59,535 bases of DNA from Acidobacteriota bacterium. Its GTDB lineage: Bacteria > Acidobacteriota > Vicinamibacteria > Vicinamibacterales > UBA8438. This document shows, piece after piece, positions 1 through 59,535 of this stretch (position 1 is the stretch's first letter; every line of letters begins with the position of its first letter). The notes beneath the pieces are model-generated. The model had not been told where the DNA came from, ran no database searches, and worked only from the letters and a program-made list of their open reading frames with translations. The stretch is from NCBI GenBank assembly GCA_009861545.1, contig VXME01000107.1, positions 1-59,535 of the forward strand, given 5' to 3'. The position numbers and the translations under genes are program-made.

Positions 1-93
1 TATGCGGCGCAGCAGGCCCACGCCCTTCTTCTATCGGCACCGCGCATCAAGACCTTTACCCCCAACACGCGGATTTTTGCCCGGACCCGCTAA

Positions 94-459
94 ACGAAGA
101 CGGTCCAACTACGACTCTTTCAATGCGGGGTTCAGGCTGCTCCACCGCTGAAGGACACCGGCAACGACCTCATTGCGATCAGGGGATCAGTTTTCAAGGC
201 CGTCCAGGTCAAGACGACGACTCAGGATCGCTTCGACCTTCGCGAGCTGCCTGATCTCTATCACCTCCTGGCGCTGGTTGCGCTAGACGGAGAGATCCGC
301 GATGCGAATCTTCATGAGACGAAGGTGTTTCTTCTCTCGCGTCAAGATGTCCTTTCATTCGAAGTCAATAGCCTCCGCGTCGCGCAGCTCGCCGGATGCG
401 AATTGAGCCCCGATCGAGTTGCTCATCTGTTTCAATCGGGTACGCGAAGGAGGCCATAG
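94..459 (+). pseudogene. PD-(D/E)XK-like nuclease fragment, no normal start codon
   Basis: An open frame runs to a TAG at 457-459. It reads APPLKDTGNDLIAIRG then FKAVQVKTTTQ, the D...QVK pattern of PD-(D/E)XK nuclease-like proteins that resemble restriction enzymes. The frame is bounded upstream by TAA at 91-93 and has no ATG, GTG or TTG before the conserved core. The first codon after the stop is ACG followed by AAG, which could be a mutated ATG start. Base composition is lower in GC than most of the window, like the adjacent AbiE pair that it faces tail to tail, 13 nt away. The gene is either decayed or starts at a non-standard codon. The family call rests on motif appearance only. Confidence 0.4.
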
Positions 460-472
460 ACAGATAGAGGGC

Positions 473-1288
473 TCATTCCTCTCCGTTTCGAGGCTCACCC
501 GGGAGCAGCGCGCCGAGACGTTCCAGGACAGCCTTGGCGCCCTCCTCGATGTCCCAGCGATAGCCGTGCGAAAGCAGGGGGCCGATGTCGGCAGCAAACC
601 GCGGGTCCGACAGCTTGGCGACGAGATCCTGCTCGAAGAGCGCGCGGGTCACGTGGTGATGCCCGTGGTCCATGTACTGTTGGAACGCGGCGATGATTCG
701 CCGGGGGTCCGTTCTCTCGTCCTCAAGTGCCGTCGCCAAGTCGAAGAGGTCCCGGCCCTTCCTCCGCTGGTGGAGCGCGCGGAGCTTGGTGCCGAGCAGC
801 TCGTCCAATTCGTACGTGACGACGTCGGTGCGGCCCGCAAACCATCGTGACTCCACCACGAATGGGACTCTGGCAAACTCGAACGCGGAGAAGTGCTCGC
901 GCGAGTTGATTTCTATCTTCAGTCGCAGAGGGAGCGGTGGTGCACCCTCCGAATCGAAGCGATACACGAAAGTCACTCGCCCCTCGGTCTGCTTCCACCT
1001 GGGCACGCCCAGCCACGGATTCAGCACCTCGCGCAGGGCATCCATCAACAGCCCGGCCGGACCGGCCTCGATCTGTACCAGGTCGATATCTTCGGAATAG
1101 CGCGCCGGGGGCTGGCGATAGAGCTTATAGATCGCCGTGCCGCCGCGCATCGCGAGCCCTTCCGCCAAGAACGGATGCGAGAAGATCTCGACCAGCGCTC
1201 GGCTCAAGACCAGGTCCTGCTCAACCTGAGCATCCTGCGCCCAGGGCGCGTGTGTGCGCCAAGCTGTGATGTAGTCGCGGGGAATCAC
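473..1288 (-). CDS. abiEii: AbiEii-type nucleotidyltransferase toxin
   Basis: 271-residue protein of the AbiEii/AbiGii toxin family, the toxin half of a type IV toxin-antitoxin and phage abortive-infection system. The nucleotidyltransferase signature is visible: GGTAIYKLY at residues 49-57, the Asp pair in RYSEDIDLV at about 63-71, a third strand LKIEIN near 123-128, and a conserved YELDELLGTKLRAL...KGRDLFDL block near 155-185. The start codon overlaps the stop of the upstream antitoxin gene by 4 nt, so the pair is probably translationally coupled. Family members block growth by modifying RNA, in some cases tRNA. The substrate here cannot be told from sequence. Confidence 0.85.
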   Translation of the reverse strand: MIPRDYITAWRTHAPWAQDAQVEQDLVLSRALVEIFSHPFLAEGLAMRGGTAIYKLYRQPPARYSEDIDLVQIEAGPAGLLMDALREVLNPWLGVPRWKQTEGRVTFVYRFDSEGAPPLPLRLKIEINSREHFSAFEFARVPFVVESRWFAGRTDVVTYELDELLGTKLRALHQRRKGRDLFDLATALEDERTDPRRIIAAFQQYMDHGHHHVTRALFEQDLVAKLSDPRFAADIGPLLSHGYRWDIEEGAKAVLERLGALLPGEPRNGEE

Positions 1289-2094
1289 CAGTCGGGCTCG
1301 ACGTCAACGTTGATCCGCAGCCGCCAGTCATCGGAACGCGGTGCGTGCTCGTGACCGACAGCCGGAAGGAGCGTGGCGATTTGTCGTGCGTTCCGCTGGA
1401 CATGAACCTTCAGCGGGGTCGCCCTTTCCGCGGCGCCGAGCAATTCGAGGAGATAGCCGAGCCGCTGGGCCCACGGCACAGGCGCCGTCTGCGCCGCAGC
1501 CAGCAGCCGCTCGGGATCGAGGTGTTCCGCGAGCTCGGAGAGCACGGTCGCCACGTTATCCAGCCCCCCGGCGCGTCGCTCGTAGCCCACGAGATCGACC
1601 GCCGTCCCCTCCGGGCTCGAAGCCAGGATGGTCCCGCGCGGCGTGTTGAATCGCTGCAGCGGCACGGCGGAGATGCGTTGGCGGGCGATGAACGACGCCC
1701 GGACAGACCCGCAAGAGATCGGTCGGCGGTTGCTGGCGACCGCTACCTGGAACTCCTGGGGCCGATGATGCGCGGCGCCATGGTACTGCGCGGCTGACAG
1801 CAGCGCCGCGTAGTAACGGAGCTTCCGATACTCCAGCAACGCCGGAATGAACTGGTCGGCCGGCAGACAGCCCAGACTCCGGTACTCGGGCGGCACGATG
1901 ACGTAGAATCCGCGGGCGGGGCTCGCGACCTTCCCTTGTTTGATCAGTCGCCCCAGGGCAAGCTTCGACGCGGCGCCGGACACGCCGAGCGCGGACCGCA
2001 TCTCTTCCGCGGTGAAGTGGTAGCGACCGGCCGCAGCAAGATCGTCGACGACAGTCCTGGCTCTGGGTTTCGGTCGGCCTGTTTCCACAATCAC
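1285..2094 (-). CDS. abiEi: AbiEi-family antitoxin / transcriptional regulator
   Basis: Protein of about 269 residues directly upstream of abiEii, overlapping it by 4 nt. Residues 1-70 form a winged helix-turn-helix (FTAEEMRSALGVSGAASKLA, then GRLIKQGKVASPARGFYVIV), as in AbiEi antitoxins that repress their own promoter. The rest matches the AbiEi C-terminal domain, including ADQFIPALLEYRKLRYYAAL and TPEGTAVDLVGYERRAGG-like motifs. The start is a GTG at 2094 or another GTG at 2088. A GATACT hexamer at 2097-2102 lies 8 nt before the second GTG with no Shine-Dalgarno between, so the later, leaderless start is attractive. GC content is lower than the window average, which suggests acquisition with its toxin. 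Confidence 0.82.
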   Translation of the reverse strand: MIVETGRPKPRARTVVDDLAAAGRYHFTAEEMRSALGVSGAASKLALGRLIKQGKVASPARGFYVIVPPEYRSLGCLPADQFIPALLEYRKLRYYAALLSAAQYHGAAHHRPQEFQVAVASNRRPISCGSVRASFIARQRISAVPLQRFNTPRGTILASSPEGTAVDLVGYERRAGGLDNVATVLSELAEHLDPERLLAAAQTAPVPWAQRLGYLLELLGAAERATPLKVHVQRNARQIATLLPAVGHEHAPRSDDWRLRINVDVEPDW

Positions 2095-2194
2095 AAAGTA
2101 TCATTTTTCGATGCTTTCCGCACGCAGGCGCTCTCTATCGGCGTGCCGCTCGACGAAATGCGGAGCGTCCCCCGCGCATGGAGACCGGCTCGTT

Positions 2195-2524
2195 TCAGGT
2201 CAAACGCGCAAGCGGGTTCTGCTCGATGACGTAGTCGTCCACCGGGCGCCCGTGGACCACGTGCTCCTGGATGATCCGGTCGAGCACGTCGGGATCGCAG
2301 CTCCTGTACCAGGTGCCTTCGGGATAGACGACGGCAATCGGCCCGCCCTCGCAGACGCGCAGGCAGTTGGCCTTGGTCCTGAGCACGCCGCCCCGCTCCG
2401 AGAGGCCGAGCTCCTTGAGGCGGCGCTTCAGGAAGGCCCACGCGGCAAGGCTCCGCTCCTTGTCGCAGCACTTCGGGACGGTCTGATCGCAGCAGAGAAA
2501 GATGTGCCGGCGGGCGACGTCCAC
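2195..2524 (-). CDS. (2Fe-2S) ferredoxin domain protein, thioredoxin-like fold
   Basis: Small electron-transfer protein of the thioredoxin-like [2Fe-2S] ferredoxin family. Cysteine clusters HIFLCCDQ...[16 protein letters not shown] and [17 protein letters not shown] provide cluster ligands and the usual C-terminal helix. The GTG chosen gives 109 residues and the normal family start ([12 protein letters not shown]). The frame stays open up to an ATG at 2722, overlapping the divergent transporter gene, but that extension is unlike the family. A TTG at 2620 lies 8 nt after a TGCTATCCT extended -10 at 2629-2637 and is a third option. There is no partner dehydrogenase nearby, so its redox role is unknown. 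Confidence 0.75.
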
Positions 2525-2628
2525 GCCGACCGCGGCGGCGACCCGGCGCTGGCTGTCGAGGCTGCCCGGCTCGGCCGTGGACTGGCGGCCGGCAGGGCTC
2601 GACGGGCGGGAAGGCTCCAAGTTGCCGT

Positions 2629-2637
2629 AGGATAGCA
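2629..2637 (-). promoter_or_regulatory. Extended -10 element (TGCTATCCT) for the ferredoxin gene
   Basis: On the minus strand TGCTATCCT fits the extended -10 pattern TGnTAnnnT. It sits in the 188-nt space between the divergent transporter and ferredoxin starts. No convincing -35 is visible. Confidence 0.4.
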
Positions 2638-2712
2638 CGCAGGGTACGGCCGTCCCGCGCCGCTTCGGCGTCGCTCCAGCGGCCACGACTGCGCGACGTC
2701 GAGACCGGAACC

Positions 2713-4245
2713 ATGGCAACACGCTTCCGCCTGTCGGCGCTGAACAACTGGACGTCGATCTTCCTGGCCGCGGTCGAGCGCGGCGGCAACGCCCTGCCGC
2801 ACCCGGGCACGCTGTTCGCCATCCTGGCCGGGGTAATCGTCGTCGTCTCGGGAATCGCGGCGCGTACCGGCCTCGAAGCGGTCCACCCGGGTACGGGCGA
2901 GACCATCCAGCCGATCAGCCTGCTCAACGTCGCCGGCCTGCACCGCATCCTGATCGAGATGGTGACGAACTTCACCAGCTTCGCGCCGCTCGGCACGGTG
3001 CTGGTCTCGATGCTCGGCATCGGCGTGATGGAGGCCAGCGGCCTGATCGGCGCGACCCTGCGCCTGCTCGTCCTCTCGGCGCCGAAGCGGCTGCTGACGT
3101 TCGTGATCGTCCTCTCCGGGGTGCTCTCCAATACCGCCAGCGAAATCGGCTACGTGCTGCTGGTGCCGCTCGGCGGCATCATCTTCCTCGGCGCGGGACG
3201 CCACCCGATCGCAGGACTGGCCGCGGCGTTCGCCGGTGTCTCCGGCGGCTACAGCGCCAACCTGCTGCTCGGCACCATCGATCCGCTGCTCGCCGGCCTG
3301 TCGGAGGAAGCGGCCCAGATCGTCCAGCCGGGGTACGTCGTCAACCCCGCCGCCAACTACTTCTTCATGGTGGTGTCGACGTTCGTCGTCTCCGCCGCCG
3401 GCACTTGGGTGACCGAACGCATCGTCATCCCGCGTCTGGGCGAATACAAGGGCGAGGAGCGCTCGACCGCCATCGACGAGCTGTCGGATCAGGAGCGGCG
3501 GGGCCTGCGCTTCGCCGGCGTCGCCATGGCGGTGTTCGGCGCCTTCCTGCTGTGGGGGACGGTTCCCGCCGACGGCTTCCTGCGCAACCCGGAGACCGGC
3601 GACCTCCTGCGCTCCCCGTTTCTCTCCGGCATCGTCGCGTTCATCTTCCTCGGCGGCACGTGGGTCGGCATCGCCTACGGCGTCGGCGCGGGCCGGTTCA
3701 AGAGCGACACCGACGTGATGAACGGCATGGGGAAGACGATCGGCACGCTGGGCACGTACCTGGTGCTCGTCTTCTTCGCGGCGCAGTTCGTCGCCTACTT
3801 CAACTGGACGAACCTGGGCCTGATCATGGCCGTCAAGGGCGCGGAGACGCTGCGCGCCTCGGGTCTCGGGGGCGTGCCGCTGATGCTCAGCTTCGTCCTG
3901 CTGTCGTCGATTCTCAACCTGCTGATGGGCAGCGCGTCGGCGAAGTGGGCGGTCATGGCCCCGGTCTTCGTCCCGATGTTCATGCTGCTCGGCTACTCGC
4001 CGGAGCTGACCCAGGCGGCCTACCGCATCGGCGACTCGACGTCGAACGTCATCGCCCCGATGATGTCCTACTTCGCGCTCATCGTCGCCTTCTTCGAGCG
4101 CTACGACAAGACCTCCGGCATCGGCACCGTGGTCGCGACGATGCTGCCCTACACGGTGGTCTTCCTCGCCTGCTGGTCGGTGATGTTGGTGATCTGGATG
4201 CTGCTCGGCCTGCCGGTCGGACCCGGCGCCGGGCTGTACCTGTAG
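2713..4245 (+). CDS. abgT: AbgT-family transporter
   Basis: 510-residue inner-membrane protein of the AbgT family. Characterised members take up p-aminobenzoyl-glutamate (E. coli) or export sulfonamides. Many hydrophobic segments run the length of the protein. Typical AbgT stretches are present: [15 protein letters not shown] near residue 25, [12 protein letters not shown] near 100, [15 protein letters not shown] near 140, and [18 protein letters not shown] then [14 protein letters not shown] in the last quarter. The last is the duplicated re-entrant region. Length matches the family. The gene stands alone, with the amidase gene ending 23 nt away on the other strand. The actual substrate cannot be assigned; a folate breakdown product or a short amide is possible. 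Confidence 0.88.
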
Positions 4246-4268
4246 CCGCGCCGGACGCGCCACCGCGT

Positions 4269-6167
4269 CTATTCCGGCAGCGCGAGATCGATGCGCACCG
4301 CGCCGGCGAGATTCGCCGTCGTGTGCACGGCCACGTAGAGCCGGCCCTCCCGCAACGCGTGCATCTCCGGGCCGGTGAGATCGAGGCTCCCGGCGGCGCT
4401 GACGCCGCGGCGCGACAGGTACCGCAGCACCGGACCATTCTCTGCATCCGCGTCCGGACCACGGCGGTGGAGCGCGACCAGCAGCACCTGGTCGGCGATG
4501 GCTTCCGTCCCGCGGATCTGGTAGCGCACGGTGCGCGTGGCGGGGCTGAGCACGAAGCTGGCGTCGACCTGCAGCCCCGGATCCGCCTGCACCGCGGCCG
4601 CCAGCGGCACGGGAGCGGGGGGCGAAACGAGGCTCGGCGTGAAGTCGGGCGCGCGCCGGTGGCCGGTACCCTGTTCGTAGGCGAACGCCAGCTCGATCAG
4701 CCGCGGCTCCGCCCACGCCCGGCCGAGCAGCTCCACCCCGACCGGCATGTCGTCGTCGGCGAAGCCGCCCGGCACGGTGATCGCCGGAAGACCCGACGTG
4801 GCGCTCAAGGCGCAGTTGCTCCCCGGCTGCGGCTGGCCGATGGGGCGCGCGGTGCGCCGGATGGTCGGGTAGATCAGCGCGTCGAGCTCCCGCTCGTCGA
4901 GCAGCGCGGTGACGGCGGCACGATTCTCGTCCCGCTTGGCGAGGCTCGCGCGATAGTCCTCGGTGTCGAGCTCTTCCACCTCGAGCGAGCGGGCGAGGCC
5001 GCCTTCGAGAATGTCGTGGTAGAGGCCGGCCGAGACGAAGTCGGCCAGCGAGCGCACGTGGGCGGCAGGAGTCGCCTCGAGATAGGCATCGAGATGGAAG
5101 GGGAACTCCTGCCCGATGACCGACGCATCCTGGGTGAGCTCGGACGGATCGAACTCGTCGAGCTCGATCACCGTCGCGCCCAACCGCTCCATGTCCTCGG
5201 CCGCACGCTCGATGACCTCGCGCACCGGCCGTCCCGCGTCCCCCTCGTCGAACATGGCGGGCACCAGGCCGAGCCGGGCCCCGGCGAGCCCGCCCGCGTT
5301 CAACGCGGCAGTGTACGTGGCGGGCACGTTGCCCTCGCTCAACCGCGTCGTCTCATCGGCCGGATCGAACCCCACCGTCGCGTCGAGCGCGTAGGCGAGA
5401 TCTCGCACCGACCGCGTCAGCGGGCCGCCGAAGTCCTGGGTCAGCGACAGCGGCACGATGCCGTCGCCGCTCGCCAGGCCGCGCGTCCCCCGCAGTCCGA
5501 CCAGCGCATGGTGCGCGGAGGGGATGCGGATGGAGCCGCAGGTGTCGCTGCCCATCCCGAAGGCGCCGAAGCTGGCGCCCACGGCAGCCCCCGTGCCGCC
5601 GCTCGATCCACCCGGATTGCGCGTCGGATCGTACGGATTGCGCGTCTGCCCCCCGAACGACGCCACGGTCGTGATGCCGCGGGCCAGCTCGTGCATGTTG
5701 GTCTTGCCGAGGACGACGGCGCCGGCCTCGCGCAGCCGCCGCACCTGCGTGGAGTCGTCGGGCGGCACCGAGGTGGCCAGCCCCAACGTGCCGGCGGTGG
5801 TCGGCATGTCCGCGGTGTCGTAGTTGTCCTTGATCACCACCGGGATGCCGTGCAGCGGGCCCCGCACGTTGCCCGCCGCGCGCTCGGCATCGCGCTCGGC
5901 GGCGACCTCCGCGGCGCGCGGGTTGACGGCGATCATCGCGTTGAGCACCGGACCCCGCTGGTCGAAGGCCTCGATCCGGTCCAGGTAGGCCCCGACCAGC
6001 TCGACCGCCGTGACCGTACCGTCGGCCATCGCGGCGCCCAACTCGCTGACCGACTTCTCGGCGACGTCGTAACCCGACCGTGCGGCATCGGGCGGCGCGC
6101 CGCAACCGATCATCAGTCCGAACGTGATCACCGGAACCGCCCCTGCTCGCGTTGCGTGCTGTAACAC
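4269..6167 (-). CDS. Amidase-signature lipoprotein
   Basis: Amidase-signature hydrolase, 632 residues from the GTG at 6167. This start is chosen because GGAGG lies 5 nt upstream and the protein then begins with a charged stretch, a hydrophobic core and a lipobox-like LMIGC at residues 18-22. An exported, lipid-anchored protein is therefore expected. Catalytic Ser-cisSer-Lys residues are all present: Lys113 in IPVVIKDNYD, Ser189 in GGSSGG and Ser212 in GSDTCGSIRIPS. A C-terminal extension of roughly 110 residues beyond the amidase fold looks like an added beta-rich domain. It resembles GatA but has no GatB/GatC partner beside it, and a true gatA lies at 39.4 kb. The substrate is unknown. An upstream ATG frame to 6296 would overlap aat and is rejected. 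Confidence 0.85.
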   Translation of the reverse strand: MLQHATRAGAVPVITFGLMIGCGAPPDAARSGYDVAEKSVSELGAAMADGTVTAVELVGAYLDRIEAFDQRGPVLNAMIAVNPRAAEVAAERDAERAAGNVRGPLHGIPVVIKDNYDTADMPTTAGTLGLATSVPPDDSTQVRRLREAGAVVLGKTNMHELARGITTVASFGGQTRNPYDPTRNPGGSSGGTGAAVGASFGAFGMGSDTCGSIRIPSAHHALVGLRGTRGLASGDGIVPLSLTQDFGGPLTRSVRDLAYALDATVGFDPADETTRLSEGNVPATYTAALNAGGLAGARLGLVPAMFDEGDAGRPVREVIERAAEDMERLGATVIELDEFDPSELTQDASVIGQEFPFHLDAYLEATPAAHVRSLADFVSAGLYHDILEGGLARSLEVEELDTEDYRASLAKRDENRAAVTALLDERELDALIYPTIRRTARPIGQPQPGSNCALSATSGLPAITVPGGFADDDMPVGVELLGRAWAEPRLIELAFAYEQGTGHRRAPDFTPSLVSPPAPVPLAAAVQADPGLQVDASFVLSPATRTVRYQIRGTEAIADQVLLVALHRRGPDADAENGPVLRYLSRRGVSAAGSLDLTGPEMHALREGRLYVAVHTTANLAGAVRIDLALPE

Positions 6168-6225
6168 CGTCAACCTCCAGATCCACGTGGCCGCGTCACC
6201 GTCGAACGAAATCGCCGCATCGCCG

Positions 6226-6801
6226 TCAGACGAACCGGCAGTCCTGCCGCATGGCGTCGGCCAGCAGCGCCCGATAGCGCGTCCGGTGCACCGCAACCGC
6301 CCCCAGGCTGGCCAGATGGGGGGTCACCCACTGGATGTCGAGCAGCGTGTACCCGCGCGCCCGCAACCGCTCCACCAGCCACGCCAGGGCGACCTTCGAT
6401 GCATCGGTCACCCGGTGGAACATCGACTCGCCGAAGAACGCCCCGCGCAACGTCACGCCGTAGAGCCCCCCGACCAGCTCGCCCTCCCGCCAGGTCTCGA
6501 CCGAGTGGGCGAAACCGGCGCGGTGCAGCGCGGCGTAGCTCTCGGCGATCTCCGCGTCGATCCAGGTCCCGTCCGCATCCGGCCGCGAGGCGCACGCGGC
6601 GACCACGCCTTCGAACGTCCGGTCGACGGCGACCTCGAACCGACCCTGCTTCAGCACTCTTCTGAGCCGTCTCGACGCGTGGAAGCCATCGAGCGGAATG
6701 ATGCCGCGTTCCCGGGGCGAAAACCAGCGGATTTCACCGTCGATCGCCATCGGGAAGAAGCCTTTGCGATACGCCGCGAGGAGCATGCCGGAGGGGATCA
6801 T
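6226..6801 (-). CDS. aat: Leucyl/phenylalanyl-tRNA-protein transferase
   Basis: Aat attaches Leu or Phe from charged tRNA to proteins with N-terminal Arg or Lys, marking them for ClpS/ClpAP degradation (N-degron pathway). Family motifs are clear: LLAAYRKGFFPMA near the N-terminus, RWFSPRERGIIPLD, CASRPDADGTWID, GELVGGLYGVTLRGAFFGES-type core and the LLDIQWVTPHLASLGA end. The ATG at 6801 gives 191 residues, typical of the short form. An in-frame ATG at 6876 would run inside apaG. The gene diverges from apaG with only 25 bp between start codons. Confidence 0.9.
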   Translation of the reverse strand: MIPSGMLLAAYRKGFFPMAIDGEIRWFSPRERGIIPLDGFHASRRLRRVLKQGRFEVAVDRTFEGVVAACASRPDADGTWIDAEIAESYAALHRAGFAHSVETWREGELVGGLYGVTLRGAFFGESMFHRVTDASKVALAWLVERLRARGYTLLDIQWVTPHLASLGAVAVHRTRYRALLADAMRQDCRFV

Positions 6802-6812
6802 CGAAATGTCGT

Positions 6813-6821
6813 GTATATATT
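6813..6821. promoter_or_regulatory. AT-rich TATATA core between the divergent aat and apaG starts
   Basis: GTATATATT is the only AT-rich stretch in the 25-bp gap between the aat ATG (6801, minus) and the apaG GTG (6827, plus). TATATT at 6816-6821 is 5 nt before the apaG GTG. TATATA also reads on the minus strand about 12 nt before the aat ATG. Neither start has a Shine-Dalgarno sequence. Confidence 0.4.
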
Positions 6822-6826
6822 GTTGC

Positions 6827-7243
6827 GTGCCGACCGACCAGACTTCACCCGGCGTTTTCACCTCGGAAGCAACCACCGACGGCGTCCGTGTCCGGGTTCG
6901 GGCGCGGTATGCGCCCGACCAGTCCGAGCCGCTGCATCAGCGGTGGATGTTTCTATACACCATCACGATCTCCAACGAGGGCGCCGAGACCGTCCAGTTG
7001 ATCAGCCGTCACTGGGTCATCACCGACGCGTCCGACCAGGTCCAGGAGGTCAAGGGGCTCGGTGTCGTGGGACGCCAGCCGACGCTCGCCCCCGGCGAGT
7101 CGTTCGAGTACACCTCGGGCTGCCCGCTCGGAACGCCGTTCGGCTCCATGGAGGGGACGTACCAGATGGTCACCTCCGGCGGGCGCCGCTTCGACGCCGA
7201 GATAGCCGCGTTCGCGCTGTCCGGGCCGTATACGTTGCACTAG
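6827..7243 (+). CDS. apaG: ApaG domain protein
   Basis: 138-residue protein of the ApaG family, an immunoglobulin-like fold linked to Co2+/Mg2+ tolerance in enterobacteria; its biochemical role is unsettled. Conserved motifs run in order: VRVRVRARYAPDQSEP, FLYTITISNEG, LISRHWVITDA, VKGLGVVGRQPTLAPGESFEYTS (in two blocks) and MEGTYQM. The GTG at 6827 is chosen because it gives the usual family length and lies 5 nt after TATATT. Earlier ATG codons in the frame fall inside the aat coding region. Its end overlaps the end of the convergent pxpA gene by 4 nt. Confidence 0.88.
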   Translation: MPTDQTSPGVFTSEATTDGVRVRVRARYAPDQSEPLHQRWMFLYTITISNEGAETVQLISRHWVITDASDQVQEVKGLGVVGRQPTLAPGESFEYTSGCPLGTPFGSMEGTYQMVTSGGRRFDAEIAAFALSGPYTLH

Positions 7244-8001
7244 CGCGACCGCATCGGCTCGACCGCGACGCCCACGGCTTCCAGCCCCCGACGCAGCGTC
7301 ATCGCGAGCTCGGCGGCCCCGGGCGTGTCGCTGTGGACGCAAATCGTCTCGCCGGCCAGCTCCAGCACCGTGCCGTCGATGGCTTCGACACTCCCGTCGC
7401 GCGCCATCCGCACGGCGCGCTCTATCATCCGCTGAGGTTCGTGAATCACCGCGCCGGGCCGCTGGCGCGAGACGAGCGCGCCGTCCGCTTCGAACGCCCG
7501 GTCGGCGAACACCTCGGCCACCACGTCGAGGCCGGCGTCTCTCCCGGCGTCGGCCATCCCCGAGCCGGACAGCACGACCAGCGGCAGCGCCGGATCGAAC
7601 GCCGCGACGGCCCGTGCGATCGCATCCGCGACGCGGCGATCGCGCACCGCCATGTTGTAGAGCGCCCCGTGCGGCTTGACGTGGCTGAGCCGGATGCCCT
7701 CGGCGCCGGCTACGGCCGCCAGCGCCCCGACCTGCGCGAGCACCAGGTTCTCGATCCCGTCCGACGTCAACTCGATCTCACGCCGCCCGAAACCCTCCCG
7801 GTCGGCGAACCCGGGATGGGCTCCCACGCACACGCCGGCGTCGCGGGCCGAGCGGACCGTCGCCCGCATCGTGTCCGGATCCCCGGCGTGGGCGCCGCAG
7901 GCGACGTTGACCGAGGTGACGTACTCCATCATCCGCCGGTCGTGCTCGATCGCGCCGGGGCCGGTCGCTTCGCCGAGGTCGCAGTTCAAATCGATCCGCA
8001 T
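7240..8001 (-). CDS. pxpA: 5-oxoprolinase subunit A (LamB/YcsF family)
   Basis: 253-residue LamB/YcsF protein. In E. coli and B. subtilis PxpA acts with PxpB and PxpC in ATP-dependent cleavage of 5-oxoproline, a damage product of glutamine and glutathione. Signature motifs include RIDLNCDLGEATGPG at the N-terminus, SVNVACGAHAGDP, VGAHPGFADREGFGRR and LSHVKPHGALYN. The ATG at 8001 has GGAGGG 5 nt upstream; an in-frame start 12 codons earlier lacks one. No pxpB or pxpC lies beside it, unlike the usual operon, so the partners must be elsewhere or absent. Confidence 0.88.
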   Translation of the reverse strand: MRIDLNCDLGEATGPGAIEHDRRMMEYVTSVNVACGAHAGDPDTMRATVRSARDAGVCVGAHPGFADREGFGRREIELTSDGIENLVLAQVGALAAVAGAEGIRLSHVKPHGALYNMAVRDRRVADAIARAVAAFDPALPLVVLSGSGMADAGRDAGLDVVAEVFADRAFEADGALVSRQRPGAVIHEPQRMIERAVRMARDGSVEAIDGTVLELAGETICVHSDTPGAAELAMTLRRGLEAVGVAVEPMRSR

Positions 8002-8066
8002 CGGTCCCTCCGCTCTCGGCGCCACGCGGCGTAGCACCGCAGGCTCCTGGGCAATAATGCACCATC

Positions 8067-10787
8067 ATGAAATGGTTCGCCGCGACGGCACTTGCGCTCA
8101 CCCTGCTCGCTCCACCGGCAACCGCCCAGCCCGGCACCGGCCAGGCGATGGACGCCGACTTCGCGGCCCGGGTCGAGGAGTGGACGACGCGGCCCGAGTT
8201 CCTCAGCCCGCTGGTCGACCACCTGCCGGTCAGCGATCGCGTTCCATCACCGAAGGACGTCATCGGCCACCACGCCGGGGCGCCGCGCGAGCTCACCTAC
8301 TACGCGGAGATGCTGGAGTACTACCGGGCGCTGGCCGCCGCCTCGCCGCGCGTCTCGGTCAGCCCGATCGGCCGCACCGACGAGGACCGCGAGATGGTCG
8401 TCGTCACCATCGCGAACGAGGCGACGCTCGCCGGGATGGAGCGCTACCGCCAGGACCTCGCCCGGCTCGCAGATCCGCGGGAAATCGGCGAAGCGGAAGC
8501 ACAGGACGTCATCGCGCGCGCCAAGCCCATCTACGTCCTCATGGCCGGACTCCACAGCGGGGAGACGGGACCACCGGAGATGCTGATGGAGCTCGCCTAC
8601 CGGCTCGCGGTCGAGGAAGGACCGCTCTTCGACCGCATCCGCGACGAGTTGATCGTGGCCCTGATCCCGGCCGCGGACCCCGACGGCCGCGACCGCTACG
8701 TCGACTGGTACTACCGGCACCTGATCGACATCACCGACGACCGCGACCGGATCGGCGGCCCGCCGTACTGGGGGAAGTACATCTTTCACGACAACAACCG
8801 CGACATCAACTACTCGCAGCGGAGCATGCGGAACGTGCTCGACTGGTACCTGAAGTGGCATCCGCCGGTGATGCACGACCTGCACGAGTCGATACCCTTC
8901 CTCTACACCTTCAGCGGGCAGGCGCCGCAGAATCCGTTGCTCGACCCCATCGTCTACGGCGAGTTGCCGTGGTTCGCCAACTTCGAGATGGCGCAGTTGA
9001 CCAGCTACGGCATGCCGGGCGTGTGGACCCACGGCTTCGTCGACATGTGGTCGCCGGGCTATCTCGCATTCATGGCCTCGAACCACAACGGGCTGATCCG
9101 GTTCTACGAGACGTTCGGCAACGGCGGCGCCACGACCATGAAGCGCCACCTGAAGACCGAGGACAACACGCCCGAGCAGGCGCGCACGAGCCGCGAGTGG
9201 TACCGGCCTTCGCCTCCCTACGAGGAGGTCGAGTGGTCGATGCGGAACAACACGAACTACAGCCAGACCGCCGCCCTCACCGCGCTGCAGCTCGCGGCGT
9301 CGAACCCCGAGGTCCTTCTCCGGAACTTCTACCGCAAGTCGAGGAACGCGGTGGAGGACGGCGAGCGCAACCCGCCGCACGGCTTCGTCATTCCGGGCGG
9401 TCAGCGCGACATCACGCGGGTAGCGACGCTCGTCGACCTGCTGCGCATCCAGGGCGTCGAGGTCGGCCGCGCGGATCGCGCCCTGACGTTCGGCGACGAG
9501 AGCTACCCCGCCGGGTCCTACGTCATCAAGGGCGGCCAGCCGTACTTCCGTCTCGCGAAGATCCTCCTCGGCAACCAGGAATTCCCCGACGACGGTCTCC
9601 GGACCTACGACGACACCGGCTGGACGATGGGGCTGATGCACCGGGTCGACGTGGTCGCCGTCGACGACCCGGCGGTGCTGGACGCGCCGGTCGAGCCGAT
9701 CGACGAGGCGCGGGTCACGGGAACGATAGCCGGGGACGATGAGGCCCGCTTCGGTTACGCCGTCGCGCATACCGGCTCGAACCACCTGACGACGCTGCGC
9801 TACCGGCTCGGCGATACGTCGGTCGAGACCGCCGAGGAGGACTTCGAGGCGGGCGGCGTGGAATTCCCGCCCGGATCCTTCATCGTCGAGGCCCCGGCCG
9901 GCAGCGACCGCGCCGGGCGGCTGCGGAGCTGGATCGTCGAGCTCGGCCTGACCGCGGCCGGGCTCGACGAACGTCCGGACACGGCGACGCATCCGGTCGA
10001 CCTGCCCCGGCTAGCGATCTACAGCACCTGGGGCAACACGCAGGAGGTGGGCTGGGTCCGCCACGCGTTCGACGAGTTCGAGATTCCGTTCGATCTGATC
10101 TTCAAGGAGCGCGTCCGGGAAGGCGACCTGCGGGCGGACTACGACGTCATCCTGATCCCCAACCAGGGCCGCACCGCCAAGGGCCTGGTGTTCGATATCG
10201 AGCCCCGCGGCGGACCGCGGGCCTACACCAGGACGGACCGCTATCGGTTCCTGGGCGACTACGGCTCGTCCGAGGACATCACCGGCGGCATGGGAATCGA
10301 GGGCGTCCTCGAGTTGCAGCGGTTCGTCGGCGGCGGCGGACTGCTGGTGACGCTGGGTGCCGCGAGTTATGTCCCGCCCGAATACGGGCTCACCCGCGAG
10401 ATTGACGCCCGACGTCCCGGCACGGGCTTCTATGCCCCCGGCCCACTGGTTGAAGCGGAGATCAAGACCCCCGGACACCCGATCTTCTACGGCTACGAGG
10501 CGAGCAAGACGCCGGTGCGCTACGCCAACGGGCCGCTACTCGACGTGCCGCGCCGTTTCCGCGACGAATGGGTGGTGATGTCGTTCACCGACGAGGTCCT
10601 GAGCGGCCACCTGCGCGGCGCCGATCGGATCGACGGCCGGCCCGCCGTCGTCGACGTGCCGCGCGGCGACGGCCGCGTCGTGCTCTTCGCCACCAATCCG
10701 TGCTACCGATGGCAGAACCACGGCGAGTTCGGCATGCTGTTCAACACGATCCTGCACTACAACGATCTGGACAGCCGGCCAGACTGA
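8067..10787 (+). CDS. Secreted M14-family zinc carboxypeptidase
   Basis: 906-residue exported protein with a clear signal peptide (residues 1-20, ending ATAQ). It has an M14 carboxypeptidase domain: His163 and Glu166 in GLHSGETGPPE are zinc ligands, PAADPDGRDRY follows at 201-211, NNRDINYS near 243-250 supplies the substrate-binding Arg, and MHDLHES near 269-275 holds the third His. The roughly 500-residue C-terminal part includes a glutamine-amidotransferase-like stretch (VILIPNQGRT, FVGGGGLLVTLG). This architecture is common in acidobacterial and Bacteroidetes secretomes. It probably digests external peptides. No Shine-Dalgarno precedes the ATG; AATAAT lies 8 nt upstream. Confidence 0.85.
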   Translation: MKWFAATALALTLLAPPATAQPGTGQAMDADFAARVEEWTTRPEFLSPLVDHLPVSDRVPSPKDVIGHHAGAPRELTYYAEMLEYYRALAAASPRVSVSPIGRTDEDREMVVVTIANEATLAGMERYRQDLARLADPREIGEAEAQDVIARAKPIYVLMAGLHSGETGPPEMLMELAYRLAVEEGPLFDRIRDELIVALIPAADPDGRDRYVDWYYRHLIDITDDRDRIGGPPYWGKYIFHDNNRDINYSQRSMRNVLDWYLKWHPPVMHDLHESIPFLYTFSGQAPQNPLLDPIVYGELPWFANFEMAQLTSYGMPGVWTHGFVDMWSPGYLAFMASNHNGLIRFYETFGNGGATTMKRHLKTEDNTPEQARTSREWYRPSPPYEEVEWSMRNNTNYSQTAALTALQLAASNPEVLLRNFYRKSRNAVEDGERNPPHGFVIPGGQRDITRVATLVDLLRIQGVEVGRADRALTFGDESYPAGSYVIKGGQPYFRLAKILLGNQEFPDDGLRTYDDTGWTMGLMHRVDVVAVDDPAVLDAPVEPIDEARVTGTIAGDDEARFGYAVAHTGSNHLTTLRYRLGDTSVETAEEDFEAGGVEFPPGSFIVEAPAGSDRAGRLRSWIVELGLTAAGLDERPDTATHPVDLPRLAIYSTWGNTQEVGWVRHAFDEFEIPFDLIFKERVREGDLRADYDVILIPNQGRTAKGLVFDIEPRGGPRAYTRTDRYRFLGDYGSSEDITGGMGIEGVLELQRFVGGGGLLVTLGAASYVPPEYGLTREIDARRPGTGFYAPGPLVEAEIKTPGHPIFYGYEASKTPVRYANGPLLDVPRRFRDEWVVMSFTDEVLSGHLRGADRIDGRPAVVDVPRGDGRVVLFATNPCYRWQNHGEFGMLFNTILHYNDLDSRPD

Positions 10788-10797
10788 TGCCCGTCTT

Positions 10798-11886
10798 CTA
10801 CGGCCTGGCTTCGTCCTGCCGCGCGTTCGTGAGAGCGATCTCCCGCTCCGCCTCCGCGATCGCACCCTCCAGCCAGACGAGCCATTCGTAGCCGTACTCG
10901 TCCATGTACCAGGTGGAGACCCGGCCGGCCGCCATGACGAACGCCCGGCGCTCGGCCGCCGACGGCACGTGCACGCGACCGCCCGCCGCCTCGAACGCCG
11001 CAATCGCCTCGGCCGTGCGCTCCCGCGTCCGCGCCAGCGACAAGCGCGCCAGCTCGTCGAAGCCGGCACGCAACAACTGCTGCAGATCCGACGGCAACCC
11101 CTGATGGGCCTCCTCGTTCATCAACCACAATCCCGCGCGGTAGCCGTGGCGATCCTGCGTCAGATACGGCAGGTCATCCTGGAGCCCGGCCGCGACGACA
11201 TCGACGACGCCGTCCGCTGTCCCGTCGATCCGTCCTGACGCGAGGTGGGCGGAAAGTGCCGGCCGCAGGACGGGTTCGGGCAAGGCTCCGATCGCCCGAG
11301 CCCAGGCGATTTCGACCGGGGAGTCGGCAGTCCGAAGCGTGAGGCCCTGCACATCGGCGGGCGTTCGGACCACCTGGGAGGCGGTTGCTATGCCGCGCCA
11401 TCCGCCGGCGCTGCCGAGCGCCATCAGACGCAGTCCGGTCTCATGCAACAGCGCATCGCGCACCCGCGCGAAGAATGTTCCTCGGAACACCCACTCGACG
11501 ACTTCGTCCGTCTCGAGCAGATACGGCACATCGACGACGTGCAACTCCGGCATGAGGCGGCCGATGGCGGGCACCGTCGATCGGTAGACGTCGATGGTCC
11601 CTGCCTGCAGTTCCGCGAGGCACGATGCCGGCTCGTCGCAGCAGCGGCCGCCGGCATCGATCTCGACGGCGATTCGGCTCATCGAGAGCGACTCGACCAG
11701 CGACTCGAACGCTGCCGCTTCGGCCAGGTCCACGGCTCCGGCCGGCAGCACCATCGTGAGGGTATGGACACCGTTCGAACCCGTTGCTCCATCTCCGACC
11801 TGTGCTTCGCCCGCGACGCCGGCCCCGCAGGCGACCACGGGGGTCAAGAACAACGTGACCGCGAGACCTATTCCCCTACCGGCCAA
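10798..11886 (-). CDS. DctP-like TRAP substrate-binding lipoprotein
   Basis: 362-residue solute-binding protein of the DctP type, the periplasmic receptor of TRAP transporters. The order is a short signal with a lipobox-like PVVAC, then HTLTMVLPAGAVD, MPELHVVDVPYLLETDEVVEW, GWRGIATASQVVRTPADVQGL, TADSPVEIAWARAIGALPEPV, and C-terminal ARTRERTAEAIAAFEAAGG. The TTG at 11886 is chosen because GAGG lies 7 nt upstream and the signal sequence begins there. It overlaps the vapC stop by 19 nt. No DctQ/DctM membrane subunits are adjacent, so it is an orphan receptor or part of another uptake system. Confidence 0.75.
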   Translation of the reverse strand: MAGRGIGLAVTLFLTPVVACGAGVAGEAQVGDGATGSNGVHTLTMVLPAGAVDLAEAAAFESLVESLSMSRIAVEIDAGGRCCDEPASCLAELQAGTIDVYRSTVPAIGRLMPELHVVDVPYLLETDEVVEWVFRGTFFARVRDALLHETGLRLMALGSAGGWRGIATASQVVRTPADVQGLTLRTADSPVEIAWARAIGALPEPVLRPALSAHLASGRIDGTADGVVDVVAAGLQDDLPYLTQDRHGYRAGLWLMNEEAHQGLPSDLQQLLRAGFDELARLSLARTRERTAEAIAAFEAAGGRVHVPSAAERRAFVMAAGRVSTWYMDEYGYEWLVWLEGAIAEAEREIALTNARQDEARP

Positions 11887-12257
11887 TGCTGGACCTCGAT
11901 CTCGGTCATCGGAAAGTGCCTCGGATTCCCAGTGGCCAGCACCGCGGCGGACGTGTGCGCCGCCGCCGCAATCAGGCAGTCGGCCTGCGACAGCGTGGTT
12001 CCGCGGGCGGCGAACCGGCGACGCCATTCGCCGGCCTTACGGCCCTCGGGTCTACCGATGGGCACGACGCGCAAGCCATCGAAGAGATCGTCCACTGCCT
12101 CGATCTCGCCCGGTCGCAACCCCCGGAAGATCTCCTCCACGTTGACGGGAGATGTACCCAGCACGTCCCCGCGTTCGACCAGCGAACCGACACGCTCGAC
12201 GACCGGCCGACCACGCAGGTAATCGATGAGCACGGTCGTATCCAGCAGCAAGAGCAC
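11868..12257 (-). CDS. vapC: PIN-domain toxin (VapC family)
   Basis: PIN-domain ribonuclease, the toxin of a type II VapBC system. The acidic residues expected at the metal site are present: Asp in LLLDTTVLIDYL at the N-terminus, Glu in PVNVEEIF, Asp in TLSQADCLIAAAA and a closing ATGNPRHF. Length is about 129 residues from the GTG at 12257; a TTG two codons later and GTGs at 12272 and 12284 are alternatives. GGTGAGG just upstream of 12257 supports a start there or at the nearby TTG. The gene overlaps or abuts vapB on its 5' side. VapC toxins cut tRNA or rRNA; the target here is unknown. Confidence 0.85.
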   Translation of the reverse strand: MLLLLDTTVLIDYLRGRPVVERVGSLVERGDVLGTSPVNVEEIFRGLRPGEIEAVDDLFDGLRVVPIGRPEGRKAGEWRRRFAARGTTLSQADCLIAAAAHTSAAVLATGNPRHFPMTEIEVQHWPVGE

Positions 12258-12261
12258 GGCC

Positions 12262-12501
12262 TCACCCCACACGCCGTGCGTCACCGGTCCGTTGCCGCTT
12301 TACCCACGCGGCCGGATCGTCGTCCCATTCGTGTCCGCCGTCGCGAAGAGCCCCGGCTGCGCGGCGAAGGCGACTGGCGCGACGATGGAGGTCGACAGCG
12401 GCGACCACCGCATCCCGCACGAACGCGCTTCGGCGCCTCGGACCAGCAATAGTGTCAATCTCGGTGACGATTGCGTCGTCCAGCTCAAGGTGCATTCGCA
12501 T
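12262..12501 (-). CDS. vapB: Ribbon-helix-helix-type antitoxin (VapB-like)
   Basis: 79-residue protein immediately before vapC. The N-terminus MHLELDDAIVTEIDTI followed by RRSAFVRDAVVAAVD is a ribbon-helix-helix DNA-binding fold, and the tail (HEWDDDPAAWVKRQR) fits the disordered toxin-neutralising segment. Two ATG codons two residues apart (12501, 12495) could start it. A dyad, TATAGGTATA, sits directly against the first ATG, leaving no room for a Shine-Dalgarno sequence. It is expected to bind VapC and repress this promoter, as in other VapBC modules. Confidence 0.78.
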   Translation of the reverse strand: MRMHLELDDAIVTEIDTIAGPRRRSAFVRDAVVAAVDLHRRASRLRRAAGALRDGGHEWDDDPAAWVKRQRTGDARRVG

Positions 12502-12518
12502 GTGTATACCTATAACAC
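12502..12518 (-). promoter_or_regulatory. Dyad operator/promoter of vapBC
   Basis: GTGTTATAGGTATACAC on the minus strand ends at the base before the vapB ATG. Its centre TATAGGTATA (12505-12514) is a perfect dyad around GG, flanked by GTG and CAC. It probably serves as both -10 region and antitoxin binding site; its position would give a leaderless or near-leaderless mRNA. Confidence 0.45.
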
Positions 12519-12545
12519 ATATGATGGCGCGGGCTGAGGCGCCGG

Positions 12546-14360
12546 TCAGGTCAGCGACGCCCGCTCCGAATCGCCCATCTCGACGCCGCCGCCGGGGAAG
12601 TACTCCCGCCACCGCTCCGTCACGCGCTGCGCAATGTCCGGCCGGCAGGTCAGCTCCTTCGGATACGAGGGCTTCATGCGGGCGTCGATGACGATGGGCG
12701 GGGTGTAGGAGAGGTGATGGCGGACGACCCGCGTGGCCGCGGCGTGGATGTCCGCGGCCGGCTCGAAGCGGGTGAACGTCGTCCAGAGGAAGTTCATCAC
12801 CGACGCCACCGCACGGTCCGGCTCGTCCGAGAGGACGACGAGCGGCCAGCCGCCGAACGCGGGGTGGGCCGCCAGCCGCTCGGCGGCGCCCGGCTCGTCG
12901 GTGTACGCGGGCGCTCCAACCACGAGGCAACCGGGGCAGAAAACCCGCACCGTATCGACGCCTCGCGGCAGCTCCGCCGCCCGGAACTCGGCCGGCAGCT
13001 CGCGCACCGGGGGTCCGAGGCCGAGCCAGACCCCCTTCGAACCCTTGTTCACCTCCGGCCCGGTGTAGTCGAGGGTGTCCATGGACAGGTTCGAGAACAC
13101 GTAGAGATCGGTCTCCGGGCGGGTGCGCTCGAGCAAATGCACGAGGGTGCGTCGGAAATCCTTCAGGTCCACCCGTTCGTCGGTCACCAGCAGGAATTTC
13201 GTCAACGAAAGTTGCCCCTCGCCGAGGATGCGGAACGCACTGGCCATCGCCTCCCGCGCATAGCGCTGGCGCACGACGGCGGCTCCCAGCGAGTGGTACC
13301 CAGTCTCGCCGTACGACCAGAGGTCGACGACACCGGGCATGACCAGCGGAAACAGGGGCGAGAGCAGCTCCTGCAGCAGGTCGCCGATGAAGAAGTCCTC
13401 CTGCCTGGGCTTGCCGACCACCGTCGCCGGGTAGATCGCGTCCCTCCGATGCGCCATCCGGTCGACGGTGAACACCGGATAGTCGTGGGCCAGCGAGTAG
13501 TAGCCGTAGTGGTCGCCGAACGGCCCCTCCGGCCGTCGGACGCGCGGCGCGACCGATCCCATCAGCGCGAACTCGGCGCTGCCGAGCAGGCGATGCGGCC
13601 CCATCCCGCCGACCACCGGCAGCCGCCGCCCGGCGATCAGCGACGCCAGCATCAGCTCCGGCACGTTCTCCGGCAGCGGCGCGATGGCGGCCAGCATCAG
13701 CGCCGGCGGACCGCCGAGGAAGACGGTGACCGGCAACGCCTCGCCTCGCGCCTCGGCCGCCGCGTAGTGGAATCCGCCTCCCTTGCCGATCTGCCAATGC
13801 ATGCCGGTCGAGCGGGCATCGTGCACCTGCAACCGGTACATGCCCAGGTTGTGCCCCGGCCGCTCCGGGTGCTCGGTGTAGACCAGCGGCAACGTGATGA
13901 AGGGGCCGCCGTCCTCGGGCCAGCAGGTGACCGCGGGCAACCGGTCGAGCCGCACGTCGCGAGTGACGATCTCGGTCAACGGCGCCCGCGCGCGGGAACG
14001 GAGGCCGATCCCGACCAGCGCCCCGGCAACGTCGCGCGCCCCCCAGAGCTTCGCCGGCGTCGGCGGCAGCAGCGTCTCGGCCAGCTCGACCAGGCGCCGG
14101 ATGAGCTGCAGCGGGCGCGTCCCGAAGGCGAGCTCGGCCCGGCGCGCGGTGCCGAACAGATTGGTGACCAGCGGAAACGACGCACCGGCTACGTTCGTGA
14201 AGAGCAGCGCCGGCCCGCCGGCGGCGATGACCCGCCGGTGGATCTCGGCCGCTTCGAGGACGGGATCGACCGGCGCCTCGACGACGGCGAGGTCGCCGTC
14301 ACCGCGCAGTTGGTCGATGAACGCACGCAGGTCCGGGAATCCCTGGGGACGCATGAGCAC
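12546..14360 (-). CDS. UbiD-family decarboxylase
   Basis: 604-residue member of the UbiD family, prenylated-FMN-dependent decarboxylases acting on aromatic or unsaturated acids; relatives serve ubiquinone and menaquinone synthesis. Conserved parts are PQGFPDLRAFIDQL at the start, HNLGMYRLQVHD, GKGGGFHYAAAEARG, PEGPFGDHYGYYS holding catalytic acids, and PSYPKELTCRPDI near the end. Length (about 600) is that of the menaquinone-type subgroup. The start is GTG 14360, 7 nt after TATCGT, or ATG 14354. No ubiX flavin prenyltransferase lies beside it, so the cofactor must come from elsewhere. The precise substrate is undetermined. Confidence 0.85.
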   Translation of the reverse strand: MLMRPQGFPDLRAFIDQLRGDGDLAVVEAPVDPVLEAAEIHRRVIAAGGPALLFTNVAGASFPLVTNLFGTARRAELAFGTRPLQLIRRLVELAETLLPPTPAKLWGARDVAGALVGIGLRSRARAPLTEIVTRDVRLDRLPAVTCWPEDGGPFITLPLVYTEHPERPGHNLGMYRLQVHDARSTGMHWQIGKGGGFHYAAAEARGEALPVTVFLGGPPALMLAAIAPLPENVPELMLASLIAGRRLPVVGGMGPHRLLGSAEFALMGSVAPRVRRPEGPFGDHYGYYSLAHDYPVFTVDRMAHRRDAIYPATVVGKPRQEDFFIGDLLQELLSPLFPLVMPGVVDLWSYGETGYHSLGAAVVRQRYAREAMASAFRILGEGQLSLTKFLLVTDERVDLKDFRRTLVHLLERTRPETDLYVFSNLSMDTLDYTGPEVNKGSKGVWLGLGPPVRELPAEFRAAELPRGVDTVRVFCPGCLVVGAPAYTDEPGAAERLAAHPAFGGWPLVVLSDEPDRAVASVMNFLWTTFTRFEPAADIHAAATRVVRHHLSYTPPIVIDARMKPSYPKELTCRPDIAQRVTERWREYFPGGGVEMGDSERASLT

Positions 14361-14375
14361 GCTGCCGACGATACC

Positions 14376-14555
14376 TTACCGGACACGCCGCCGGGCGTGC
14401 TCCCGGTCGGCGTGCTGCTGATCGTGGGGATCCGTGGCAGGCCGGGGCGGCTGGCCCGCATCTTCGCGCGGGCGTCCGGCATCGCCGGGCGCCTCGGTGC
14501 GCGGCCCCATGACACGGGGGTCGTCGGCGAGGTCGTCGAGCACCAGCGTGCCCAT
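14376..14555 (-). CDS. Small hydrophilic protein, unknown
   Basis: A 59-codon frame (MGTLVLDDLADDPRVMGPRT...) on the same strand between a small membrane protein gene and the UbiD gene. Third codon positions are almost all G or C, as in real genes of this window, and the product is acidic then Arg/His/Pro-rich. No Shine-Dalgarno is obvious. An earlier in-frame ATG at 14615 would overlap the upstream gene. No family is recognised, and it could be non-coding. Confidence 0.3.
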   Translation of the reverse strand: MGTLVLDDLADDPRVMGPRTEAPGDAGRPREDAGQPPRPATDPHDQQHADREHARRRVR

Positions 14556-14595
14556 GCACCGCCGTGTGCTCGGCGCCTCGCCGGAACGTCGCGCC

Positions 14596-14820
14596 TCACA
14601 CGCTGCGCGGGCCACCGGCAGCCTCTCCGTGAAACGTCAGCACCGGCATGCGCGGCACGGGGCACGCCCTGTGGTCGCGGTGGAACCGGAGGCGAGCCGC
14701 CATCGCCGGCGGGACGTAGTCGCGACGAGGCTCCTCGAACCACTCGACGACATCGCGGAGGTACCAGAGGCCCCAGCGCGCCACCGCCGCACCTGCGACA
14801 ACGACGTACAACCACGTCAT
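14596..14820 (-). CDS. Small single-span membrane protein, unknown
   Basis: 74 residues starting at an ATG with a strong GGGGAGGG 6 nt upstream, the best ribosome-binding site in this region. The N-terminus MTWLYVVVAGAAVARWGLWY is one membrane segment. A basic soluble tail follows (RRDYVPPAMAARLRFHRDH). The frame is colinear with the UbiD gene downstream. I recognise no family. Confidence 0.5.
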   Translation of the reverse strand: MTWLYVVVAGAAVARWGLWYLRDVVEWFEEPRRDYVPPAMAARLRFHRDHRACPVPRMPVLTFHGEAAGGPRSV

Positions 14821-14962
14821 TCGAGCCCTCCCCGTCGCCTTGCCGGCATCGCGTCGTCCGTCCCCGACCGAACGTTGGCACCGCGGGCGACATGGCCACT
14901 ATCGGCGCGAGGAAGCAAACTCTGTACCCCTGTCTTCCGCCCGCGCGACGCCGGCGGACGGC

Positions 14963-14968
14963 TACAAT
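14963..14968 (+). promoter_or_regulatory. -10 element TACAAT, leaderless candidate
   Basis: TACAAT ends 6 nt before the ATG at 14975 with no Shine-Dalgarno between, so transcription would begin at or beside the start codon. Confidence 0.45.
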
Positions 14969-14974
14969 GCGAAC

Positions 14975-17524
14975 ATGAACAAGACAGCCATGCGCAGCTC
15001 GGTCGGTCTGCTCGCCCTGGCGCTCCTGGCCATGCTCGCGACCCGGCCGGCCGCCGCGCAGGCCGGCCGGTACCCCGCGTCGCGGCACGGCGGGAACTAC
15101 ATGTTCAACTTCTATTTCCCGCCGTCGCCGAGCTCGACGCCGTGGGCGCCTGCGTGGGCGCCGGACGGGCGATCGGTGGCCGTGGCGATGGCCGGCTCAA
15201 TCTGGCGCGTCGACCTCGCGAGCGGGGCCGCGGACGAGCTGACCTACGGGGAGACCTACCACTCGTCCCCCGACTGGTCGCCGGACGGGCGCTGGATCGT
15301 CTACACCGCGGACCACGACGGCGAGGCGGTGCAGCTCGAGATCCTCGACGTGGCCGCCGGGGAGGCGCATGCGCTGACCGACGACGACCAGATCTACGCC
15401 GACCCCGTCTTCTCTCCCGACGGGACCCGCGTCGCCTATGTGGCGACCACGCCGAGCGGCTACTTCAACGTCTACATCCGGTCGATCGCCGATGGCCGCT
15501 GGAGCGGCGAGGCGGTCGCGGTCACGCGCGACAACGACTTCGGCCGCAACCGCCTGTACTTCGGGCCGTGGGACATGCACCTGACGCCGGCCTGGCTGCC
15601 CGACGGGAACGAGCTGCTCCTGGTCTCGAACCGGAACATCCCGCTCGGGTCCGGTCACGTGCTGCGCGTGCCGGCGCGCGCCGGGGGCATCGACGACGCC
15701 ACCGCGGTGCTCCGGGAACAGACGCTCTACCGCACGCGGCCCGACGTCGCGAGCGACGGCCGGCGGTTCGTCTACTCGTCGACCGGCGGCGCGGCGGACC
15801 AGTTCAGCAACCTCTACGTGCAACCCACGGCCGGCGGCGAGCCCTACAAGATCACGTTCTTCCAGCACGACGCGTTTCACCCGCGGTGGTCGCCGGACGA
15901 CGAGTGGATCGCGTTCATCACCAACGAAGGCGGGCTGCCGCAGCTCGCGCTGCTCGAAACGCACGGCGGCGCCCTGCGCACCGTGACCATCGAACGACGG
16001 CGCTGGAAGCGGCCGATGGGCGTCCTGTCGGTGGCCACCCGCGACGCCGCGACCGGCGCGGCGACCGGCGCGCGCATCCACCTGACCGCGTCCGACGGCA
16101 AGTTCTACGCGCCCGCCGACGCCTACGCGCGTGTCGGCGGACAGGGCGATCACGTGTTCCACCACACCGGGCGGTTCACCGTGGAGGTGCCCGCCGGGCT
16201 GACCGAGCTGACCGTCGTCAAGGGCTTCGAGTACTGGCCGGAGGAGGTCTCCGTGGAGGTCGGCCCGGGTGCGGTGGCCGAGCTCACCGTCGATCTGCGC
16301 CGCATGACCGACATGGCGGCCAAGGGCTGGTACAGCGGCTCCACCCACGTCCACATGAACTACGGCGGCAACCTGCACAACACGCTCGAGAACCTCGTGA
16401 TGATGTCCGCCGCCGAGGACCAGGACGTCGTCAACGAGCAGGTGGCGAACAAGGACAACCGCATCCTCGACTACCAGTTCTTCGTGCCGGGCGGCGGCCC
16501 GCATCCGGCGTCGACGCCGGAGCATCTGGTCGTGGTCGGCCAGGAGTACCGGCCCCCGTTCTACGGCCACGTCTTCATGTTCGGGATGCGCGACCACCTC
16601 ATCTCCCCCTTCACGATGGGCTACGAGGGAACTGCCATCGAAAGCCTCTATCCGAGCAACACCGACATGTTCCGGAAGGCGAAGGCGCAGGGCGCCACCG
16701 TCGCCTACGTGCACGCGTTCGGCGGCGAAGCGGACCCGCTCGACGGCAACCTCGGCGGCGGCAAGGGGTTCCTGGTGGACGCGGCGCTCGGCACGACCGA
16801 CGGCATCGAGTGGTCCGACGCCGCGCGGGCCGGCTTCTTCCCGGTCTACGCCGCCTGGAACAACGGGCTGCGGGTGACCGCCACCGGCGGAGAGGACTCG
16901 ATCAGCAACCTGCACCGGTCGAAGATCGTCGGTTCGGTGCGCACCTACGTGCACACCGGCGTCCGCGGGCTGGACATGGACGCCTGGTTCGAGGGGCTGC
17001 GCGAGGGACGCGCGTTCGTCTCGTCGGGTCCCCTCGTCGAGCTGACGGCGAACGGGCGCATGGCCGGCGAGACGGTCGCGCTCCCGGCCGGCGGCGGCAG
17101 CGTGGCGCTGGCCGGCCGCGTCGAGTCGATCACGCCGCTGGAGCGCGTGTTCGTCGTCTGTCGGGGAGAAGAACGGGCCGACATTCCCCTGCGCGGGGAC
17201 CGGCGGAGCGTGGCGTTCGACATCGAACTCGACATCGATCGCAGCGGCTGGTGCCACCTGCGCGCCGAGGGTCACCCGAGCGAGCGGGCGCCGCTCGACG
17301 TCAGCTACGCGCAGGCATTCACCAATCCGATCTGGATCACGGTCGGGGATCAGCCAGTCCGCGACGCCGCCTCGGCCGAGTACGGCATGCGCTGGATCGA
17401 CCGGCTGCGGGCGATGGCGGAAGAGTGGCCCGGCTGGCGGTCCGAGCGCGAGCGCCAGCACGTCTTCGCGCAGTTCGACGAGGCGCGGGCGATCTACGCG
17501 GGATTCGCCGCCGAGGCGCCGTAG
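14975..17524 (+). CDS. Secreted TolB-type beta-propeller plus CehA/McbA-like metallohydrolase
   Basis: 849-residue exported protein. A signal peptide (about residues 1-29, LALALLAMLATRPAAAQ) is followed by a TolB/PD40 beta-propeller over about 30-330, with repeated blades such as WAPDGRSVAVAM, WSPDGRWIVYTAD, FSPDGTRVAYVA and WSPDDEWIAFIT. After a linker comes a PHP-like metal-dependent hydrolase beginning GWYSGSTHVHMNYGG near residue 450. HVH is the metal-binding motif of CehA/McbA carbaryl-hydrolase relatives. Later blocks include YVHAFGGEADP and REGRAFVSSGPLVELTANG. It probably cleaves an ester or amide outside the cytoplasm. The start is set by the signal peptide and a TACAAT hexamer 6 nt upstream. 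Confidence 0.83.
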   Translation: MNKTAMRSSVGLLALALLAMLATRPAAAQAGRYPASRHGGNYMFNFYFPPSPSSTPWAPAWAPDGRSVAVAMAGSIWRVDLASGAADELTYGETYHSSPDWSPDGRWIVYTADHDGEAVQLEILDVAAGEAHALTDDDQIYADPVFSPDGTRVAYVATTPSGYFNVYIRSIADGRWSGEAVAVTRDNDFGRNRLYFGPWDMHLTPAWLPDGNELLLVSNRNIPLGSGHVLRVPARAGGIDDATAVLREQTLYRTRPDVASDGRRFVYSSTGGAADQFSNLYVQPTAGGEPYKITFFQHDAFHPRWSPDDEWIAFITNEGGLPQLALLETHGGALRTVTIERRRWKRPMGVLSVATRDAATGAATGARIHLTASDGKFYAPADAYARVGGQGDHVFHHTGRFTVEVPAGLTELTVVKGFEYWPEEVSVEVGPGAVAELTVDLRRMTDMAAKGWYSGSTHVHMNYGGNLHNTLENLVMMSAAEDQDVVNEQVANKDNRILDYQFFVPGGGPHPASTPEHLVVVGQEYRPPFYGHVFMFGMRDHLISPFTMGYEGTAIESLYPSNTDMFRKAKAQGATVAYVHAFGGEADPLDGNLGGGKGFLVDAALGTTDGIEWSDAARAGFFPVYAAWNNGLRVTATGGEDSISNLHRSKIVGSVRTYVHTGVRGLDMDAWFEGLREGRAFVSSGPLVELTANGRMAGETVALPAGGGSVALAGRVESITPLERVFVVCRGEERADIPLRGDRRSVAFDIELDIDRSGWCHLRAEGHPSERAPLDVSYAQAFTNPIWITVGDQPVRDAASAEYGMRWIDRLRAMAEEWPGWRSERERQHVFAQFDEARAIYAGFAAEAP

Positions 17525-17621
17525 GACCGACGCGCGCCGGGCTTCGCGGCTCCTGAACCACCGGGCATGGTCCGCCACCTCGCCGGGGTGGTCAGGCCAC
17601 CGATGCAGTCGGCACCGATGT

Positions 17622-17630
17622 TGCTACGAT
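17622..17630 (+). promoter_or_regulatory. Extended -10 (TGCTACGAT)
   Basis: TGCTACGAT lies 11 nt before the ATG at 17642. The identical nonamer occurs before the DUF1684 gene at 37119-37127. Confidence 0.4.
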
Positions 17631-17641
17631 AGCTATGTAAC

Positions 17642-17923
17642 ATGACCTACCTCCTCATCGCAGCACACGCCGCGCCGCCCATCACGATCGAGTTGCCCAC
17701 CGCGGTTTCGACCGCGGCATGGGTCATCACCGCCCTGCTCACCGGCATCGGCATTCTGTCGGGGGTCGTCGCCTACTTCCTGCGTCGTGAACTCAAGAGC
17801 AACGACGCGGCGCACCGGGAACTCACGGGAGACGTCAAGACGGTCGAATCGGACGTCAAGAAGCTGCTGGCGGGCCAGGGCCGAATCGAAGGGGCGCTCA
17901 ACGCGCTCCTGAGTCAGCGCTAG
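17642..17923 (+). CDS. Small membrane protein with coiled-coil tail
   Basis: 93 residues. One strong membrane span at about 26-48 (WVITALLTGIGILSGVVAYF) is followed by a heptad-like charged tail (ELKSNDAAHRELTGDVKTVESDVKKL). It has the shape of holin-like or scaffold proteins but carries no motif I can name. It stands between the propeller/CehA gene and the palindrome-marked DUF4143 gene, co-directional with both. Confidence 0.55.
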   Translation: MTYLLIAAHAAPPITIELPTAVSTAAWVITALLTGIGILSGVVAYFLRRELKSNDAAHRELTGDVKTVESDVKKLLAGQGRIEGALNALLSQR

Positions 17924-17933
17924 ACGCTACCCT

Positions 17934-17963
17934 ACATGGCGATTATCATGATAATCGCCATGT
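17934..17963. repeat. 30-nt perfect palindrome over the DUF4143 gene start
   Basis: ACATGGCGATTATC at 17934-17947 and its flush complement up to 17963 form a perfect 30-nt palindrome with no spacer. It contains two ATG codons (17936, 17960) in the frame of the following gene. As DNA it is a strong dimer-binding site; as RNA it would form a long hairpin burying the start codon. Confidence 0.8.
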
Positions 17964-19129
17964 CTTTCGGCGGTGAACCGCACGTTCCGCGCTGTCTCGA
18001 TCTGGCGCGCCTGCTCGCCCGGCGCTCCGTGTTCCTGTTCGGGCCGCGACAGACCGGGAAGTCCACCTACGTCCGGCGGCAACTCGCCGGCACGGTAGAA
18101 CTGTCCTTTTCACTGCTCGACCAGGGACTGCTCACGGACGTTCTCGCCGACCCCACGCGGATCCGGAAGGAGATCGCGGCCCGCGATCTGCGTGACACGG
18201 TGATCTGTATCGACGAGATCCAGAAGTGCCCGGCGCTCATGGACGAGGTCCACTTGATGATCGAGGAACGCGGCATCCGCTTCCTCCTCACCGGATCGAG
18301 CGCACGCGCCCTCAAGCGCAAGGGCGTCAACATGCTCGGCGGGCGCGGCAGCGACCGGGTGATGCACCCGTTCTCGTGGTTCGAGCTCGGCAAGCGCTTC
18401 TCCCTCGACCGCGCGATCAACCACGGCCTCCTTCCGCCGCACTACCTGTCGGACGACCCGGACGAGGGTCTGGCGTCGTACGTCGACCGCTACCTCACCG
18501 AGGAGATCGCCGCCGAGGGCCTCGCCCGCAACCTGCCGCGGTTCGCCCGCTTCCTCCAGACCGCGGCGACCACCAACGCGCAGATGCTCAACTACTCCAA
18601 CGTCGCACGCGACGCGCAGGTGCCGCGCCAGACCGTCGTGCAGTGGTACGAGGTGCTGCGCGACACGCTCATCGCGTTCGAGCTGCCGGCCTGGTCGAGA
18701 ACCGTCAAGCGCAAGGCGATCGAGACCGCCAAGTTCTACTTCTTCGACACGGGCGTGGTCCGCGCCCTGCGCCGGCTGCCGCCGGTCAGCGAAGCGTCAG
18801 CGGACTTCGGCGAGTTCTTCGAGCATCTCGTCTTTCTGGAGCTCCGCGCCTGGATCGACTACCGCAGGCCGCGCACGCCTCTCGCCTATTGGCGCTCGCG
18901 ATCAGGCTACGAGGTCGACTTCATCCTCGACGACCGGATCGCCATAGAAGTGAAGGCGACGCGGCGGGTCCAGCAGAAGCACCTGCGGAGTCTGCGGGCC
19001 CTCGACGACGAACGGCTCATCGAACGACCCATCGTCGTCTGCCGCGAGGAGCGGCCGCGCATCGAGAACGGTATCGAGATCTGGCCGCTGGAGTTCTTCC
19101 TGGCGGCTCTGTGGAACAAGGGCCTGTGA
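17960..19129 (+). CDS. DUF4143-type AAA ATPase with PD-(D/E)XK-like C-terminus
   Basis: 389 residues from the ATG at 17960; another in-frame ATG at 17936 would put the palindrome's translation at the N-terminus. Order: Walker A FGPRQTGKST at about 27-36, Walker B VICIDEIQK near 80, sensor-like FLLTGSSARALKRKG near 110, then DUF4143 with FARFLQTAATTNAQMLNYSN and a helix-turn-helix-like region near 215-240. The end has a nuclease-like core, EVDFILDDRIAIEVKAT, near 317-332. The family is widespread, often horizontally transferred and functionally undefined. It is the first of three accessory genes in a row. Confidence 0.85.
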   Translation: MSFGGEPHVPRCLDLARLLARRSVFLFGPRQTGKSTYVRRQLAGTVELSFSLLDQGLLTDVLADPTRIRKEIAARDLRDTVICIDEIQKCPALMDEVHLMIEERGIRFLLTGSSARALKRKGVNMLGGRGSDRVMHPFSWFELGKRFSLDRAINHGLLPPHYLSDDPDEGLASYVDRYLTEEIAAEGLARNLPRFARFLQTAATTNAQMLNYSNVARDAQVPRQTVVQWYEVLRDTLIAFELPAWSRTVKRKAIETAKFYFFDTGVVRALRRLPPVSEASADFGEFFEHLVFLELRAWIDYRRPRTPLAYWRSRSGYEVDFILDDRIAIEVKATRRVQQKHLRSLRALDDERLIERPIVVCREERPRIENGIEIWPLEFFLAALWNKGL

Positions 19130-19269
19130 GCCGCCGCGACCTACGAGGGGTTCGCGGCGCAGGCGCCAAGCATCAGCGGGCGGATAGCAGCGTCCGGATC
19201 CGCTCGTCGAAGTCGGTCGACCGGCTGCAGCCCGCGCGGCACGAACCCTGCCACCGCGTATCATGCAGC

Positions 19270-20835
19270 GTGGAGAGGCGCAGGCTCCCCGTCGGCATCC
19301 AGACCTTCCGCCAGATCCGGGAGGAGGGCTACTACTACGTCGACAAGACCGCCTACGCCCGCCGGCTCGCGGACGATGCCGGCAAGCACTATTTCCTGTC
19401 GCGCCCGCGGCGCTTCGGCAAGAGCCTGTTCGTGGACACCCTCAAGGAGCTGTACGAGGGGAACGAGCCGCTGTTCCGGGACCTGGCCGTGCACGGCGGC
19501 TGGGACTGGTCCCGGCACCATCCGGTCGTGCGCCTGAGCTTCGCCGCGGGCAACTTCAGGCGGCCGGACGAGTTGCTGGCGAGCATCGCGGAGCAGTTGG
19601 CCGACATCGAACGCGAAACGGAGGCGCCCGTCGCCGAGACGACCGCCACCGTGCCGCGGCGCTTCGCCCGCCTCCTGGCCGCGCTGCACGGCCGGGCCGG
19701 CCGGCGGGTGGTCGTGCTGGTGGACGAGTACGACAAGCCGATCCTGGACGCGCTCGACGAGCCGCACGTCGCACGGGCGAACCGCGACGATCTGCGCGGA
19801 CTGTACGGCGCGATCAAGGACGGCGACGCGCACGTCGAGCTGACCTTCATCACCGGAGTCAGCCGGTTCTCGAAGGTCAGCCTGTTCTCCGACCTGAACA
19901 ACCTCATCGACATCACCCTCGACCCCGGCTACTCGACCATCTGCGGTTATACCGAGGCGGACCTCGACACGGTGTTCGCGCCCGAGCTGCCGGGCCTGGA
20001 CCGCGATCGGATCCGGGCCTGGTACAACGGCTACAACTGGCTGGGAGCAGAGAAGGTCTACAACCCGTTCGGCATTCTCAAGCTGTTCCGCAGCCGCGCG
20101 TTCCAGGCCCACTGGTTCGAGACCGCGACGCCGCGGTTTCTGGTCGACACGCTCCTGCGGCGCGGCTTCTCGGCCCCGGACCTGGATGCCGTTCACGCAA
20201 GCGAGGCGCTGCTGTCGTCCTTCGACGTGGACCGCATCGCCCCCGAGGCTCTCCTGTTCCAGACCGGTTACCTGACGATCGCGGACGAGGCACGCCGGGA
20301 CAATCCTCCGCTGTATCGCCTGGGCTACCCGAACCGCGAGGTCCGGCAGGGACTGAATGAGAGCCTGCTGGACGCGCTGGCGCCCAACTGGCGGCGGTCG
20401 GCCGGCGACGCCGGCGCGCTCCGCCGGCGGCTGGCGGCGAAGGACTGGACAGGCGTGGAGGCGCTGTGCCGGCAACTGCTGGCGGGCATTCCCCACGACT
20501 GGCATCGGCGCAACGAGATCGCGCGCTACGAGGGGTACTGGTCGAGCGTGTTCTACGCCTGGTTCCAGGCATCGCTGGACAGCGTGGCAGTGGAGGACGC
20601 GACCAGCCGCGGCCGGGTGGACCTGTCGGTGCGGCTGGCGGAAGACATCTACCTCTTCGAGTTCAAGGTGGCCGAGCGCTCCGACACCGGTGCCGCGCTG
20701 GCGCAGTTGCGGGCCCGCGGCTATGCCGAAAAGCACCGCGCCCCGGGTCGCACCGTGCACCTGATTGGCGTGGAGATCAGCGCCGAGACGCGGGACATCG
20801 CGGCGTTCGAAGCCGTCACCTGCCCGGAACGATGA
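19270..20835 (+). CDS. AAA-ATPase-like / PD-(D/E)XK nuclease-superfamily protein
   Basis: 521-residue protein of the AAA-ATPase_like plus PDDEXK_9 family. The N-terminus is typical: LPVGIQTFRQIREEGYYYVDKT, then HYFLSRPRRFGKSLFVDTL as the degenerate P-loop, VVVLVDEYDKPILDAL as Walker B, and FITGVSRFSKVSLFSDLNNL. The C-terminal PD-(D/E)XK motif appears near residues 450-467 (GRVDLSV...YLFEFKV). The GTG at 19270 is chosen by family alignment; TATCAT lies 5 nt upstream. The family is abundant in genomes with mobile DNA and has no established function. The next gene's frame opens within 4 nt of its stop. Confidence 0.85.
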   Translation: MERRRLPVGIQTFRQIREEGYYYVDKTAYARRLADDAGKHYFLSRPRRFGKSLFVDTLKELYEGNEPLFRDLAVHGGWDWSRHHPVVRLSFAAGNFRRPDELLASIAEQLADIERETEAPVAETTATVPRRFARLLAALHGRAGRRVVVLVDEYDKPILDALDEPHVARANRDDLRGLYGAIKDGDAHVELTFITGVSRFSKVSLFSDLNNLIDITLDPGYSTICGYTEADLDTVFAPELPGLDRDRIRAWYNGYNWLGAEKVYNPFGILKLFRSRAFQAHWFETATPRFLVDTLLRRGFSAPDLDAVHASEALLSSFDVDRIAPEALLFQTGYLTIADEARRDNPPLYRLGYPNREVRQGLNESLLDALAPNWRRSAGDAGALRRRLAAKDWTGVEALCRQLLAGIPHDWHRRNEIARYEGYWSSVFYAWFQASLDSVAVEDATSRGRVDLSVRLAEDIYLFEFKVAERSDTGAALAQLRARGYAEKHRAPGRTVHLIGVEISAETRDIAAFEAVTCPER

Positions 20836-20867
20836 CCTGTAACCGCCTACCCAATGCCGTAGACGCC

Positions 20868-22546
20868 ATGTACCCGATATTGGAAGTTCGCCCGGACTGG
20901 CGACCGGAGTCGGAACCGATGGGCAGCAAGAAGAAATTCTGGTTCCGCCCGGATGACTCCGCCCGCCGGGACTGGCTATTCAAGTATCCCCGCCGCGACA
21001 CCGGCGAGCATTGGGCTGAGAAAATCGCCGCGGAAGTCGCCTCGACGCTCGGGATCCCGCATGCGAACGTCGAACTGGCGGTGTTTCGGGGCGCCCGCGG
21101 GTCAGCAACCGAATCGTTCTCGAGTGGGGTCCGGAGCTGCAACACGGTAACTCTCTACTGGAAGTCTCGGTCTACAACTACAACCCAGAGACCTCGTTTC
21201 GTCACTCCAGTCACACGCTGGAGAACATATGGAGGGCTATGGACCAGGAGTTCGTCGATGCTGAAGCTGCGAGGAGAGCCAAGGGTGCGATCGCCGAGTA
21301 TATGGTCCTTGACGCGGTAATTGGCAACACCGACCGTCACCACGAGAACTGGGGCGTGCTTCGCCAGCCTGCCGGCGTCGGCTCCGAGCGGATCGTCGCC
21401 CCTTCGTTCGATCACGCCTCTTCGTTGGGCCGTGAACTGCTGGATGCTCGCCGTGAGCTCCTGCTCGCTGAGAGTCGATTGGCGGCTTACGCGGAACGAG
21501 CGCGCGGCGCAATCTACTGGACGGACGATGGTGATCCCATCAGCCCACTGGAATTGGTTCGACGAGCGGCCGATGGTCATCCGGATCTCTTCGGACCGGC
21601 GTTGGCGAAGCTTGACCATCTCGATGACGGAGCTATCGTGGACATCGTCAATCGCGTGCCCCAGGCCTGGATGACCCCGGCCGCGAGATCGTTCGGGATC
21701 GCTCTGATGCGGTTACAATCGGGCGCGATTGGGAGAACTGACCCAGTGAATGCCTGCACTCTGTTCCTGGCTTGGCAGGACAAGACCAGTCGCCGGTGGT
21801 TTCCCGTCGGCAGGTTGGACGCGGACGTCGAACACCCCTTGTATCGCTATTGCTACATCGGCGGGGCCAAGCGGGCTCAGGACGAGGCGCATTTCGTGCC
21901 GCTTTCCGAGTTTCCGGACCTGAGGGGCAAATACGAGTCGCCGTACCTTTTCCCCTCGTTCAGCAACCGGGTCATGGCGCGCGGGAGGCCGGATCGTGAC
22001 GACTACCTCCGCACCCTTGGTCTACCGGCCGACGCCGACGCGATCGAGATCCTGAAGGTGAGTGGAGGCTACCGGGTAACCGATGCGTATGAGGTGTTCC
22101 CTAAACTCGCAAAGCGCGACGACGGACGATTCACGTGCCGATTTTTTCTGCATGGCTGGCGGCACGTCAGTCCGGCGGGACAAGCCCGCATCGACAGCCT
22201 GAAGCCGGGCGAGAAACTGTACCTGACCCTGGAGCTGACGAACCCTGTCACGACCTTGGCCGTGCAGATTCAGTCTACTGACTACCAGATGCTCGGATGG
22301 GCTCCGAACTATCTCGTGTACGATCTGGCCGCGGCCGCCGGTTCACCACGCGAATACGAAGCACAAGTAGTTCGAGTGAACCCCCTGTCGTTGCCTTCTC
22401 GGCAGCGCGTACTGATTGAGATTCGCGGCCGTTGGGACGGCCACGAACCGATGACGCATTCCGACTTTCTTCCGTTGACGGAGGACCCACCGGTGCAGCT
22501 CGCCCCCTCCCAGAGGACTGCGCGACGCGTCGTCGTGGTGGAGTGA
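20868..22546 (+). pseudogene. HipA-like kinase with HIRAN-like C-terminus, frameshifted
   Basis: Two frames give one protein if a single missing base is restored in the GGG run at 21099-21101. The first frame encodes DWLFKYPRRDTGEHWAEKIA and GIPHANVELAVF, the ATP-binding half of HipA-like Ser/Thr kinases. The second begins RIVLEWGPELQHGNSLLEV and continues to the catalytic loop DAVIGNTDRHHENWG and the DFG-equivalent SFDHASSLG. The end, FFLHGWRHVSPAGQARIDSL, LYLTLELTNPVTTLAVQIQ and YQMLGWAPNYLVYDL, resembles a HIRAN domain, known from DNA-repair helicases. The frame opens at ATG 20832, overlapping the previous stop; 20868 is the better start. GC is lower than in neighbours, pointing to transfer. 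The shift may be real decay or a sequencing error. Confidence 0.7.
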
Positions 22547-22554
22547 TCGCGCTT

Positions 22555-22571
22555 CAGTCTGGTCCAGACTG
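22555..22571. repeat. 17-nt inverted repeat after the HipA/HIRAN gene
   Basis: CAGTCTGG-T-CCAGACTG, an 8-bp perfect inverted repeat starting 9 nt after the stop codon. There is no T run, so it is more likely a binding site or a processing/termination hairpin of unclear kind. Confidence 0.4.
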
Positions 22572-22779
22572 AGACGTCCTCCATTTCATCGCCTGGCCCT
22601 CCGGTGGTCGGTCGCGGACCGGGGCATCTGTTGCATCCGAGTGATGGACAGCGGCCAAGCTGGTCACGGATGACTCTGCGACCCTGCGCGCAAGCCCCGA
22701 TCCCCGCCGCCGGAGTAGAATCCCCCCTGCCGGGCGCGCCGCGGCACGCCCATGAAATCAGGGAAAGCAGGGGGAAGGC

Positions 22780-24957
22780 ATGACGGATACGGATCGGATC
22801 GCGGCCGGCGGACTCCAGGTCGACAAGGAGCTCTACGACTTCATCAACGACGAGGCGCTGCCGGGCACCGGCGTCTCCCCGGAGGCGTTCTGGTCCGGGT
22901 TCGACCGGCTCGTACACGGCCTCGCGCCGCGCAACCGCGAGCTGCTGGCCAAGCGCGAGGACCTGCAGCGGCGCATCGACGCGTGGTACCGGGAGAACCA
23001 CGACGAGCCGATCGACCTGCCGGAGTACAAGGCGATGCTCCAGGAGATCGGCTACCTGGTGCCGGAGGGCGAGGATTTCTCCGCGACGACGGCCAACGTC
23101 GATCCCGAGATCTCGACCATCGCGGGGCCGCAGCTCGTGGTGCCGGTCACCAACCCCCGCTATGCGCTCAACGCCGCCAACGCCCGCTGGGGCAGTCTGT
23201 ACGACGCGCTCTACGGCACCGACGTCATTTCCGAGGACGGCGGCTGCGAGCGTGGCGCCGAGTACAACCCGGTGCGCGGCGCCCGCGTCATCGCGCGCTC
23301 GCGCGAGTTCCTCGACGCGGCGGCGCCGCTGGCCGGCGGCAGCCACGCCGACGCGACCGCCTACGAGGTGGCCCACGGCGCGCTCAGCGTCACGCTGAAG
23401 AACGGCGGCGCGACGGGACTGGCCGACGCCTCGAAGTTCGCCGGCCATCAGGGCAACGCCGGGGCGCCGTCGGCGGTGCTGCTGCGCAACAACGGCCTGC
23501 ACATCGAGATCCGCATCGACCGCAACCACCCTGTCGGCAAGGCCGACGACGCCGGCATCAAGGACATCGTCCTGGAGGCGGCGACGACCACCATCATGGA
23601 TCTGGAGGACTCGGTCGCGTGCGTGGACGCCGAGGACAAGGTGGTGGCCTACCGGAACTGGCTCGGTCTGATCAAGGGCGACCTGACCGACCGCTTCGAG
23701 AAGGGCGGGCGGATGGTCGACCGGGCCATGAACAAGGCCCGCGAGTACACCGGACCGGACGGGTCCGGCGTTACGCTGCCCGGAATCAGCCTGATGCTGA
23801 TCCGCAACGTCGGGCACCTGATGACCAACCCCGCCATCCTCGACAAGGACGGCAACGAGACGCCGGAGGGGATCCTCGACGCGATGATCTCGTCGCTGAT
23901 CGCGGTCCACGACGTCAAAAGCGGCAGGAACAGCCGCGCCGGCTCCATCTACATCGTCAAGCCCAAGATGCACGGGCCGGAAGAGGTGGCCTTCTGCGAC
24001 CGGACCCTGGCGCAGGTGGAGGACGTCCTCGGCCTCGACCGCCACACGATCAAGATCGGGATCATGGACGAGGAGCGGCGCACGACGGTGAACCTGAAGG
24101 AATGCGTACGGGCCGCGAAGGAGCGTGTCTTCTTCATCAACACCGGCTTCCTCGACCGCACCGGCGACGAGATGCACACCGCGATGGAAGCCGGGCCGAT
24201 GATCCGCAAGAAGGAGATGAAGACCGCCGACTGGATGGTCACCTACGAGGACTGGAACGTCGACGTCGGCCTGGAGACCGGTCTGCCCGGCCACGCCCAG
24301 ATCGGCAAGGGCATGTGGGCGATGCCCGACCTGATGGCCGACATGATGAAGGCCAAGATCGGCCACCCGCAGCAGGGCGCCAACACCGCCTGGGTGCCCT
24401 CGCCCACCGCCGCCACGCTGCACGCGACCCACTATCACCAGGTGGACGTCGCCGCGCGGCAGGCCGAGCTGCGGTCGCGCCCGCGCGCCGACCTCGACAA
24501 GATCCTGACCATCCCGCGCGAGGAGAAGCCCGGCTGGTCGCCGGCGGAGATCCAGCAGGAGCTCGACAACAACGCCCAGGGCATCCTGGGCTACGTCGTG
24601 CGCTGGGTCGATCAGGGCATCGGCTGCTCGAAGGTGCCCGACATCAACAACATCGGGCTGATGGAGGACCGCGCCACGCTGCGCATCTCGAGCCAGCACA
24701 TCTGCAACTGGCTGCACCACGGCATCTGCACCGAGGCGCAGGTGCGCGAGACGCTGCAGCGGATGGCCGGCGTGGTCGACGGGCAGAACGCCGGCGACCC
24801 GAACTACCGGCCGATGGCCCCGAACTTCGCCGACAGCGTCGCCTTCCAGGCGGCCTGCGACCTGGTGTTCAAGGGACGCGAGCAGCCGAGCGGCTACACC
24901 GAGCCGATCCTCCACGCGCGGCGGCAGGAGGCCAAGGCGAAGTACGGGCGCGGCTGA
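22780..24957 (+). CDS. glcB: Malate synthase G
   Basis: 725 residues, the length of the G isoform. It condenses glyoxylate with acetyl-CoA to give malate, letting the cell grow on acetate, glycolate or fatty acids. Diagnostic stretches are [73 protein letters not shown] and [25 protein letters not shown] ribosome-binding site precedes the ATG, and TAGAAT at 22716-22721 is a possible -10. The stop overlaps the next start (TGATG), so it is coupled to the GNAT gene and near acs. No isocitrate lyase lies in the window. Confidence 0.95.
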
Positions 24958-25535
24958 TGGGGTCCGAGACGCCCGGCGCCGGCAACGGAGCCGCCGCGGT
25001 TCAGGCGCGCTACCCCCGTACGGTCACCCTGACCGACGGGCGGGACGTGACGCTGCGGCTGATGACGCGCGACGACGTCGACGCGGTGCTCGCGTTCGCG
25101 AGGACCCTCGACCCCGACGAGTTGCTCTACCTGCGCGTCAACATCACCGAGCCGGGGGTCGTGGAGCGCTGGGTCCACTACATCGAGACCGGCCGCACCG
25201 AGACGGTGCTCGCCCTCGACGGGGACGTGGTTGCCGGCGAGGCCAGCCTGCTCCACAACCGGACGAGCTGGACCCGGCATCTGGGCGAGATCCGGCTCCA
25301 GGTGGCGCCGCCCCACCGCCGCCGCGGGGTGGCGCGCCTGCTGACCGACGAGGTGGACTGGATCGCCCGCACGCTGAACCTGCGCATGCTGACGGCGCGG
25401 ATGACGCTGGACCAGACCGCCGCGCAGGGGTTCTTCCGGCAGATCGGATACCAGCGCGAGGCCGTGCTGTGGGACTACGTGATGACGGCGGACGGCAAGA
25501 CGCGCAACCTGCTCGTTGCGACGAAGCGGCTATGA
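24957..25535 (+). CDS. GNAT-family N-acetyltransferase
   Basis: 192-residue GNAT enzyme. The acetyl-CoA-binding motif A is EIRLQVAPPHRRRGVARLLT near residues 110-130, and the C-terminal AAQGFFRQIGYQREA fits motif B. It starts inside the glcB stop codon (TGATG) and ends 42 nt before acs. Protein acetyltransferases of this fold shut off acetyl-CoA synthetase by acetylating its active-site lysine, so the position makes Acs, or malate synthase, a plausible target. There is no cyclic-nucleotide domain as in mycobacterial Pat. The target is an inference from context only. Confidence 0.82.
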   Translation: MGSETPGAGNGAAAVQARYPRTVTLTDGRDVTLRLMTRDDVDAVLAFARTLDPDELLYLRVNITEPGVVERWVHYIETGRTETVLALDGDVVAGEASLLHNRTSWTRHLGEIRLQVAPPHRRRGVARLLTDEVDWIARTLNLRMLTARMTLDQTAAQGFFRQIGYQREAVLWDYVMTADGKTRNLLVATKRL

Positions 25536-25577
25536 TGATTCGCCGCCGATGCGGCGGTTGACGAAGGGGAGGATGCT

Positions 25578-27542
<1,965 letters not shown>

Positions 27543-27550
27543 GGAACCGG

Positions 27551-27589
27551 CGCACCGTGCCGCGGCAAGGTCATACTCGCCGCGGTGCG
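27551..27589 (+). terminator. Imperfect hairpin after acs
   Basis: CGCACC...GCGGC pairs with GCCGC GGTGCG across a 12-nt loop, with a 5-nt bulge. It begins 9 nt after the acs stop. No T tract follows, so it is at best a weak intrinsic terminator. The remaining space up to 27777 shows no gene or clear element. Confidence 0.3.
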
Positions 27590-27777
27590 GGCATCCCTGC
27601 TACCGTCGACTCAACGGTCCGGGTCCGGAACCACGTTTATTACTACGCTCGCCTTCGACACGCACAGGGCCGTCAAAGGCCTTGCGTGACGCCGGCGGCG
27701 GAACCGGCGGCGGCAGCCCTCCCGTGGACTTCCGCCGCCTGCTCGTAGCGCCGTATGAGCGCGACCTTACGGTCGGG

Positions 27778-28758
27778 CTACTGCGATCCCCCCGCCACCG
27801 CGCCGGCGAGGATGTTGTAGAGACCGTAGTTCCCCTCGTGGCAGGCGTACTCGTAGAGCGGCTCCGGGTTCCTCCGCATCGGCACCGAGAACGTCCAGGG
27901 CCGCGTCCACACCGTCGGGTCGTCGACGGTGACGTCGTACCGGAGCGTGTCGGCGTCCACCCGCGTAAGGCGCTCCACGAGCGTGAGGTTGGGCGTGGTC
28001 GATCCCCGCATGAAGTTCGTCTCGCGCAGGAAGTTCCTGGTCTCCACGACCAGGGTGTCGCCCTCCCAGTGGCCGCGCGAATCGCCGGTCCACTGTCCGA
28101 TGCCCGCATCCAGATGATCGCGCCCGTCCAGCGGGACGACGCGGGCGTTGTGGTTCATCTCGTTGTAGAGCACGACCGTGTCCTCGGTCTGGAACACCTG
28201 CACGTTGTTGTTGTACGCGCTCGGCGCCATCGGCGGGCCCGAGTTGAAGCCGAGGATGCAGCGCACCTGCAGCCCGCCCGGTCCGAGGTCCTCGACGAAC
28301 CCGCCCTCTGTCGGCTCGTGGCCGCCCACGCCGGCCCGCGCCTCTTCCAGCGCCTGCTGCCGGTCCATGGCCTCCTGCGTCAGCGGCGGGATCCGGCCGT
28401 CCGGCGGATCGACCACCAGCGACGTGCGTTCGGTGGTGACGGATGTGCCCTCATCGAACCAGAAGTCGTTGTAGGGCACGACGCGGTCGGACGTGTCGTT
28501 GTCGCGGCTGCGGGTCCGGATGGTCTCCTCGGCGAACTCCGCGGCTTGCTCGGCCGTGAACGTCTCGGTGTCGGCGAGCTCCTCGGGACGTTCCATCGGC
28601 GTGAGGCTGCGGAAGTCCCAGACCCCTTGCAGATCGGGGGCGCCCCACGGGGTGCGCGGCGGCTCCATCGACCCCTCGGTCTGCGCCCCGGCCTCCAGCG
28701 GCGCGAGCGCGACGATCGCCAGAACGGTCAGCACTGCTGCAAGCGCGTGACGAGTCAT
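27778..28758 (-). CDS. Secreted protein of unknown function
   Basis: 326 residues with a signal peptide (residues 1-25, LAIVALAPLEAGAQ). The mature start PPRTPWGAPDLQGVWDFRSL and the C-terminal YEYACHEGNYGLYNILAGA are hallmarks of a large uncharacterised family, frequent in Acidobacteria. The middle contains VVPLDGRDHLDAGIGQWTGD and GHWEGDTLVVETRNF. The ATG has GAGGAGG 7 nt upstream. Promoter repeat copy 1 ends 45 nt before the start. Function is unknown; a periplasmic or outer-surface role is inferred from the signal only. Confidence 0.75.
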   Translation of the reverse strand: MTRHALAAVLTVLAIVALAPLEAGAQTEGSMEPPRTPWGAPDLQGVWDFRSLTPMERPEELADTETFTAEQAAEFAEETIRTRSRDNDTSDRVVPYNDFWFDEGTSVTTERTSLVVDPPDGRIPPLTQEAMDRQQALEEARAGVGGHEPTEGGFVEDLGPGGLQVRCILGFNSGPPMAPSAYNNNVQVFQTEDTVVLYNEMNHNARVVPLDGRDHLDAGIGQWTGDSRGHWEGDTLVVETRNFLRETNFMRGSTTPNLTLVERLTRVDADTLRYDVTVDDPTVWTRPWTFSVPMRRNPEPLYEYACHEGNYGLYNILAGAVAGGSQ

Positions 28759-28803
28759 GATTTCACCTCCTCGGCAGTATCGTCTCCAAAACGGGAACGG
28801 CCC

Positions 28804-28916
28804 ATTCTAGAAATCTGCGCCGCAGGACGCAACGGAGTGAGTTCTGCGGCGCAGGGCCCTGAGGCGGTGGGGACTGGGGCCGAACACGGAGCCTTGCGAC
28901 GGGTATGGCGGCGCCA
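28804..28916 (-). repeat. Promoter-bearing intergenic repeat, copy 1
   Basis: Reading on the minus strand: GGCGCCGCC, GTGTTCGGCCCC, then TTGCGT (28827-28832), 17 bp, TAGAAT (28804-28809). Perfect 11-bp arms CTGCGCCGCAG (28815-28825) and CTGCGGCGCAG (28844-28854) flank the -35 element. It starts 25 nt after the stop of the alpha/beta hydrolase gene. Copies 2 and 3 are at 32304-32415 and 47361-47475. Confidence 0.75.
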
Positions 28917-28941
28917 GCGCCATGCCACGGCCACCGCCCGG

Positions 28942-30957
28942 TCACCTCGTCCGAGCCTCGCGGACGATCCGCTCGACGTCCTCGTCGAGCAACAGCCGCT
29001 CGCGCGCCAGGTCCTGCGCCGCGGCCGAGACCGCCTTTACGTACGCCCCCGGGTCCGGGTAGCGCTCCTCCAGCGACGGCCGCGGATCCCCGATGGCGAG
29101 CCGCTCGGCCTGGGTCGCGGGGAAGTCGATCTGCTGTCCGGAGGCATCGCACAGGTCCGGTCCGGCGAATGCCGGCGCCCGTAGCGCCCAACCCGTGAAC
29201 GTGGCGCGCGGAGCCGCCACCGCCGGCAGGCGAATGCCCGCGAGATCGTTCCCGTCGGCGTCGGTGCGCGGAACGAAGACGGGGTACGGCGCGCCGGCGG
29301 ATACCGGCGGCAGGGTGGTCAGGATGCCCTCGTCGAAGCCGGGACCGTAGTCGAAGAGGTCGCCCGTGCTCATGAGCCCGGTGTAGTCGACGCCCGGAAT
29401 GTTCGGAAAGCCGACCATCTCGCGCGGCAGCGGGGGAACCAGTGATCCGTCGGCGCGGCGCGGCACGCGGCTGGCCGGCGGCTCGTTCCCGGTCGTCACC
29501 CATTCGTCGAGCGCCACCAGCAGCGCGCGCAGGCCGGCGTTGGCCACCAGCGGATTCCGCGGCTGTCGGCAGATGCCGAGCCCGCTGGAACCGATGCCCG
29601 CCGCGTGCGGCAGGCTCGAGAACAGGTAGAAGCGGACCTCCGGCGCGTCCGGCAGATCCTCGCCGACGAGGTCGGTGTGCAGCAGCGACGCTCCCTTCAC
29701 CCAGTACTCGTTGGCCGAGTTGGCCTCCATCAGCCGCGGGCAGGTCCCGCTCGCGCGACAGCGTTCGAGCCGGCCGTCGGTGCGTCCGGTCACCGGGTCG
29801 GTCAGCAGATGGTTGGCGAACGGGAACTCGCGCTCGGGAAACCAGCGCGCGATGTGCTGCCGGTGAGTGCGGAACGGCTGGGCGAAGCGATAGTTGAAGA
29901 AGCCGCCGCTGGCCCCGCCGATCCAGTTCAGGACCCCGTCGAACACCCGCCGGCCGTCCTCGTCGGCGTTGAAGCCCAGGTGCACGAAGTCGCGCAGGAG
30001 GCGGGCCGCCTGCGAGATGCCCATCGTCACGACCTGCTCGACCGAGCCCGCCAGCGGATTCGGCGCCCCCACTTCGTCCGCCGCCGCGTGACGCAGGAAC
30101 GCGACGACGTCGCGCACGGCGGCGAAGCCGAGTCCGGCCACCTGCGGGTCGCGGGCCGGATAGGCGAGCTCGTACAGTCGGCCCTGCTCGAACGGCGTGC
30201 CCGGAGGACGCAGGCGGATCGTCCGGGCGTCGATGTACTCCCACTCGTCGGCCCCGATCCGCTCGGGTACGTCCGTGTAGCGCTTCCTCACCGTCAAGTT
30301 CGCCCGCGTCGTGTCCCGGCTCGCCGCCGCATAGGTCAGCGTCCCGATGCGGGTCGAGTCGTTGTCGACGACGAACTCCTCGAGGGCCGGTCCCACGATG
30401 GGCGAGCCGTCCCGGTTGACTGCGACAGGTGCCGCGATGCGCAGCCGCGTCCCGTCGGGCGCCGCCGTGACATCCCAACCGCTCGACACGAAGGTGTACC
30501 CGCGGCGCATCAGGAACCCGTTTCCGGCGTCCGCCGCGGTCGTCGGATCGTTCCCGCCGGAGCGCGCGTCGTTCAACTGGCCCAGCGACAACATCCGCCC
30601 GCGGTTGTTCAGCTCGTAGAAGATGCGGCCGTTGCCCTTCGACGGGTCGACCGGCCGCAGAACGAGAAGGTCGGCGGCGTACTCCACCAGGCCGCGGGCG
30701 TTCCGCGGCGCCAGCTCGACGTCGGTGATGACCGCGTTCTCCGGCGCCTCCGGATCGACCTCCCCGAAGACGCGGCCGACCAGCTTTTCGTACGGCCCCA
30801 CGTCGCCGAACGAACGGCCCTCGAACGTCGGCGACTCGACCCGCTCGATCTCGATCCGCACCACGCGGGCCTCGACCGCGCTCGGGACGACGAACACCAC
30901 GCTCAGGACCGTGCAGAGGATGGTTCGGCGGAGACGTCGGTGGATTACTGCTCGCAT
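28942..30957 (-). CDS. Secreted alpha/beta hydrolase-domain protein
   Basis: 671 residues from the ATG at 30957, which has AGGGAGG 6 nt upstream and begins a signal peptide (MRAVIHRRLRRTILCTVLSV, cut after about residue 30). It matches the large 'alpha/beta hydrolase domain-containing' family: EIERVESPTFEGRSFGDVG, RIFYELNNRGRMLSLGQLN, GFLMRRGYTFVSSGWDV, and MGISQAARLLRDFVHLGFN holding the nucleophile-elbow-like G-x-S-x-A. Later blocks are GGASGGFFNYRFAQP and ANSANEYWVKGASLLHTD. It probably hydrolyses an ester outside the cytoplasm. The substrate is unknown. Confidence 0.8.
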   Translation of the reverse strand: MRAVIHRRLRRTILCTVLSVVFVVPSAVEARVVRIEIERVESPTFEGRSFGDVGPYEKLVGRVFGEVDPEAPENAVITDVELAPRNARGLVEYAADLLVLRPVDPSKGNGRIFYELNNRGRMLSLGQLNDARSGGNDPTTAADAGNGFLMRRGYTFVSSGWDVTAAPDGTRLRIAAPVAVNRDGSPIVGPALEEFVVDNDSTRIGTLTYAAASRDTTRANLTVRKRYTDVPERIGADEWEYIDARTIRLRPPGTPFEQGRLYELAYPARDPQVAGLGFAAVRDVVAFLRHAAADEVGAPNPLAGSVEQVVTMGISQAARLLRDFVHLGFNADEDGRRVFDGVLNWIGGASGGFFNYRFAQPFRTHRQHIARWFPEREFPFANHLLTDPVTGRTDGRLERCRASGTCPRLMEANSANEYWVKGASLLHTDLVGEDLPDAPEVRFYLFSSLPHAAGIGSSGLGICRQPRNPLVANAGLRALLVALDEWVTTGNEPPASRVPRRADGSLVPPLPREMVGFPNIPGVDYTGLMSTGDLFDYGPGFDEGILTTLPPVSAGAPYPVFVPRTDADGNDLAGIRLPAVAAPRATFTGWALRAPAFAGPDLCDASGQQIDFPATQAERLAIGDPRPSLEERYPDPGAYVKAVSAAAQDLARERLLLDEDVERIVREARTR

Positions 30958-30989
30958 GGACGGCCTCCCTGGGCGGTTGTCGGTTGGCG

Positions 30990-32261
30990 TCACGACGTCG
31001 CGCGCTCCCCCGGGTGCGCAGGCAACGTCGCGCGAAAGTAGGTTCTTCCCTCGTCGAAATCGAAGCGGGGCGGCGGCGACCCGTTCCTCGCCATCGCCCC
31101 GAAGATCTTCGACACGCCGGTCAGACGTCGTTCGGCCAGCTTGAGCTCCGAGAGGAACTCGCCGATGCGACGGTTGCGCGCCGGCATGGCGGGCACCGCC
31201 GCCCCCGGCAGGAAGTGCTCCGGCTCGATCCCGGGCACCGGGCCCGGGTAGCTGGTGATGTCGATCCGGTCGGGGTAGCAGTAGACCTTGGTCGGCTCGG
31301 ACGCCTCGGGCCGATAGCTCCGGTGATAGAGGGCGTTGACGACCGCCTCGCGGATCGCGTCGAGCGGGTAGTTCGTCCAGGACAGCGACCGCACGCGATC
31401 GGGAGCCTTCCTGATCTCGGTTTGCAGCAGGCTCTCCAGATACCTGAGGCTGCCGCGCAACTGGGTCACCAGGCCACCTCGGAAGATACGCTCGCGCAGC
31501 GTGTCTCCCGCCGGACCCTCTGGAAACAGGACGACGTCGGTCCGGGCGCCCGGGAACCAGTGCTCCGGATCGTCGGTGAAGAGCAGGAGGGCGATGTTGC
31601 GGGGCAGCTCGGACCCGTTGGCGCGCACCGTCAGCCGCATGCGACGGTAGACCTCGCCCGCGGACGGCTCGTCAACCAGCCCGCTGCGCACGTCCCGCAG
31701 GAACTCGCGGACGGCCGCCTCGCGCAGGTCCTCGATCCGCGCATCGAAAGCCCGCCGGTCGTCCCACGGGACGCGCGCGGTCTGGGCCATCAGCCCGGAC
31801 AGCAATCCGTTGGCCTGCGCGTCGACCGTCTCCGCTCCCAGGCGAATCCAGTACTTCGCGGCGCCGCGAGGCCCGTCCGGCGCCGAGTGCGGCTTGATGT
31901 CGCTCGCCGGCGCCCAGAGTACGAGGACGCGGCGGCCGGCGACGACCTCGGGAGACACGACCGGTTGGTACGGCGGGTCGAGACGCTTGCAGTGTCCGCG
32001 GATCCATCTTCCTGCCGCGGCGATTTCGGCCGCGGTCAGACCGGCCGGCGGCGTGACGCCGCGGCCGTGCTCCTCGGCGACCCCGAGCACAACGTATCCG
32101 CCGTTGAGGTTGTGGTAGTCGTTCGCGAACGCGCAGATCGTCTTGAGCGCCTGATAGCCGGTGGTCCTCGGGTTCCAACCGGACTTGAACTCGACACGTG
32201 CGGATTCCACGCCGCGACAGTGGAGCAGATCGTCGAGGTTGATCGGCAGTATGGAGCTCAC
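30990..32261 (-). CDS. AlbA_2 (Schlafen-type) domain protein with ATPase-like C-terminus
   Basis: 423 residues from the GTG at 32261. The N-terminal AlbA_2 domain shows LPINLDDLLHCRGVESARVE and FKSGW...ICAFANDYHNLNGGYVVLGV. The middle and C-terminal parts contain YPLDAIREAVVNALYHRSY and RIDITSYPGPVPGI, which are GHKL-type ATP-binding motifs of this family. Members are annotated as helicase-related or ATP-binding transcriptional regulators and often travel with mobile elements; function is unsettled. The longer frame to 32387 runs into the repeat and is rejected. Repeat copy 2 ends 42 nt before the start and may be its promoter. Confidence 0.78.
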   Translation of the reverse strand: MSSILPINLDDLLHCRGVESARVEFKSGWNPRTTGYQALKTICAFANDYHNLNGGYVVLGVAEEHGRGVTPPAGLTAAEIAAAGRWIRGHCKRLDPPYQPVVSPEVVAGRRVLVLWAPASDIKPHSAPDGPRGAAKYWIRLGAETVDAQANGLLSGLMAQTARVPWDDRRAFDARIEDLREAAVREFLRDVRSGLVDEPSAGEVYRRMRLTVRANGSELPRNIALLLFTDDPEHWFPGARTDVVLFPEGPAGDTLRERIFRGGLVTQLRGSLRYLESLLQTEIRKAPDRVRSLSWTNYPLDAIREAVVNALYHRSYRPEASEPTKVYCYPDRIDITSYPGPVPGIEPEHFLPGAAVPAMPARNRRIGEFLSELKLAERRLTGVSKIFGAMARNGSPPPRFDFDEGRTYFRATLPAHPGERATS

Positions 32262-32303
32262 ACCGGCATTGTCGCGTGCGGCGCGCGGTGCGGGCAACGG
32301 CGG

Positions 32304-32415
32304 AATCCAGGAGACTGCGCCGCAAAAACGCAACGCAGTGAGTTCAGAAGCGCAGAGTCCCAGGGCCGGTGGGCCGGGGCCCAACACGGAGCCCTGCTAC
32401 AGGTTCGGCGGCGCT
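32304..32415 (-). repeat. Promoter-bearing intergenic repeat, copy 2
   Basis: Minus-strand order: GCGCCGCCGAACC, GTGTTGGGCCCC, TTGCGT (32328-32333), 18 bp, TGGATT (32304-32309). The hairpin is weaker than in the other copies: a 6-bp CTGCGC/GCGCAG core at 32315-32320 and 32350-32355. Its 5' end touches the pepF stop codon. The -10 is less consensus-like than TAGAAT in copies 1 and 3. Confidence 0.7.
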
Positions 32416-34249
32416 ACCCGGCCTGCCGGTCGAGAATCGCCTCGATCTCGTCCATCACCCGGTTCATGCGGCCAATCAGCGCATCGTACGGCGCTTCGGT
32501 CGCCAGGTCTATCCCGCGGTCGCGGAGCAGCTCGTAGGCGTAGCGCGAGCCGCCGGCGCGCAGGACGGCCAGGTAGTCGTCGCGCGCCCGGCCGTCGCCC
32601 CCGAGCAGCCGCTCGGCGAACAGCGCCGCCCCGGCAATCGACGTCGCGTACTGGAAGACATAGAAGTTGCTGTAGAAGTGCGGGATGAACGCCCACTCGA
32701 CGGCGTAGGCGGCGTCGTACTCCAGCACGCCCTCGTCGGAGCCGTGGTAGCGGCGCACGAGCTTCTCGTACCGGTCGGTCAGCTTCTCGCCCGACAGCGC
32801 CTCCCCCTGCTCGGCCAGCTCGTGCATCCCGAGCTCGAACTCCGCGAACATCACCTGGCGGAAAAACGTGGCGCGAATCGCCTCGAGGGCCGTTCCCAGA
32901 TAGAACAAGCGCTCGCGGGACGAGAGGTCCTGCGAGAGGAGGTGCTCCTGCAGCAGGATCTCGTTGGTGATGGATGCGACCTCGGCCGTGAACGTCGCGT
33001 AGCCTGCCGTCTCGTAGGGATTCTGCTGCTTGGCCAGCACCGTGTGCATGGCGTGGCCCCACTCGTGCACGAGGGTGGTGACGTCGTCGTACTCGCCGTT
33101 GTAGTTGAGCAGCAGGTAGGGATGCCCGTCATAGACGGCGCCGTACATGTACGCGCCGGGCGCCTTGCCCTCCTGCGGGTAGACGTGCATCCAGTCGCCC
33201 GCGAGCGCCTCGCGCAGCAGAGCGACGTACTCGTCGCCGAGCGGCGCGGCGGCGGCGGCGGCAATCGACCTGGCCTCGTCGAGCGGGAACGACCGCTCCG
33301 ACGCGACGAGGGAGGGATAGATGTCGTAGTAGCGCAGCTCGTCGAGGCCGAGCATCCGCTGCCGGAGCCGGAAGTAGCGGTGGAGCGACGGCAGATGGCG
33401 GTTGGCGGAGGCGACCAGCGTCCGGTAGACGGCCTCGGGGATGTTCGGCCCGGCCAGCGCCGCGTCGAGGGCGCTCGTGTAGCGCCGCGAGCGGGCTTCG
33501 AACACGTGCGCCTTGACGTGCGTGTCCAGCGTCTGCCCCAGCGTCGCCGCGTAGCCCTTCCACGCCTTCCAGAACGCGTCGAACACCCGCTTGCGGTCGG
33601 CGCGGTCGCGGGAGGCGCGGTGCTTGCCGTAGGCCGCCTGATCGAGACGCACCTCCTCCCCGGTGGAGAGAGTGACCGTCGGAAACGGCATGTCCGAGCT
33701 CGTCAGCATCGCGAACACGCGCTCCGGTCCCTGGCGCATGGCGCTGGTGCCGGCGATGACCGCCTCGGCTTCGTCCGACAGCGTGTGCGGCTCCTTGCGC
33801 AGGATGTTGCGGACGTTGAAGGCGTGCCGGGCGAGGCGCGGCTCCTCTTCGAGATAGCCTTCGATGGTCGCCGAGCCGACGCGCAACAGCTCTGGCGAGA
33901 CGAAGCTCGTCGCCTCCTCGAACGCGGTCAGCAGCAGGGTAACTTCCCCGCGCCGCTCCTGCGCCTCGGACACCCGCCGGTCCTCGTCCGCCCTGAGGAA
34001 TGCGAACACGTAGAGCCGGACGAGGTCCTTCTCGGTGCCGCTGATCGCGTCGAGGGCCTCCGAGAGCGTCGCGGCGCTCTCGCCGAGCCGGCCCTTGAAC
34101 CGCGCCAGGTCATTCACCCGCGCTTCGAGGCGCGTCTTGTCCGTCCGCCAGGCGTCGAGGCTGTCGTAGATCTCCGCCAGGTTCCACTCGATCTGCGCCG
34201 GGGCCGCCGGAGCGGGCCCGGTAGTCGCTGTCGTCGTCATCTTCCTCAT
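32414..34249 (-). CDS. pepF: Oligoendopeptidase F (M3B metallopeptidase)
   Basis: 611-residue cytoplasmic zinc peptidase that degrades short peptides. The zinc motif is HEWGHAMH, preceded by GEYDDVTTLV and followed by the third ligand region FTAEVASITNEILLQE. Family blocks NLAEIYDSLDAW at the N-terminus and YATSIAGAALFAERLLGGD near the end are intact, and length is standard. The start is ATG 34249 or 34240; GAGGAAG lies between. It follows acnA on the same strand with an 18-nt gap, so the two may be co-transcribed. Confidence 0.92.
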   Translation of the reverse strand: MRKMTTTATTGPAPAAPAQIEWNLAEIYDSLDAWRTDKTRLEARVNDLARFKGRLGESAATLSEALDAISGTEKDLVRLYVFAFLRADEDRRVSEAQERRGEVTLLLTAFEEATSFVSPELLRVGSATIEGYLEEEPRLARHAFNVRNILRKEPHTLSDEAEAVIAGTSAMRQGPERVFAMLTSSDMPFPTVTLSTGEEVRLDQAAYGKHRASRDRADRKRVFDAFWKAWKGYAATLGQTLDTHVKAHVFEARSRRYTSALDAALAGPNIPEAVYRTLVASANRHLPSLHRYFRLRQRMLGLDELRYYDIYPSLVASERSFPLDEARSIAAAAAAPLGDEYVALLREALAGDWMHVYPQEGKAPGAYMYGAVYDGHPYLLLNYNGEYDDVTTLVHEWGHAMHTVLAKQQNPYETAGYATFTAEVASITNEILLQEHLLSQDLSSRERLFYLGTALEAIRATFFRQVMFAEFELGMHELAEQGEALSGEKLTDRYEKLVRRYHGSDEGVLEYDAAYAVEWAFIPHFYSNFYVFQYATSIAGAALFAERLLGGDGRARDDYLAVLRAGGSRYAYELLRDRGIDLATEAPYDALIGRMNRVMDEIEAILDRQAG

Positions 34250-34267
34250 CTGCCCGTCAGCGCCCGG

Positions 34268-36961
<2,694 letters not shown>

Positions 36962-37118
36962 GGATCGGACCTTGCTGTAGCTGCGGGATCCCCTGACGCG
37001 TCGGCGCCGGCGCACGGGTCGCCGCGCCCGGCCAGAGTCGAGCGTCGCCAACGACGCCGGACGACGCACGGAGGCCCGCCGCCGCGGCAGACGAACCATC
37101 AATAATAGCGCGTATGCG

Positions 37119-37127
37119 TGCTACGAT
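37119..37127 (+). promoter_or_regulatory. Extended -10 (TGCTACGAT), leaderless candidate
   Basis: TGCTACGAT ends 7 nt before the ATG at 37135 with no Shine-Dalgarno between. It matches the nonamer at 17622-17630. Confidence 0.45.
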
Positions 37128-37134
37128 GCGGGCG

Positions 37135-38052
37135 ATGGCCCGGGAAAGGATGTGGCGTGTGCGACATGGGATTCGATGGCGGGGGCGCGCCGCACTCTGC
37201 GCGCTTGCGGCGCTGATGGCGCCGGGGACGCCGGCGGCGCAGGACTACGCGGCGGAGATCGAAGCCTGGCGCGTCGACCGCGAGGCACGTCTGCAGGCGG
37301 ACGACGGCTGGCTGACGGTGGCCGGGCTCTTCTTCCTCAACGAGGGGGACAACAGCTTCGGCTCGTCGCCGCTCAACGACATCCTGCTGCGAACCGGACC
37401 CGCCGAGGCCGGCGTGTTCACGTTGCGGGACGAGACGATCACGGTGCGGGCCCCGGAAGGAGGAACGCTCTCGATCGACGGCCGCGACGTCGAGGCGGCG
37501 CAACTCTGGCCCTACGAGGGACGCGAGCGCCCGACCATCGCCCTCGGTCCGCTGTCGCTGTTCGGCCACTACAGCGGCGACCGGCTCGCCATCCGCATGC
37601 GGGATCGGGAGAGCGACGTACGGCGCGGCTTCACCGGCCTGCGCTGGTACCCGGTCGACGAGGCCTTCCGGGTTCACGGGCGCTACATCCCGCACGACGA
37701 GCCGCGCACGATGCGGCTGCCGAACATCCTCGGCGACGTCGAGACATTCCGCACCAGCGGCTCGGTCGCCCTCACCGTGGGCGGCGCGGAGCTGCGCATG
37801 ACGGCGGTCGATTCCGACGACCGGCTGTGGTTCATTTTCCGCGACCTGACCAGCGGCAGCGAGACCTATCCCGCCGCGCGTTTCCTGTACGCCGACGCCC
37901 CGGATGCCGACGGCAGGACGACGGTGGACTTCAACCGGGCCTACAACCCCCCGTGCGCCTTCAATCCGCACACGACGTGCCCGCTCCCGCCGCGCGAGAA
38001 CCGGCTGCCCGTGCGGGTCGAGGCGGGAGAGCTCGACTACGGCTCGCACTGA
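37135..38052 (+). CDS. Exported DUF1684 protein
   Basis: 305 residues from the third of three close in-frame ATGs (37114, 37126, 37135), chosen because the extended -10 lies 7 nt before it. A signal peptide runs to about GTPAAQ. The mature protein is a standard DUF1684 domain: EIEAWRVDREARLQADDGWL, TVAGLFFLNEGDNSFGSS, GLRWYPVDEAFRVHGRYIP, and the C-terminal DFNRAYNPPCAFNPHTTCPL then PPRENRLPVRVEAGE. DUF1684 proteins are common in heterotrophic bacteria; no activity is established. It diverges from acnA. Confidence 0.85.
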   Translation: MARERMWRVRHGIRWRGRAALCALAALMAPGTPAAQDYAAEIEAWRVDREARLQADDGWLTVAGLFFLNEGDNSFGSSPLNDILLRTGPAEAGVFTLRDETITVRAPEGGTLSIDGRDVEAAQLWPYEGRERPTIALGPLSLFGHYSGDRLAIRMRDRESDVRRGFTGLRWYPVDEAFRVHGRYIPHDEPRTMRLPNILGDVETFRTSGSVALTVGGAELRMTAVDSDDRLWFIFRDLTSGSETYPAARFLYADAPDADGRTTVDFNRAYNPPCAFNPHTTCPLPPRENRLPVRVEAGELDYGSH

Positions 38053-38124
38053 TCTGGGCCTGGCGCCGGGCTCGCGGCGCTGCTGCGGTCCGGATGCCGC
38101 GGATCGCACGCGGGCCGAGCGCGT

Positions 38125-38997
38125 CTACCTCGGCCGTGCATACAGATCGAGAATCCCGCCCAGTTTCGCGGCCTGGAGCGGACCCCGCACGAGCGCCTTG
38201 GCCCATCCGGAACGCCCCGGCCGATCCTCGGCCGGCGTCTCCCAGTGCACCACCCTGAACCCGGCCGCCTCGACCAGCGCCGCCAGCGTCGCCGGGGTGA
38301 AGAACCAGAGATGGTGCAGTGCGCCGTAGTGCTTCCAGCGCCGGCGCTTCAGGCCGAGACGACTCTGCCAGCTCTTGAGGCGAACGCTCAGTCCGGCGAG
38401 GTTCGGCACGCCGATCAGCAGAACGCCGTCGCCGGCGACCAGACGCCGCGCCTGCCGCAGCTCCCGCATCGGGTCCGGGGTGTGCTCGAGCACGTGGTTG
38501 AGGCGGACGGCGTCGAAGCGCGCCCCGTCGAAGCGGATCTGAGGCAACTGTCCCTCCCACAGCCGCGCATCGTGGCGCCGCGCGCCCGGCGTGACGCTGA
38601 TGTCGGTGCCACCCACGGTCCAGCCGCGGGATCGGGCGTAGCCGAGAAACGCGCCGGCCCCGCACCCGACGTCGAGCAGGGCGGCGGGGCTGCGGCGGAC
38701 GTACCGCTCGATCCGCTCCAACTGTCTTGCGAAGGTCCGCTCCCGGCCGCCGTCGACGGTTTCGTGCCCTTCGGGATGGTACCCGGGCGTATAGACGGCG
38801 GAGGCGAGCTGCTCGAACACGGGTCGGGGGTGCTGGAACTCCAGACCGCAGGCGGCGCAGCGCGCGAGGTGCAGTCCCTGGAAGTCGACGGCGAACGGCC
38901 GGGGCTCGCGACCGCACAGCGGGCAAGCGACCGGCTCGCGATCCGGAAGGGCGGCCTCGACCTCGGCCCGCGGCCGGCCGAAGAGCGAACCTGACAC
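38125..38997 (-). CDS. Class I SAM-dependent methyltransferase with zinc-binding N-terminus
   Basis: 290 residues from the GTG at 38997. The N-terminus has a four-Cys zinc site (PVACPLCGRE...LARCAACGLEF). The methyltransferase domain follows: PAALLDVGCGAGAFLGYARS is motif I, and FDAVRLNHVLEHTPDPMREL and VLLIGVPNLAGLSVRLKSWQ are motifs IV-V. HHLWFFTPATLAALVEAAGF fits the Methyltransf_23-type group that acts on sugars or small metabolites. No sugar-biosynthesis neighbours are present, so the substrate is unknown. The frame is open to 39282 but would run into gatC. Confidence 0.8.
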   Translation of the reverse strand: MSGSLFGRPRAEVEAALPDREPVACPLCGREPRPFAVDFQGLHLARCAACGLEFQHPRPVFEQLASAVYTPGYHPEGHETVDGGRERTFARQLERIERYVRRSPAALLDVGCGAGAFLGYARSRGWTVGGTDISVTPGARRHDARLWEGQLPQIRFDGARFDAVRLNHVLEHTPDPMRELRQARRLVAGDGVLLIGVPNLAGLSVRLKSWQSRLGLKRRRWKHYGALHHLWFFTPATLAALVEAAGFRVVHWETPAEDRPGRSGWAKALVRGPLQAAKLGGILDLYARPR

Positions 38998-39101
38998 CCG
39001 GCCATGATCGCATGCCGGCGCCAGGCGCGGCCCGGCGTCGTGCGGAACGTCGCGTCGGCTCCGACGCCACGCCCGGGCGCCGAGCCGTTCTCGGGCTGTG
39101 T

Positions 39102-39107
39102 TAGGGT
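39102..39107 (+). promoter_or_regulatory. -10 element TAGGGT before gatC, leaderless candidate
   Basis: TGTTAGGGT fits the extended -10 pattern and ends 7 nt before the gatC ATG at 39115; no Shine-Dalgarno lies between. Confidence 0.4.
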
Positions 39108-39114
39108 CGTCTCC

Positions 39115-39429
39115 ATGCCCGACCGTCTCACCCGCGCCGATGTCGAGCGGATCGCCGCGCTGGCGCACCTCGATCTCACCCCCGAAGAAGTCGATCTGTT
39201 CACGCCACAGCTCGCCGACATCCTGGAATACGCCGAACGGTTGCAGGGGGTCGACGTGAGCGGCGCCGACGAGTCCTGGCACCCCGGCGGCGCCGACTGC
39301 CCGCGGCGCCCGGATTCCGTGCGGCCGTCGCTCGCCCGCGACCAGACGCTGGCCAACGCGCCGGACGGCGTCGCGGACCGCGCCTCGGAAACCGGCGGCT
39401 TTTTCCGCGTGCCGCGAGTGCTGGGCTGA
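39115..39429 (+). CDS. gatC: Asp/Glu-tRNA amidotransferase subunit C
   Basis: 104 residues. GatC stabilises GatAB, which amidates mischarged Glu-tRNA(Gln) or Asp-tRNA(Asn). The N-terminal [20 protein letters not shown] is the typical GatC helix; [18 protein letters not shown] and [15 protein letters not shown] match the middle and C-terminal consensus. The stop overlaps the gatA start (TGATG). The in-frame extension upstream of 39115 is Arg-rich and lacks homology. Confidence 0.92.
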
Positions 39430-40931
39430 TGGCGGGCGCGGCGCGGCCGGCGGACGCGGAGACCGCCAGCTCCATTCGCGACGACGTACGGTCCGGCCAC
39501 CGATCGGCGGTCGAGGTCTGCCGGTACTACCTGGATCGCATCGCGGATAGCGAGGAGCGCTGGAACGCGCTTACCGCGGTGTTCCGGGACGAGGCGCTGG
39601 CGCGGGCGGCGGAGGTCGATCGGCGCCGGAACGAGTGGCGCGATCGGCCCTTGCTGGGCGTGCCGATCACCGTCAAGGACGTCATCTGCACGCAGGGACA
39701 GCCGACGACCGCGGCGTCGCGAATCCTGGCCGGCTTTCGACCGCCGTACGACGCCACCGTGGCCGCCCGCCTGCGGGAAGCGGGCGCGATCGTCGTCGGC
39801 AAGACCAACTGCGACGAGTTCGCGATGGGGTCGTCGACCGAGCACTCCGCCTACGGACCGAGCCGGAACCCGTGGGACCCCGAACGCTCGCCGGGCGGAT
39901 CGAGCGGCGGGGCCGCCGCCGCGGTCGCGGCCGGGCTCGCGCCGGTCGCCATCGGGTCGGATACGGGCGGCTCCATCCGCCAGCCGGCGGCGTTCTGCGG
40001 AATCGCGGGGCTGAAACCGACGTATGGCCGCGTCTCCCGCTACGGACTGCTGGCCTTCGCCTCGTCGCTCGACCAGATCGGTCCCCTGACGCGGACGGTG
40101 GCAGACACGGCGCTGGTCCTGGGAGTGCTGGCGGGACACGATCCGCGCGACGCGACGTCCGTGGACGCGCCGGTCGACGACTACACGGCGGCGCTCACCG
40201 GAGACGCGGCAGGACTGCGGGTCGGCGTGGCGCGCACGCTGCTGAGGCACGGCGACGCCGGCATCGACGGCGAGGTGCTGGCGGCTTTCGACAAGGCCCT
40301 CGCCGCGCTCGCGGCGGCCGGCGCCGCCCTGGTCGACGTCGAGCTGCCGCACGCGGAGCACGCCGTGCCCGTCTACTATCTGGTCGCCCCGGCCGAGGCC
40401 AGCTCCAACCTCGCCCGCTACGACGGGGTCCGCTTCGGCGCCCGCGCCGCCGCGGCCGCCGATGGCGGAGACGGCGCAGGCTCACCGCTCGCCGCGATGT
40501 ACGACCGGACGCGCGACGCCGGCTTCGGGGCGGAAGTGAAACGCCGGATCATGCTCGGGACCTATGCGCTGAGCGCCGGCTACTACGACGCGTACTACCG
40601 CCGGGCCCAACGCGTACGAAGCCTGATTCGACGCGACTACGATCGCGCGTTCGACGCCGCCGGGCCCGGTGTGGACGTCATCGCGATGCCGACGACGCCC
40701 GCACCCGCGTTCCGGCTCGGCGAGCACCTGCAGGATCCGCTGGCGATGTACCTGGGGGACGTGTTCACCGTCAGCGCCAACCTCACCGGCCTGCCGGCGA
40801 TCAGCGTGCCGGCCGGCTTGACGGCGGCCCGCCTGCCGATCGGCCTGCAACTCGTCGGACGCGCCTTCGGCGAGTCGACGCTCCTGCGACTGGCGCACGC
40901 GTACGAACGCGTTCAGGAAGGTCCGGCCTGA
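39429..40931 (+). CDS. gatA: Asp/Glu-tRNA amidotransferase subunit A
   Basis: 500-residue glutaminase subunit of GatCAB. The amidase triad is present: Lys in [16 protein letters not shown], the cis-Ser in [12 protein letters not shown] and the nucleophile in [16 protein letters not shown]. GatA-specific stretches are [20 protein letters not shown] and [13 protein letters not shown]. gatB is not next to it. An intact asnS at 55.7 kb suggests that Gln-tRNA(Gln) formation is the main need for GatCAB. Its 3' end overlaps that of the convergent small membrane protein gene by 19 nt. Confidence 0.95.
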
Positions 40932-41227
40932 GAAGCGCCGGTGTCGGCGGCCGTTCCGCCCGCCTGTTCGAGGAGCTCGGGCGTGCGCAACTGGTCCGTC
41001 GGCCCGCTCTGCGCATCCGGCGTGAAGTACCGGACCTGCGCGCCGTCCATCTGGTCCACGAGATTGCGGACGACCAGCGATCCACGTCCGGTCTTCCGGA
41101 ACTTGGTAAGGCCCGCGATTACGAGGAAACCGATGAACAGCGCGAGCAGGAAACCGGTGGAGACGGCCAGCCCCATCAGAGTCTGCACGGCCCCGCCGAT
41201 GATCGACTGATCTGGAGCCACGATCAC
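40913..41227 (-). CDS. Small membrane protein in operon with rpoZ
   Basis: 104 residues. The GTG start overlaps the rpoZ stop by 4 nt (GTGA), so translation is coupled. One long hydrophobic segment at about 13-42 ([20 protein letters not shown]) is followed by a soluble tail that includes [21 protein letters not shown] and an acidic, low-complexity end. I recognise no family. The coupling to the RNA polymerase omega subunit is the only functional clue. Confidence 0.7.
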
Positions 41228-41544
41228 TCCCCCGACGCCGGCGCCGGGTCCGGCACGTCGTAATGAATCTTGCGGCGGTCCACTTCGCGCATGGCGATGC
41301 GTTCGAGCTTGTGACTCAGCTTGACCGGAGTGTCCGCCTCCGCACCGCCGGCCAACTCCTCGAGCCGCGGCAGAGCACCGCGGCGCAACTGCTTCGCGCG
41401 CTGCGCCGCGACGTCGACATACAGAAAACGGCTCTCGATGGACGGCGCCGGCTCGCGCTCGGCTTCGGCCTCGTCTTCCGCAGCCTGCCCGCCATCCTGC
41501 GCCACCTCCGCGGCAGCCTCGGAAACCTCGGTCTCGTCGTCCAT
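41224..41544 (-). CDS. rpoZ: RNA polymerase omega subunit
   Basis: 106 residues. Omega helps fold and hold the beta-prime subunit and, in many bacteria, forms part of a ppGpp site. The core is SRFLYVDVAAQRAKQLRRGA then LSHKLERIAMREVDRRKIHY. An acidic extension of about 34 residues (DDETEVSEAAAEVAQ...) precedes it. The ATG at 41544 is chosen because TATCCT lies exactly 6 nt before it and the homologous core follows. The frame continues to 41697 as an Arg-rich stretch without homology. Confidence 0.88.
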   Translation of the reverse strand: MDDETEVSEAAAEVAQDGGQAAEDEAEAEREPAPSIESRFLYVDVAAQRAKQLRRGALPRLEELAGGAEADTPVKLSHKLERIAMREVDRRKIHYDVPDPAPASGE

Positions 41545-41550
41545 GCCATT

Positions 41551-41556
41551 AGGATA
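41551..41556 (-). promoter_or_regulatory. -10 element TATCCT before rpoZ, leaderless candidate
   Basis: TATCCT on the minus strand, then AATGGC, then the rpoZ ATG. There is no room for a Shine-Dalgarno sequence. Confidence 0.45.
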
Positions 41557-41687
41557 CGCGAAGATCCGACGCCGGGTCGACATCCGCCGGGCCACGGCCC
41601 GCTGTGGACCAGACAACCCGTCTCGACTGACTGGTCGCGGCCGGGCACTTCGCAGGCCGGCTACCACCTGTGCGATCATTCCCGCGG

Positions 41688-42521
41688 ATGCCCGCAACCG
41701 TCACGCTCCTTTTCGTCGGCGACATCGTCGGCAAGCCGGGACGCACGATCACCCGGCTGGCCCTCCCCCGGCTCGTGGCCCGCCACGGCGTCGACCTGGT
41801 GATCGCCAACGTCGAGAACGCGGCGGGCGGCAACGGCATCACCCGCGACATCGGGGAGACGCTGCTCGATCACGGCGTCCAGGTGATGACGACAGGCAAC
41901 CACGTCTGGGACAAGAAGGAGGCGCTGGCGTACATCGAGAGCCAGCCTCGACTTCTGCGGCCGGGCAACTATCCCGCCGGCGTGCCGGGAAGCGGGCGCT
42001 ACGGCGCGCGGACACGAGACGGCGTTCCGGTCGGCATCGTGAACGTGATGGGGCGCATCTTCATGAATCCGCTCGACAATCCGTTCCGCGTGGTCCGCGA
42101 GCAGGTCGCCGCGGTCCGGGCCGAACACGGGGCGCGCATCGTGTTCGTGGATTTCCACGCCGAGGCCACCTCGGAGAAGAAGGCGATGGGCTGGCACCTC
42201 GACGGAGAGGTGACCGCGGTGGCGGGCACGCACACCCACGTGCAGACCGCCGACGAGCGCATCCTGCCCAACGGCACCGCATACATCACCGACGTCGGGA
42301 TGACCGGTCCCCACGACTCGATCATCGGCGTGGACCCGCGGCCCGTGCTGAAGCGCTTTCTCGACGGCATGCCGGCGAAGTTCGACACGGCGACACGCAA
42401 CCCGCGGATCAACGCGATCGTGGTGACCGCGGACCCGGAGACCGGCCGCGCCCGTGCGATCGAGCGCGTGGACCTTTCCGCTGACGACGTGGACGCCCTC
42501 GACCGGCGGACAGAACCGTGA
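41688..42521 (+). CDS. ymdB: YmdB-family metallophosphoesterase
   Basis: 277 residues of the TIGR00282/YmdB family; the B. subtilis member hydrolyses 2',3'-cyclic nucleotides and affects biofilm fate. Dinuclear metal-site motifs are seen in order: LLFVGDIVGKPGR, VIANVENAAGGNGIT, TTGNHVWDKKEA, VDFHAEATSEKKAMG and AGTHTHVQTADERI. The first gene of a run through nadK; its stop overlaps the xseA start (GTGA). Confidence 0.9.
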   Translation: MPATVTLLFVGDIVGKPGRTITRLALPRLVARHGVDLVIANVENAAGGNGITRDIGETLLDHGVQVMTTGNHVWDKKEALAYIESQPRLLRPGNYPAGVPGSGRYGARTRDGVPVGIVNVMGRIFMNPLDNPFRVVREQVAAVRAEHGARIVFVDFHAEATSEKKAMGWHLDGEVTAVAGTHTHVQTADERILPNGTAYITDVGMTGPHDSIIGVDPRPVLKRFLDGMPAKFDTATRNPRINAIVVTADPETGRARAIERVDLSADDVDALDRRTEP

Positions 42522-43963
42522 CGAGGCTGCCATTCGGCGACGCGGCGCCTGCGCCGCGGACACGACCGGGACGCCAGGTGCTCACCGTGGAGGAGCTGAC
42601 GGCCCGCATCCGGTTGCACTTGGAGTCGGCCTACCCCACGGTCTGGGTCGAGGGCGAGCTGTCGAACTGCCGCCGCTGGAACACCGGCCACCTCTACTTC
42701 ACCCTCAAGGGCGGGGCCGCGCAGATTCGCGGCGTGATGTTCCGGTCGGCGTTCCGCTATCTGCGATTCGAACCGGCCGACGGACTGCGGGTCGTCGCAC
42801 GGGGGCGGATCAGCGTGTACGAGCCGAAGGGCGAGTACCAGCTCGTGGCGGAGCACCTGGAACCGTTCGGCCTCGGCGCCCGTCAGCTGGCGTTCGACCA
42901 GCTCCGCCGGCGCCTGGAACGGGAAGGGCTGTTCGACGAGGCGCGCAAGCGCCCGCTGCCGACGCTGCCGCGCAAGATCGGCATCGTCACCTCGCTGGAC
43001 GGCGCCGCGCTGCGCGACATCCTGAACGTCCTCGGCCGCCGCTTCCCGAACGCACATCTCGTCATCGGCCCGACCCGCGTGCAGGGCGACGGGGCCGCCC
43101 GGGAGATCACCGGCGCGCTGGCGCGCCTCGCACGCGTCGGCGGCGTCGACGTGGTCATCCTGGCGCGCGGCGGCGGATCGCTGGAGGACCTCTGGGAATT
43201 CAACGACGAAGGGTTGGCCAGAACCATCGCCTCGGTCGGCGTTCCGGTGATCTCGGCGGTGGGTCATCAGACCGACTACACGATCAGCGATTTCGTCGCC
43301 GACCTGCGCGCGCCGACTCCCTCGGCGGCGGCGGAGCTCGTCGTGACCCGCAAGACGGAGCTGGAGGCACGCCTCGAACGGGCCGGCGGGCGACTCGTCG
43401 GGGCCGTGCGCACCGCCCTCGAGCGGCGGCGGGCGAACGTAGAGGCGATTCGGCACCGGCCCGGGCTCGCCTCGTTGCCGACGCGGCTCGCACTGCACGG
43501 CCGCCGGGCGGACGAGCTGACCCGCCGGCTCGTGGCGCGCGCGCGGGCCGGCGTCGCACGGCGTGAGCGCCGCCGCGCCGCGCTGCTCACGCGTCTCGAA
43601 GCGCTCGACGTTGGCCGCCGGCTGGCCCGCATCCGGACCCGTCTGGTCGTCGCGCGCGAGCGCCTGGCCCGCGCCGCCCGGGACGGCCACGCGGCCCGAC
43701 GACGCCGGCTGGCGGCAGGCCACGAGCAACTGGCGCGCACCATGCGCGACCGGCACGCGACCGGCCGGCGGGAACTCGAGACGACCCTTGCGAAGCTCGA
43801 CTCGCTCAGCCCGCTCGGTGTCCTCGCCCGGGGGTACGCCGTGTGCTGGAACGACGATCGGACGGCCATCGTACGCCGCGCGGCGGAGGTCGCGGTCGGC
43901 GACCCGGTGCGCATCACGCTGCACGAGGGCGCATTGCGCTGCAAGGTCACCTCCCGGGAATAG
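42518..43963 (+). CDS. xseA: Exodeoxyribonuclease VII large subunit
   Basis: 481 residues. With XseB it degrades single-stranded DNA from both ends into oligonucleotides. The N-terminal OB domain shows VWVEGELSNCRRWNTGHLYF and RISVYEPKGEYQLVAEHLEP. The catalytic domain contains KIGIVTSLDGAALRDILNVL, VVILARGGGSLEDLWEFNDE, PVISAVGHQTDYTISDFVAD and APTPSAAAELV. A long Arg-rich helical region precedes the C-terminal LSPLGVLARGYAV. GTG start, overlapping the ymdB stop. Confidence 0.95.
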   Translation: MTRLPFGDAAPAPRTRPGRQVLTVEELTARIRLHLESAYPTVWVEGELSNCRRWNTGHLYFTLKGGAAQIRGVMFRSAFRYLRFEPADGLRVVARGRISVYEPKGEYQLVAEHLEPFGLGARQLAFDQLRRRLEREGLFDEARKRPLPTLPRKIGIVTSLDGAALRDILNVLGRRFPNAHLVIGPTRVQGDGAAREITGALARLARVGGVDVVILARGGGSLEDLWEFNDEGLARTIASVGVPVISAVGHQTDYTISDFVADLRAPTPSAAAELVVTRKTELEARLERAGGRLVGAVRTALERRRANVEAIRHRPGLASLPTRLALHGRRADELTRRLVARARAGVARRERRRAALLTRLEALDVGRRLARIRTRLVVARERLARAARDGHAARRRRLAAGHEQLARTMRDRHATGRRELETTLAKLDSLSPLGVLARGYAVCWNDDRTAIVRRAAEVAVGDPVRITLHEGALRCKVTSRE

Positions 43964-43987
43964 CAAGGGCGAAGGAGCGCGAGACGA

Positions 43988-44290
43988 ATGGACGACCCGA
44001 ACATCAAGGACTTCGAATCCGCGCTCGACGAGCTCGAGACCATCGTCAAGACGCTCGAGGAAGGCCAGCTTCCGTTGGAGCAGTCGCTCGAGCGCTTCGA
44101 GCGAGGGATAGCGTTGTCGCGCTTCTGCCACACGCGCCTCGACGACGCCGAGCGGCGCATCGAGTTGCTCACGGAACAGGGAGAGACCCGCCCCGCGCCG
44201 GTGTCAATCGTGGGTGCTCCCATTGCCGACCACGGCGCGGGAGAACCTGGCGCGGACGGTGGGCCGAGCGACGATGACGTCCCCTTCTGA
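43988..44290 (+). CDS. xseB: Exodeoxyribonuclease VII small subunit
   Basis: 100 residues. The N-terminal helical hairpin FESALDELETIVKTLEEGQL then PLEQSLERFERGIALSRFCH is the XseB signature. The C-terminal 30 residues are a Gly/Asp-rich tail longer than usual. AAGGAG lies upstream. Its 3' end overlaps the start of the prenyltransferase gene by 17 nt. Confidence 0.93.
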   Translation: MDDPNIKDFESALDELETIVKTLEEGQLPLEQSLERFERGIALSRFCHTRLDDAERRIELLTEQGETRPAPVSIVGAPIADHGAGEPGADGGPSDDDVPF

Positions 44291-45215
44291 CGCAGCGGCG
44301 CAACGCGCGAAGTTCGACGAATACGCCCGCGAGCGGCGCGCGGAGGTCGACGCAGCCCTCGAGCGCCTGCTCCCGACCCCCCCGGCCTGCCCCCCGCTCA
44401 TCGCCGACGCGATGCGCTACACGGTGTTCGCGGGCGGCAAGCGCCTGCGGCCGCTGCTGACGCTGGCCGCCGCCGACAGCGTGGCGCGAGACGGACCCTG
44501 GGAGGATGGAGAGGCTCTACCGGCCGCCTGCGCGGTCGAGCTGATCCACGCCTACTCGCTCGTGCACGACGATCTGCCGGCAATGGACAACGACACGCTG
44601 CGCCGCGGAAAGCCGACCGCGCACGTCGTTTACGGGGAAGGCATCGCGATTCTGGCCGGCGACGCGCTGCTGACCGAAGCGTTCCGGGTGCTGGCCCGCG
44701 GCTCCGCGTCCGAGACGGCCGACCGCCGCGGCCGCCGGCTGCGCACGCTGGAACGCATCGCGGCCGCTGCCGGCGCCGAGGGAATGGTGGGCGGACAGGT
44801 GATCGATCTCGCGGCGACGGGGGCGACGGGCGCTTTCGACGAGGCGCGGATACGGGCGATGCACGGGCGCAAGACCGGCGCGCTCATCCGCGCGGCGGCC
44901 GTCGCCGGGGCGATCATGGGGGGCTCCTCCCATGCGACCGCCGACGCCGTCGACCGCTACGCGGCGCATCTTGGCCTGGCATTCCAGATCGTGGATGACA
45001 TCCTCGACGTCGAAGGCGCACAGGAACAGATCGGCAAGACGGCCGGGAAAGACGCGGAGGCCGGCAAGCCGACCTACCCGGCGCTGTTCGGAGTGAACGA
45101 GTCCCGGCGCCTCGCAGCCCGCTCGATCGCCGATGCGAAGGCGGAGCTGGGGGCCGCCGGTATCGGGGGACGCCTGTTCGAGATCGCCGACTGGGTGCTC
45201 GGACGCACCCGGTGA
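44274..45215 (+). CDS. ispA: Polyprenyl (farnesyl/geranylgeranyl) diphosphate synthase
   Basis: 313-residue trans-isoprenyl diphosphate synthase. The two Asp-rich Mg2+ motifs are YSLVHDDLPAMDNDTLRRG and LAFQIVDDILDVEG. Other conserved blocks are FAGGKRLRPLLTLAA, EGMVGGQVIDLAA and HGRKTGALIRAA. Its place after xseB is the usual location of ispA. Chain length (C15 or C20) is not settled by these motifs. The ATG at 44274 is chosen over an earlier one at 44214, deep in xseB. Confidence 0.92.
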   Translation: MTSPSDAAAQRAKFDEYARERRAEVDAALERLLPTPPACPPLIADAMRYTVFAGGKRLRPLLTLAAADSVARDGPWEDGEALPAACAVELIHAYSLVHDDLPAMDNDTLRRGKPTAHVVYGEGIAILAGDALLTEAFRVLARGSASETADRRGRRLRTLERIAAAAGAEGMVGGQVIDLAATGATGAFDEARIRAMHGRKTGALIRAAAVAGAIMGGSSHATADAVDRYAAHLGLAFQIVDDILDVEGAQEQIGKTAGKDAEAGKPTYPALFGVNESRRLAARSIADAKAELGAAGIGGRLFEIADWVLGRTR

Positions 45216-45233
45216 GCACCCGCGGAGAGCCCG

Positions 45234-45995
45234 ATGGCGGATCGGAACCGGCTGGACGCCCTCCTGGTGGCGCGCGGCCTCGCCGCGACGCGCGCGCGGG
45301 CGCGCGCCCTCGTTCTGGCCGGACGGGTCCGCGTGGACGACGTCCTGCAGACCAAGGCGGGGACCGCCGTCGCTCTCGACGCGCGGATTGCGCTGACCGT
45401 CCCGGACCATCCCTACGTCGGCCGAGGCGGCGTCAAGCTGGCCCGTGCGCTCGACCGGTTCGGCATCGAGGTGCGGGGACGGACGGCCCTGGACATCGGC
45501 GCATCGACCGGCGGCTTCACCGACGCCATGCTGCGGCGCGGCGCCAAACGGGTCGTGGCCCTCGACGTCGGGCGGGGCCAGCTCGACTGGAGGCTCAGGG
45601 CGGATCCGCGCGTCGTGCCGCTCGAAGGGATCAACGCCCGCCGTCTGACGCGGGAAACGCTGCCCGGCGGACTGCCGCCGGTAGACTTCGTGACCATCGA
45701 CGTCTCGTTCATCTCTCTGCGGCTCGTCCTGCCTGTCGTGCCCGCTCTCGTTGCCGACGACGGCGACGTGGTGGCGCTGGTCAAACCGCAGTTCGAAGCC
45801 GCGCGGGGCGAGGTGGGCAAGGGCGGCATCGTGCGTGATCGCGCCGTCCGCCGCCGCGTCATCGGGCAGGTGGTCGCGGCAGCCGATGCGGTAGGATTGG
45901 CGTGCGTGTCCGCGACGCCGGCGCCCCGGCGCGAGGTCACCGGCAACCGCGAGTACTTCGTCCACCTGCGCCGCCGCGAGACACCGTCACCCTGA
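45234..45995 (+). CDS. tlyA: TlyA-family rRNA 2'-O-methyltransferase
   Basis: 253 residues. An N-terminal S4 RNA-binding domain (RLDALLVARGLAATRARARA) precedes a FtsJ-like methyltransferase: ALDIGASTGGFTDAMLRRGA is the SAM motif, followed by VVALDVGRGQLDW, VDFVTIDVSFISL and VALVKPQFEAARGEVGKGGI with the catalytic Lys. Mycobacterial TlyA methylates 16S and 23S rRNA and determines capreomycin sensitivity. Annotation as a haemolysin is historical. Its stop overlaps the nadK start (TGATG). Confidence 0.92.
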   Translation: MADRNRLDALLVARGLAATRARARALVLAGRVRVDDVLQTKAGTAVALDARIALTVPDHPYVGRGGVKLARALDRFGIEVRGRTALDIGASTGGFTDAMLRRGAKRVVALDVGRGQLDWRLRADPRVVPLEGINARRLTRETLPGGLPPVDFVTIDVSFISLRLVLPVVPALVADDGDVVALVKPQFEAARGEVGKGGIVRDRAVRRRVIGQVVAAADAVGLACVSATPAPRREVTGNREYFVHLRRRETPSP

Positions 45996-46900
45996 TGGCG
46001 CACCCGCCCACCGGCCGCCGCGGATCCGGCACCACGGTCGGCATCGTGGCGCGGCCACACGCCCCCAATGCGACCGCCGCCGCGCGGGGCGCCACGGCCT
46101 GGCTTCTGGGCCGCGGCACGCCGGTGGTGATCGAAAGCGAGACCGCGCGCAGCGCCGGCCTGACCGGTCACCCGACCACGTCGCGGGCGGAGTTGCCGGA
46201 AGCCGCGGACGTGCTGCTCGTGCTCGGCGGCGACGGGACCCTGCTGAGCGTCGCCCACCCGGTTGCCAGCCTTGCCCCGCACACGCTGATCCTGGCCGTC
46301 AACTGCGGCAGTCTCGGTTTCCTCACCGAGATCACCCGCCCCGAGATGTACGACGCGCTCGACTCCGTGCTCGCCGGAACGGCCGGCGTGGACGAGCGGC
46401 TCACGGTGCGGGCCCGGGTCCGGCGCCGCGGGCGGGACATCGCCGACAGGACCGTGCTCAACGACGTGGTCCTCGGCAGATCGGCCGATTCGGGCATCAT
46501 CGACGTGTCGATCACCCTGCGCGACCGGCTCGTCACGAGTTGCCGCGCCGACGGCGTGATCGTGGCGACGCCGACCGGATCCACGGGCTACAACCTGGCC
46601 GCCGGCGGCCCGATCGTGCACCCGACCGTCGATGCCCTCACGGTGACCCCCATCGCTCCCCATACGCTCACCAACCGGCCGGTGGTCATCCCCGGCCGGG
46701 AACCGGTGACGCTGCAACCGCGTCTGGCCGGCGCGCACTTCGACGCCTTCGCCAACTTCGACGGCCAGCTCAGCGTGGCCCTCGAGGACGGGGACGCGGT
46801 CATCGTGGAGCGGTCTTCCCCCCCCTTGCGACTGGTGCGCGCCGAATCGCGCGACTATTTCGCGGTGCTGCGGGAAAAGCTGAAATGGGGCGAGCGCTGA
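45995..46900 (+). CDS. nadK: NAD kinase
   Basis: 301 residues. Phosphorylates NAD to NADP. The GGDGT motif is in DVLLVLGGDGTLLSVAHPVA; NCGSLGFLTEI and SCRADGVIVATPTGSTGYNL complete the signature, with TPIAPHTLTNRPVVIP after. The last gene of the ymdB-xseA-xseB-ispA-tlyA-nadK run; recN, which often follows in other bacteria, is absent. Confidence 0.95.
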   Translation: MAHPPTGRRGSGTTVGIVARPHAPNATAAARGATAWLLGRGTPVVIESETARSAGLTGHPTTSRAELPEAADVLLVLGGDGTLLSVAHPVASLAPHTLILAVNCGSLGFLTEITRPEMYDALDSVLAGTAGVDERLTVRARVRRRGRDIADRTVLNDVVLGRSADSGIIDVSITLRDRLVTSCRADGVIVATPTGSTGYNLAAGGPIVHPTVDALTVTPIAPHTLTNRPVVIPGREPVTLQPRLAGAHFDAFANFDGQLSVALEDGDAVIVERSSPPLRLVRAESRDYFAVLREKLKWGER

Positions 46901-46914
46901 CGCGGGGGCGCTGT

Positions 46915-47322
46915 CTATTCGCCGCTTATCGGCGGGTGGTGAATGATCTGCACCCGGTTCCCGTCCGGATCGGAGACGTACAGCGACCGTGCGCCGTCGC
47001 GATGGGTCCGCGGGGGAGCGTCGAGCGCGATGCCCCGACCGGCCAGATAGTCCGCCCAGGCGTCGACGTCGGACGGGCTGCGCACCAGGAGACCGAGGTG
47101 ATCGAGAGCGCCGCCGGCCGCGCGCTCGGGCGCGTCGCCGCCGGACGGCCCCCGATGGAGCGCCAGGTTGTCGGCGCCGGACGTCAGGTAGACGTTGTCG
47201 GCGTCCGGCTCCCATTCCACGGCAAAGCCGAGAACCTGCGTATAGAAGCGCTTCATCGCGTCGAAGGCGCGAACGTGCAGCGCCAGGTGTCGTAGCCCGC
47301 GGTGCGGCGGTCGGTCCGGCAT
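46915..47322 (-). CDS. VOC-family (glyoxalase-like) protein
   Basis: 135 residues. Two beta-alpha-beta-beta-beta modules with likely metal ligands: GLRHLALHVRAFDAMKRFYT and VLGFAVEWEP in the first, GGALDHLGLLVRSPSDVDAW and SLYVSDPDGNRVQIIHHPP in the second. Similar to lactoylglutathione lyases and dioxygenases; the reaction is unassigned. The start is ATG 47322, 6 nt after TACCAT, without a Shine-Dalgarno. Convergent with nadK. Confidence 0.85.
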   Translation of the reverse strand: MPDRPPHRGLRHLALHVRAFDAMKRFYTQVLGFAVEWEPDADNVYLTSGADNLALHRGPSGGDAPERAAGGALDHLGLLVRSPSDVDAWADYLAGRGIALDAPPRTHRDGARSLYVSDPDGNRVQIIHHPPISGE

Positions 47323-47328
47323 GGATCG

Positions 47329-47334
47329 ATGGTA
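47329..47334 (-). promoter_or_regulatory. -10 element TACCAT before the VOC gene, leaderless candidate
   Basis: TACCAT on the minus strand ends 6 nt before the ATG; the spacer is CGATCC. Confidence 0.4.
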
Positions 47335-47360
47335 ACCCGCGGAGCCCGCGCCGGGGCCTG

Positions 47361-47475
47361 CCGGCGCCGCCGAACCCGGCGCAGAGCCGTGTTCGGCCCC
47401 AGCCCCCACCGCCCCAGGAGCTCGCGCCACTTGAGCGCACTACGTTGCGCTTACGTGGCGCAAGCTCCTAGAATC
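47361..47475 (+). repeat. Promoter-bearing intergenic repeat, copy 3
   Basis: Plus-strand order: GGCGCCGCCGAACCC, GTGTTCGGCCCC, TTGCGC (47445-47450), 18 bp, TAGAAT (47469-47474). Arms at 47417-47430 and 47455-47468 form a 14-bp stem with one mismatch, flanking the -35. The arm sequences differ from copy 1 yet still pair. The -10 ends 6 nt before the ATG of the next gene. Confidence 0.75.
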
Positions 47476-47480
47476 GAGTC

Positions 47481-47939
47481 ATGGCTCCACGTTCGGCTGC
47501 GCGTACTCCTTGCGCTCTGTGCGGCTCCAAGGAGGTTTCCGAACCCCGCGGGGAGGAGAAGTACTGTCAGGAGTGCTGGGTGAAGAAGATGGCGGTCGAG
47601 GACGTCGTCGCCCAGGAGTTCGCGCTCAAGCGGTACATCCGGGCGCACAGCGCGGAGAAGTACCTCGTGTATCACTCGACCCAGAAGAGACCCTGCGGCC
47701 AGCTCATCGTCGTCGACGACGGCTACGACCTCTTCCTCAGTCTGATCCTCTACCCGACGTTCTCCTGGGACGAACCGGCCTATCACCTGGAGGGCGACCC
47801 GGAAGGACGCGCGTTCGCGGAACTGTTGGTCGACGTCGTCGCCGCCGAGGTGATCGAGCCGTGGGGCGGCGGGAAGTGGCATCTGGAGGTGTTCCGGTCG
47901 GCGAGCGCCGAGCCCGAGGACTGGAACGGAGAAATGTAA
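47481..47939 (+). CDS. Zinc-ribbon protein of unknown function
   Basis: 152 residues. An N-terminal four-Cys zinc ribbon, PCALCGSKEV...KYCQECWVKK, is followed by a mixed alpha/beta region (LIVVDDGYDLFLSLILYP, FAELLVDVVAAEVIEPWGGG). I recognise no family. The ATG follows repeat copy 3 directly, with TAGAAT ending 6 nt before it, so the mRNA would be leaderless. Confidence 0.65.
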   Translation: MAPRSAARTPCALCGSKEVSEPRGEEKYCQECWVKKMAVEDVVAQEFALKRYIRAHSAEKYLVYHSTQKRPCGQLIVVDDGYDLFLSLILYPTFSWDEPAYHLEGDPEGRAFAELLVDVVAAEVIEPWGGGKWHLEVFRSASAEPEDWNGEM

Positions 47940-47962
47940 GGTGCCCGCGTTCGACGCGGGAC

Positions 47963-47971
47963 TGCTATACT
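47963..47971 (+). promoter_or_regulatory. Extended -10 (TGCTATACT)
   Basis: TGCTATACT lies 40 nt before the lipoprotein ATG, in a leader that also carries GGGAGG before the start: a normal leadered promoter. Confidence 0.5.
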
Positions 47972-48011
47972 CTCGCCTCATCTCTGCGAACGATCTTCGG
48001 GAGGACATGCG

Positions 48012-48746
48012 ATGCAATCCGTGAACCGCACACTGCTTTGGGGTGTCATGGTCCTGCTGGCGGCGGCGACCGCCTGCGGCGGCGGCGAAGAAGAGGAGGC
48101 GGCGGCCGCCGCGGCGGCGGCGGCAGAGGCGGAGATCGAAGTGAGCCCCGAGGCCAGGGCCGCGGCCGATCGGCTCGCGGCACGGCTCGCGGCGGGAATC
48201 TCCCTCGTGCCGACGCAGCGCGGACAGGCCGAGATCGGCTACACGCAGCCGACCGCCCGCCGCGGCACCGGCCAGGACCGGGGCTTCAACATCACGTCGA
48301 TCCGGATCCGGAATGTCTCGCAGAACGCGATCGCGGGGTTCCAGGTCGACGAGTTCTGGTACGACGGGGACGGCAACACGGTGACCGGCGATCAGGCGCG
48401 GCGGCGCCTGCCGATCATGGTCGACGAGGTGTGCGACATCGAGCTCCGGGTGCCGGTGGTGTCCGCGATGGACCGCAGCAACTACGAGTTCTCCCACCAG
48501 AACGGCGACATCAAGGCGACCCTCCTCCAAGACATCGAGTTCCCGCCGCAACCCGAGGTCGAAGAGGGCGAAGAGGGCGAAGAGGGCGAAGACGCGGCCG
48601 CGGCCGAGGAAGCCGAAGAGGGCGAAGAAGAGCTGGTGGACGAGGACGCGCTGAAGTTCACCTGCCTCCGCCCCGTCGAGGAGGGCATGCTGGAGGAGTC
48701 TGCGGCGGCCGAGGATGGGGCGGCTGGAGCCGCCGAGGGAGCCTGA
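48012..48746 (+). CDS. Lipoprotein with low-complexity Ala/Glu segments
   Basis: 244 residues. The signal sequence ends in a lipobox-like ATAC (LLAAATACGGGEEEE). A poly-Ala/Glu stretch follows, then a central domain of about 120 residues (FNITSIRIRNVSQNAIAGFQ, VDEVCDIELRVPV) that looks beta-rich. An acidic tail is built on a tandem 9-nt repeat. A good Shine-Dalgarno (GGGAGG) lies 8 nt upstream. No family is recognised; it is probably anchored to a membrane and faces the periplasm. Confidence 0.65.
   Translation: MQSVNRTLLWGVMVLLAAATACGGGEEEEAAAAAAAAAEAEIEVSPEARAAADRLAARLAAGISLVPTQRGQAEIGYTQPTARRGTGQDRGFNITSIRIRNVSQNAIAGFQVDEFWYDGDGNTVTGDQARRRLPIMVDEVCDIELRVPVVSAMDRSNYEFSHQNGDIKATLLQDIEFPPQPEVEEGEEGEEGEDAAAAEEAEEGEEELVDEDALKFTCLRPVEEGMLEESAAAEDGAAGAAEGA
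48561..48591 (+). repeat. Tandem 9-bp coding repeat
   Basis: GAAGAGGGC repeated three times plus a partial fourth, encoding Glu-Glu-Gly units in the lipoprotein tail. Such a tract could change length by slippage without breaking the frame. Confidence 0.7.
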
Positions 48747-49026
48747 GCGGCACACCTTGCCGCGCAGAAGACCGGACGGAACGCACCGAGCCCGTCGTCG
48801 CCGCGCCCGTGCACGCGCGGTGGCGGCCGGGCGTTGGCATGCGACGGCCGGCAAGTGCTCTGTGTCACGGACCATGTCCATTTTCCGGCCGTCAGCCGGA
48901 TGTCTCGCTCCGGCGTGACCGGATTCGGAATCTCGCAGCAAGCCACGGCCAGGAGTCCGGCGTCCTACTGGTAGATCCCGGGTCGCGAGTCGCGGCCCGG
49001 CGGCCGCGTCGGTACGGTACGCACGC

Positions 49027-50205
49027 ATGGCATTCGATCTGTCGGCGATTCAGCGGGCGCTCCGCGAGGACGGACTCGACGGCTGGCTCCTCTACGACTT
49101 TCACGGATCCAACCCCATCGCGCGCCGGGTAACAGGCCTTGGCGGTAGCGGCAAACTGACGACGCGACGCTGGTACTACCTCGTCCCCGCGTCCGGCGAG
49201 CCGCGCGCCCTCGTGCACGGCATCGAGCGGCACAGTCTGGCGCATCTTCCCGGAAGCCGGCGGATCTACGCGGGACGCAACGAGCTGGAAGCGGGTCTGG
49301 ACTCCCTCGTGCAGGGCATGCGCCGCATCGCGATGGAGTACTCGCCGAACTGCGCGATTCCCTACGTCTCGCGAGTGGACGCCGGGACCGTCGAACGCAT
49401 CCGTTCGCTGGGCGCCGACGTAGTGTCCTCCGGCGACCTCGTACAACGCTTCGAAGCCGTCTGGGACGACGGGGCGCTCGCGAGCCACCGCACCGCATCC
49501 CGGCATCTGCACAGCATCAAGGACCGCACGTTCGAGCTGATCGCCGACCGCGTCGGCGGGGGTTCGTTGACCGAGTACGCGGTCCAGCAGGTGATGACCG
49601 AGTGGTTCGCGGACGCGGGGCTGCTCACCGACTGCCCGCCGGTGGTGGCCGCTCAGGAGAGCAGCGGAAACCCCCACTATCTGCCCACCGCGGAGGCACA
49701 TCGTCCCATCGGACGCGGGCAGGTGGTCCTGCTCGACCTGTGGGGCAAGATCGACAAGCCGGGCGCCGTGTACGCCGACATCACGTGGGTCGGCTTCACC
49801 GGCTCCCAGGTGCCGCCCAGGGCCGCCGCCATCTTCGGTGCAGCACGCGAGGCCCGCGACGCCGCCGTCTCGCTCGTCGCCGAGCGGGTGCACGCCGGGC
49901 GACCGATCAGCGGCTGGGAGGTGGACCGCGCCGCGCGGGACGTGATCGACGCCGCGGGCTACGGCGACCGCTTCATGCACCGCACCGGCCACAGCCTCGG
50001 CGAGGAGGTCCACGGCAACGGCGTGCACATGGACGACTACGAGACGCACGATGAGCGGCGGCTCATCGCCGGCACCGGGTTCACGATCGAACCCGGCGTC
50101 TACCTGGACGACTTCGGCGTTCGGACCGAGATAAACGTGTACGTGGACGCCGCCGACGCCGCCGTGACCGGTCCGCGGCAGGCGGAAATCGTCCCGCTGG
50201 CATAG
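49027..50205 (+). CDS. M24-family metallopeptidase (Xaa-Pro aminopeptidase-like)
   Basis: 392 residues with the creatinase/aminopeptidase-P fold. Metal ligands are visible in order: Asp in VVLLDLWGKID, Asp in VYADITWVG, His in MHRTGHSLGEE, Glu in FTIEPGVYLD and Glu in GVRTEINVYVD. The N-terminal creatinase domain covers about the first 160 residues. There is no signal peptide, so it is cytoplasmic. TACGGT lies 8 nt before the ATG with no Shine-Dalgarno. The upstream stretch 48747-49026 shows no gene. Confidence 0.88.
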   Translation: MAFDLSAIQRALREDGLDGWLLYDFHGSNPIARRVTGLGGSGKLTTRRWYYLVPASGEPRALVHGIERHSLAHLPGSRRIYAGRNELEAGLDSLVQGMRRIAMEYSPNCAIPYVSRVDAGTVERIRSLGADVVSSGDLVQRFEAVWDDGALASHRTASRHLHSIKDRTFELIADRVGGGSLTEYAVQQVMTEWFADAGLLTDCPPVVAAQESSGNPHYLPTAEAHRPIGRGQVVLLDLWGKIDKPGAVYADITWVGFTGSQVPPRAAAIFGAAREARDAAVSLVAERVHAGRPISGWEVDRAARDVIDAAGYGDRFMHRTGHSLGEEVHGNGVHMDDYETHDERRLIAGTGFTIEPGVYLDDFGVRTEINVYVDAADAAVTGPRQAEIVPLA

Positions 50206-50307
50206 CTTGCCCCGCGCCCGCCCGCGGGAAGCCCGCGTCAGGCCGCAACCGCGTTACACTTGGAGTCGATGCGAGGGATGCGGGTGCTCGCCCCGCTGGA
50301 GGAAATG

Positions 50308-51822
50308 ATGTCGCGATCGAGGACCACATTCGTTTCCACGCTGTTGATTGCCGTGACCGCCATGGCGGTCGGGATGGTGATTGCGTCGCGCTTCAACCTG
50401 GCTCCGCCATCGGCGGCGCAGTCCGTTCGGGCGCCCATTCCGAACACCTCGCCGATCTCCGGCAATCTGACCGCAACGACGTTCCGCGAGATCGCCGACG
50501 CGCAGACGGCGATGGTCGTGACCATCTGGACCCAGCAGCCGCGGCAGCAGGGGAACATGAACGAGTTCTTCGGCGGCGACGAGTTCTTCCGCCGGTTCTT
50601 CGGACAACCGCCGGAACGCGAGGCGCCGCCCGAGGACAACGACACCACCCGGCCGGCGGCGACCGGAACGGGATTCGTGATCGACCGCGCCGGCCTGATC
50701 CTGACGAACAACCACGTCGTCGAGAACGCCACGAGCATCGAGATCCACTTCTTCGGCGACGACGACGACGAGCGCTACGAGGCGCGGGTGCTGGGCCGCG
50801 ATCGCCTGACCGACAGCGCGCTGCTCGAGCTGGTCGAGCGACCCGACCGGGAGCTGCCCGTGGCGACGTTCGGCGATTCGGGTCAGATGGCGCCGGGCGA
50901 CTGGGTGATGGCGATCGGGGCCCCCTTCGGCCTCAGCCATACGGTCACCGTCGGGGTCATCTCGGCGCTCGCCCGGCCGCTGCCCTCGGCCCCCGGCCGC
51001 AGCAACGAGATGCTGCAGACCGATGCCGCAATCAACCCGGGCAACTCCGGTGGACCGCTCCTGAACATCCGCGGCGAGGTGGTCGGAATGAACACGGCGA
51101 TCATGAGCGACCGCCGGTCCAACGCGGGTGTCGGTTTCGCCGTGCCCATCAACACCGTGCGCGATCTGCTCGACGAGCTCCGCGGCGGCAAGGTGACGCG
51201 CGGCGTGATCGGCATTCAGATTCGCGATGTCCCGAGGGACGAGTACGCCGTGCTCGGACTCGACGAACCCCGCGGCGTCATCGTCTCGCTGGTCAACCCG
51301 GACGGGCCCGCGGACCAAGGCGGCATGCAGCCCGCAGACGTGGTGGTGGCCTACGGCGGGGAGCCCGTGGAGGACACCCGGGACCTCCAGAGCCGGGTCG
51401 TCGCCACCCGGCCCGGAACGACCGTGCCGATCGACGTCGTTCGCAACGGTGAACCGCTGACTCTCGACGTCACCATCGGCGAGCTCGACCTCGAGGCGGA
51501 GAGCCGCAACGTGATGGCCGCGGCCGAAGAGACCAGCGAGGGCTTCGGCATCACGCTTCAGGACCTGACGCCGCCGATGGCCCGCCGCCTGCGCGTGCCG
51601 GCGGACACGGTCGGCGCGGTGGTCGTCGACGTCCAGCGCGGCAGCACGTCGGAAGCAGGCGGCCTGCAGCCCGGGGACGTCATCCTCAGCGTCAACCGCG
51701 TCGACGTCGAGTCGGCCAGCGAGGCGAGCGCCGAGCTGGGCGAGATCGAGTCGGGACGGACCGCGTTCCTCCTGGTGCAGCGCCGCGACACACGCGTCTT
51801 TCTGCAGGTGGAGAAGGAGTAG
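50308..51822 (+). CDS. degP: HtrA/DegP-type serine protease with two PDZ domains
   Basis: 504-residue envelope quality-control protease. A membrane anchor or signal lies at residues 1-28 (TFVSTLLIAVTAMAVGMVIA). The protease domain has His in LILTNNHVVENATS, Asp in LGRDRLTDSALLEL and the nucleophile in INPGNSGGPLLNIRG. Two PDZ domains follow (RGVIVSLVNPDGPADQGGMQ; VGAVVVDVQRGSTSEAGGLQ). The second of two adjacent ATGs (50305, 50308) is chosen, with GGAGG 5 nt upstream. TACACT at 50255-50260 is a likely -10. Confidence 0.92.
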   Translation: MSRSRTTFVSTLLIAVTAMAVGMVIASRFNLAPPSAAQSVRAPIPNTSPISGNLTATTFREIADAQTAMVVTIWTQQPRQQGNMNEFFGGDEFFRRFFGQPPEREAPPEDNDTTRPAATGTGFVIDRAGLILTNNHVVENATSIEIHFFGDDDDERYEARVLGRDRLTDSALLELVERPDRELPVATFGDSGQMAPGDWVMAIGAPFGLSHTVTVGVISALARPLPSAPGRSNEMLQTDAAINPGNSGGPLLNIRGEVVGMNTAIMSDRRSNAGVGFAVPINTVRDLLDELRGGKVTRGVIGIQIRDVPRDEYAVLGLDEPRGVIVSLVNPDGPADQGGMQPADVVVAYGGEPVEDTRDLQSRVVATRPGTTVPIDVVRNGEPLTLDVTIGELDLEAESRNVMAAAEETSEGFGITLQDLTPPMARRLRVPADTVGAVVVDVQRGSTSEAGGLQPGDVILSVNRVDVESASEASAELGEIESGRTAFLLVQRRDTRVFLQVEKE

Positions 51823-51868
51823 GGGTCCGCGCCGCAGAAGCGGTGCAGACTCGCCGCGGCGTGGCCGG

Positions 51869-53038
51869 ATGCACGAGATGACGCTGCGGGAGGTGATCCG
51901 GGAGCGGATCCGGACGGAGGGTCCGCTGCCGTTCGCCGCCTTCGCCGAGTTGGCCCTCTACCATCCCGAGCTGGGTTACTACGCCCGCGTCGACCGGCGA
52001 TCCGGCCGCGCGGGCGATTTCTTCACCAGCGTCGACCTCGGTCCCGCGTTCGGCTCCCTGCTGGCGTCGCAGCTCGCCGAGATGTGGCGCATCCTGCGGT
52101 CCGGATCCGGCGACCCGCGGTTCGACCTGGTCGAGGCCGCCGCCGGCAACGGGCGGCTCGCACGCGACGTGCTCGACGCCGCCGCTGCCGACGACCCTGC
52201 CTTCTATCGCGCCATCCGGCTGCACCTGGTCGAACCGAGCCGGGCCGCGCGCGACGCGCAGGCGGCCACGCTCGGCCCCCACGCGGACAAGGTGGCATCG
52301 TCGGGCTCCCGCATTCCACCCGCGATCCGCGGAGCCGTCTTCGCGAACGAGCTGCTCGACGCGCTCCCGCCGCATGTGCTGGAAATGACCGCCGGCGGAC
52401 TCCGGGAGGCATACGTCGACCTCGACCACGCGACCGGCGATTTCGCCGAGCGCCTCGGCCCGCTGTCGGAGGCGAGCCTGCAGCACGTTCGCGACCGGAA
52501 CATCCGGCTGGAGTCGGGATGGCGAGCCGAGGTCGTACCGGCCGCTGCCGACTGGGTGCGGCGGGCCGTCGACGCCCTCACCCGGGGATTCCTGCTGCTC
52601 GTCGACTACGGCCACGAGGCGCGGGAGCTCTACTCCGCGACCCACGCCGCGGGAACGCTGACGACCTACCGGCGGCAGCGCAGCGCAGCCGCCGGCGACG
52701 GCGCCGCGCCGCCGTGGCTCGTCGATCCGGGAGAGTGCGACATCACCGCGCACGTCGACCTGACGCTCGTGCGCGACGCGGCCGAGGATGCCGGCGCGCG
52801 CACGCTCGGCGTCCTCGACCAGACCTACTTCCTGCTGGGGCTCGGGGCGGTCGAGCGGATGAATCACGCATCGCGCGAATCGCCCGACGGCGGCGTCGCC
52901 GCTCTCCGGCGCCGTCTGGCTCTGAAGTCCCTGCTGGTGCCCGGCGGACTCGGCAGCACCCACAAGGTGATGCTCTTCGGCAAGCACGTCGGGACGCCGT
53001 CCCTGGCGGGTTGCTCCTATCGCGTCCGCGCAACGTAG
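51869..53038 (+). CDS. midA: MidA/NDUFAF7-family SAM-dependent methyltransferase
   Basis: 389 residues. Matches the SAM-dependent methyltransferase family whose eukaryotic member NDUFAF7 methylates an Arg of complex I. Family blocks: GPLPFAAFAELALYHPELGY at the N-terminus, GRAGDFFTSVDLGPAFGSLL, FDLVEAAAGNGRLARDVL as the SAM motif, and GAVFANELLDALPPHVLEM. Start ATG 51869 or 51878. Its target in bacteria is unproven. It begins a co-directional run with CYTH, murU, amgK and asnS. Confidence 0.85.
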   Translation: MHEMTLREVIRERIRTEGPLPFAAFAELALYHPELGYYARVDRRSGRAGDFFTSVDLGPAFGSLLASQLAEMWRILRSGSGDPRFDLVEAAAGNGRLARDVLDAAAADDPAFYRAIRLHLVEPSRAARDAQAATLGPHADKVASSGSRIPPAIRGAVFANELLDALPPHVLEMTAGGLREAYVDLDHATGDFAERLGPLSEASLQHVRDRNIRLESGWRAEVVPAAADWVRRAVDALTRGFLLLVDYGHEARELYSATHAAGTLTTYRRQRSAAAGDGAAPPWLVDPGECDITAHVDLTLVRDAAEDAGARTLGVLDQTYFLLGLGAVERMNHASRESPDGGVAALRRRLALKSLLVPGGLGSTHKVMLFGKHVGTPSLAGCSYRVRAT

Positions 53039-53057
53039 AATTCCAGCGGGACAACCG

Positions 53058-53627
53058 ATGAGCGATCGCATCGAGCGTGAGATCAAGCTGTCGTTCGCCT
53101 CGGCCGCTGCCGCCCGCGAGGCGGTGGCCGCGCTCGGGGCGATCCGGCTACGCCCGCGTCGCCTGCAGGACGACCGCCTTCTCGATACGAGCACCGGCCG
53201 GCTGCGCGCCGAGTGGTGCACGTTGCGCGTGCGCATGGAGGCGCCGGACGCCGGCGGGGAGAGCGTCGCCACTCTCACCTTCAAGGGACCGCCGCGACCC
53301 GACGTCATGAAGGTCCGCGAAGAGGTCGAGACCGACGTCGGCGACGGCGCGGTGTTGCTCCGGGTCCTCGAACGAGCGGGGTTCGACGTCTGGTTCCGCT
53401 ACCAGAAGTACCGCGAGGAGTTCGACCGGGACGGCACGATCGTCGCCATCGACGAGACGCCGTGCGGAGTCTTCGTCGAGCTCGAGGGCAGCGAGGCGGG
53501 CGTGGCGCGCCTCGCGCAGGCGCTCGGCCGCGGTCCCGCCGACTACATCACGGCGTCCTATCGTCGCGTGTGGGAGTCGGACTGCGCCGCCCGCGGACGC
53601 CCGGTCGGCGACATGGTCTTCGAGTAG
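53058..53627 (+). CDS. CYTH-domain phosphohydrolase-like protein
   Basis: 189 residues. The N-terminal EREIKL is the ExExK signature of CYTH enzymes (class IV adenylate cyclase, thiamine triphosphatase, inorganic triphosphatase). Further acidic and basic tunnel residues are seen in LRVRMEA, ATLTFKGPPRP, KVREEVETDV, RYQKYREEF, IDETPCGVFVELEG and the terminal ITASYRRVW. It is most likely a triphosphatase or cyclase; substrate cannot be told. A TAG or GTG junction links it to the next gene. Confidence 0.85.
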   Translation: MSDRIEREIKLSFASAAAAREAVAALGAIRLRPRRLQDDRLLDTSTGRLRAEWCTLRVRMEAPDAGGESVATLTFKGPPRPDVMKVREEVETDVGDGAVLLRVLERAGFDVWFRYQKYREEFDRDGTIVAIDETPCGVFVELEGSEAGVARLAQALGRGPADYITASYRRVWESDCAARGRPVGDMVFE

Positions 53628-53638
53628 TGCCCGACGCG

Positions 53639-54631
53639 ATGGCCGGCCCGCTGCCTCCCGCCCTCGTACTCGCGGCCGGGCTCGGAACGCGTCTCCGCCC
53701 CCTGACCGACCTTCGCGCGAAGCCGGCGGTGCCGGTCGCCGGCCGGCCGCTCGTGACCCGCATCCTGGAATGGCTGGCGGCCCAGGGCGTCGCGGAAGTC
53801 GTCCTCAACCTGCACCACCGGCCGGAGACGATCACACGGTTGGTGGGCCACGGGGAGGCTGCCGGCGTGCGCGTGCGCTACTCCTGGGAGCCGGTCATCC
53901 TCGGTTCCGCCGGCGGTCCGCGGCAGGCGCTGCCGCTGCTCGGCTCGCGCTTCTTCGTCGTCAACGGCGATACCCTGACGACCCTCTCGCTTCGCGCGCT
54001 CGCCGAGACCCACGCGTCCGCCGGCGCCGCGGTCACCCTCGCCGTCGCCCCGCATCCGGCCCCGGACCGCTACGGCGGCGTGCTCGTCGCGAGCGACGGC
54101 CGCGTGCGCGGCTTCGTGAGGGCCGGCCTCGGCGCGGCCGCTCACTTCGTCGGTGTGCAGCTCGTCGAGGCGGCCGTCTTCGCGGATCTGCCCGCCGGCC
54201 GGCCCGCCGCCACCATCGGCGGCATCTACGACCGGCTGCTGGCCGTCCCGGACGACGAGCGGCCCGGAAGCATCCGGGCCCACAGGTGCGGGGACGACTT
54301 CCTGGACGTCGGGACGCCGGCGGACTACCTGGCCGCGTCGCTCGCCGTCGCCCGGCGCGAGGGATGCGAGGCGCTGCCGGTCGGCGCCGGGTCGACGATT
54401 CACCCGTCGGCCTCGCTCGAACGCACGGCGGTCTGGGACCACGTCCGCATCGGCGCCGACTGCCGGCTCGACCGTTGCATCGTCGCCGACGGCGTCAGTC
54501 TGCCGCCCGGGACGGTGCTGCGTCGTCGGATCTGCGTGCCCGCCGACGCGGCGGCAAGCCCGGAAGGCGCAAGCACGGCAGGCAACGCGAGCGTCTACCC
54601 TCTCGACGACCCTCCCGGCGCGGACCGATGA
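53639..54631 (+). CDS. murU: Sugar-1-phosphate nucleotidyltransferase, MurU-like
   Basis: 330 residues. The nucleotidyltransferase motif is LVLAAGLGTRLRPLTDLRAK, followed by FFVVNGDTLTT (metal Asp) and DDFLDVGTPADYLAASLAVA. The C-terminal part adds left-handed-helix-type hexapeptides (STIHPSASLERTAVW, HVRIGADCRLDRCIV), which makes it longer than Pseudomonas MurU. The stop overlaps the start of the AmgK-like kinase (ATGA). That pairing is the basis for calling it MurU, which makes UDP-MurNAc from MurNAc-1-P. A mannose- or glucose-1-phosphate enzyme remains possible. A GTG at 53627 is an alternative start. Confidence 0.72.
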   Translation: MAGPLPPALVLAAGLGTRLRPLTDLRAKPAVPVAGRPLVTRILEWLAAQGVAEVVLNLHHRPETITRLVGHGEAAGVRVRYSWEPVILGSAGGPRQALPLLGSRFFVVNGDTLTTLSLRALAETHASAGAAVTLAVAPHPAPDRYGGVLVASDGRVRGFVRAGLGAAAHFVGVQLVEAAVFADLPAGRPAATIGGIYDRLLAVPDDERPGSIRAHRCGDDFLDVGTPADYLAASLAVARREGCEALPVGAGSTIHPSASLERTAVWDHVRIGADCRLDRCIVADGVSLPPGTVLRRRICVPADAAASPEGASTAGNASVYPLDDPPGADR

Positions 54632-55647
54632 CGGACCCGCCCCGACCTGCCGACACACCGGAATCGCGCGCCAGAGCGTGGCTGCGCAGTGCCGGTCTGC
54701 CGCCGTCGACCCGTCTCGCGCCCCTAGCGGGAGACGCATCCGACCGCCGTTTCGTGCGTGTCGTTCCGCCTGGCGCGCCGTCGCGCGTCCTCGTCGTGCA
54801 CGACGGTCCGATCGACCCCGAGACGCTGCCACTCATCCGGGTGGCCGAACTGTTCCGCCGCCTTCCCGTGCGGGTGCCCGTCATCCACGGAGCGGACGCG
54901 GCGCTGGGAATCGTCGTCGTCGAGGATCTCGGCGACACGATGCTGGAGGACGCCGTCGCCACGCTGCCGGACGACGAGCGGCGCGCGCGCTACCGGGAAG
55001 CGGTAGAGATCGTCGCGGCGATTCAGAGCGGCGGACGCCGGCTTGCCGGGTCCGACGCCGGTCCCTTCGACTTGGCTTTCGATGTCGCCAAGCTGATGCA
55101 GGAGCTCGACTTCTTCGTCGAGCACTTCGTCGTCGGCTTCCGGCGCCACAGCCTCACGACGCCGGCGCGGCGCGCCCTGGGCGAAGAGTTCCGCGCTCTG
55201 GCCTCGGACATGGCGGCCGAGCCGCGGGTGCTCTGCCACCGGGACTTCCACAGCCGCAACCTGATGGTGCACGAGGGCCGGCTGCACGTCATCGACTTCC
55301 AGGACGCGCGCATGGGCCCGGACACCTACGATCTGGTGTCACTGCTCCGGGACGCCTACGTGGCGCTGGACGCGGACGAGGTCGACCGGTTGATCACCCA
55401 CTACGAGACCATCGCCGGCGTACAGGATGGCGCGCGGCTGCGACGACGCTTCGCCCGCACGACGGTGCAGCGAGCCCTCAAGGCGCTGGGGACGTTCGGA
55501 TTTCAGATCGCCGCCCGCGGGAACCCGCGCTACCGCGACGCGGTGCCCCGCACGTTGGGATACGCGCGGGCGGCGATCCGGCAAGACCCTGATCGGCGCC
55601 GTCTGGGCTACCTTCTGGGCGCCGTGCTGGGGGACGCCGCCTCGTAG
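54628..55647 (+). CDS. amgK: AmgK-like anomeric MurNAc/GlcNAc kinase (APH fold)
   Basis: 339-residue aminoglycoside-phosphotransferase-fold kinase. It reads like Amg[19 protein letters not shown] for the nucleotide site, [30 protein letters not shown], the catalytic loop [15 protein letters not shown] and the metal motif [20 protein letters not shown]. AmgK phosphorylates MurNAc at C1, and MurU then makes UDP-MurNAc, recycling cell-wall sugars without the de novo steps that fosfomycin blocks. Coupled by an ATGA overlap to the murU-like gene. Confidence 0.8.
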
Positions 55648-55663
55648 TACCCTACGAACGAAG

Positions 55664-56965
55664 ATGGAAGCGACCACGACGACCATCGAGGCGATTGCCG
55701 ACCACGTCGGCCGGGAGATCGCCATCCGCGGATGGCTGCAACGGCGGCGCTCGAGCGGAAAGATCCACTTCCTCACCCTGCGTGACGGAAGCGGGTTCGT
55801 GCAGGCCGTGGTCTCGAAGGCCGCCGTCGGCGACGAGACGTTCACCCGCGCCGACCACCTCGGCCAGGAGACGTCGCTGGTCGTCGAAGGGACGGTCCGG
55901 AAGGACGCGCGCGCCCCGGGCGGCTACGAGATCGACGTGTCGACTCTCGCCGTGGTCGGCGAGTCGCACGACTACCCGATCACCCCCAAGGAACACGGCG
56001 TCGACTATCTGCTCGATCGGCGTCACCTGTGGATCCGCAGCCGGCGGCAGGCGGCGATCCTGCGCGTGCGGCACGAGGTCGTCGACGGCATCCGCGATTT
56101 CCTCAACGGCCGCGGCTTCATCCTGGCGGACACGCCCATCTTCACGCCGGCCGCCTGCGAAGGTACGACGACGCTGTTCGCCGTTCCGTACTTCGACCAC
56201 GCGACGGCCTATCTCACGCAGAGCGGTCAGCTCTACAACGAGGCCAACGCGATGGCGCTGGGGCGGGTCTACTGCTTCGGGCCGACGTTTCGCGCCGAGA
56301 AGTCGAAGACGCGGCGGCATCTGACCGAGTTCTGGATGGTCGAGCCGGAGATGGCCTACGCCACTCTCGACGACGCCACGGACCTGGCGGAAGCGCTTGT
56401 CGTCTCCATCGTCGAGCGCGTGCTCGAACGGCGAGCCCGCGAGCTGGAGGTCCTCGAACGGGACACGGCGGCGCTCGAGCGGGTGCGCTCTCCATTCCCG
56501 CGCATCGCCTACGACGAGGCGGTCGAGATTCTCAAGACACGCGGCCTTCCGTTCGAGTGGGGCGGGGACTTCGGCGGCCCGGACGAGACGGCTCTGGCCG
56601 GACACTTCGACCGTCCGGTCGCCGTGCAGCGCTTTCCCGCCGCGATCAAGGCCTTCTACATGAAGCCGGATGCCGAGCGGCCGGAGCTGTCGCTGTCGGT
56701 CGACGTGCTCGCCCCGGAGGGCTACGGGGAGATCGTCGGCGGCGGGGAGCGTCTGGACGACTATGCGCTGTTGCTCGAACGGATTCGCGAGCACGAGCTG
56801 CCGCAGGAAGCATTCGAGTGGTACCTGGACCTGCGGCGGTACGGGAGCGTGCCGCATGCGGGTTTCGGCATGGGCGTCGAGCGTGTCGTCGCGTGGCTGT
56901 GCGGGCTGGAGCACATTCGCGAGACCATCCCGTACCCGCGCATGCTGTATCGCCTGACGCCATAA
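55664..56965 (+). CDS. asnS: Asparaginyl-tRNA synthetase
   Basis: 433-residue class II aminoacyl-tRNA synthetase. The N-terminal OB anticodon-binding domain ([20 protein letters not shown]) is followed by the catalytic core: [20 protein letters not shown] (motif 1 region), [20 protein letters not shown] (motif 2) and [20 protein letters not shown] (motif 3). ACEGTT and [12 protein letters not shown] favour Asn over Asp specificity. TACCCT lies 10 nt before the ATG with no Shine-Dalgarno. Confidence 0.93.
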
Positions 56966-56978
56966 CGGCCGGCTTCCG

Positions 56979-56987
56979 TGATATACT
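56979..56987 (+). promoter_or_regulatory. Extended -10 (TGATATACT) of the rimP-nusA-infB operon
   Basis: TGATATACT starts 13 nt after the asnS stop. Transcription would begin near 56994, about 20 nt before the hairpin at 57016. Confidence 0.5.
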
Positions 56988-57015
56988 CTGTCGGCTACGA
57001 GAGACGAAGTGCTGC

Positions 57016-57048
57016 AGAAGTGGGCGTTTCGCCCACTTCTTTGTGTTT
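57016..57048 (+). terminator. Terminator-like hairpin in the rimP leader
   Basis: AGAAGTGGGCG (57016-57026), loop TTT, then CGCCCACTTCT (57030-57040): a perfect 11-bp stem followed by TTGTGTTT. It is the only good intrinsic terminator shape in the window. It lies downstream of the TGATATACT promoter and 39 nt before rimP, so it may end asnS transcripts and also act as an attenuator of the operon. Confidence 0.65.
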
Positions 57049-57087
57049 CAGGGCGCAGTTGCCGGGCGAAGGCGGGGTAGAGACAGG

Positions 57088-57615
57088 GTGAAGCCCGGTG
57101 AAGGCCGGGTTGCGCAGGTCTGGTCCATCGCGGAGCGGGTGGCCCGCGACTTCGGGCTCGATGTCTTCGACGTCCAGCTTCAGCGCGAGTCGGTGGGGTG
57201 GCTGTTGCGAGTCGTCATCGACCGGGCGCCGGGCGCGGCCGGCGAGGCAGGCGACGCTGCGGCCGAAGCGGTTACCCTCGACGATTGCGCGCGGGTGAGC
57301 ACGGACCTGAGCGTGGTGCTCGACGTCGATTTCGACTTCGAGCATCCGTACACCCTGGAAGTGTCCTCGCCGGGCCTCGACCGCCCGTTACGGCACGTGG
57401 ACGACTGCCGGCGCTTCCGAGGTCGGCTCGCCCGGTTCGTGACGTCGGAAGCCGTCGACGGACAACGCTTCATTTGCGGGCGGATCGCCGGGGTCGAGCC
57501 GGAGAGCGGCGAGCCGCCGGCGCAGGCGGCACTCGTCGTGGTGACGGCAGGACGGCGCGTCCACCGCATTCCGTGGGCGCTTGTGACGCGGGCTCGACTG
57601 GAAGTGGAGTTGTGA
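57088..57615 (+). CDS. rimP: Ribosome maturation factor RimP
   Basis: 175 residues from a GTG. RimP helps assemble the 30S subunit. The N-terminal domain shows FGLDVFDVQLQRESVGWLLR, LDDCARVSTDLSVVLD and HPYTLEVSSPGLDRPLR, the family signature; the C-terminal SH3-like domain follows. There is an insertion of about 15 Ala/Gly/Glu residues after VVIDRAPG. It precedes nusA by 40 nt, the universal order. The frame has no ATG, and a weak AGG precedes this GTG. Confidence 0.9.
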   Translation: MKPGEGRVAQVWSIAERVARDFGLDVFDVQLQRESVGWLLRVVIDRAPGAAGEAGDAAAEAVTLDDCARVSTDLSVVLDVDFDFEHPYTLEVSSPGLDRPLRHVDDCRRFRGRLARFVTSEAVDGQRFICGRIAGVEPESGEPPAQAALVVVTAGRRVHRIPWALVTRARLEVEL

Positions 57616-57655
57616 AGTCGTCGCGCGGGCAGGAGCCTGCGCGCGAGAACAGGTC

Positions 57656-59035
57656 ATGAGCAATCCGCTGCAACAGACCATCGAGGCACTGGCCAAGGAG
57701 AAGGGCATCGAGCCGGACGTCATCGTCACGGCTATCGAGGACGCGGTGCTGACCGCCTCGCGCAAGTACTACAAGTCGACCGAGAACCTGCGGACCAAGT
57801 TCAATCACGAGACGGGCCAGGTAGAGCTGTTCTCGGTGCGCCAGATCGTCGAGGAAGTCACCGATCCGCTGACGGAGATCTCGCTTGCGGAGGCCCAGGA
57901 GCTGTACGGGGACGAGGCCGAGGTCGACATGGAAATCGAGTTCCCCAAGCCGACCGACGTGCTCGGGAGAATCGCCGCGCAGACCGCGAAGCAGGTGATC
58001 TTCCAGAAGGTGCGCGAGGCGGAACGCGACAACGTCTACGCCCTCTACAGCGACCGCGTCAACGAGGTCATCAACGGCACGGTCAAGCGGTTCGAGAACG
58101 GCGACATCGTCGTCGACGCCGAGCGCGTGGAGGCGCTGCTTCCGCGGCGGGAGCAGTCGCGCGCCGAGAACTACACGACCGGCGACCGCATCCGGGCGGT
58201 CATTCGCGAGGTCAACAAGAACACCAAGGGACCGCAGATCATCCTGTCGCGCACCGACCCCACGCTGCTGGTCAAGATGTTCGAGCAGGAAGTGCCCGAG
58301 ATCTACGACGGGACGGTCACCATCCGCGGAGCGGTCCGCGAGGCCGGCGACAGGGCCAAGGTCGCCGTCCATTCGCGCGAGCGCGACGTCGACCCGGTCG
58401 GCGCCTGCGTAGGAATGAAGGGCACGCGGGTGCAGGCGATCATCCGGGAATTGCGCGGCGAGAAGATCGACATCGTCGAATGGTCGGATGATCCCGTCGT
58501 CTTCGTCACCAACGCCATCAGCCCGGCCAGGGTGCAACGGGTGACCGTGGTCGACAGCGAGGAGCCGATCGTCGAAGTGGTCGTGGAGGATCGCCAGCTT
58601 TCGCTCGCGATCGGCAAGAAGGGCCAGAACGTCCGCCTGGCGGCCAAGCTGACCGGCTGGAAGATCGACATCAAGAGCGAGGAAGAGAAGCGGCGTGAAG
58701 TGGAAGCCCGGTTCGACGAGATCGAAGAGGACGAGGAGGCCGGCACCCTCACGCTGCCCGGACTCGACGACGGGCAACTCCTGCGGCTGAGCGAGGCGGG
58801 ACTGGACACGGCCGACCGCCTGCTGGAGGTCGCAGCGGCCGAGCTGGCCGAGGTGGCGGGCGTGGACGAGGCAACGGCCGGGGATCTGCAGGCCGCCGTG
58901 CGCGAGCAGGTCGACGCTGCCGCAAGAGCCGCCCGGGCGCCCGACGAGACCGATGATTTGTCGACGATCGATCCGGCGGGGACGACGCCCGAAGCGCCGG
59001 CGGACACGCCCGGCGAGACACCGACAGCGGAGTGA
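57656..59035 (+). CDS. nusA: Transcription termination/antitermination factor NusA
   Basis: 459 residues. Order: N-terminal RNA-polymerase-binding domain (about 1-130, AIEDAVLTASRKYY), S1 domain with NGTVKRFENGDIVVDAERV, KH1 with RERDVDPVGACVGMKGTRVQ, and KH2 with LSLAIGKKGQNVRLAAKLTG. A helix-hairpin-helix C-terminal region (LPGLDDGQLLRLSEAGLDTA) and an acidic Thr/Pro tail follow. NusA controls pausing, termination and antitermination, and in E. coli it represses its own operon. The hairpin in the rimP leader is a natural target for such control here. Confidence 0.95.
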   Translation: MSNPLQQTIEALAKEKGIEPDVIVTAIEDAVLTASRKYYKSTENLRTKFNHETGQVELFSVRQIVEEVTDPLTEISLAEAQELYGDEAEVDMEIEFPKPTDVLGRIAAQTAKQVIFQKVREAERDNVYALYSDRVNEVINGTVKRFENGDIVVDAERVEALLPRREQSRAENYTTGDRIRAVIREVNKNTKGPQIILSRTDPTLLVKMFEQEVPEIYDGTVTIRGAVREAGDRAKVAVHSRERDVDPVGACVGMKGTRVQAIIRELRGEKIDIVEWSDDPVVFVTNAISPARVQRVTVVDSEEPIVEVVVEDRQLSLAIGKKGQNVRLAAKLTGWKIDIKSEEEKRREVEARFDEIEEDEEAGTLTLPGLDDGQLLRLSEAGLDTADRLLEVAAAELAEVAGVDEATAGDLQAAVREQVDAAARAARAPDETDDLSTIDPAGTTPEAPADTPGETPTAE

Positions 59036-59043
59036 GAGCGCCC

Positions 59044-59535
59044 GTGGGCACAATTCGCATCTACAAGATCGCCGAGGTCCTCGGGATTCCGAGTCAGGAA
59101 GTCGTCCAGTTGCTGCGTACGCAGCACGGGATCGAGGCCAAGAGCGCGTCGAGCACCGTCGAGGAGATCGTGGCCCGGCAATTCGCCGAACGGATTGCCC
59201 GCAAACGCAACGTCACCCTGCCGGCCGGTTCGCTCTTCTCGCAGCGGACCGCCTCGAAGCGCGGCGGGCGAGGCGGGGCCGCGCCGGAAGCGGCCGCGCC
59301 GACGGCGCCGAAGCTGGGGCCGCCGCGGCTGGTGAAGTCCGCCAAGGCGGCGAGAGCGGCAGCCGAGGCCACGGCGGCCGGCACCGCCGAGCCGGAGGCC
59401 GCCGGGCCGGAGAACTTGCCGGCGGGCACCGCTTCGCCGGCGCCGACAGCGGTCGAAAGCGCCGGTGCGCCAGGCGCCGGCATGTCTGCAACGACCGCGG
59501 TTTCGACGGAACCGCCCCCGCCCCCGCCCCCGGCC
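59044..59535 (+). CDS. infB: Translation initiation factor IF-2, N-terminal part (cut by window end)
   Basis: 164 codons from the GTG at 59044, running off the end of the window. It opens with the IF2_N motif RIYKIAEVLGIPSQEVVQLL, then VEEIVARQFAERIARKR, and continues into the long Ala/Pro/Glu-rich linker typical of IF-2, with a run of seven prolines near 59515. The GTPase domain lies beyond the window. It begins 8 nt after the nusA stop, in the conserved rimP-nusA-infB operon. Confidence 0.93.
   Translation, partial: MGTIRIYKIAEVLGIPSQEVVQLLRTQHGIEAKSASSTVEEIVARQFAERIARKRNVTLPAGSLFSQRTASKRGGRGGAAPEAAAPTAPKLGPPRLVKSAKAARAAAEATAAGTAEPEAAGPENLPAGTASPAPTAVESAGAPGAGMSATTAVSTEPPPPPPPA

Follow-up and report, generated by a model that had tools for sequence, protein, structure and literature searches.

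Three copies of a short structured repeat (c1, c2 and c3; Table 1) lie in the window, the whole 59,535-nt stretch of DNA analysed here. All three, with the shared ordered blocks reported in a preliminary description of this DNA, are present in the sequence. The promoter geometry reported there also holds: TTGCGT, TTGCGT and TTGCGC stand 17, 18 and 18 nt 5' of TAGAAT, TGGATT and TAGAAT, which in turn lie 45, 42 and 6 nt before the ATG, GTG (32261) and ATG start codons downstream of c1, c2 and c3, respectively. With its ATG only 6 nt past the -10, the gene downstream of c3 is near-leaderless. A profile built from other copies, with those of the window excluded, recovered the three at E = 1.8e-25, 4.5e-18 and 5.3e-15, and gave no match better than E = 2 in 20 Markov-simulated windows.

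The copies are real, but the unit that moves is shorter than first described and runs from CGCC to CTCC. The TAGAAT-type end is present as well; its flanking TAG or TGG and the rest of the -10 box belong to the insertion target, not to the element. Similarly, the GC-rich inverted repeat exists, but as two adjacent hairpins, not a single one.

Separately, the AlbA_2/HATPase gene that follows c2 is absent from this locus in one related genome (G003), and only its end remains in another (G001). We considered whether this gene and c2 form a gene cassette and rejected the idea, since the retained end makes loss in G001 the simpler explanation.

Table 1. Coordinates of the three repeat copies, their promoter-like boxes and the downstream genes in the window.
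Feature	Position	Strand	Basis or remark
c1, A-type mobile unit (CGCC...TTTC)	28810..28913	-	sequence, profile
c1 flanks	left TGG 28914-28916, right TAG 28807-28809	-	sequence
c1 -35-like hexamer TTGCGT, element-borne	28827..28832	-	17 nt upstream of TAGAAT
c1 -10 box TAGAAT, native	28804..28809	-	empty site in G001
Gene downstream of c1	27778..28758	-	no Pfam match; synteny conserved in G001, G003
c2, A-type mobile unit	32310..32413	-	sequence, covariance-model search
c2 left TAG, stop codon of upstream ORF	32414-32416	-	one of the sites at which the left TAG ends a coding ORF
c2 -35-like TTGCGT	32328..32333	-	sequence
c2 -10-like TGGATT, weaker, 18-nt spacer	32304..32309	-	sequence
Gene downstream of c2, SLFN_AlbA_2 and HATPase_c_4 domains	30990..32261	-	domain search
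c3, A-type mobile unit	47365..47468	+	sequence, G002/G003 empty sites
c3 left flank CGG, decayed TAG	47362-47364	+	sequence
c3 -35-like TTGCGC	47445..47450	+	sequence
c3 -10 box TAGAAT, native	47469..47474	+	empty sites in G002, G003 read TGCTAGAATC
Gene downstream of c3, encoding a zinc-ribbon-like protein of 152 aa with CxxC motifs	47481..47939	+	no Pfam match

A dispersed family of small elements

The preliminary description had proposed a covariance-model search of the genome and its relatives. Carried out with a model of 24 copies, alongside BLAST with copy 1, this search uncovered a dispersed family with ~50 copies in the genome of the window (G000, 6.35 Mb, Vicinamibacterales-type). Among 60 relatives (G001 to G003 and others), at least 63 copies were found in each of five and 24 in G002; the repeat is abundant in two genera and occurs as a single copy in two genomes. 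The remaining ~50 relatives, other genomes of the family and order, had no copy. The isolate names of many of these bins suggest sponge hosts, and G000 is accordingly taken to be sponge-associated. Neither viral contigs (searched with the exact 3' motif) nor plasmids or phages gave a match to the element, and no Rfam family matched at its gathering score.

The unit is 103-107 bp long in both type A and type B and carries no transposase gene. The two types have a common 3' hairpin (GGAGTCTGCGCCGCAGAAC...GTTCTGCGGCGCAGACTCC), with TTGCG in the 3' arm 17-18 bp from the element end, and differ in their 5' hairpin (CCGAACCCG..CGTGTTCGG in type A, CGAAACGCC..GGCGTTTCG in type B), where three base pairs are altered on both sides. 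Because the RNAalifold consensus pairs 5' GCGCC with 3' GGCGC and misses the obvious 3' hairpin, we used the covariance model for searching only. Exact units also form head-to-tail arrays with a period of 104-107 bp, including a B unit followed directly by an A unit, and head-to-head pairs occur.

Two further observations concern the anatomy of the family. A third type, C, of ~83-86 bp (CCCGACAAGCCTCGCC...AAGTCTACGCCGTTCTACGGCGCAGACACC between TAGs), lies in the downstream flank of the G000:C104 copy and has dozens of matches in G001-G003, mostly in G002; it combines the same kind of 3' hairpin with another 5' module. In addition, the copy at G000:C110:83517-83629 is in frame within a predicted signal-peptide ORF (MRIS, ~33 residues and then LLAIVAVLVLSTASLAAA), resembling the in-frame palindromic elements of Rickettsia.

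Insertion at TAG

Comparison with orthologous sites in three congeners, empty in some genomes and filled in others, bears out the earlier suggestion that the repeat is dispersed and mobile. At site C14, G002 is empty (CCCTCGTAGACT) and G001 is filled (CCCTCGTAG, the unit and then TAGACT). The c3 site is empty in G002 and G003, where TAGAAT is already in place, and holds a 5'-truncated copy in G001. At the c1 site, G001 is empty (CGCTAGAATGGG) and has its own TTGCGG 19 nt upstream of TAGAAT. In G003 a B-type copy separates TAG from AAT, and in G000 an A copy is present and the native -35 region, still found in G001 and G003, is gone. The same TAG can be occupied by different types: C111 holds A, B and C in G000, G001 and G002, respectively, and C53 is A, B or empty across three genomes. 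Site C151 contains B forward in G000 and inverted in G001, and is empty in G002.

These empty and filled pairs and repeatedly used TAGs define the mobile unit as CGCC...CTCC, with a TAG at either side of it after insertion. The single TAG of the empty C14 site identifies the flanks as a target-site duplication, for which TA plus an obligatory G is indistinguishable from TAG. Any base may precede the left TAG; C precedes the right one, which fixes the right boundary. At 14 of 98 sites, c2 included, the left TAG is the stop codon of a coding ORF, and landing at such an amber stop preserves it. One copy lies inside an ORF.

An IS1182 terminal repeat at the 3' end

The statement that no described family matches the repeat fails for the 3' end. 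This end is identical to the terminal inverted repeat (TIR), GGAGTCTGCGCCGCAGAA, that borders autonomous IS1182-family transposons in MAGs both related and unrelated. The 5' end (TAG followed by CGCC) is not an IS1182 TIR and has only GCGCCGC in common with it. Terminal inverted repeats, looked for at both ends, were thus found at the 3' end only, making the element asymmetric and MITE-like.

Among 84,980 species genomes searched, the 3' motif occurs in at least 120 stretches, carried by Acidobacteria, Gammaproteobacteria, Longimicrobiales, Nitrospirales, Aminicenantes and others; these loci were selected by a complete CTCCTAG terminus, a choice that biases the set toward intact right ends but not toward particular flanks. 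Some loci have the motif at both ends, comprising symmetric MITEs of 110 bp and 160 bp and elements of 1560-1604 bp. The long elements examined encode an IS1182-family transposase between the repeats (NF033551, E = 2.5e-104), and full IS1182 copies in G006 have an identical 4-base flank at each end (CTAG, CGAG or CTCG). The IS1182 end sequence is near-identical in MAGs of many phyla, with at least two element size classes (1560-1582 and 1604 bp), a pattern that suggests its wide horizontal spread. A bare 32-bp hairpin of two IS1182 ends (GAGTCTGCGCCGTAGAAACGGCGTAGACTCC) was also observed at a TAG stop codon in G002 (C115), where G000 has a B copy.

Given the IS1182 TIR at its 3' end, the element would most likely be mobilised by an IS1182-type transposase acting in trans; the 5' end, which is not an IS1182 TIR, counts against recognition by such an enzyme. 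Fragments of the matching transposase occur in G000, G001 and G026, the G000 fragment consisting of the IS1182 TIR and the start of the gene (53 codons) at the edge of a contig, and none was found in G002, G003, G011 or G023. G003 carries at least 63 copies, and a search at E ≤ 1e-10 found nothing there that is related to the TIR-matching transposase. The divergent IS1182-family transposases of G003 and G011 were considered as parents and rejected, as their ends do not match. G006 has intact IS1182 copies yet no A or B copies. MAG assemblies lose repeats, so the absence of either enzyme or copies is weak evidence. At C122:4780-4823, the IS1182 fragment of G000 runs into a TGGCAAGTTGAAAAGGGACCCCC repeat, probably another insertion sequence, at the contig end.

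Native -10 boxes and gene orientation

The repeat had been proposed to be a promoter element. Its -35-like TTGCG is indeed element-borne, but the -10 hexamer belongs to the host sequence and is already there in empty sites (G002 and G003 for c3, G001 for c1). A usable -10 is found at only about a quarter of copies, the others being flanked by CC or other sequence. After deduplication, A[AC]T follows the right TAG at 22 of 96 sites and the left TAG at 4 of 81 (p = 0.001), with 12 of 42 versus 4 of 40 in G000 alone. It follows 1.7% of other CTAG sites and occurs at 5 of 164 ends of TIR-only elements.

A gene lies co-oriented downstream of 20 of 22 A[ACT]T copies versus 28 of 74 others (p = 1.5e-5; 99 sites drawn from related genomes and deduplicated by downstream flank only, with genes called by a simple codon-usage predictor). 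Copies lying at random relative to genes had been expected to tell against a promoter; placement is strongly non-random in the A[ACT]T subset but random in most of the family. Intergenic regions without copies have an excess of TTG exactly 17-18 nt upstream of TA[GT]A[AC]T (9 versus ~1 at other spacings), making this combination a plausible host promoter form. As the -10 pre-exists and the target TAG lies on one strand, insertion does not disrupt the box and orients TTGCG toward it, and the orientation bias needs no selection because the target is strand-specific. B copies often have CTGCG for TTGCG, yet they too lie at -10 boxes; the flank pattern therefore does not depend on -35 function.

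At three clearly orthologous promoter sites (C95, C40a and C99), the middle or 5' part of the element is deleted, replaced or interrupted in relatives; TTGC, a 17-bp spacer and TASACT are retained in five of five relatives' copies. At one of these sites in G002, TAG has become TAC, giving TACACT, which retains the -10 and not the transposon end. The whole element is conserved equally at three orthologous non-promoter sites (C69, C70 and C88). These few cases suggest selection on the promoter segment. A comparison of 3' with 5' segment identity in all paired copies was rejected as proof of selection: it is confounded, because the 3' segment is common to both types and some of the pairs arose by separate insertions. 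Only the three clearly orthologous sites were therefore used.

Proposed mechanism and alternatives

We consider it quite probable that the repeat is a non-autonomous, IS1182-ended mini-element of 103-107 bp that targets TAG and forms fusion promoters at -10 boxes. An IS1182-family transposase recognising the shared 3' TIR would insert it at 5'-TAG-3' and leave TAG on each side. TAG would be scarce in this GC-rich genome except in -10 boxes (TAGAAT or TAGACT) and amber stops. Insertion into a -10 box would spare the box and, since the target is read on one strand, would usually turn the 3' end toward the gene; the element's TTGCG, 17-18 bp upstream, would then take over from the native -35 to give a predicted fusion promoter, presumably transcribed. 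At a TAG stop codon, the stop would be kept. We give about even credence to a further-reaching picture, in which a mobile -35 module reads its TAG target on one strand and so lands at -10 boxes and amber stops: genes would be spared and upstream promoter halves swapped in a fixed orientation, and some of these swaps would by now serve the genes as working promoters while the remainder of the element decays around them.

Insertion into promoters could instead be neutral or slightly deleterious, if the native -10 (in many cases of the extended form, TGCTAGAAT) is enough by itself and the element is tolerated with no role for its -35. Strand-specific TAG targeting alone explains the orientation bias, B copies without TTGCG have the same flanks (right 8/39 versus left 2/31), and TTGC shows only a modest excess at A[ACT]T copies over the others (11/15 versus 20/44 in A; 3/8 versus 11/32 in B). 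We nevertheless regard neutral insertion as unlikely, in view of the retained TTGC, 17-bp spacer and TASACT at C95, C40a and C99, which is suggestive in a small sample with a segment shared by A and B, the TACACT copy in G002, and the G000 c1 site without its native -35 region. Very unlikely, and disfavoured for the family as a whole, is a dedicated and selected promoter cassette whose copies persist since they drive genes: all three window copies and most A[ACT]T copies face genes, but most of the family has no -10 and random orientation, and tandem arrays, head-to-head pairs, stop-codon insertions and a copy within an ORF speak against it.

Asymmetric ends, subterminal hairpins, a tetranucleotide beside the hairpin and tandem units would also fit a hairpin element of the REP/RAYT or IS200/IS605 type mobilised by a Y1 transposase, but genomes with copies have no PF01797 protein or only unrelated ones, and this domain does not track the repeat; with an IS1182 TIR at the 3' end and TAG on both sides of the insert, we find this highly improbable. 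There is similarly little chance that the repeat is a structured RNA or riboswitch upstream of genes. Its two hairpins, and the three 5'-hairpin pairs changed on both sides between A and B, are outweighed by unrelated downstream genes, the lack of an Rfam match and random orientation at most sites; moreover, the element ends upstream of the -10 and so lies outside the transcript that this promoter would start. An integron attC site was dismissed, as inspection found no core sites.

If the TAG-targeting account is true, promoters of GC-rich symbionts are rewired through target choice alone, not through selection on each insertion. TAG should be infrequent in coding DNA and cluster in -10 boxes and stop codons, two kinds of site that survive insertion. 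It would also account for a MITE reaching high copy number cheaply, with gene control rewired and the gene unbroken.

Comparison with known systems

A TAG-targeting, asymmetric, IS1182-ended element was not found in the literature searched, which covered few subscription papers. Like IS1182-family transposons (NF033551), the element has the identical 3' terminal repeat and TAG or CTAG on both sides; unlike them, it is a 103-107-bp unit without a transposase and its 5' end is no TIR. Members of that family target palindromes, and IS1272 replaces targeted inverted repeats without a target-site duplication (PMC5678879).

The Correia/NEMIS element (CREE) of Neisseria, a ~105-bp MITE with hairpins and sigma-70-like promoters, has target duplications (TA, TATA or TATAG) similar to -10 boxes, which promotes the formation of fusion promoters (PMC10969869, PMC9330008, PMC2229807). 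It is similar in size, hairpins, sigma-70-like promoter parts and -10-like target duplication, and by inspection it has another TIR (the ends here are CGCC and GGAGTCTGCGCC). Unlike Correia, our element has a TIR at one end only, its orientation is fixed by a one-strand TAG, and amber stops are a second target. RUP of Streptococcus pneumoniae is a 107-bp MITE of IS630-Spn1 that has a TA-containing target and is inferred to be mobilised by the IS transposase via a shared TIR (PMC2229807). Size, target and inferred mode of mobilisation are alike, whereas RUP belongs to another IS family, has symmetric TIRs and has no reported functional DNA motif.

Hybrid promoters formed by an outward -35 in a terminal repeat and a -10 in the flank are known for IS1, IS2, IS5, IS21, IS30 and others (PMC9330008). 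In those systems a -10 is encountered by accident; in the present element, TAG targeting would prefer -10 boxes. Fusion-promoter MITEs are thus already known, and it is the TAG targeting, the IS1182-type end and the asymmetric 5' module that look new. If our account is true, such MITEs extend beyond well-studied pathogens to Acidobacteriota, with related copies in Gammaproteobacteria MAGs.

Follow-up and report, generated by a model that had tools for sequence, protein, structure and literature searches.

A predicted rimP-leader attenuator upstream of rimP-nusA-infB in an Acidobacteriota bacterium and its joint loss with rimP in one clade

The analyzed window is the whole stretch of 59,535 nucleotides from an Acidobacteriota bacterium of the order Vicinamibacterales, and its 3′ end carries the genes rimP, nusA, and infB downstream of asnS (Table 1). 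The intergenic region of asnS and rimP contains an extended -10 element, a hairpin and an interrupted U tract. The asnS stop codon is located 16 nt before the -10 hexamer and 50 nt before the hairpin, and a further 47 nt separate the hairpin from the inferred start codon of rimP.

Table 1. Features of the asnS-rimP-nusA-infB region, with positions in the window.
Feature	Position	Strand	Basis or remark
asnS (asparaginyl-tRNA synthetase)	55664..56965	+	ORF; Pfam PF00152 (1.2e-71), PF01336
Extended -10 TGA-TATACT, TGATATACT	56979..56987	+	sequence; -10 hexamer 56982-56987
Short 5′ segment, inferred start to hairpin	56994..57015	+	length 21-28 nt across 34 loci of the order
Predicted terminator hairpin, core GUGGGC...GCCCAC, 11 bp, loop UUU	57016..57040	+	fold and comparison
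Interrupted U tract UUGUGUUUC	57041..57049	+	sequence
AGGG after the U tract	57050..57053	+	G run frequent there in the order
rimP	57088..57615	+	start GTG inferred; RimP_N PF02576 (7.7e-19), PF17384
nusA	57656..59035	+	Pfam NusA_N, S1, KH_5, KH_1
infB, 5′ part, cut at the window end	59032..59535	+	IF2_N PF04760

The hairpin is formed by the arms AGAAGTGGGCG and CGCCCACTTCT, which enclose the loop TTT and pair perfectly in 11 Watson-Crick pairs, seven of them G-C. Its RNA fold reaches -18.9 kcal/mol (z -4.6), a value equalled by none of 200 shuffles. The initial annotation had described an extended -10 followed by a perfect, GC-rich stem of 11 bp with a 3-nt loop ahead of rimP-nusA-infB, and this is confirmed from sequence and fold. 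It had also called the tail T-rich; T-rich it is (TTGTGTTTCA / TTGTGTTTC), and the term should read interrupted T tract. The predicted terminator of the window combines an interrupted tract (TTGTGTTT) and a terminal A-U pair with a strong 11-bp stem. A GGG occurs in the 24 nt that follow the stem at 32/34 loci of the order, 27/57 named loci and 14/57 loci of the phylum sample. E. coli likewise has GGGGG after its U tract. A post-transcriptional role of the hairpin in the processing or stability of the rimP mRNA is very improbable: RNase III processing sites are described for the E. coli operon in passages of PMC6511841, but the stem is followed immediately by a conserved T tract, which fits termination better.

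An ORF for an AAA_14/DUF4143 ATPase (17936-19129) has its start codon inside another inverted repeat of the window, the perfect 30-nt palindrome ACATGGCGATTATCATGATAATCGCCATGT (17934-17963), which may serve as an operator or form a hairpin at the start codon. The genome of origin holds a single exact copy of the inner 22 nt of this palindrome and one further site with three mismatches.

Stems of this length also arise by chance. A generic terminator scan of positions 50000-59535 returned 2 sites with 2.7 expected, and of 10 versions of the whole window generated by a Markov model, 4 contained a stem of at least 11 bp with a loop of 3-5 nt, so that the stem by itself is not decisive within 59 kb. 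It is lifted above chance by its conservation in relatives. RimP_N was detected in 34 of 40 genomes of the order, including the genome of origin, and a hairpin with GGG in the 5′ arm and CCC in the 3′ arm precedes rimP at all 34 loci. The check proposed in the initial annotation, a search for the same hairpin in related genomes, thus had a positive outcome throughout the rimP loci of the order.

For a wider comparison, 179 distinct rimP leaders were compiled, consisting of 34 from the order, 75 named leaders (from 80 named NusA matches) and 70 from the phylum, the latter being the new ones among 78 rimP-bearing genomes in a sample of 89 genomes. Left out of the counts were two loci with identical leaders, one with too little upstream sequence, three in which no rimP was found, and the second, below-cut-off match of one genome. 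A terminator finder that is blind to sequence scored at least 26 in 159/179 leaders, compared with 14/358 dinucleotide shuffles and 28/1438 other stretches of the same loci.

Five genomes of the order, listed as 90-100% complete, yielded neither RimP_N nor NusA in the whole genome, and the operon is probably missing from these assemblies. Two further loci come from contigs whose titles name an Actinomycetes bacterium and Bifidobacterium breve; their NusA proteins are 71% and 67% identical to that of the window, their leaders are Acidobacteriota-like, and they are likely mislabelled bins.

No good -35 element was seen by eye at 16-18 nt from the -10 (candidates GCCATA, CCATAA, and CGCCAT), and the promoter would therefore be of the extended -10 type. 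The transcription start, inferred from the position of the -10, would lie at about 56994, and 28 nt separate the end of the extended -10 from the hairpin. A strong -10 located at -36 to -43 from the GGG of the hairpin was present at 32/34 loci of the order vs. 5/143 background windows. Outside the order, a strong -10 was found at 21/57 named and 17/57 phylum loci, at scattered positions. The lengths of the 5′ segment (Table 1) were obtained by placing the start 6 nt downstream of the -10. As far as sequences can tell, the conserved -10 argues against a start of rimP transcription downstream of the hairpin. The architecture proposed in the initial annotation, a promoter followed by a predicted terminator within the leader, is upheld by the conservation of both elements across the order and is strongly supported.

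Since the asnS stop codon lies only 50 nt upstream, the hairpin could be thought to do no more than terminate asnS transcripts, the promoter of rimP being located elsewhere. Among the 32 loci of the order with enough upstream sequence, asnS lies upstream in 18 and is missing from this position in 14; the hairpin is present in all 32. The initial annotation had named a hairpin that only ends asnS transcripts as an alternative, which is not borne out by the 14 loci lacking asnS, and asnS termination as the sole role was rejected on these grounds. As the hairpin is also found across phyla next to other neighbors, and as the conserved -10 sits between asnS and the hairpin, there is next to no probability left for this explanation. 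Transcripts reading through from asnS must nevertheless meet the hairpin as well because of the short distance, and in the window it may serve both asnS and rimP.

The leaders of the order were analyzed for competing structures. Pairing of the 5′ segment with the 5′ arm was better than in shuffled sequences in 1 of 34 leaders (p <= 0.05; mean p 0.56), and pairing of the downstream segment with the 3′ arm was so in none of the 34. An antiterminator of the RNA-switch type was rejected accordingly. The short segment appears to leave little room for an alternative RNA structure, of which no sign was seen. A leader peptide was rejected as well: in the window, a reading frame that starts with a GTG at about 57009 runs through the hairpin, yet this GTG is absent from the leaders of two relatives of the genus, which were inspected by eye. 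As no antiterminator was detected, regulation, if any, is probably exerted by protein.

The stem shows a pronounced bias in sequence. GGG in the 5′ arm facing CCC in the 3′ arm was found in 144/179 leaders (order 34/34, named 54/75, phylum 56/70), and the reverse polarity in none of the 179. Of the remaining 35 leaders, 20 have no terminator that reaches the threshold, and the other 15 form a different stem, in several cases a near variant. The pair below the GGG is U-A in 116 of the 144 leaders, U-G in 22, C-G in 3, G-U in 2, G-C in 1, and A-U in none. A NusA tree built with FastTree (138 rows, of which 111 are labelled) implies 4 changes of the 5′ letter of this pair and 19 of its partner, which drifts between A and G. 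U-A and A-U pairs are about equal in stability, as are GGG/CCC and CCC/GGG, and stability alone is thus no explanation for the bias. Judging from these substitutions, the 5′ arm seems to be constrained as sequence and not merely as a stem; recognition of this arm, as RNA or as DNA, would explain the bias. A fixed, constitutive partial terminator which defines basal expression of the operon without any feedback would agree with the lack of a detectable antiterminator in the 34 leaders of the order, as intrinsic terminators can act alone. However, such a terminator need not hold one sequence and one polarity across phyla, and it is considered an unlikely explanation.

The hairpin is also tied to rimP on the scale of whole genomes. 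The strict motif AGTGGGCN3-8GCCCACTNTTT was found in 95/297 Acidobacteriota genomes, vs. 1/297 for a reversed control pattern, and apparently at one place per matching genome, as judged from the match listing. All 30 strict-motif loci which were fetched lie on the same strand as a RimP domain and 54-156 nt upstream of it. The hairpin of the window counts among the misses of this motif because its tail begins with CTTCTTT; its 9-bp core GAAGTGGGC..GCCCACTTC occurs a single time in the 6.35-Mb genome of origin.

RimP_N is absent from 52/297 genomes of the phylum. NusA was searched in 44 genomes (17 + 27) without RimP_N or from families without RimP_N, which gave 36 nusA loci. Six were dropped, three for N gaps and three with nusA at a contig end; two of the 30 loci with usable upstream sequence carry rimP and were set aside, leaving 28 loci, from nine family codes, without rimP before nusA. 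As 19 of the 27 genomes of the second batch were chosen by family code, some of them less than 90% complete, these loci are not a random sample. At 27 of these 28 loci, an exact TATAAT lies no more than 60 nt from nusA, and the TATAAT-type promoters precede the NusA match by about 11-53 nt. No terminator was found between promoter and nusA at any of the 28 loci; the one terminator detected lies at -331, upstream of the -10 of its locus. On the NusA tree the rimP-less state forms one clade with one change, and it therefore represents a single natural experiment. Read from these sequences, the clade shows an attenuator that would have gone with rimP and not with nusA. This joint loss where nusA stays counts against a purely NusA-centered reading. 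The NusA-controlled attenuator proposed in the initial annotation is partly supported, with strong support for the leader architecture and with control by NusA being plausible.

The same loci are an argument for a different signal, in which read-through of the leader terminator reports RimP or the assembly state of the 30S subunit instead of the NusA level, with RimP or another assembly factor binding the nascent 5′ arm. The element tracks rimP, the rimP-less nusA loci have their own -10 with no terminator after it, and the conservation of the 5′ arm as sequence suggests a specific recognition; feedback by RimP is also mentioned as a possibility in passages of PMC2965389. On the other hand, the loss is one event and may be coincidence, and the published work, as far as the passages considered go, points at NusA. 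This explanation is accordingly held to be rather improbable. We put forward, in an equally tentative manner, that the GUGGGC 5′ arm is a recognition sequence, read by a protein of the elongation complex as the arm exits RNA polymerase, with RimP or a RimP-linked assembly signal as partner and not NusA alone. The proposal stems from the disappearance of the attenuator upon loss of rimP, with nusA acquiring a plain promoter. If true, it would be a sequence-specific attenuator shared across phyla which links the assembly of ribosomes with factors of transcription and translation.

The explanation that we regard as the probable one is a rimP-leader attenuator whose read-through is set by proteins on the polymerase, with NusA, perhaps together with NusG, lowering the expression of its own operon. 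RNA polymerase would start at the extended -10 promoter and make about 22-25 nt before the hairpin. The hairpin and the interrupted U tract would then be transcribed, upon which a fraction of the complexes would terminate, with an RNA of about 55-60 nt, and the remaining complexes would read on into rimP-nusA-infB. The terminating fraction would most likely be determined by polymerase-bound proteins. NusA, possibly assisted by NusG, would raise termination, and a surplus of NusA would thus lower its own operon. Interrupted U tracts are tied to NusA- and NusG-dependent termination in passages of PMC8060035 and PMC8745188, and the tract is interrupted in 93 of the 144 GGG/CCC leaders, which fits this class of terminators. 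The sequence comparison establishes the hairpin, the conserved promoter and its fixed spacing within the order, the operon context, the polarity of the stem sequence and the lack of a detectable antiterminator. We infer termination at the hairpin, NusA as effector and the reading of the GUGGGC 5′ arm as sequence. Counting against this explanation are the 28 rimP-less loci, as their lack of a terminator is not predicted by a universal NusA loop, the stem of the window, which is strong and not weak, and the 35/179 leaders without a recognized GGG/CCC terminator.

The element can be compared to several known systems. The Rfam family RF01770 (rimP) is a gammaproteobacterial leader with the same position in the operon and the same final hairpin motif. 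Its covariance model gave no match in the window at the gathering threshold and none up to an E-value of 10 in 56900-57200, and membership of the window leader was rejected; E. coli as positive control reached 102 bits, and 0/19 other loci matched. Since the only match among the Rfam families searched was that of this gammaproteobacterial form to E. coli, Rfam-based annotation would miss the element in genomes like this one. The sole Rfam match of the leader, on the minus strand at 57006-57043, was to RF02420, a predicted sRNA of Burkholderia, with 24 bits vs. a gathering threshold of 50. Its consensus AAAAAAAaUGGGCGaAACGCCCAuCu resembles the reverse complement of the rimP-leader hairpin, and RF02420 may be an antisense reading of this attenuator.

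Regulation by NusA is the leading, published idea for E. coli, B. subtilis, and S. agalactiae, and it is plausible for the window. The ylxS(rimP)-nusA leader of B. subtilis shares the operon and the leader position with the window, and a NusA-dependent negative feedback at the ylxS promoter is reported for it (Mondal et al., 2016, as cited in passages of PMC6200986). The S. agalactiae gbs0413-gbs0418 leader has, as predicted for the window, an intrinsic terminator close to the start and before rimP-nusA-infB. According to passages of the RNA-seq study (PMC4448216), short and long transcripts arise there from one start and feedback by NusA is suggested; termination was mapped experimentally 31 nt after the start, whereas in the window it is inferred at about 55 nt.

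The closest system is the rimP-leader, which was named as an attenuator by Naville and Gautheret (2010; PMC2965389). In the passages considered, it is described as the most ubiquitous transcription attenuator, with an unusually conserved, rimP-specific GGGc...gCCC, and NusA is proposed as its regulator from old E. coli genetics; the idea of NusA feedback is therefore not new. Its general form is given there as a short terminator in the 5′ UTR of rimP-nusA-infB, with a GGGc...gCCC stem and a U stretch, no antiterminator and a distance of 4-130 nt from the gene. The window shares the stem (AGAAGTGGGCG/CGCCCACTTCT), the position in the 5′ UTR of the same operon at 47 nt from the gene, and a U stretch directly after the stem, which is interrupted but T-rich (TTGTGTTTC); no antiterminator or larger conserved element is visible here either. 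Its 11-bp stem and interrupted U tract are not differences that would exclude it on the basis of the passages considered. By its sequence, the predicted element of the window is a rimP-leader attenuator of the general, non-gammaproteobacterial form and thus a known kind of element. What is conserved is a sequence and not merely a stem, its 5′ arm being fixed; the distance from the inferred start to the hairpin is short and constant in one order, and in one clade the element was lost jointly with rimP. The additions made here are modest and consist of features for which no prior statement was found in the passages considered, those of PMC2965389 included: the wider core (A)GUGGGC...GCCCAC(U), the bias of the 5′ arm, the fixed start-to-hairpin distance in the order, and the co-loss with rimP.
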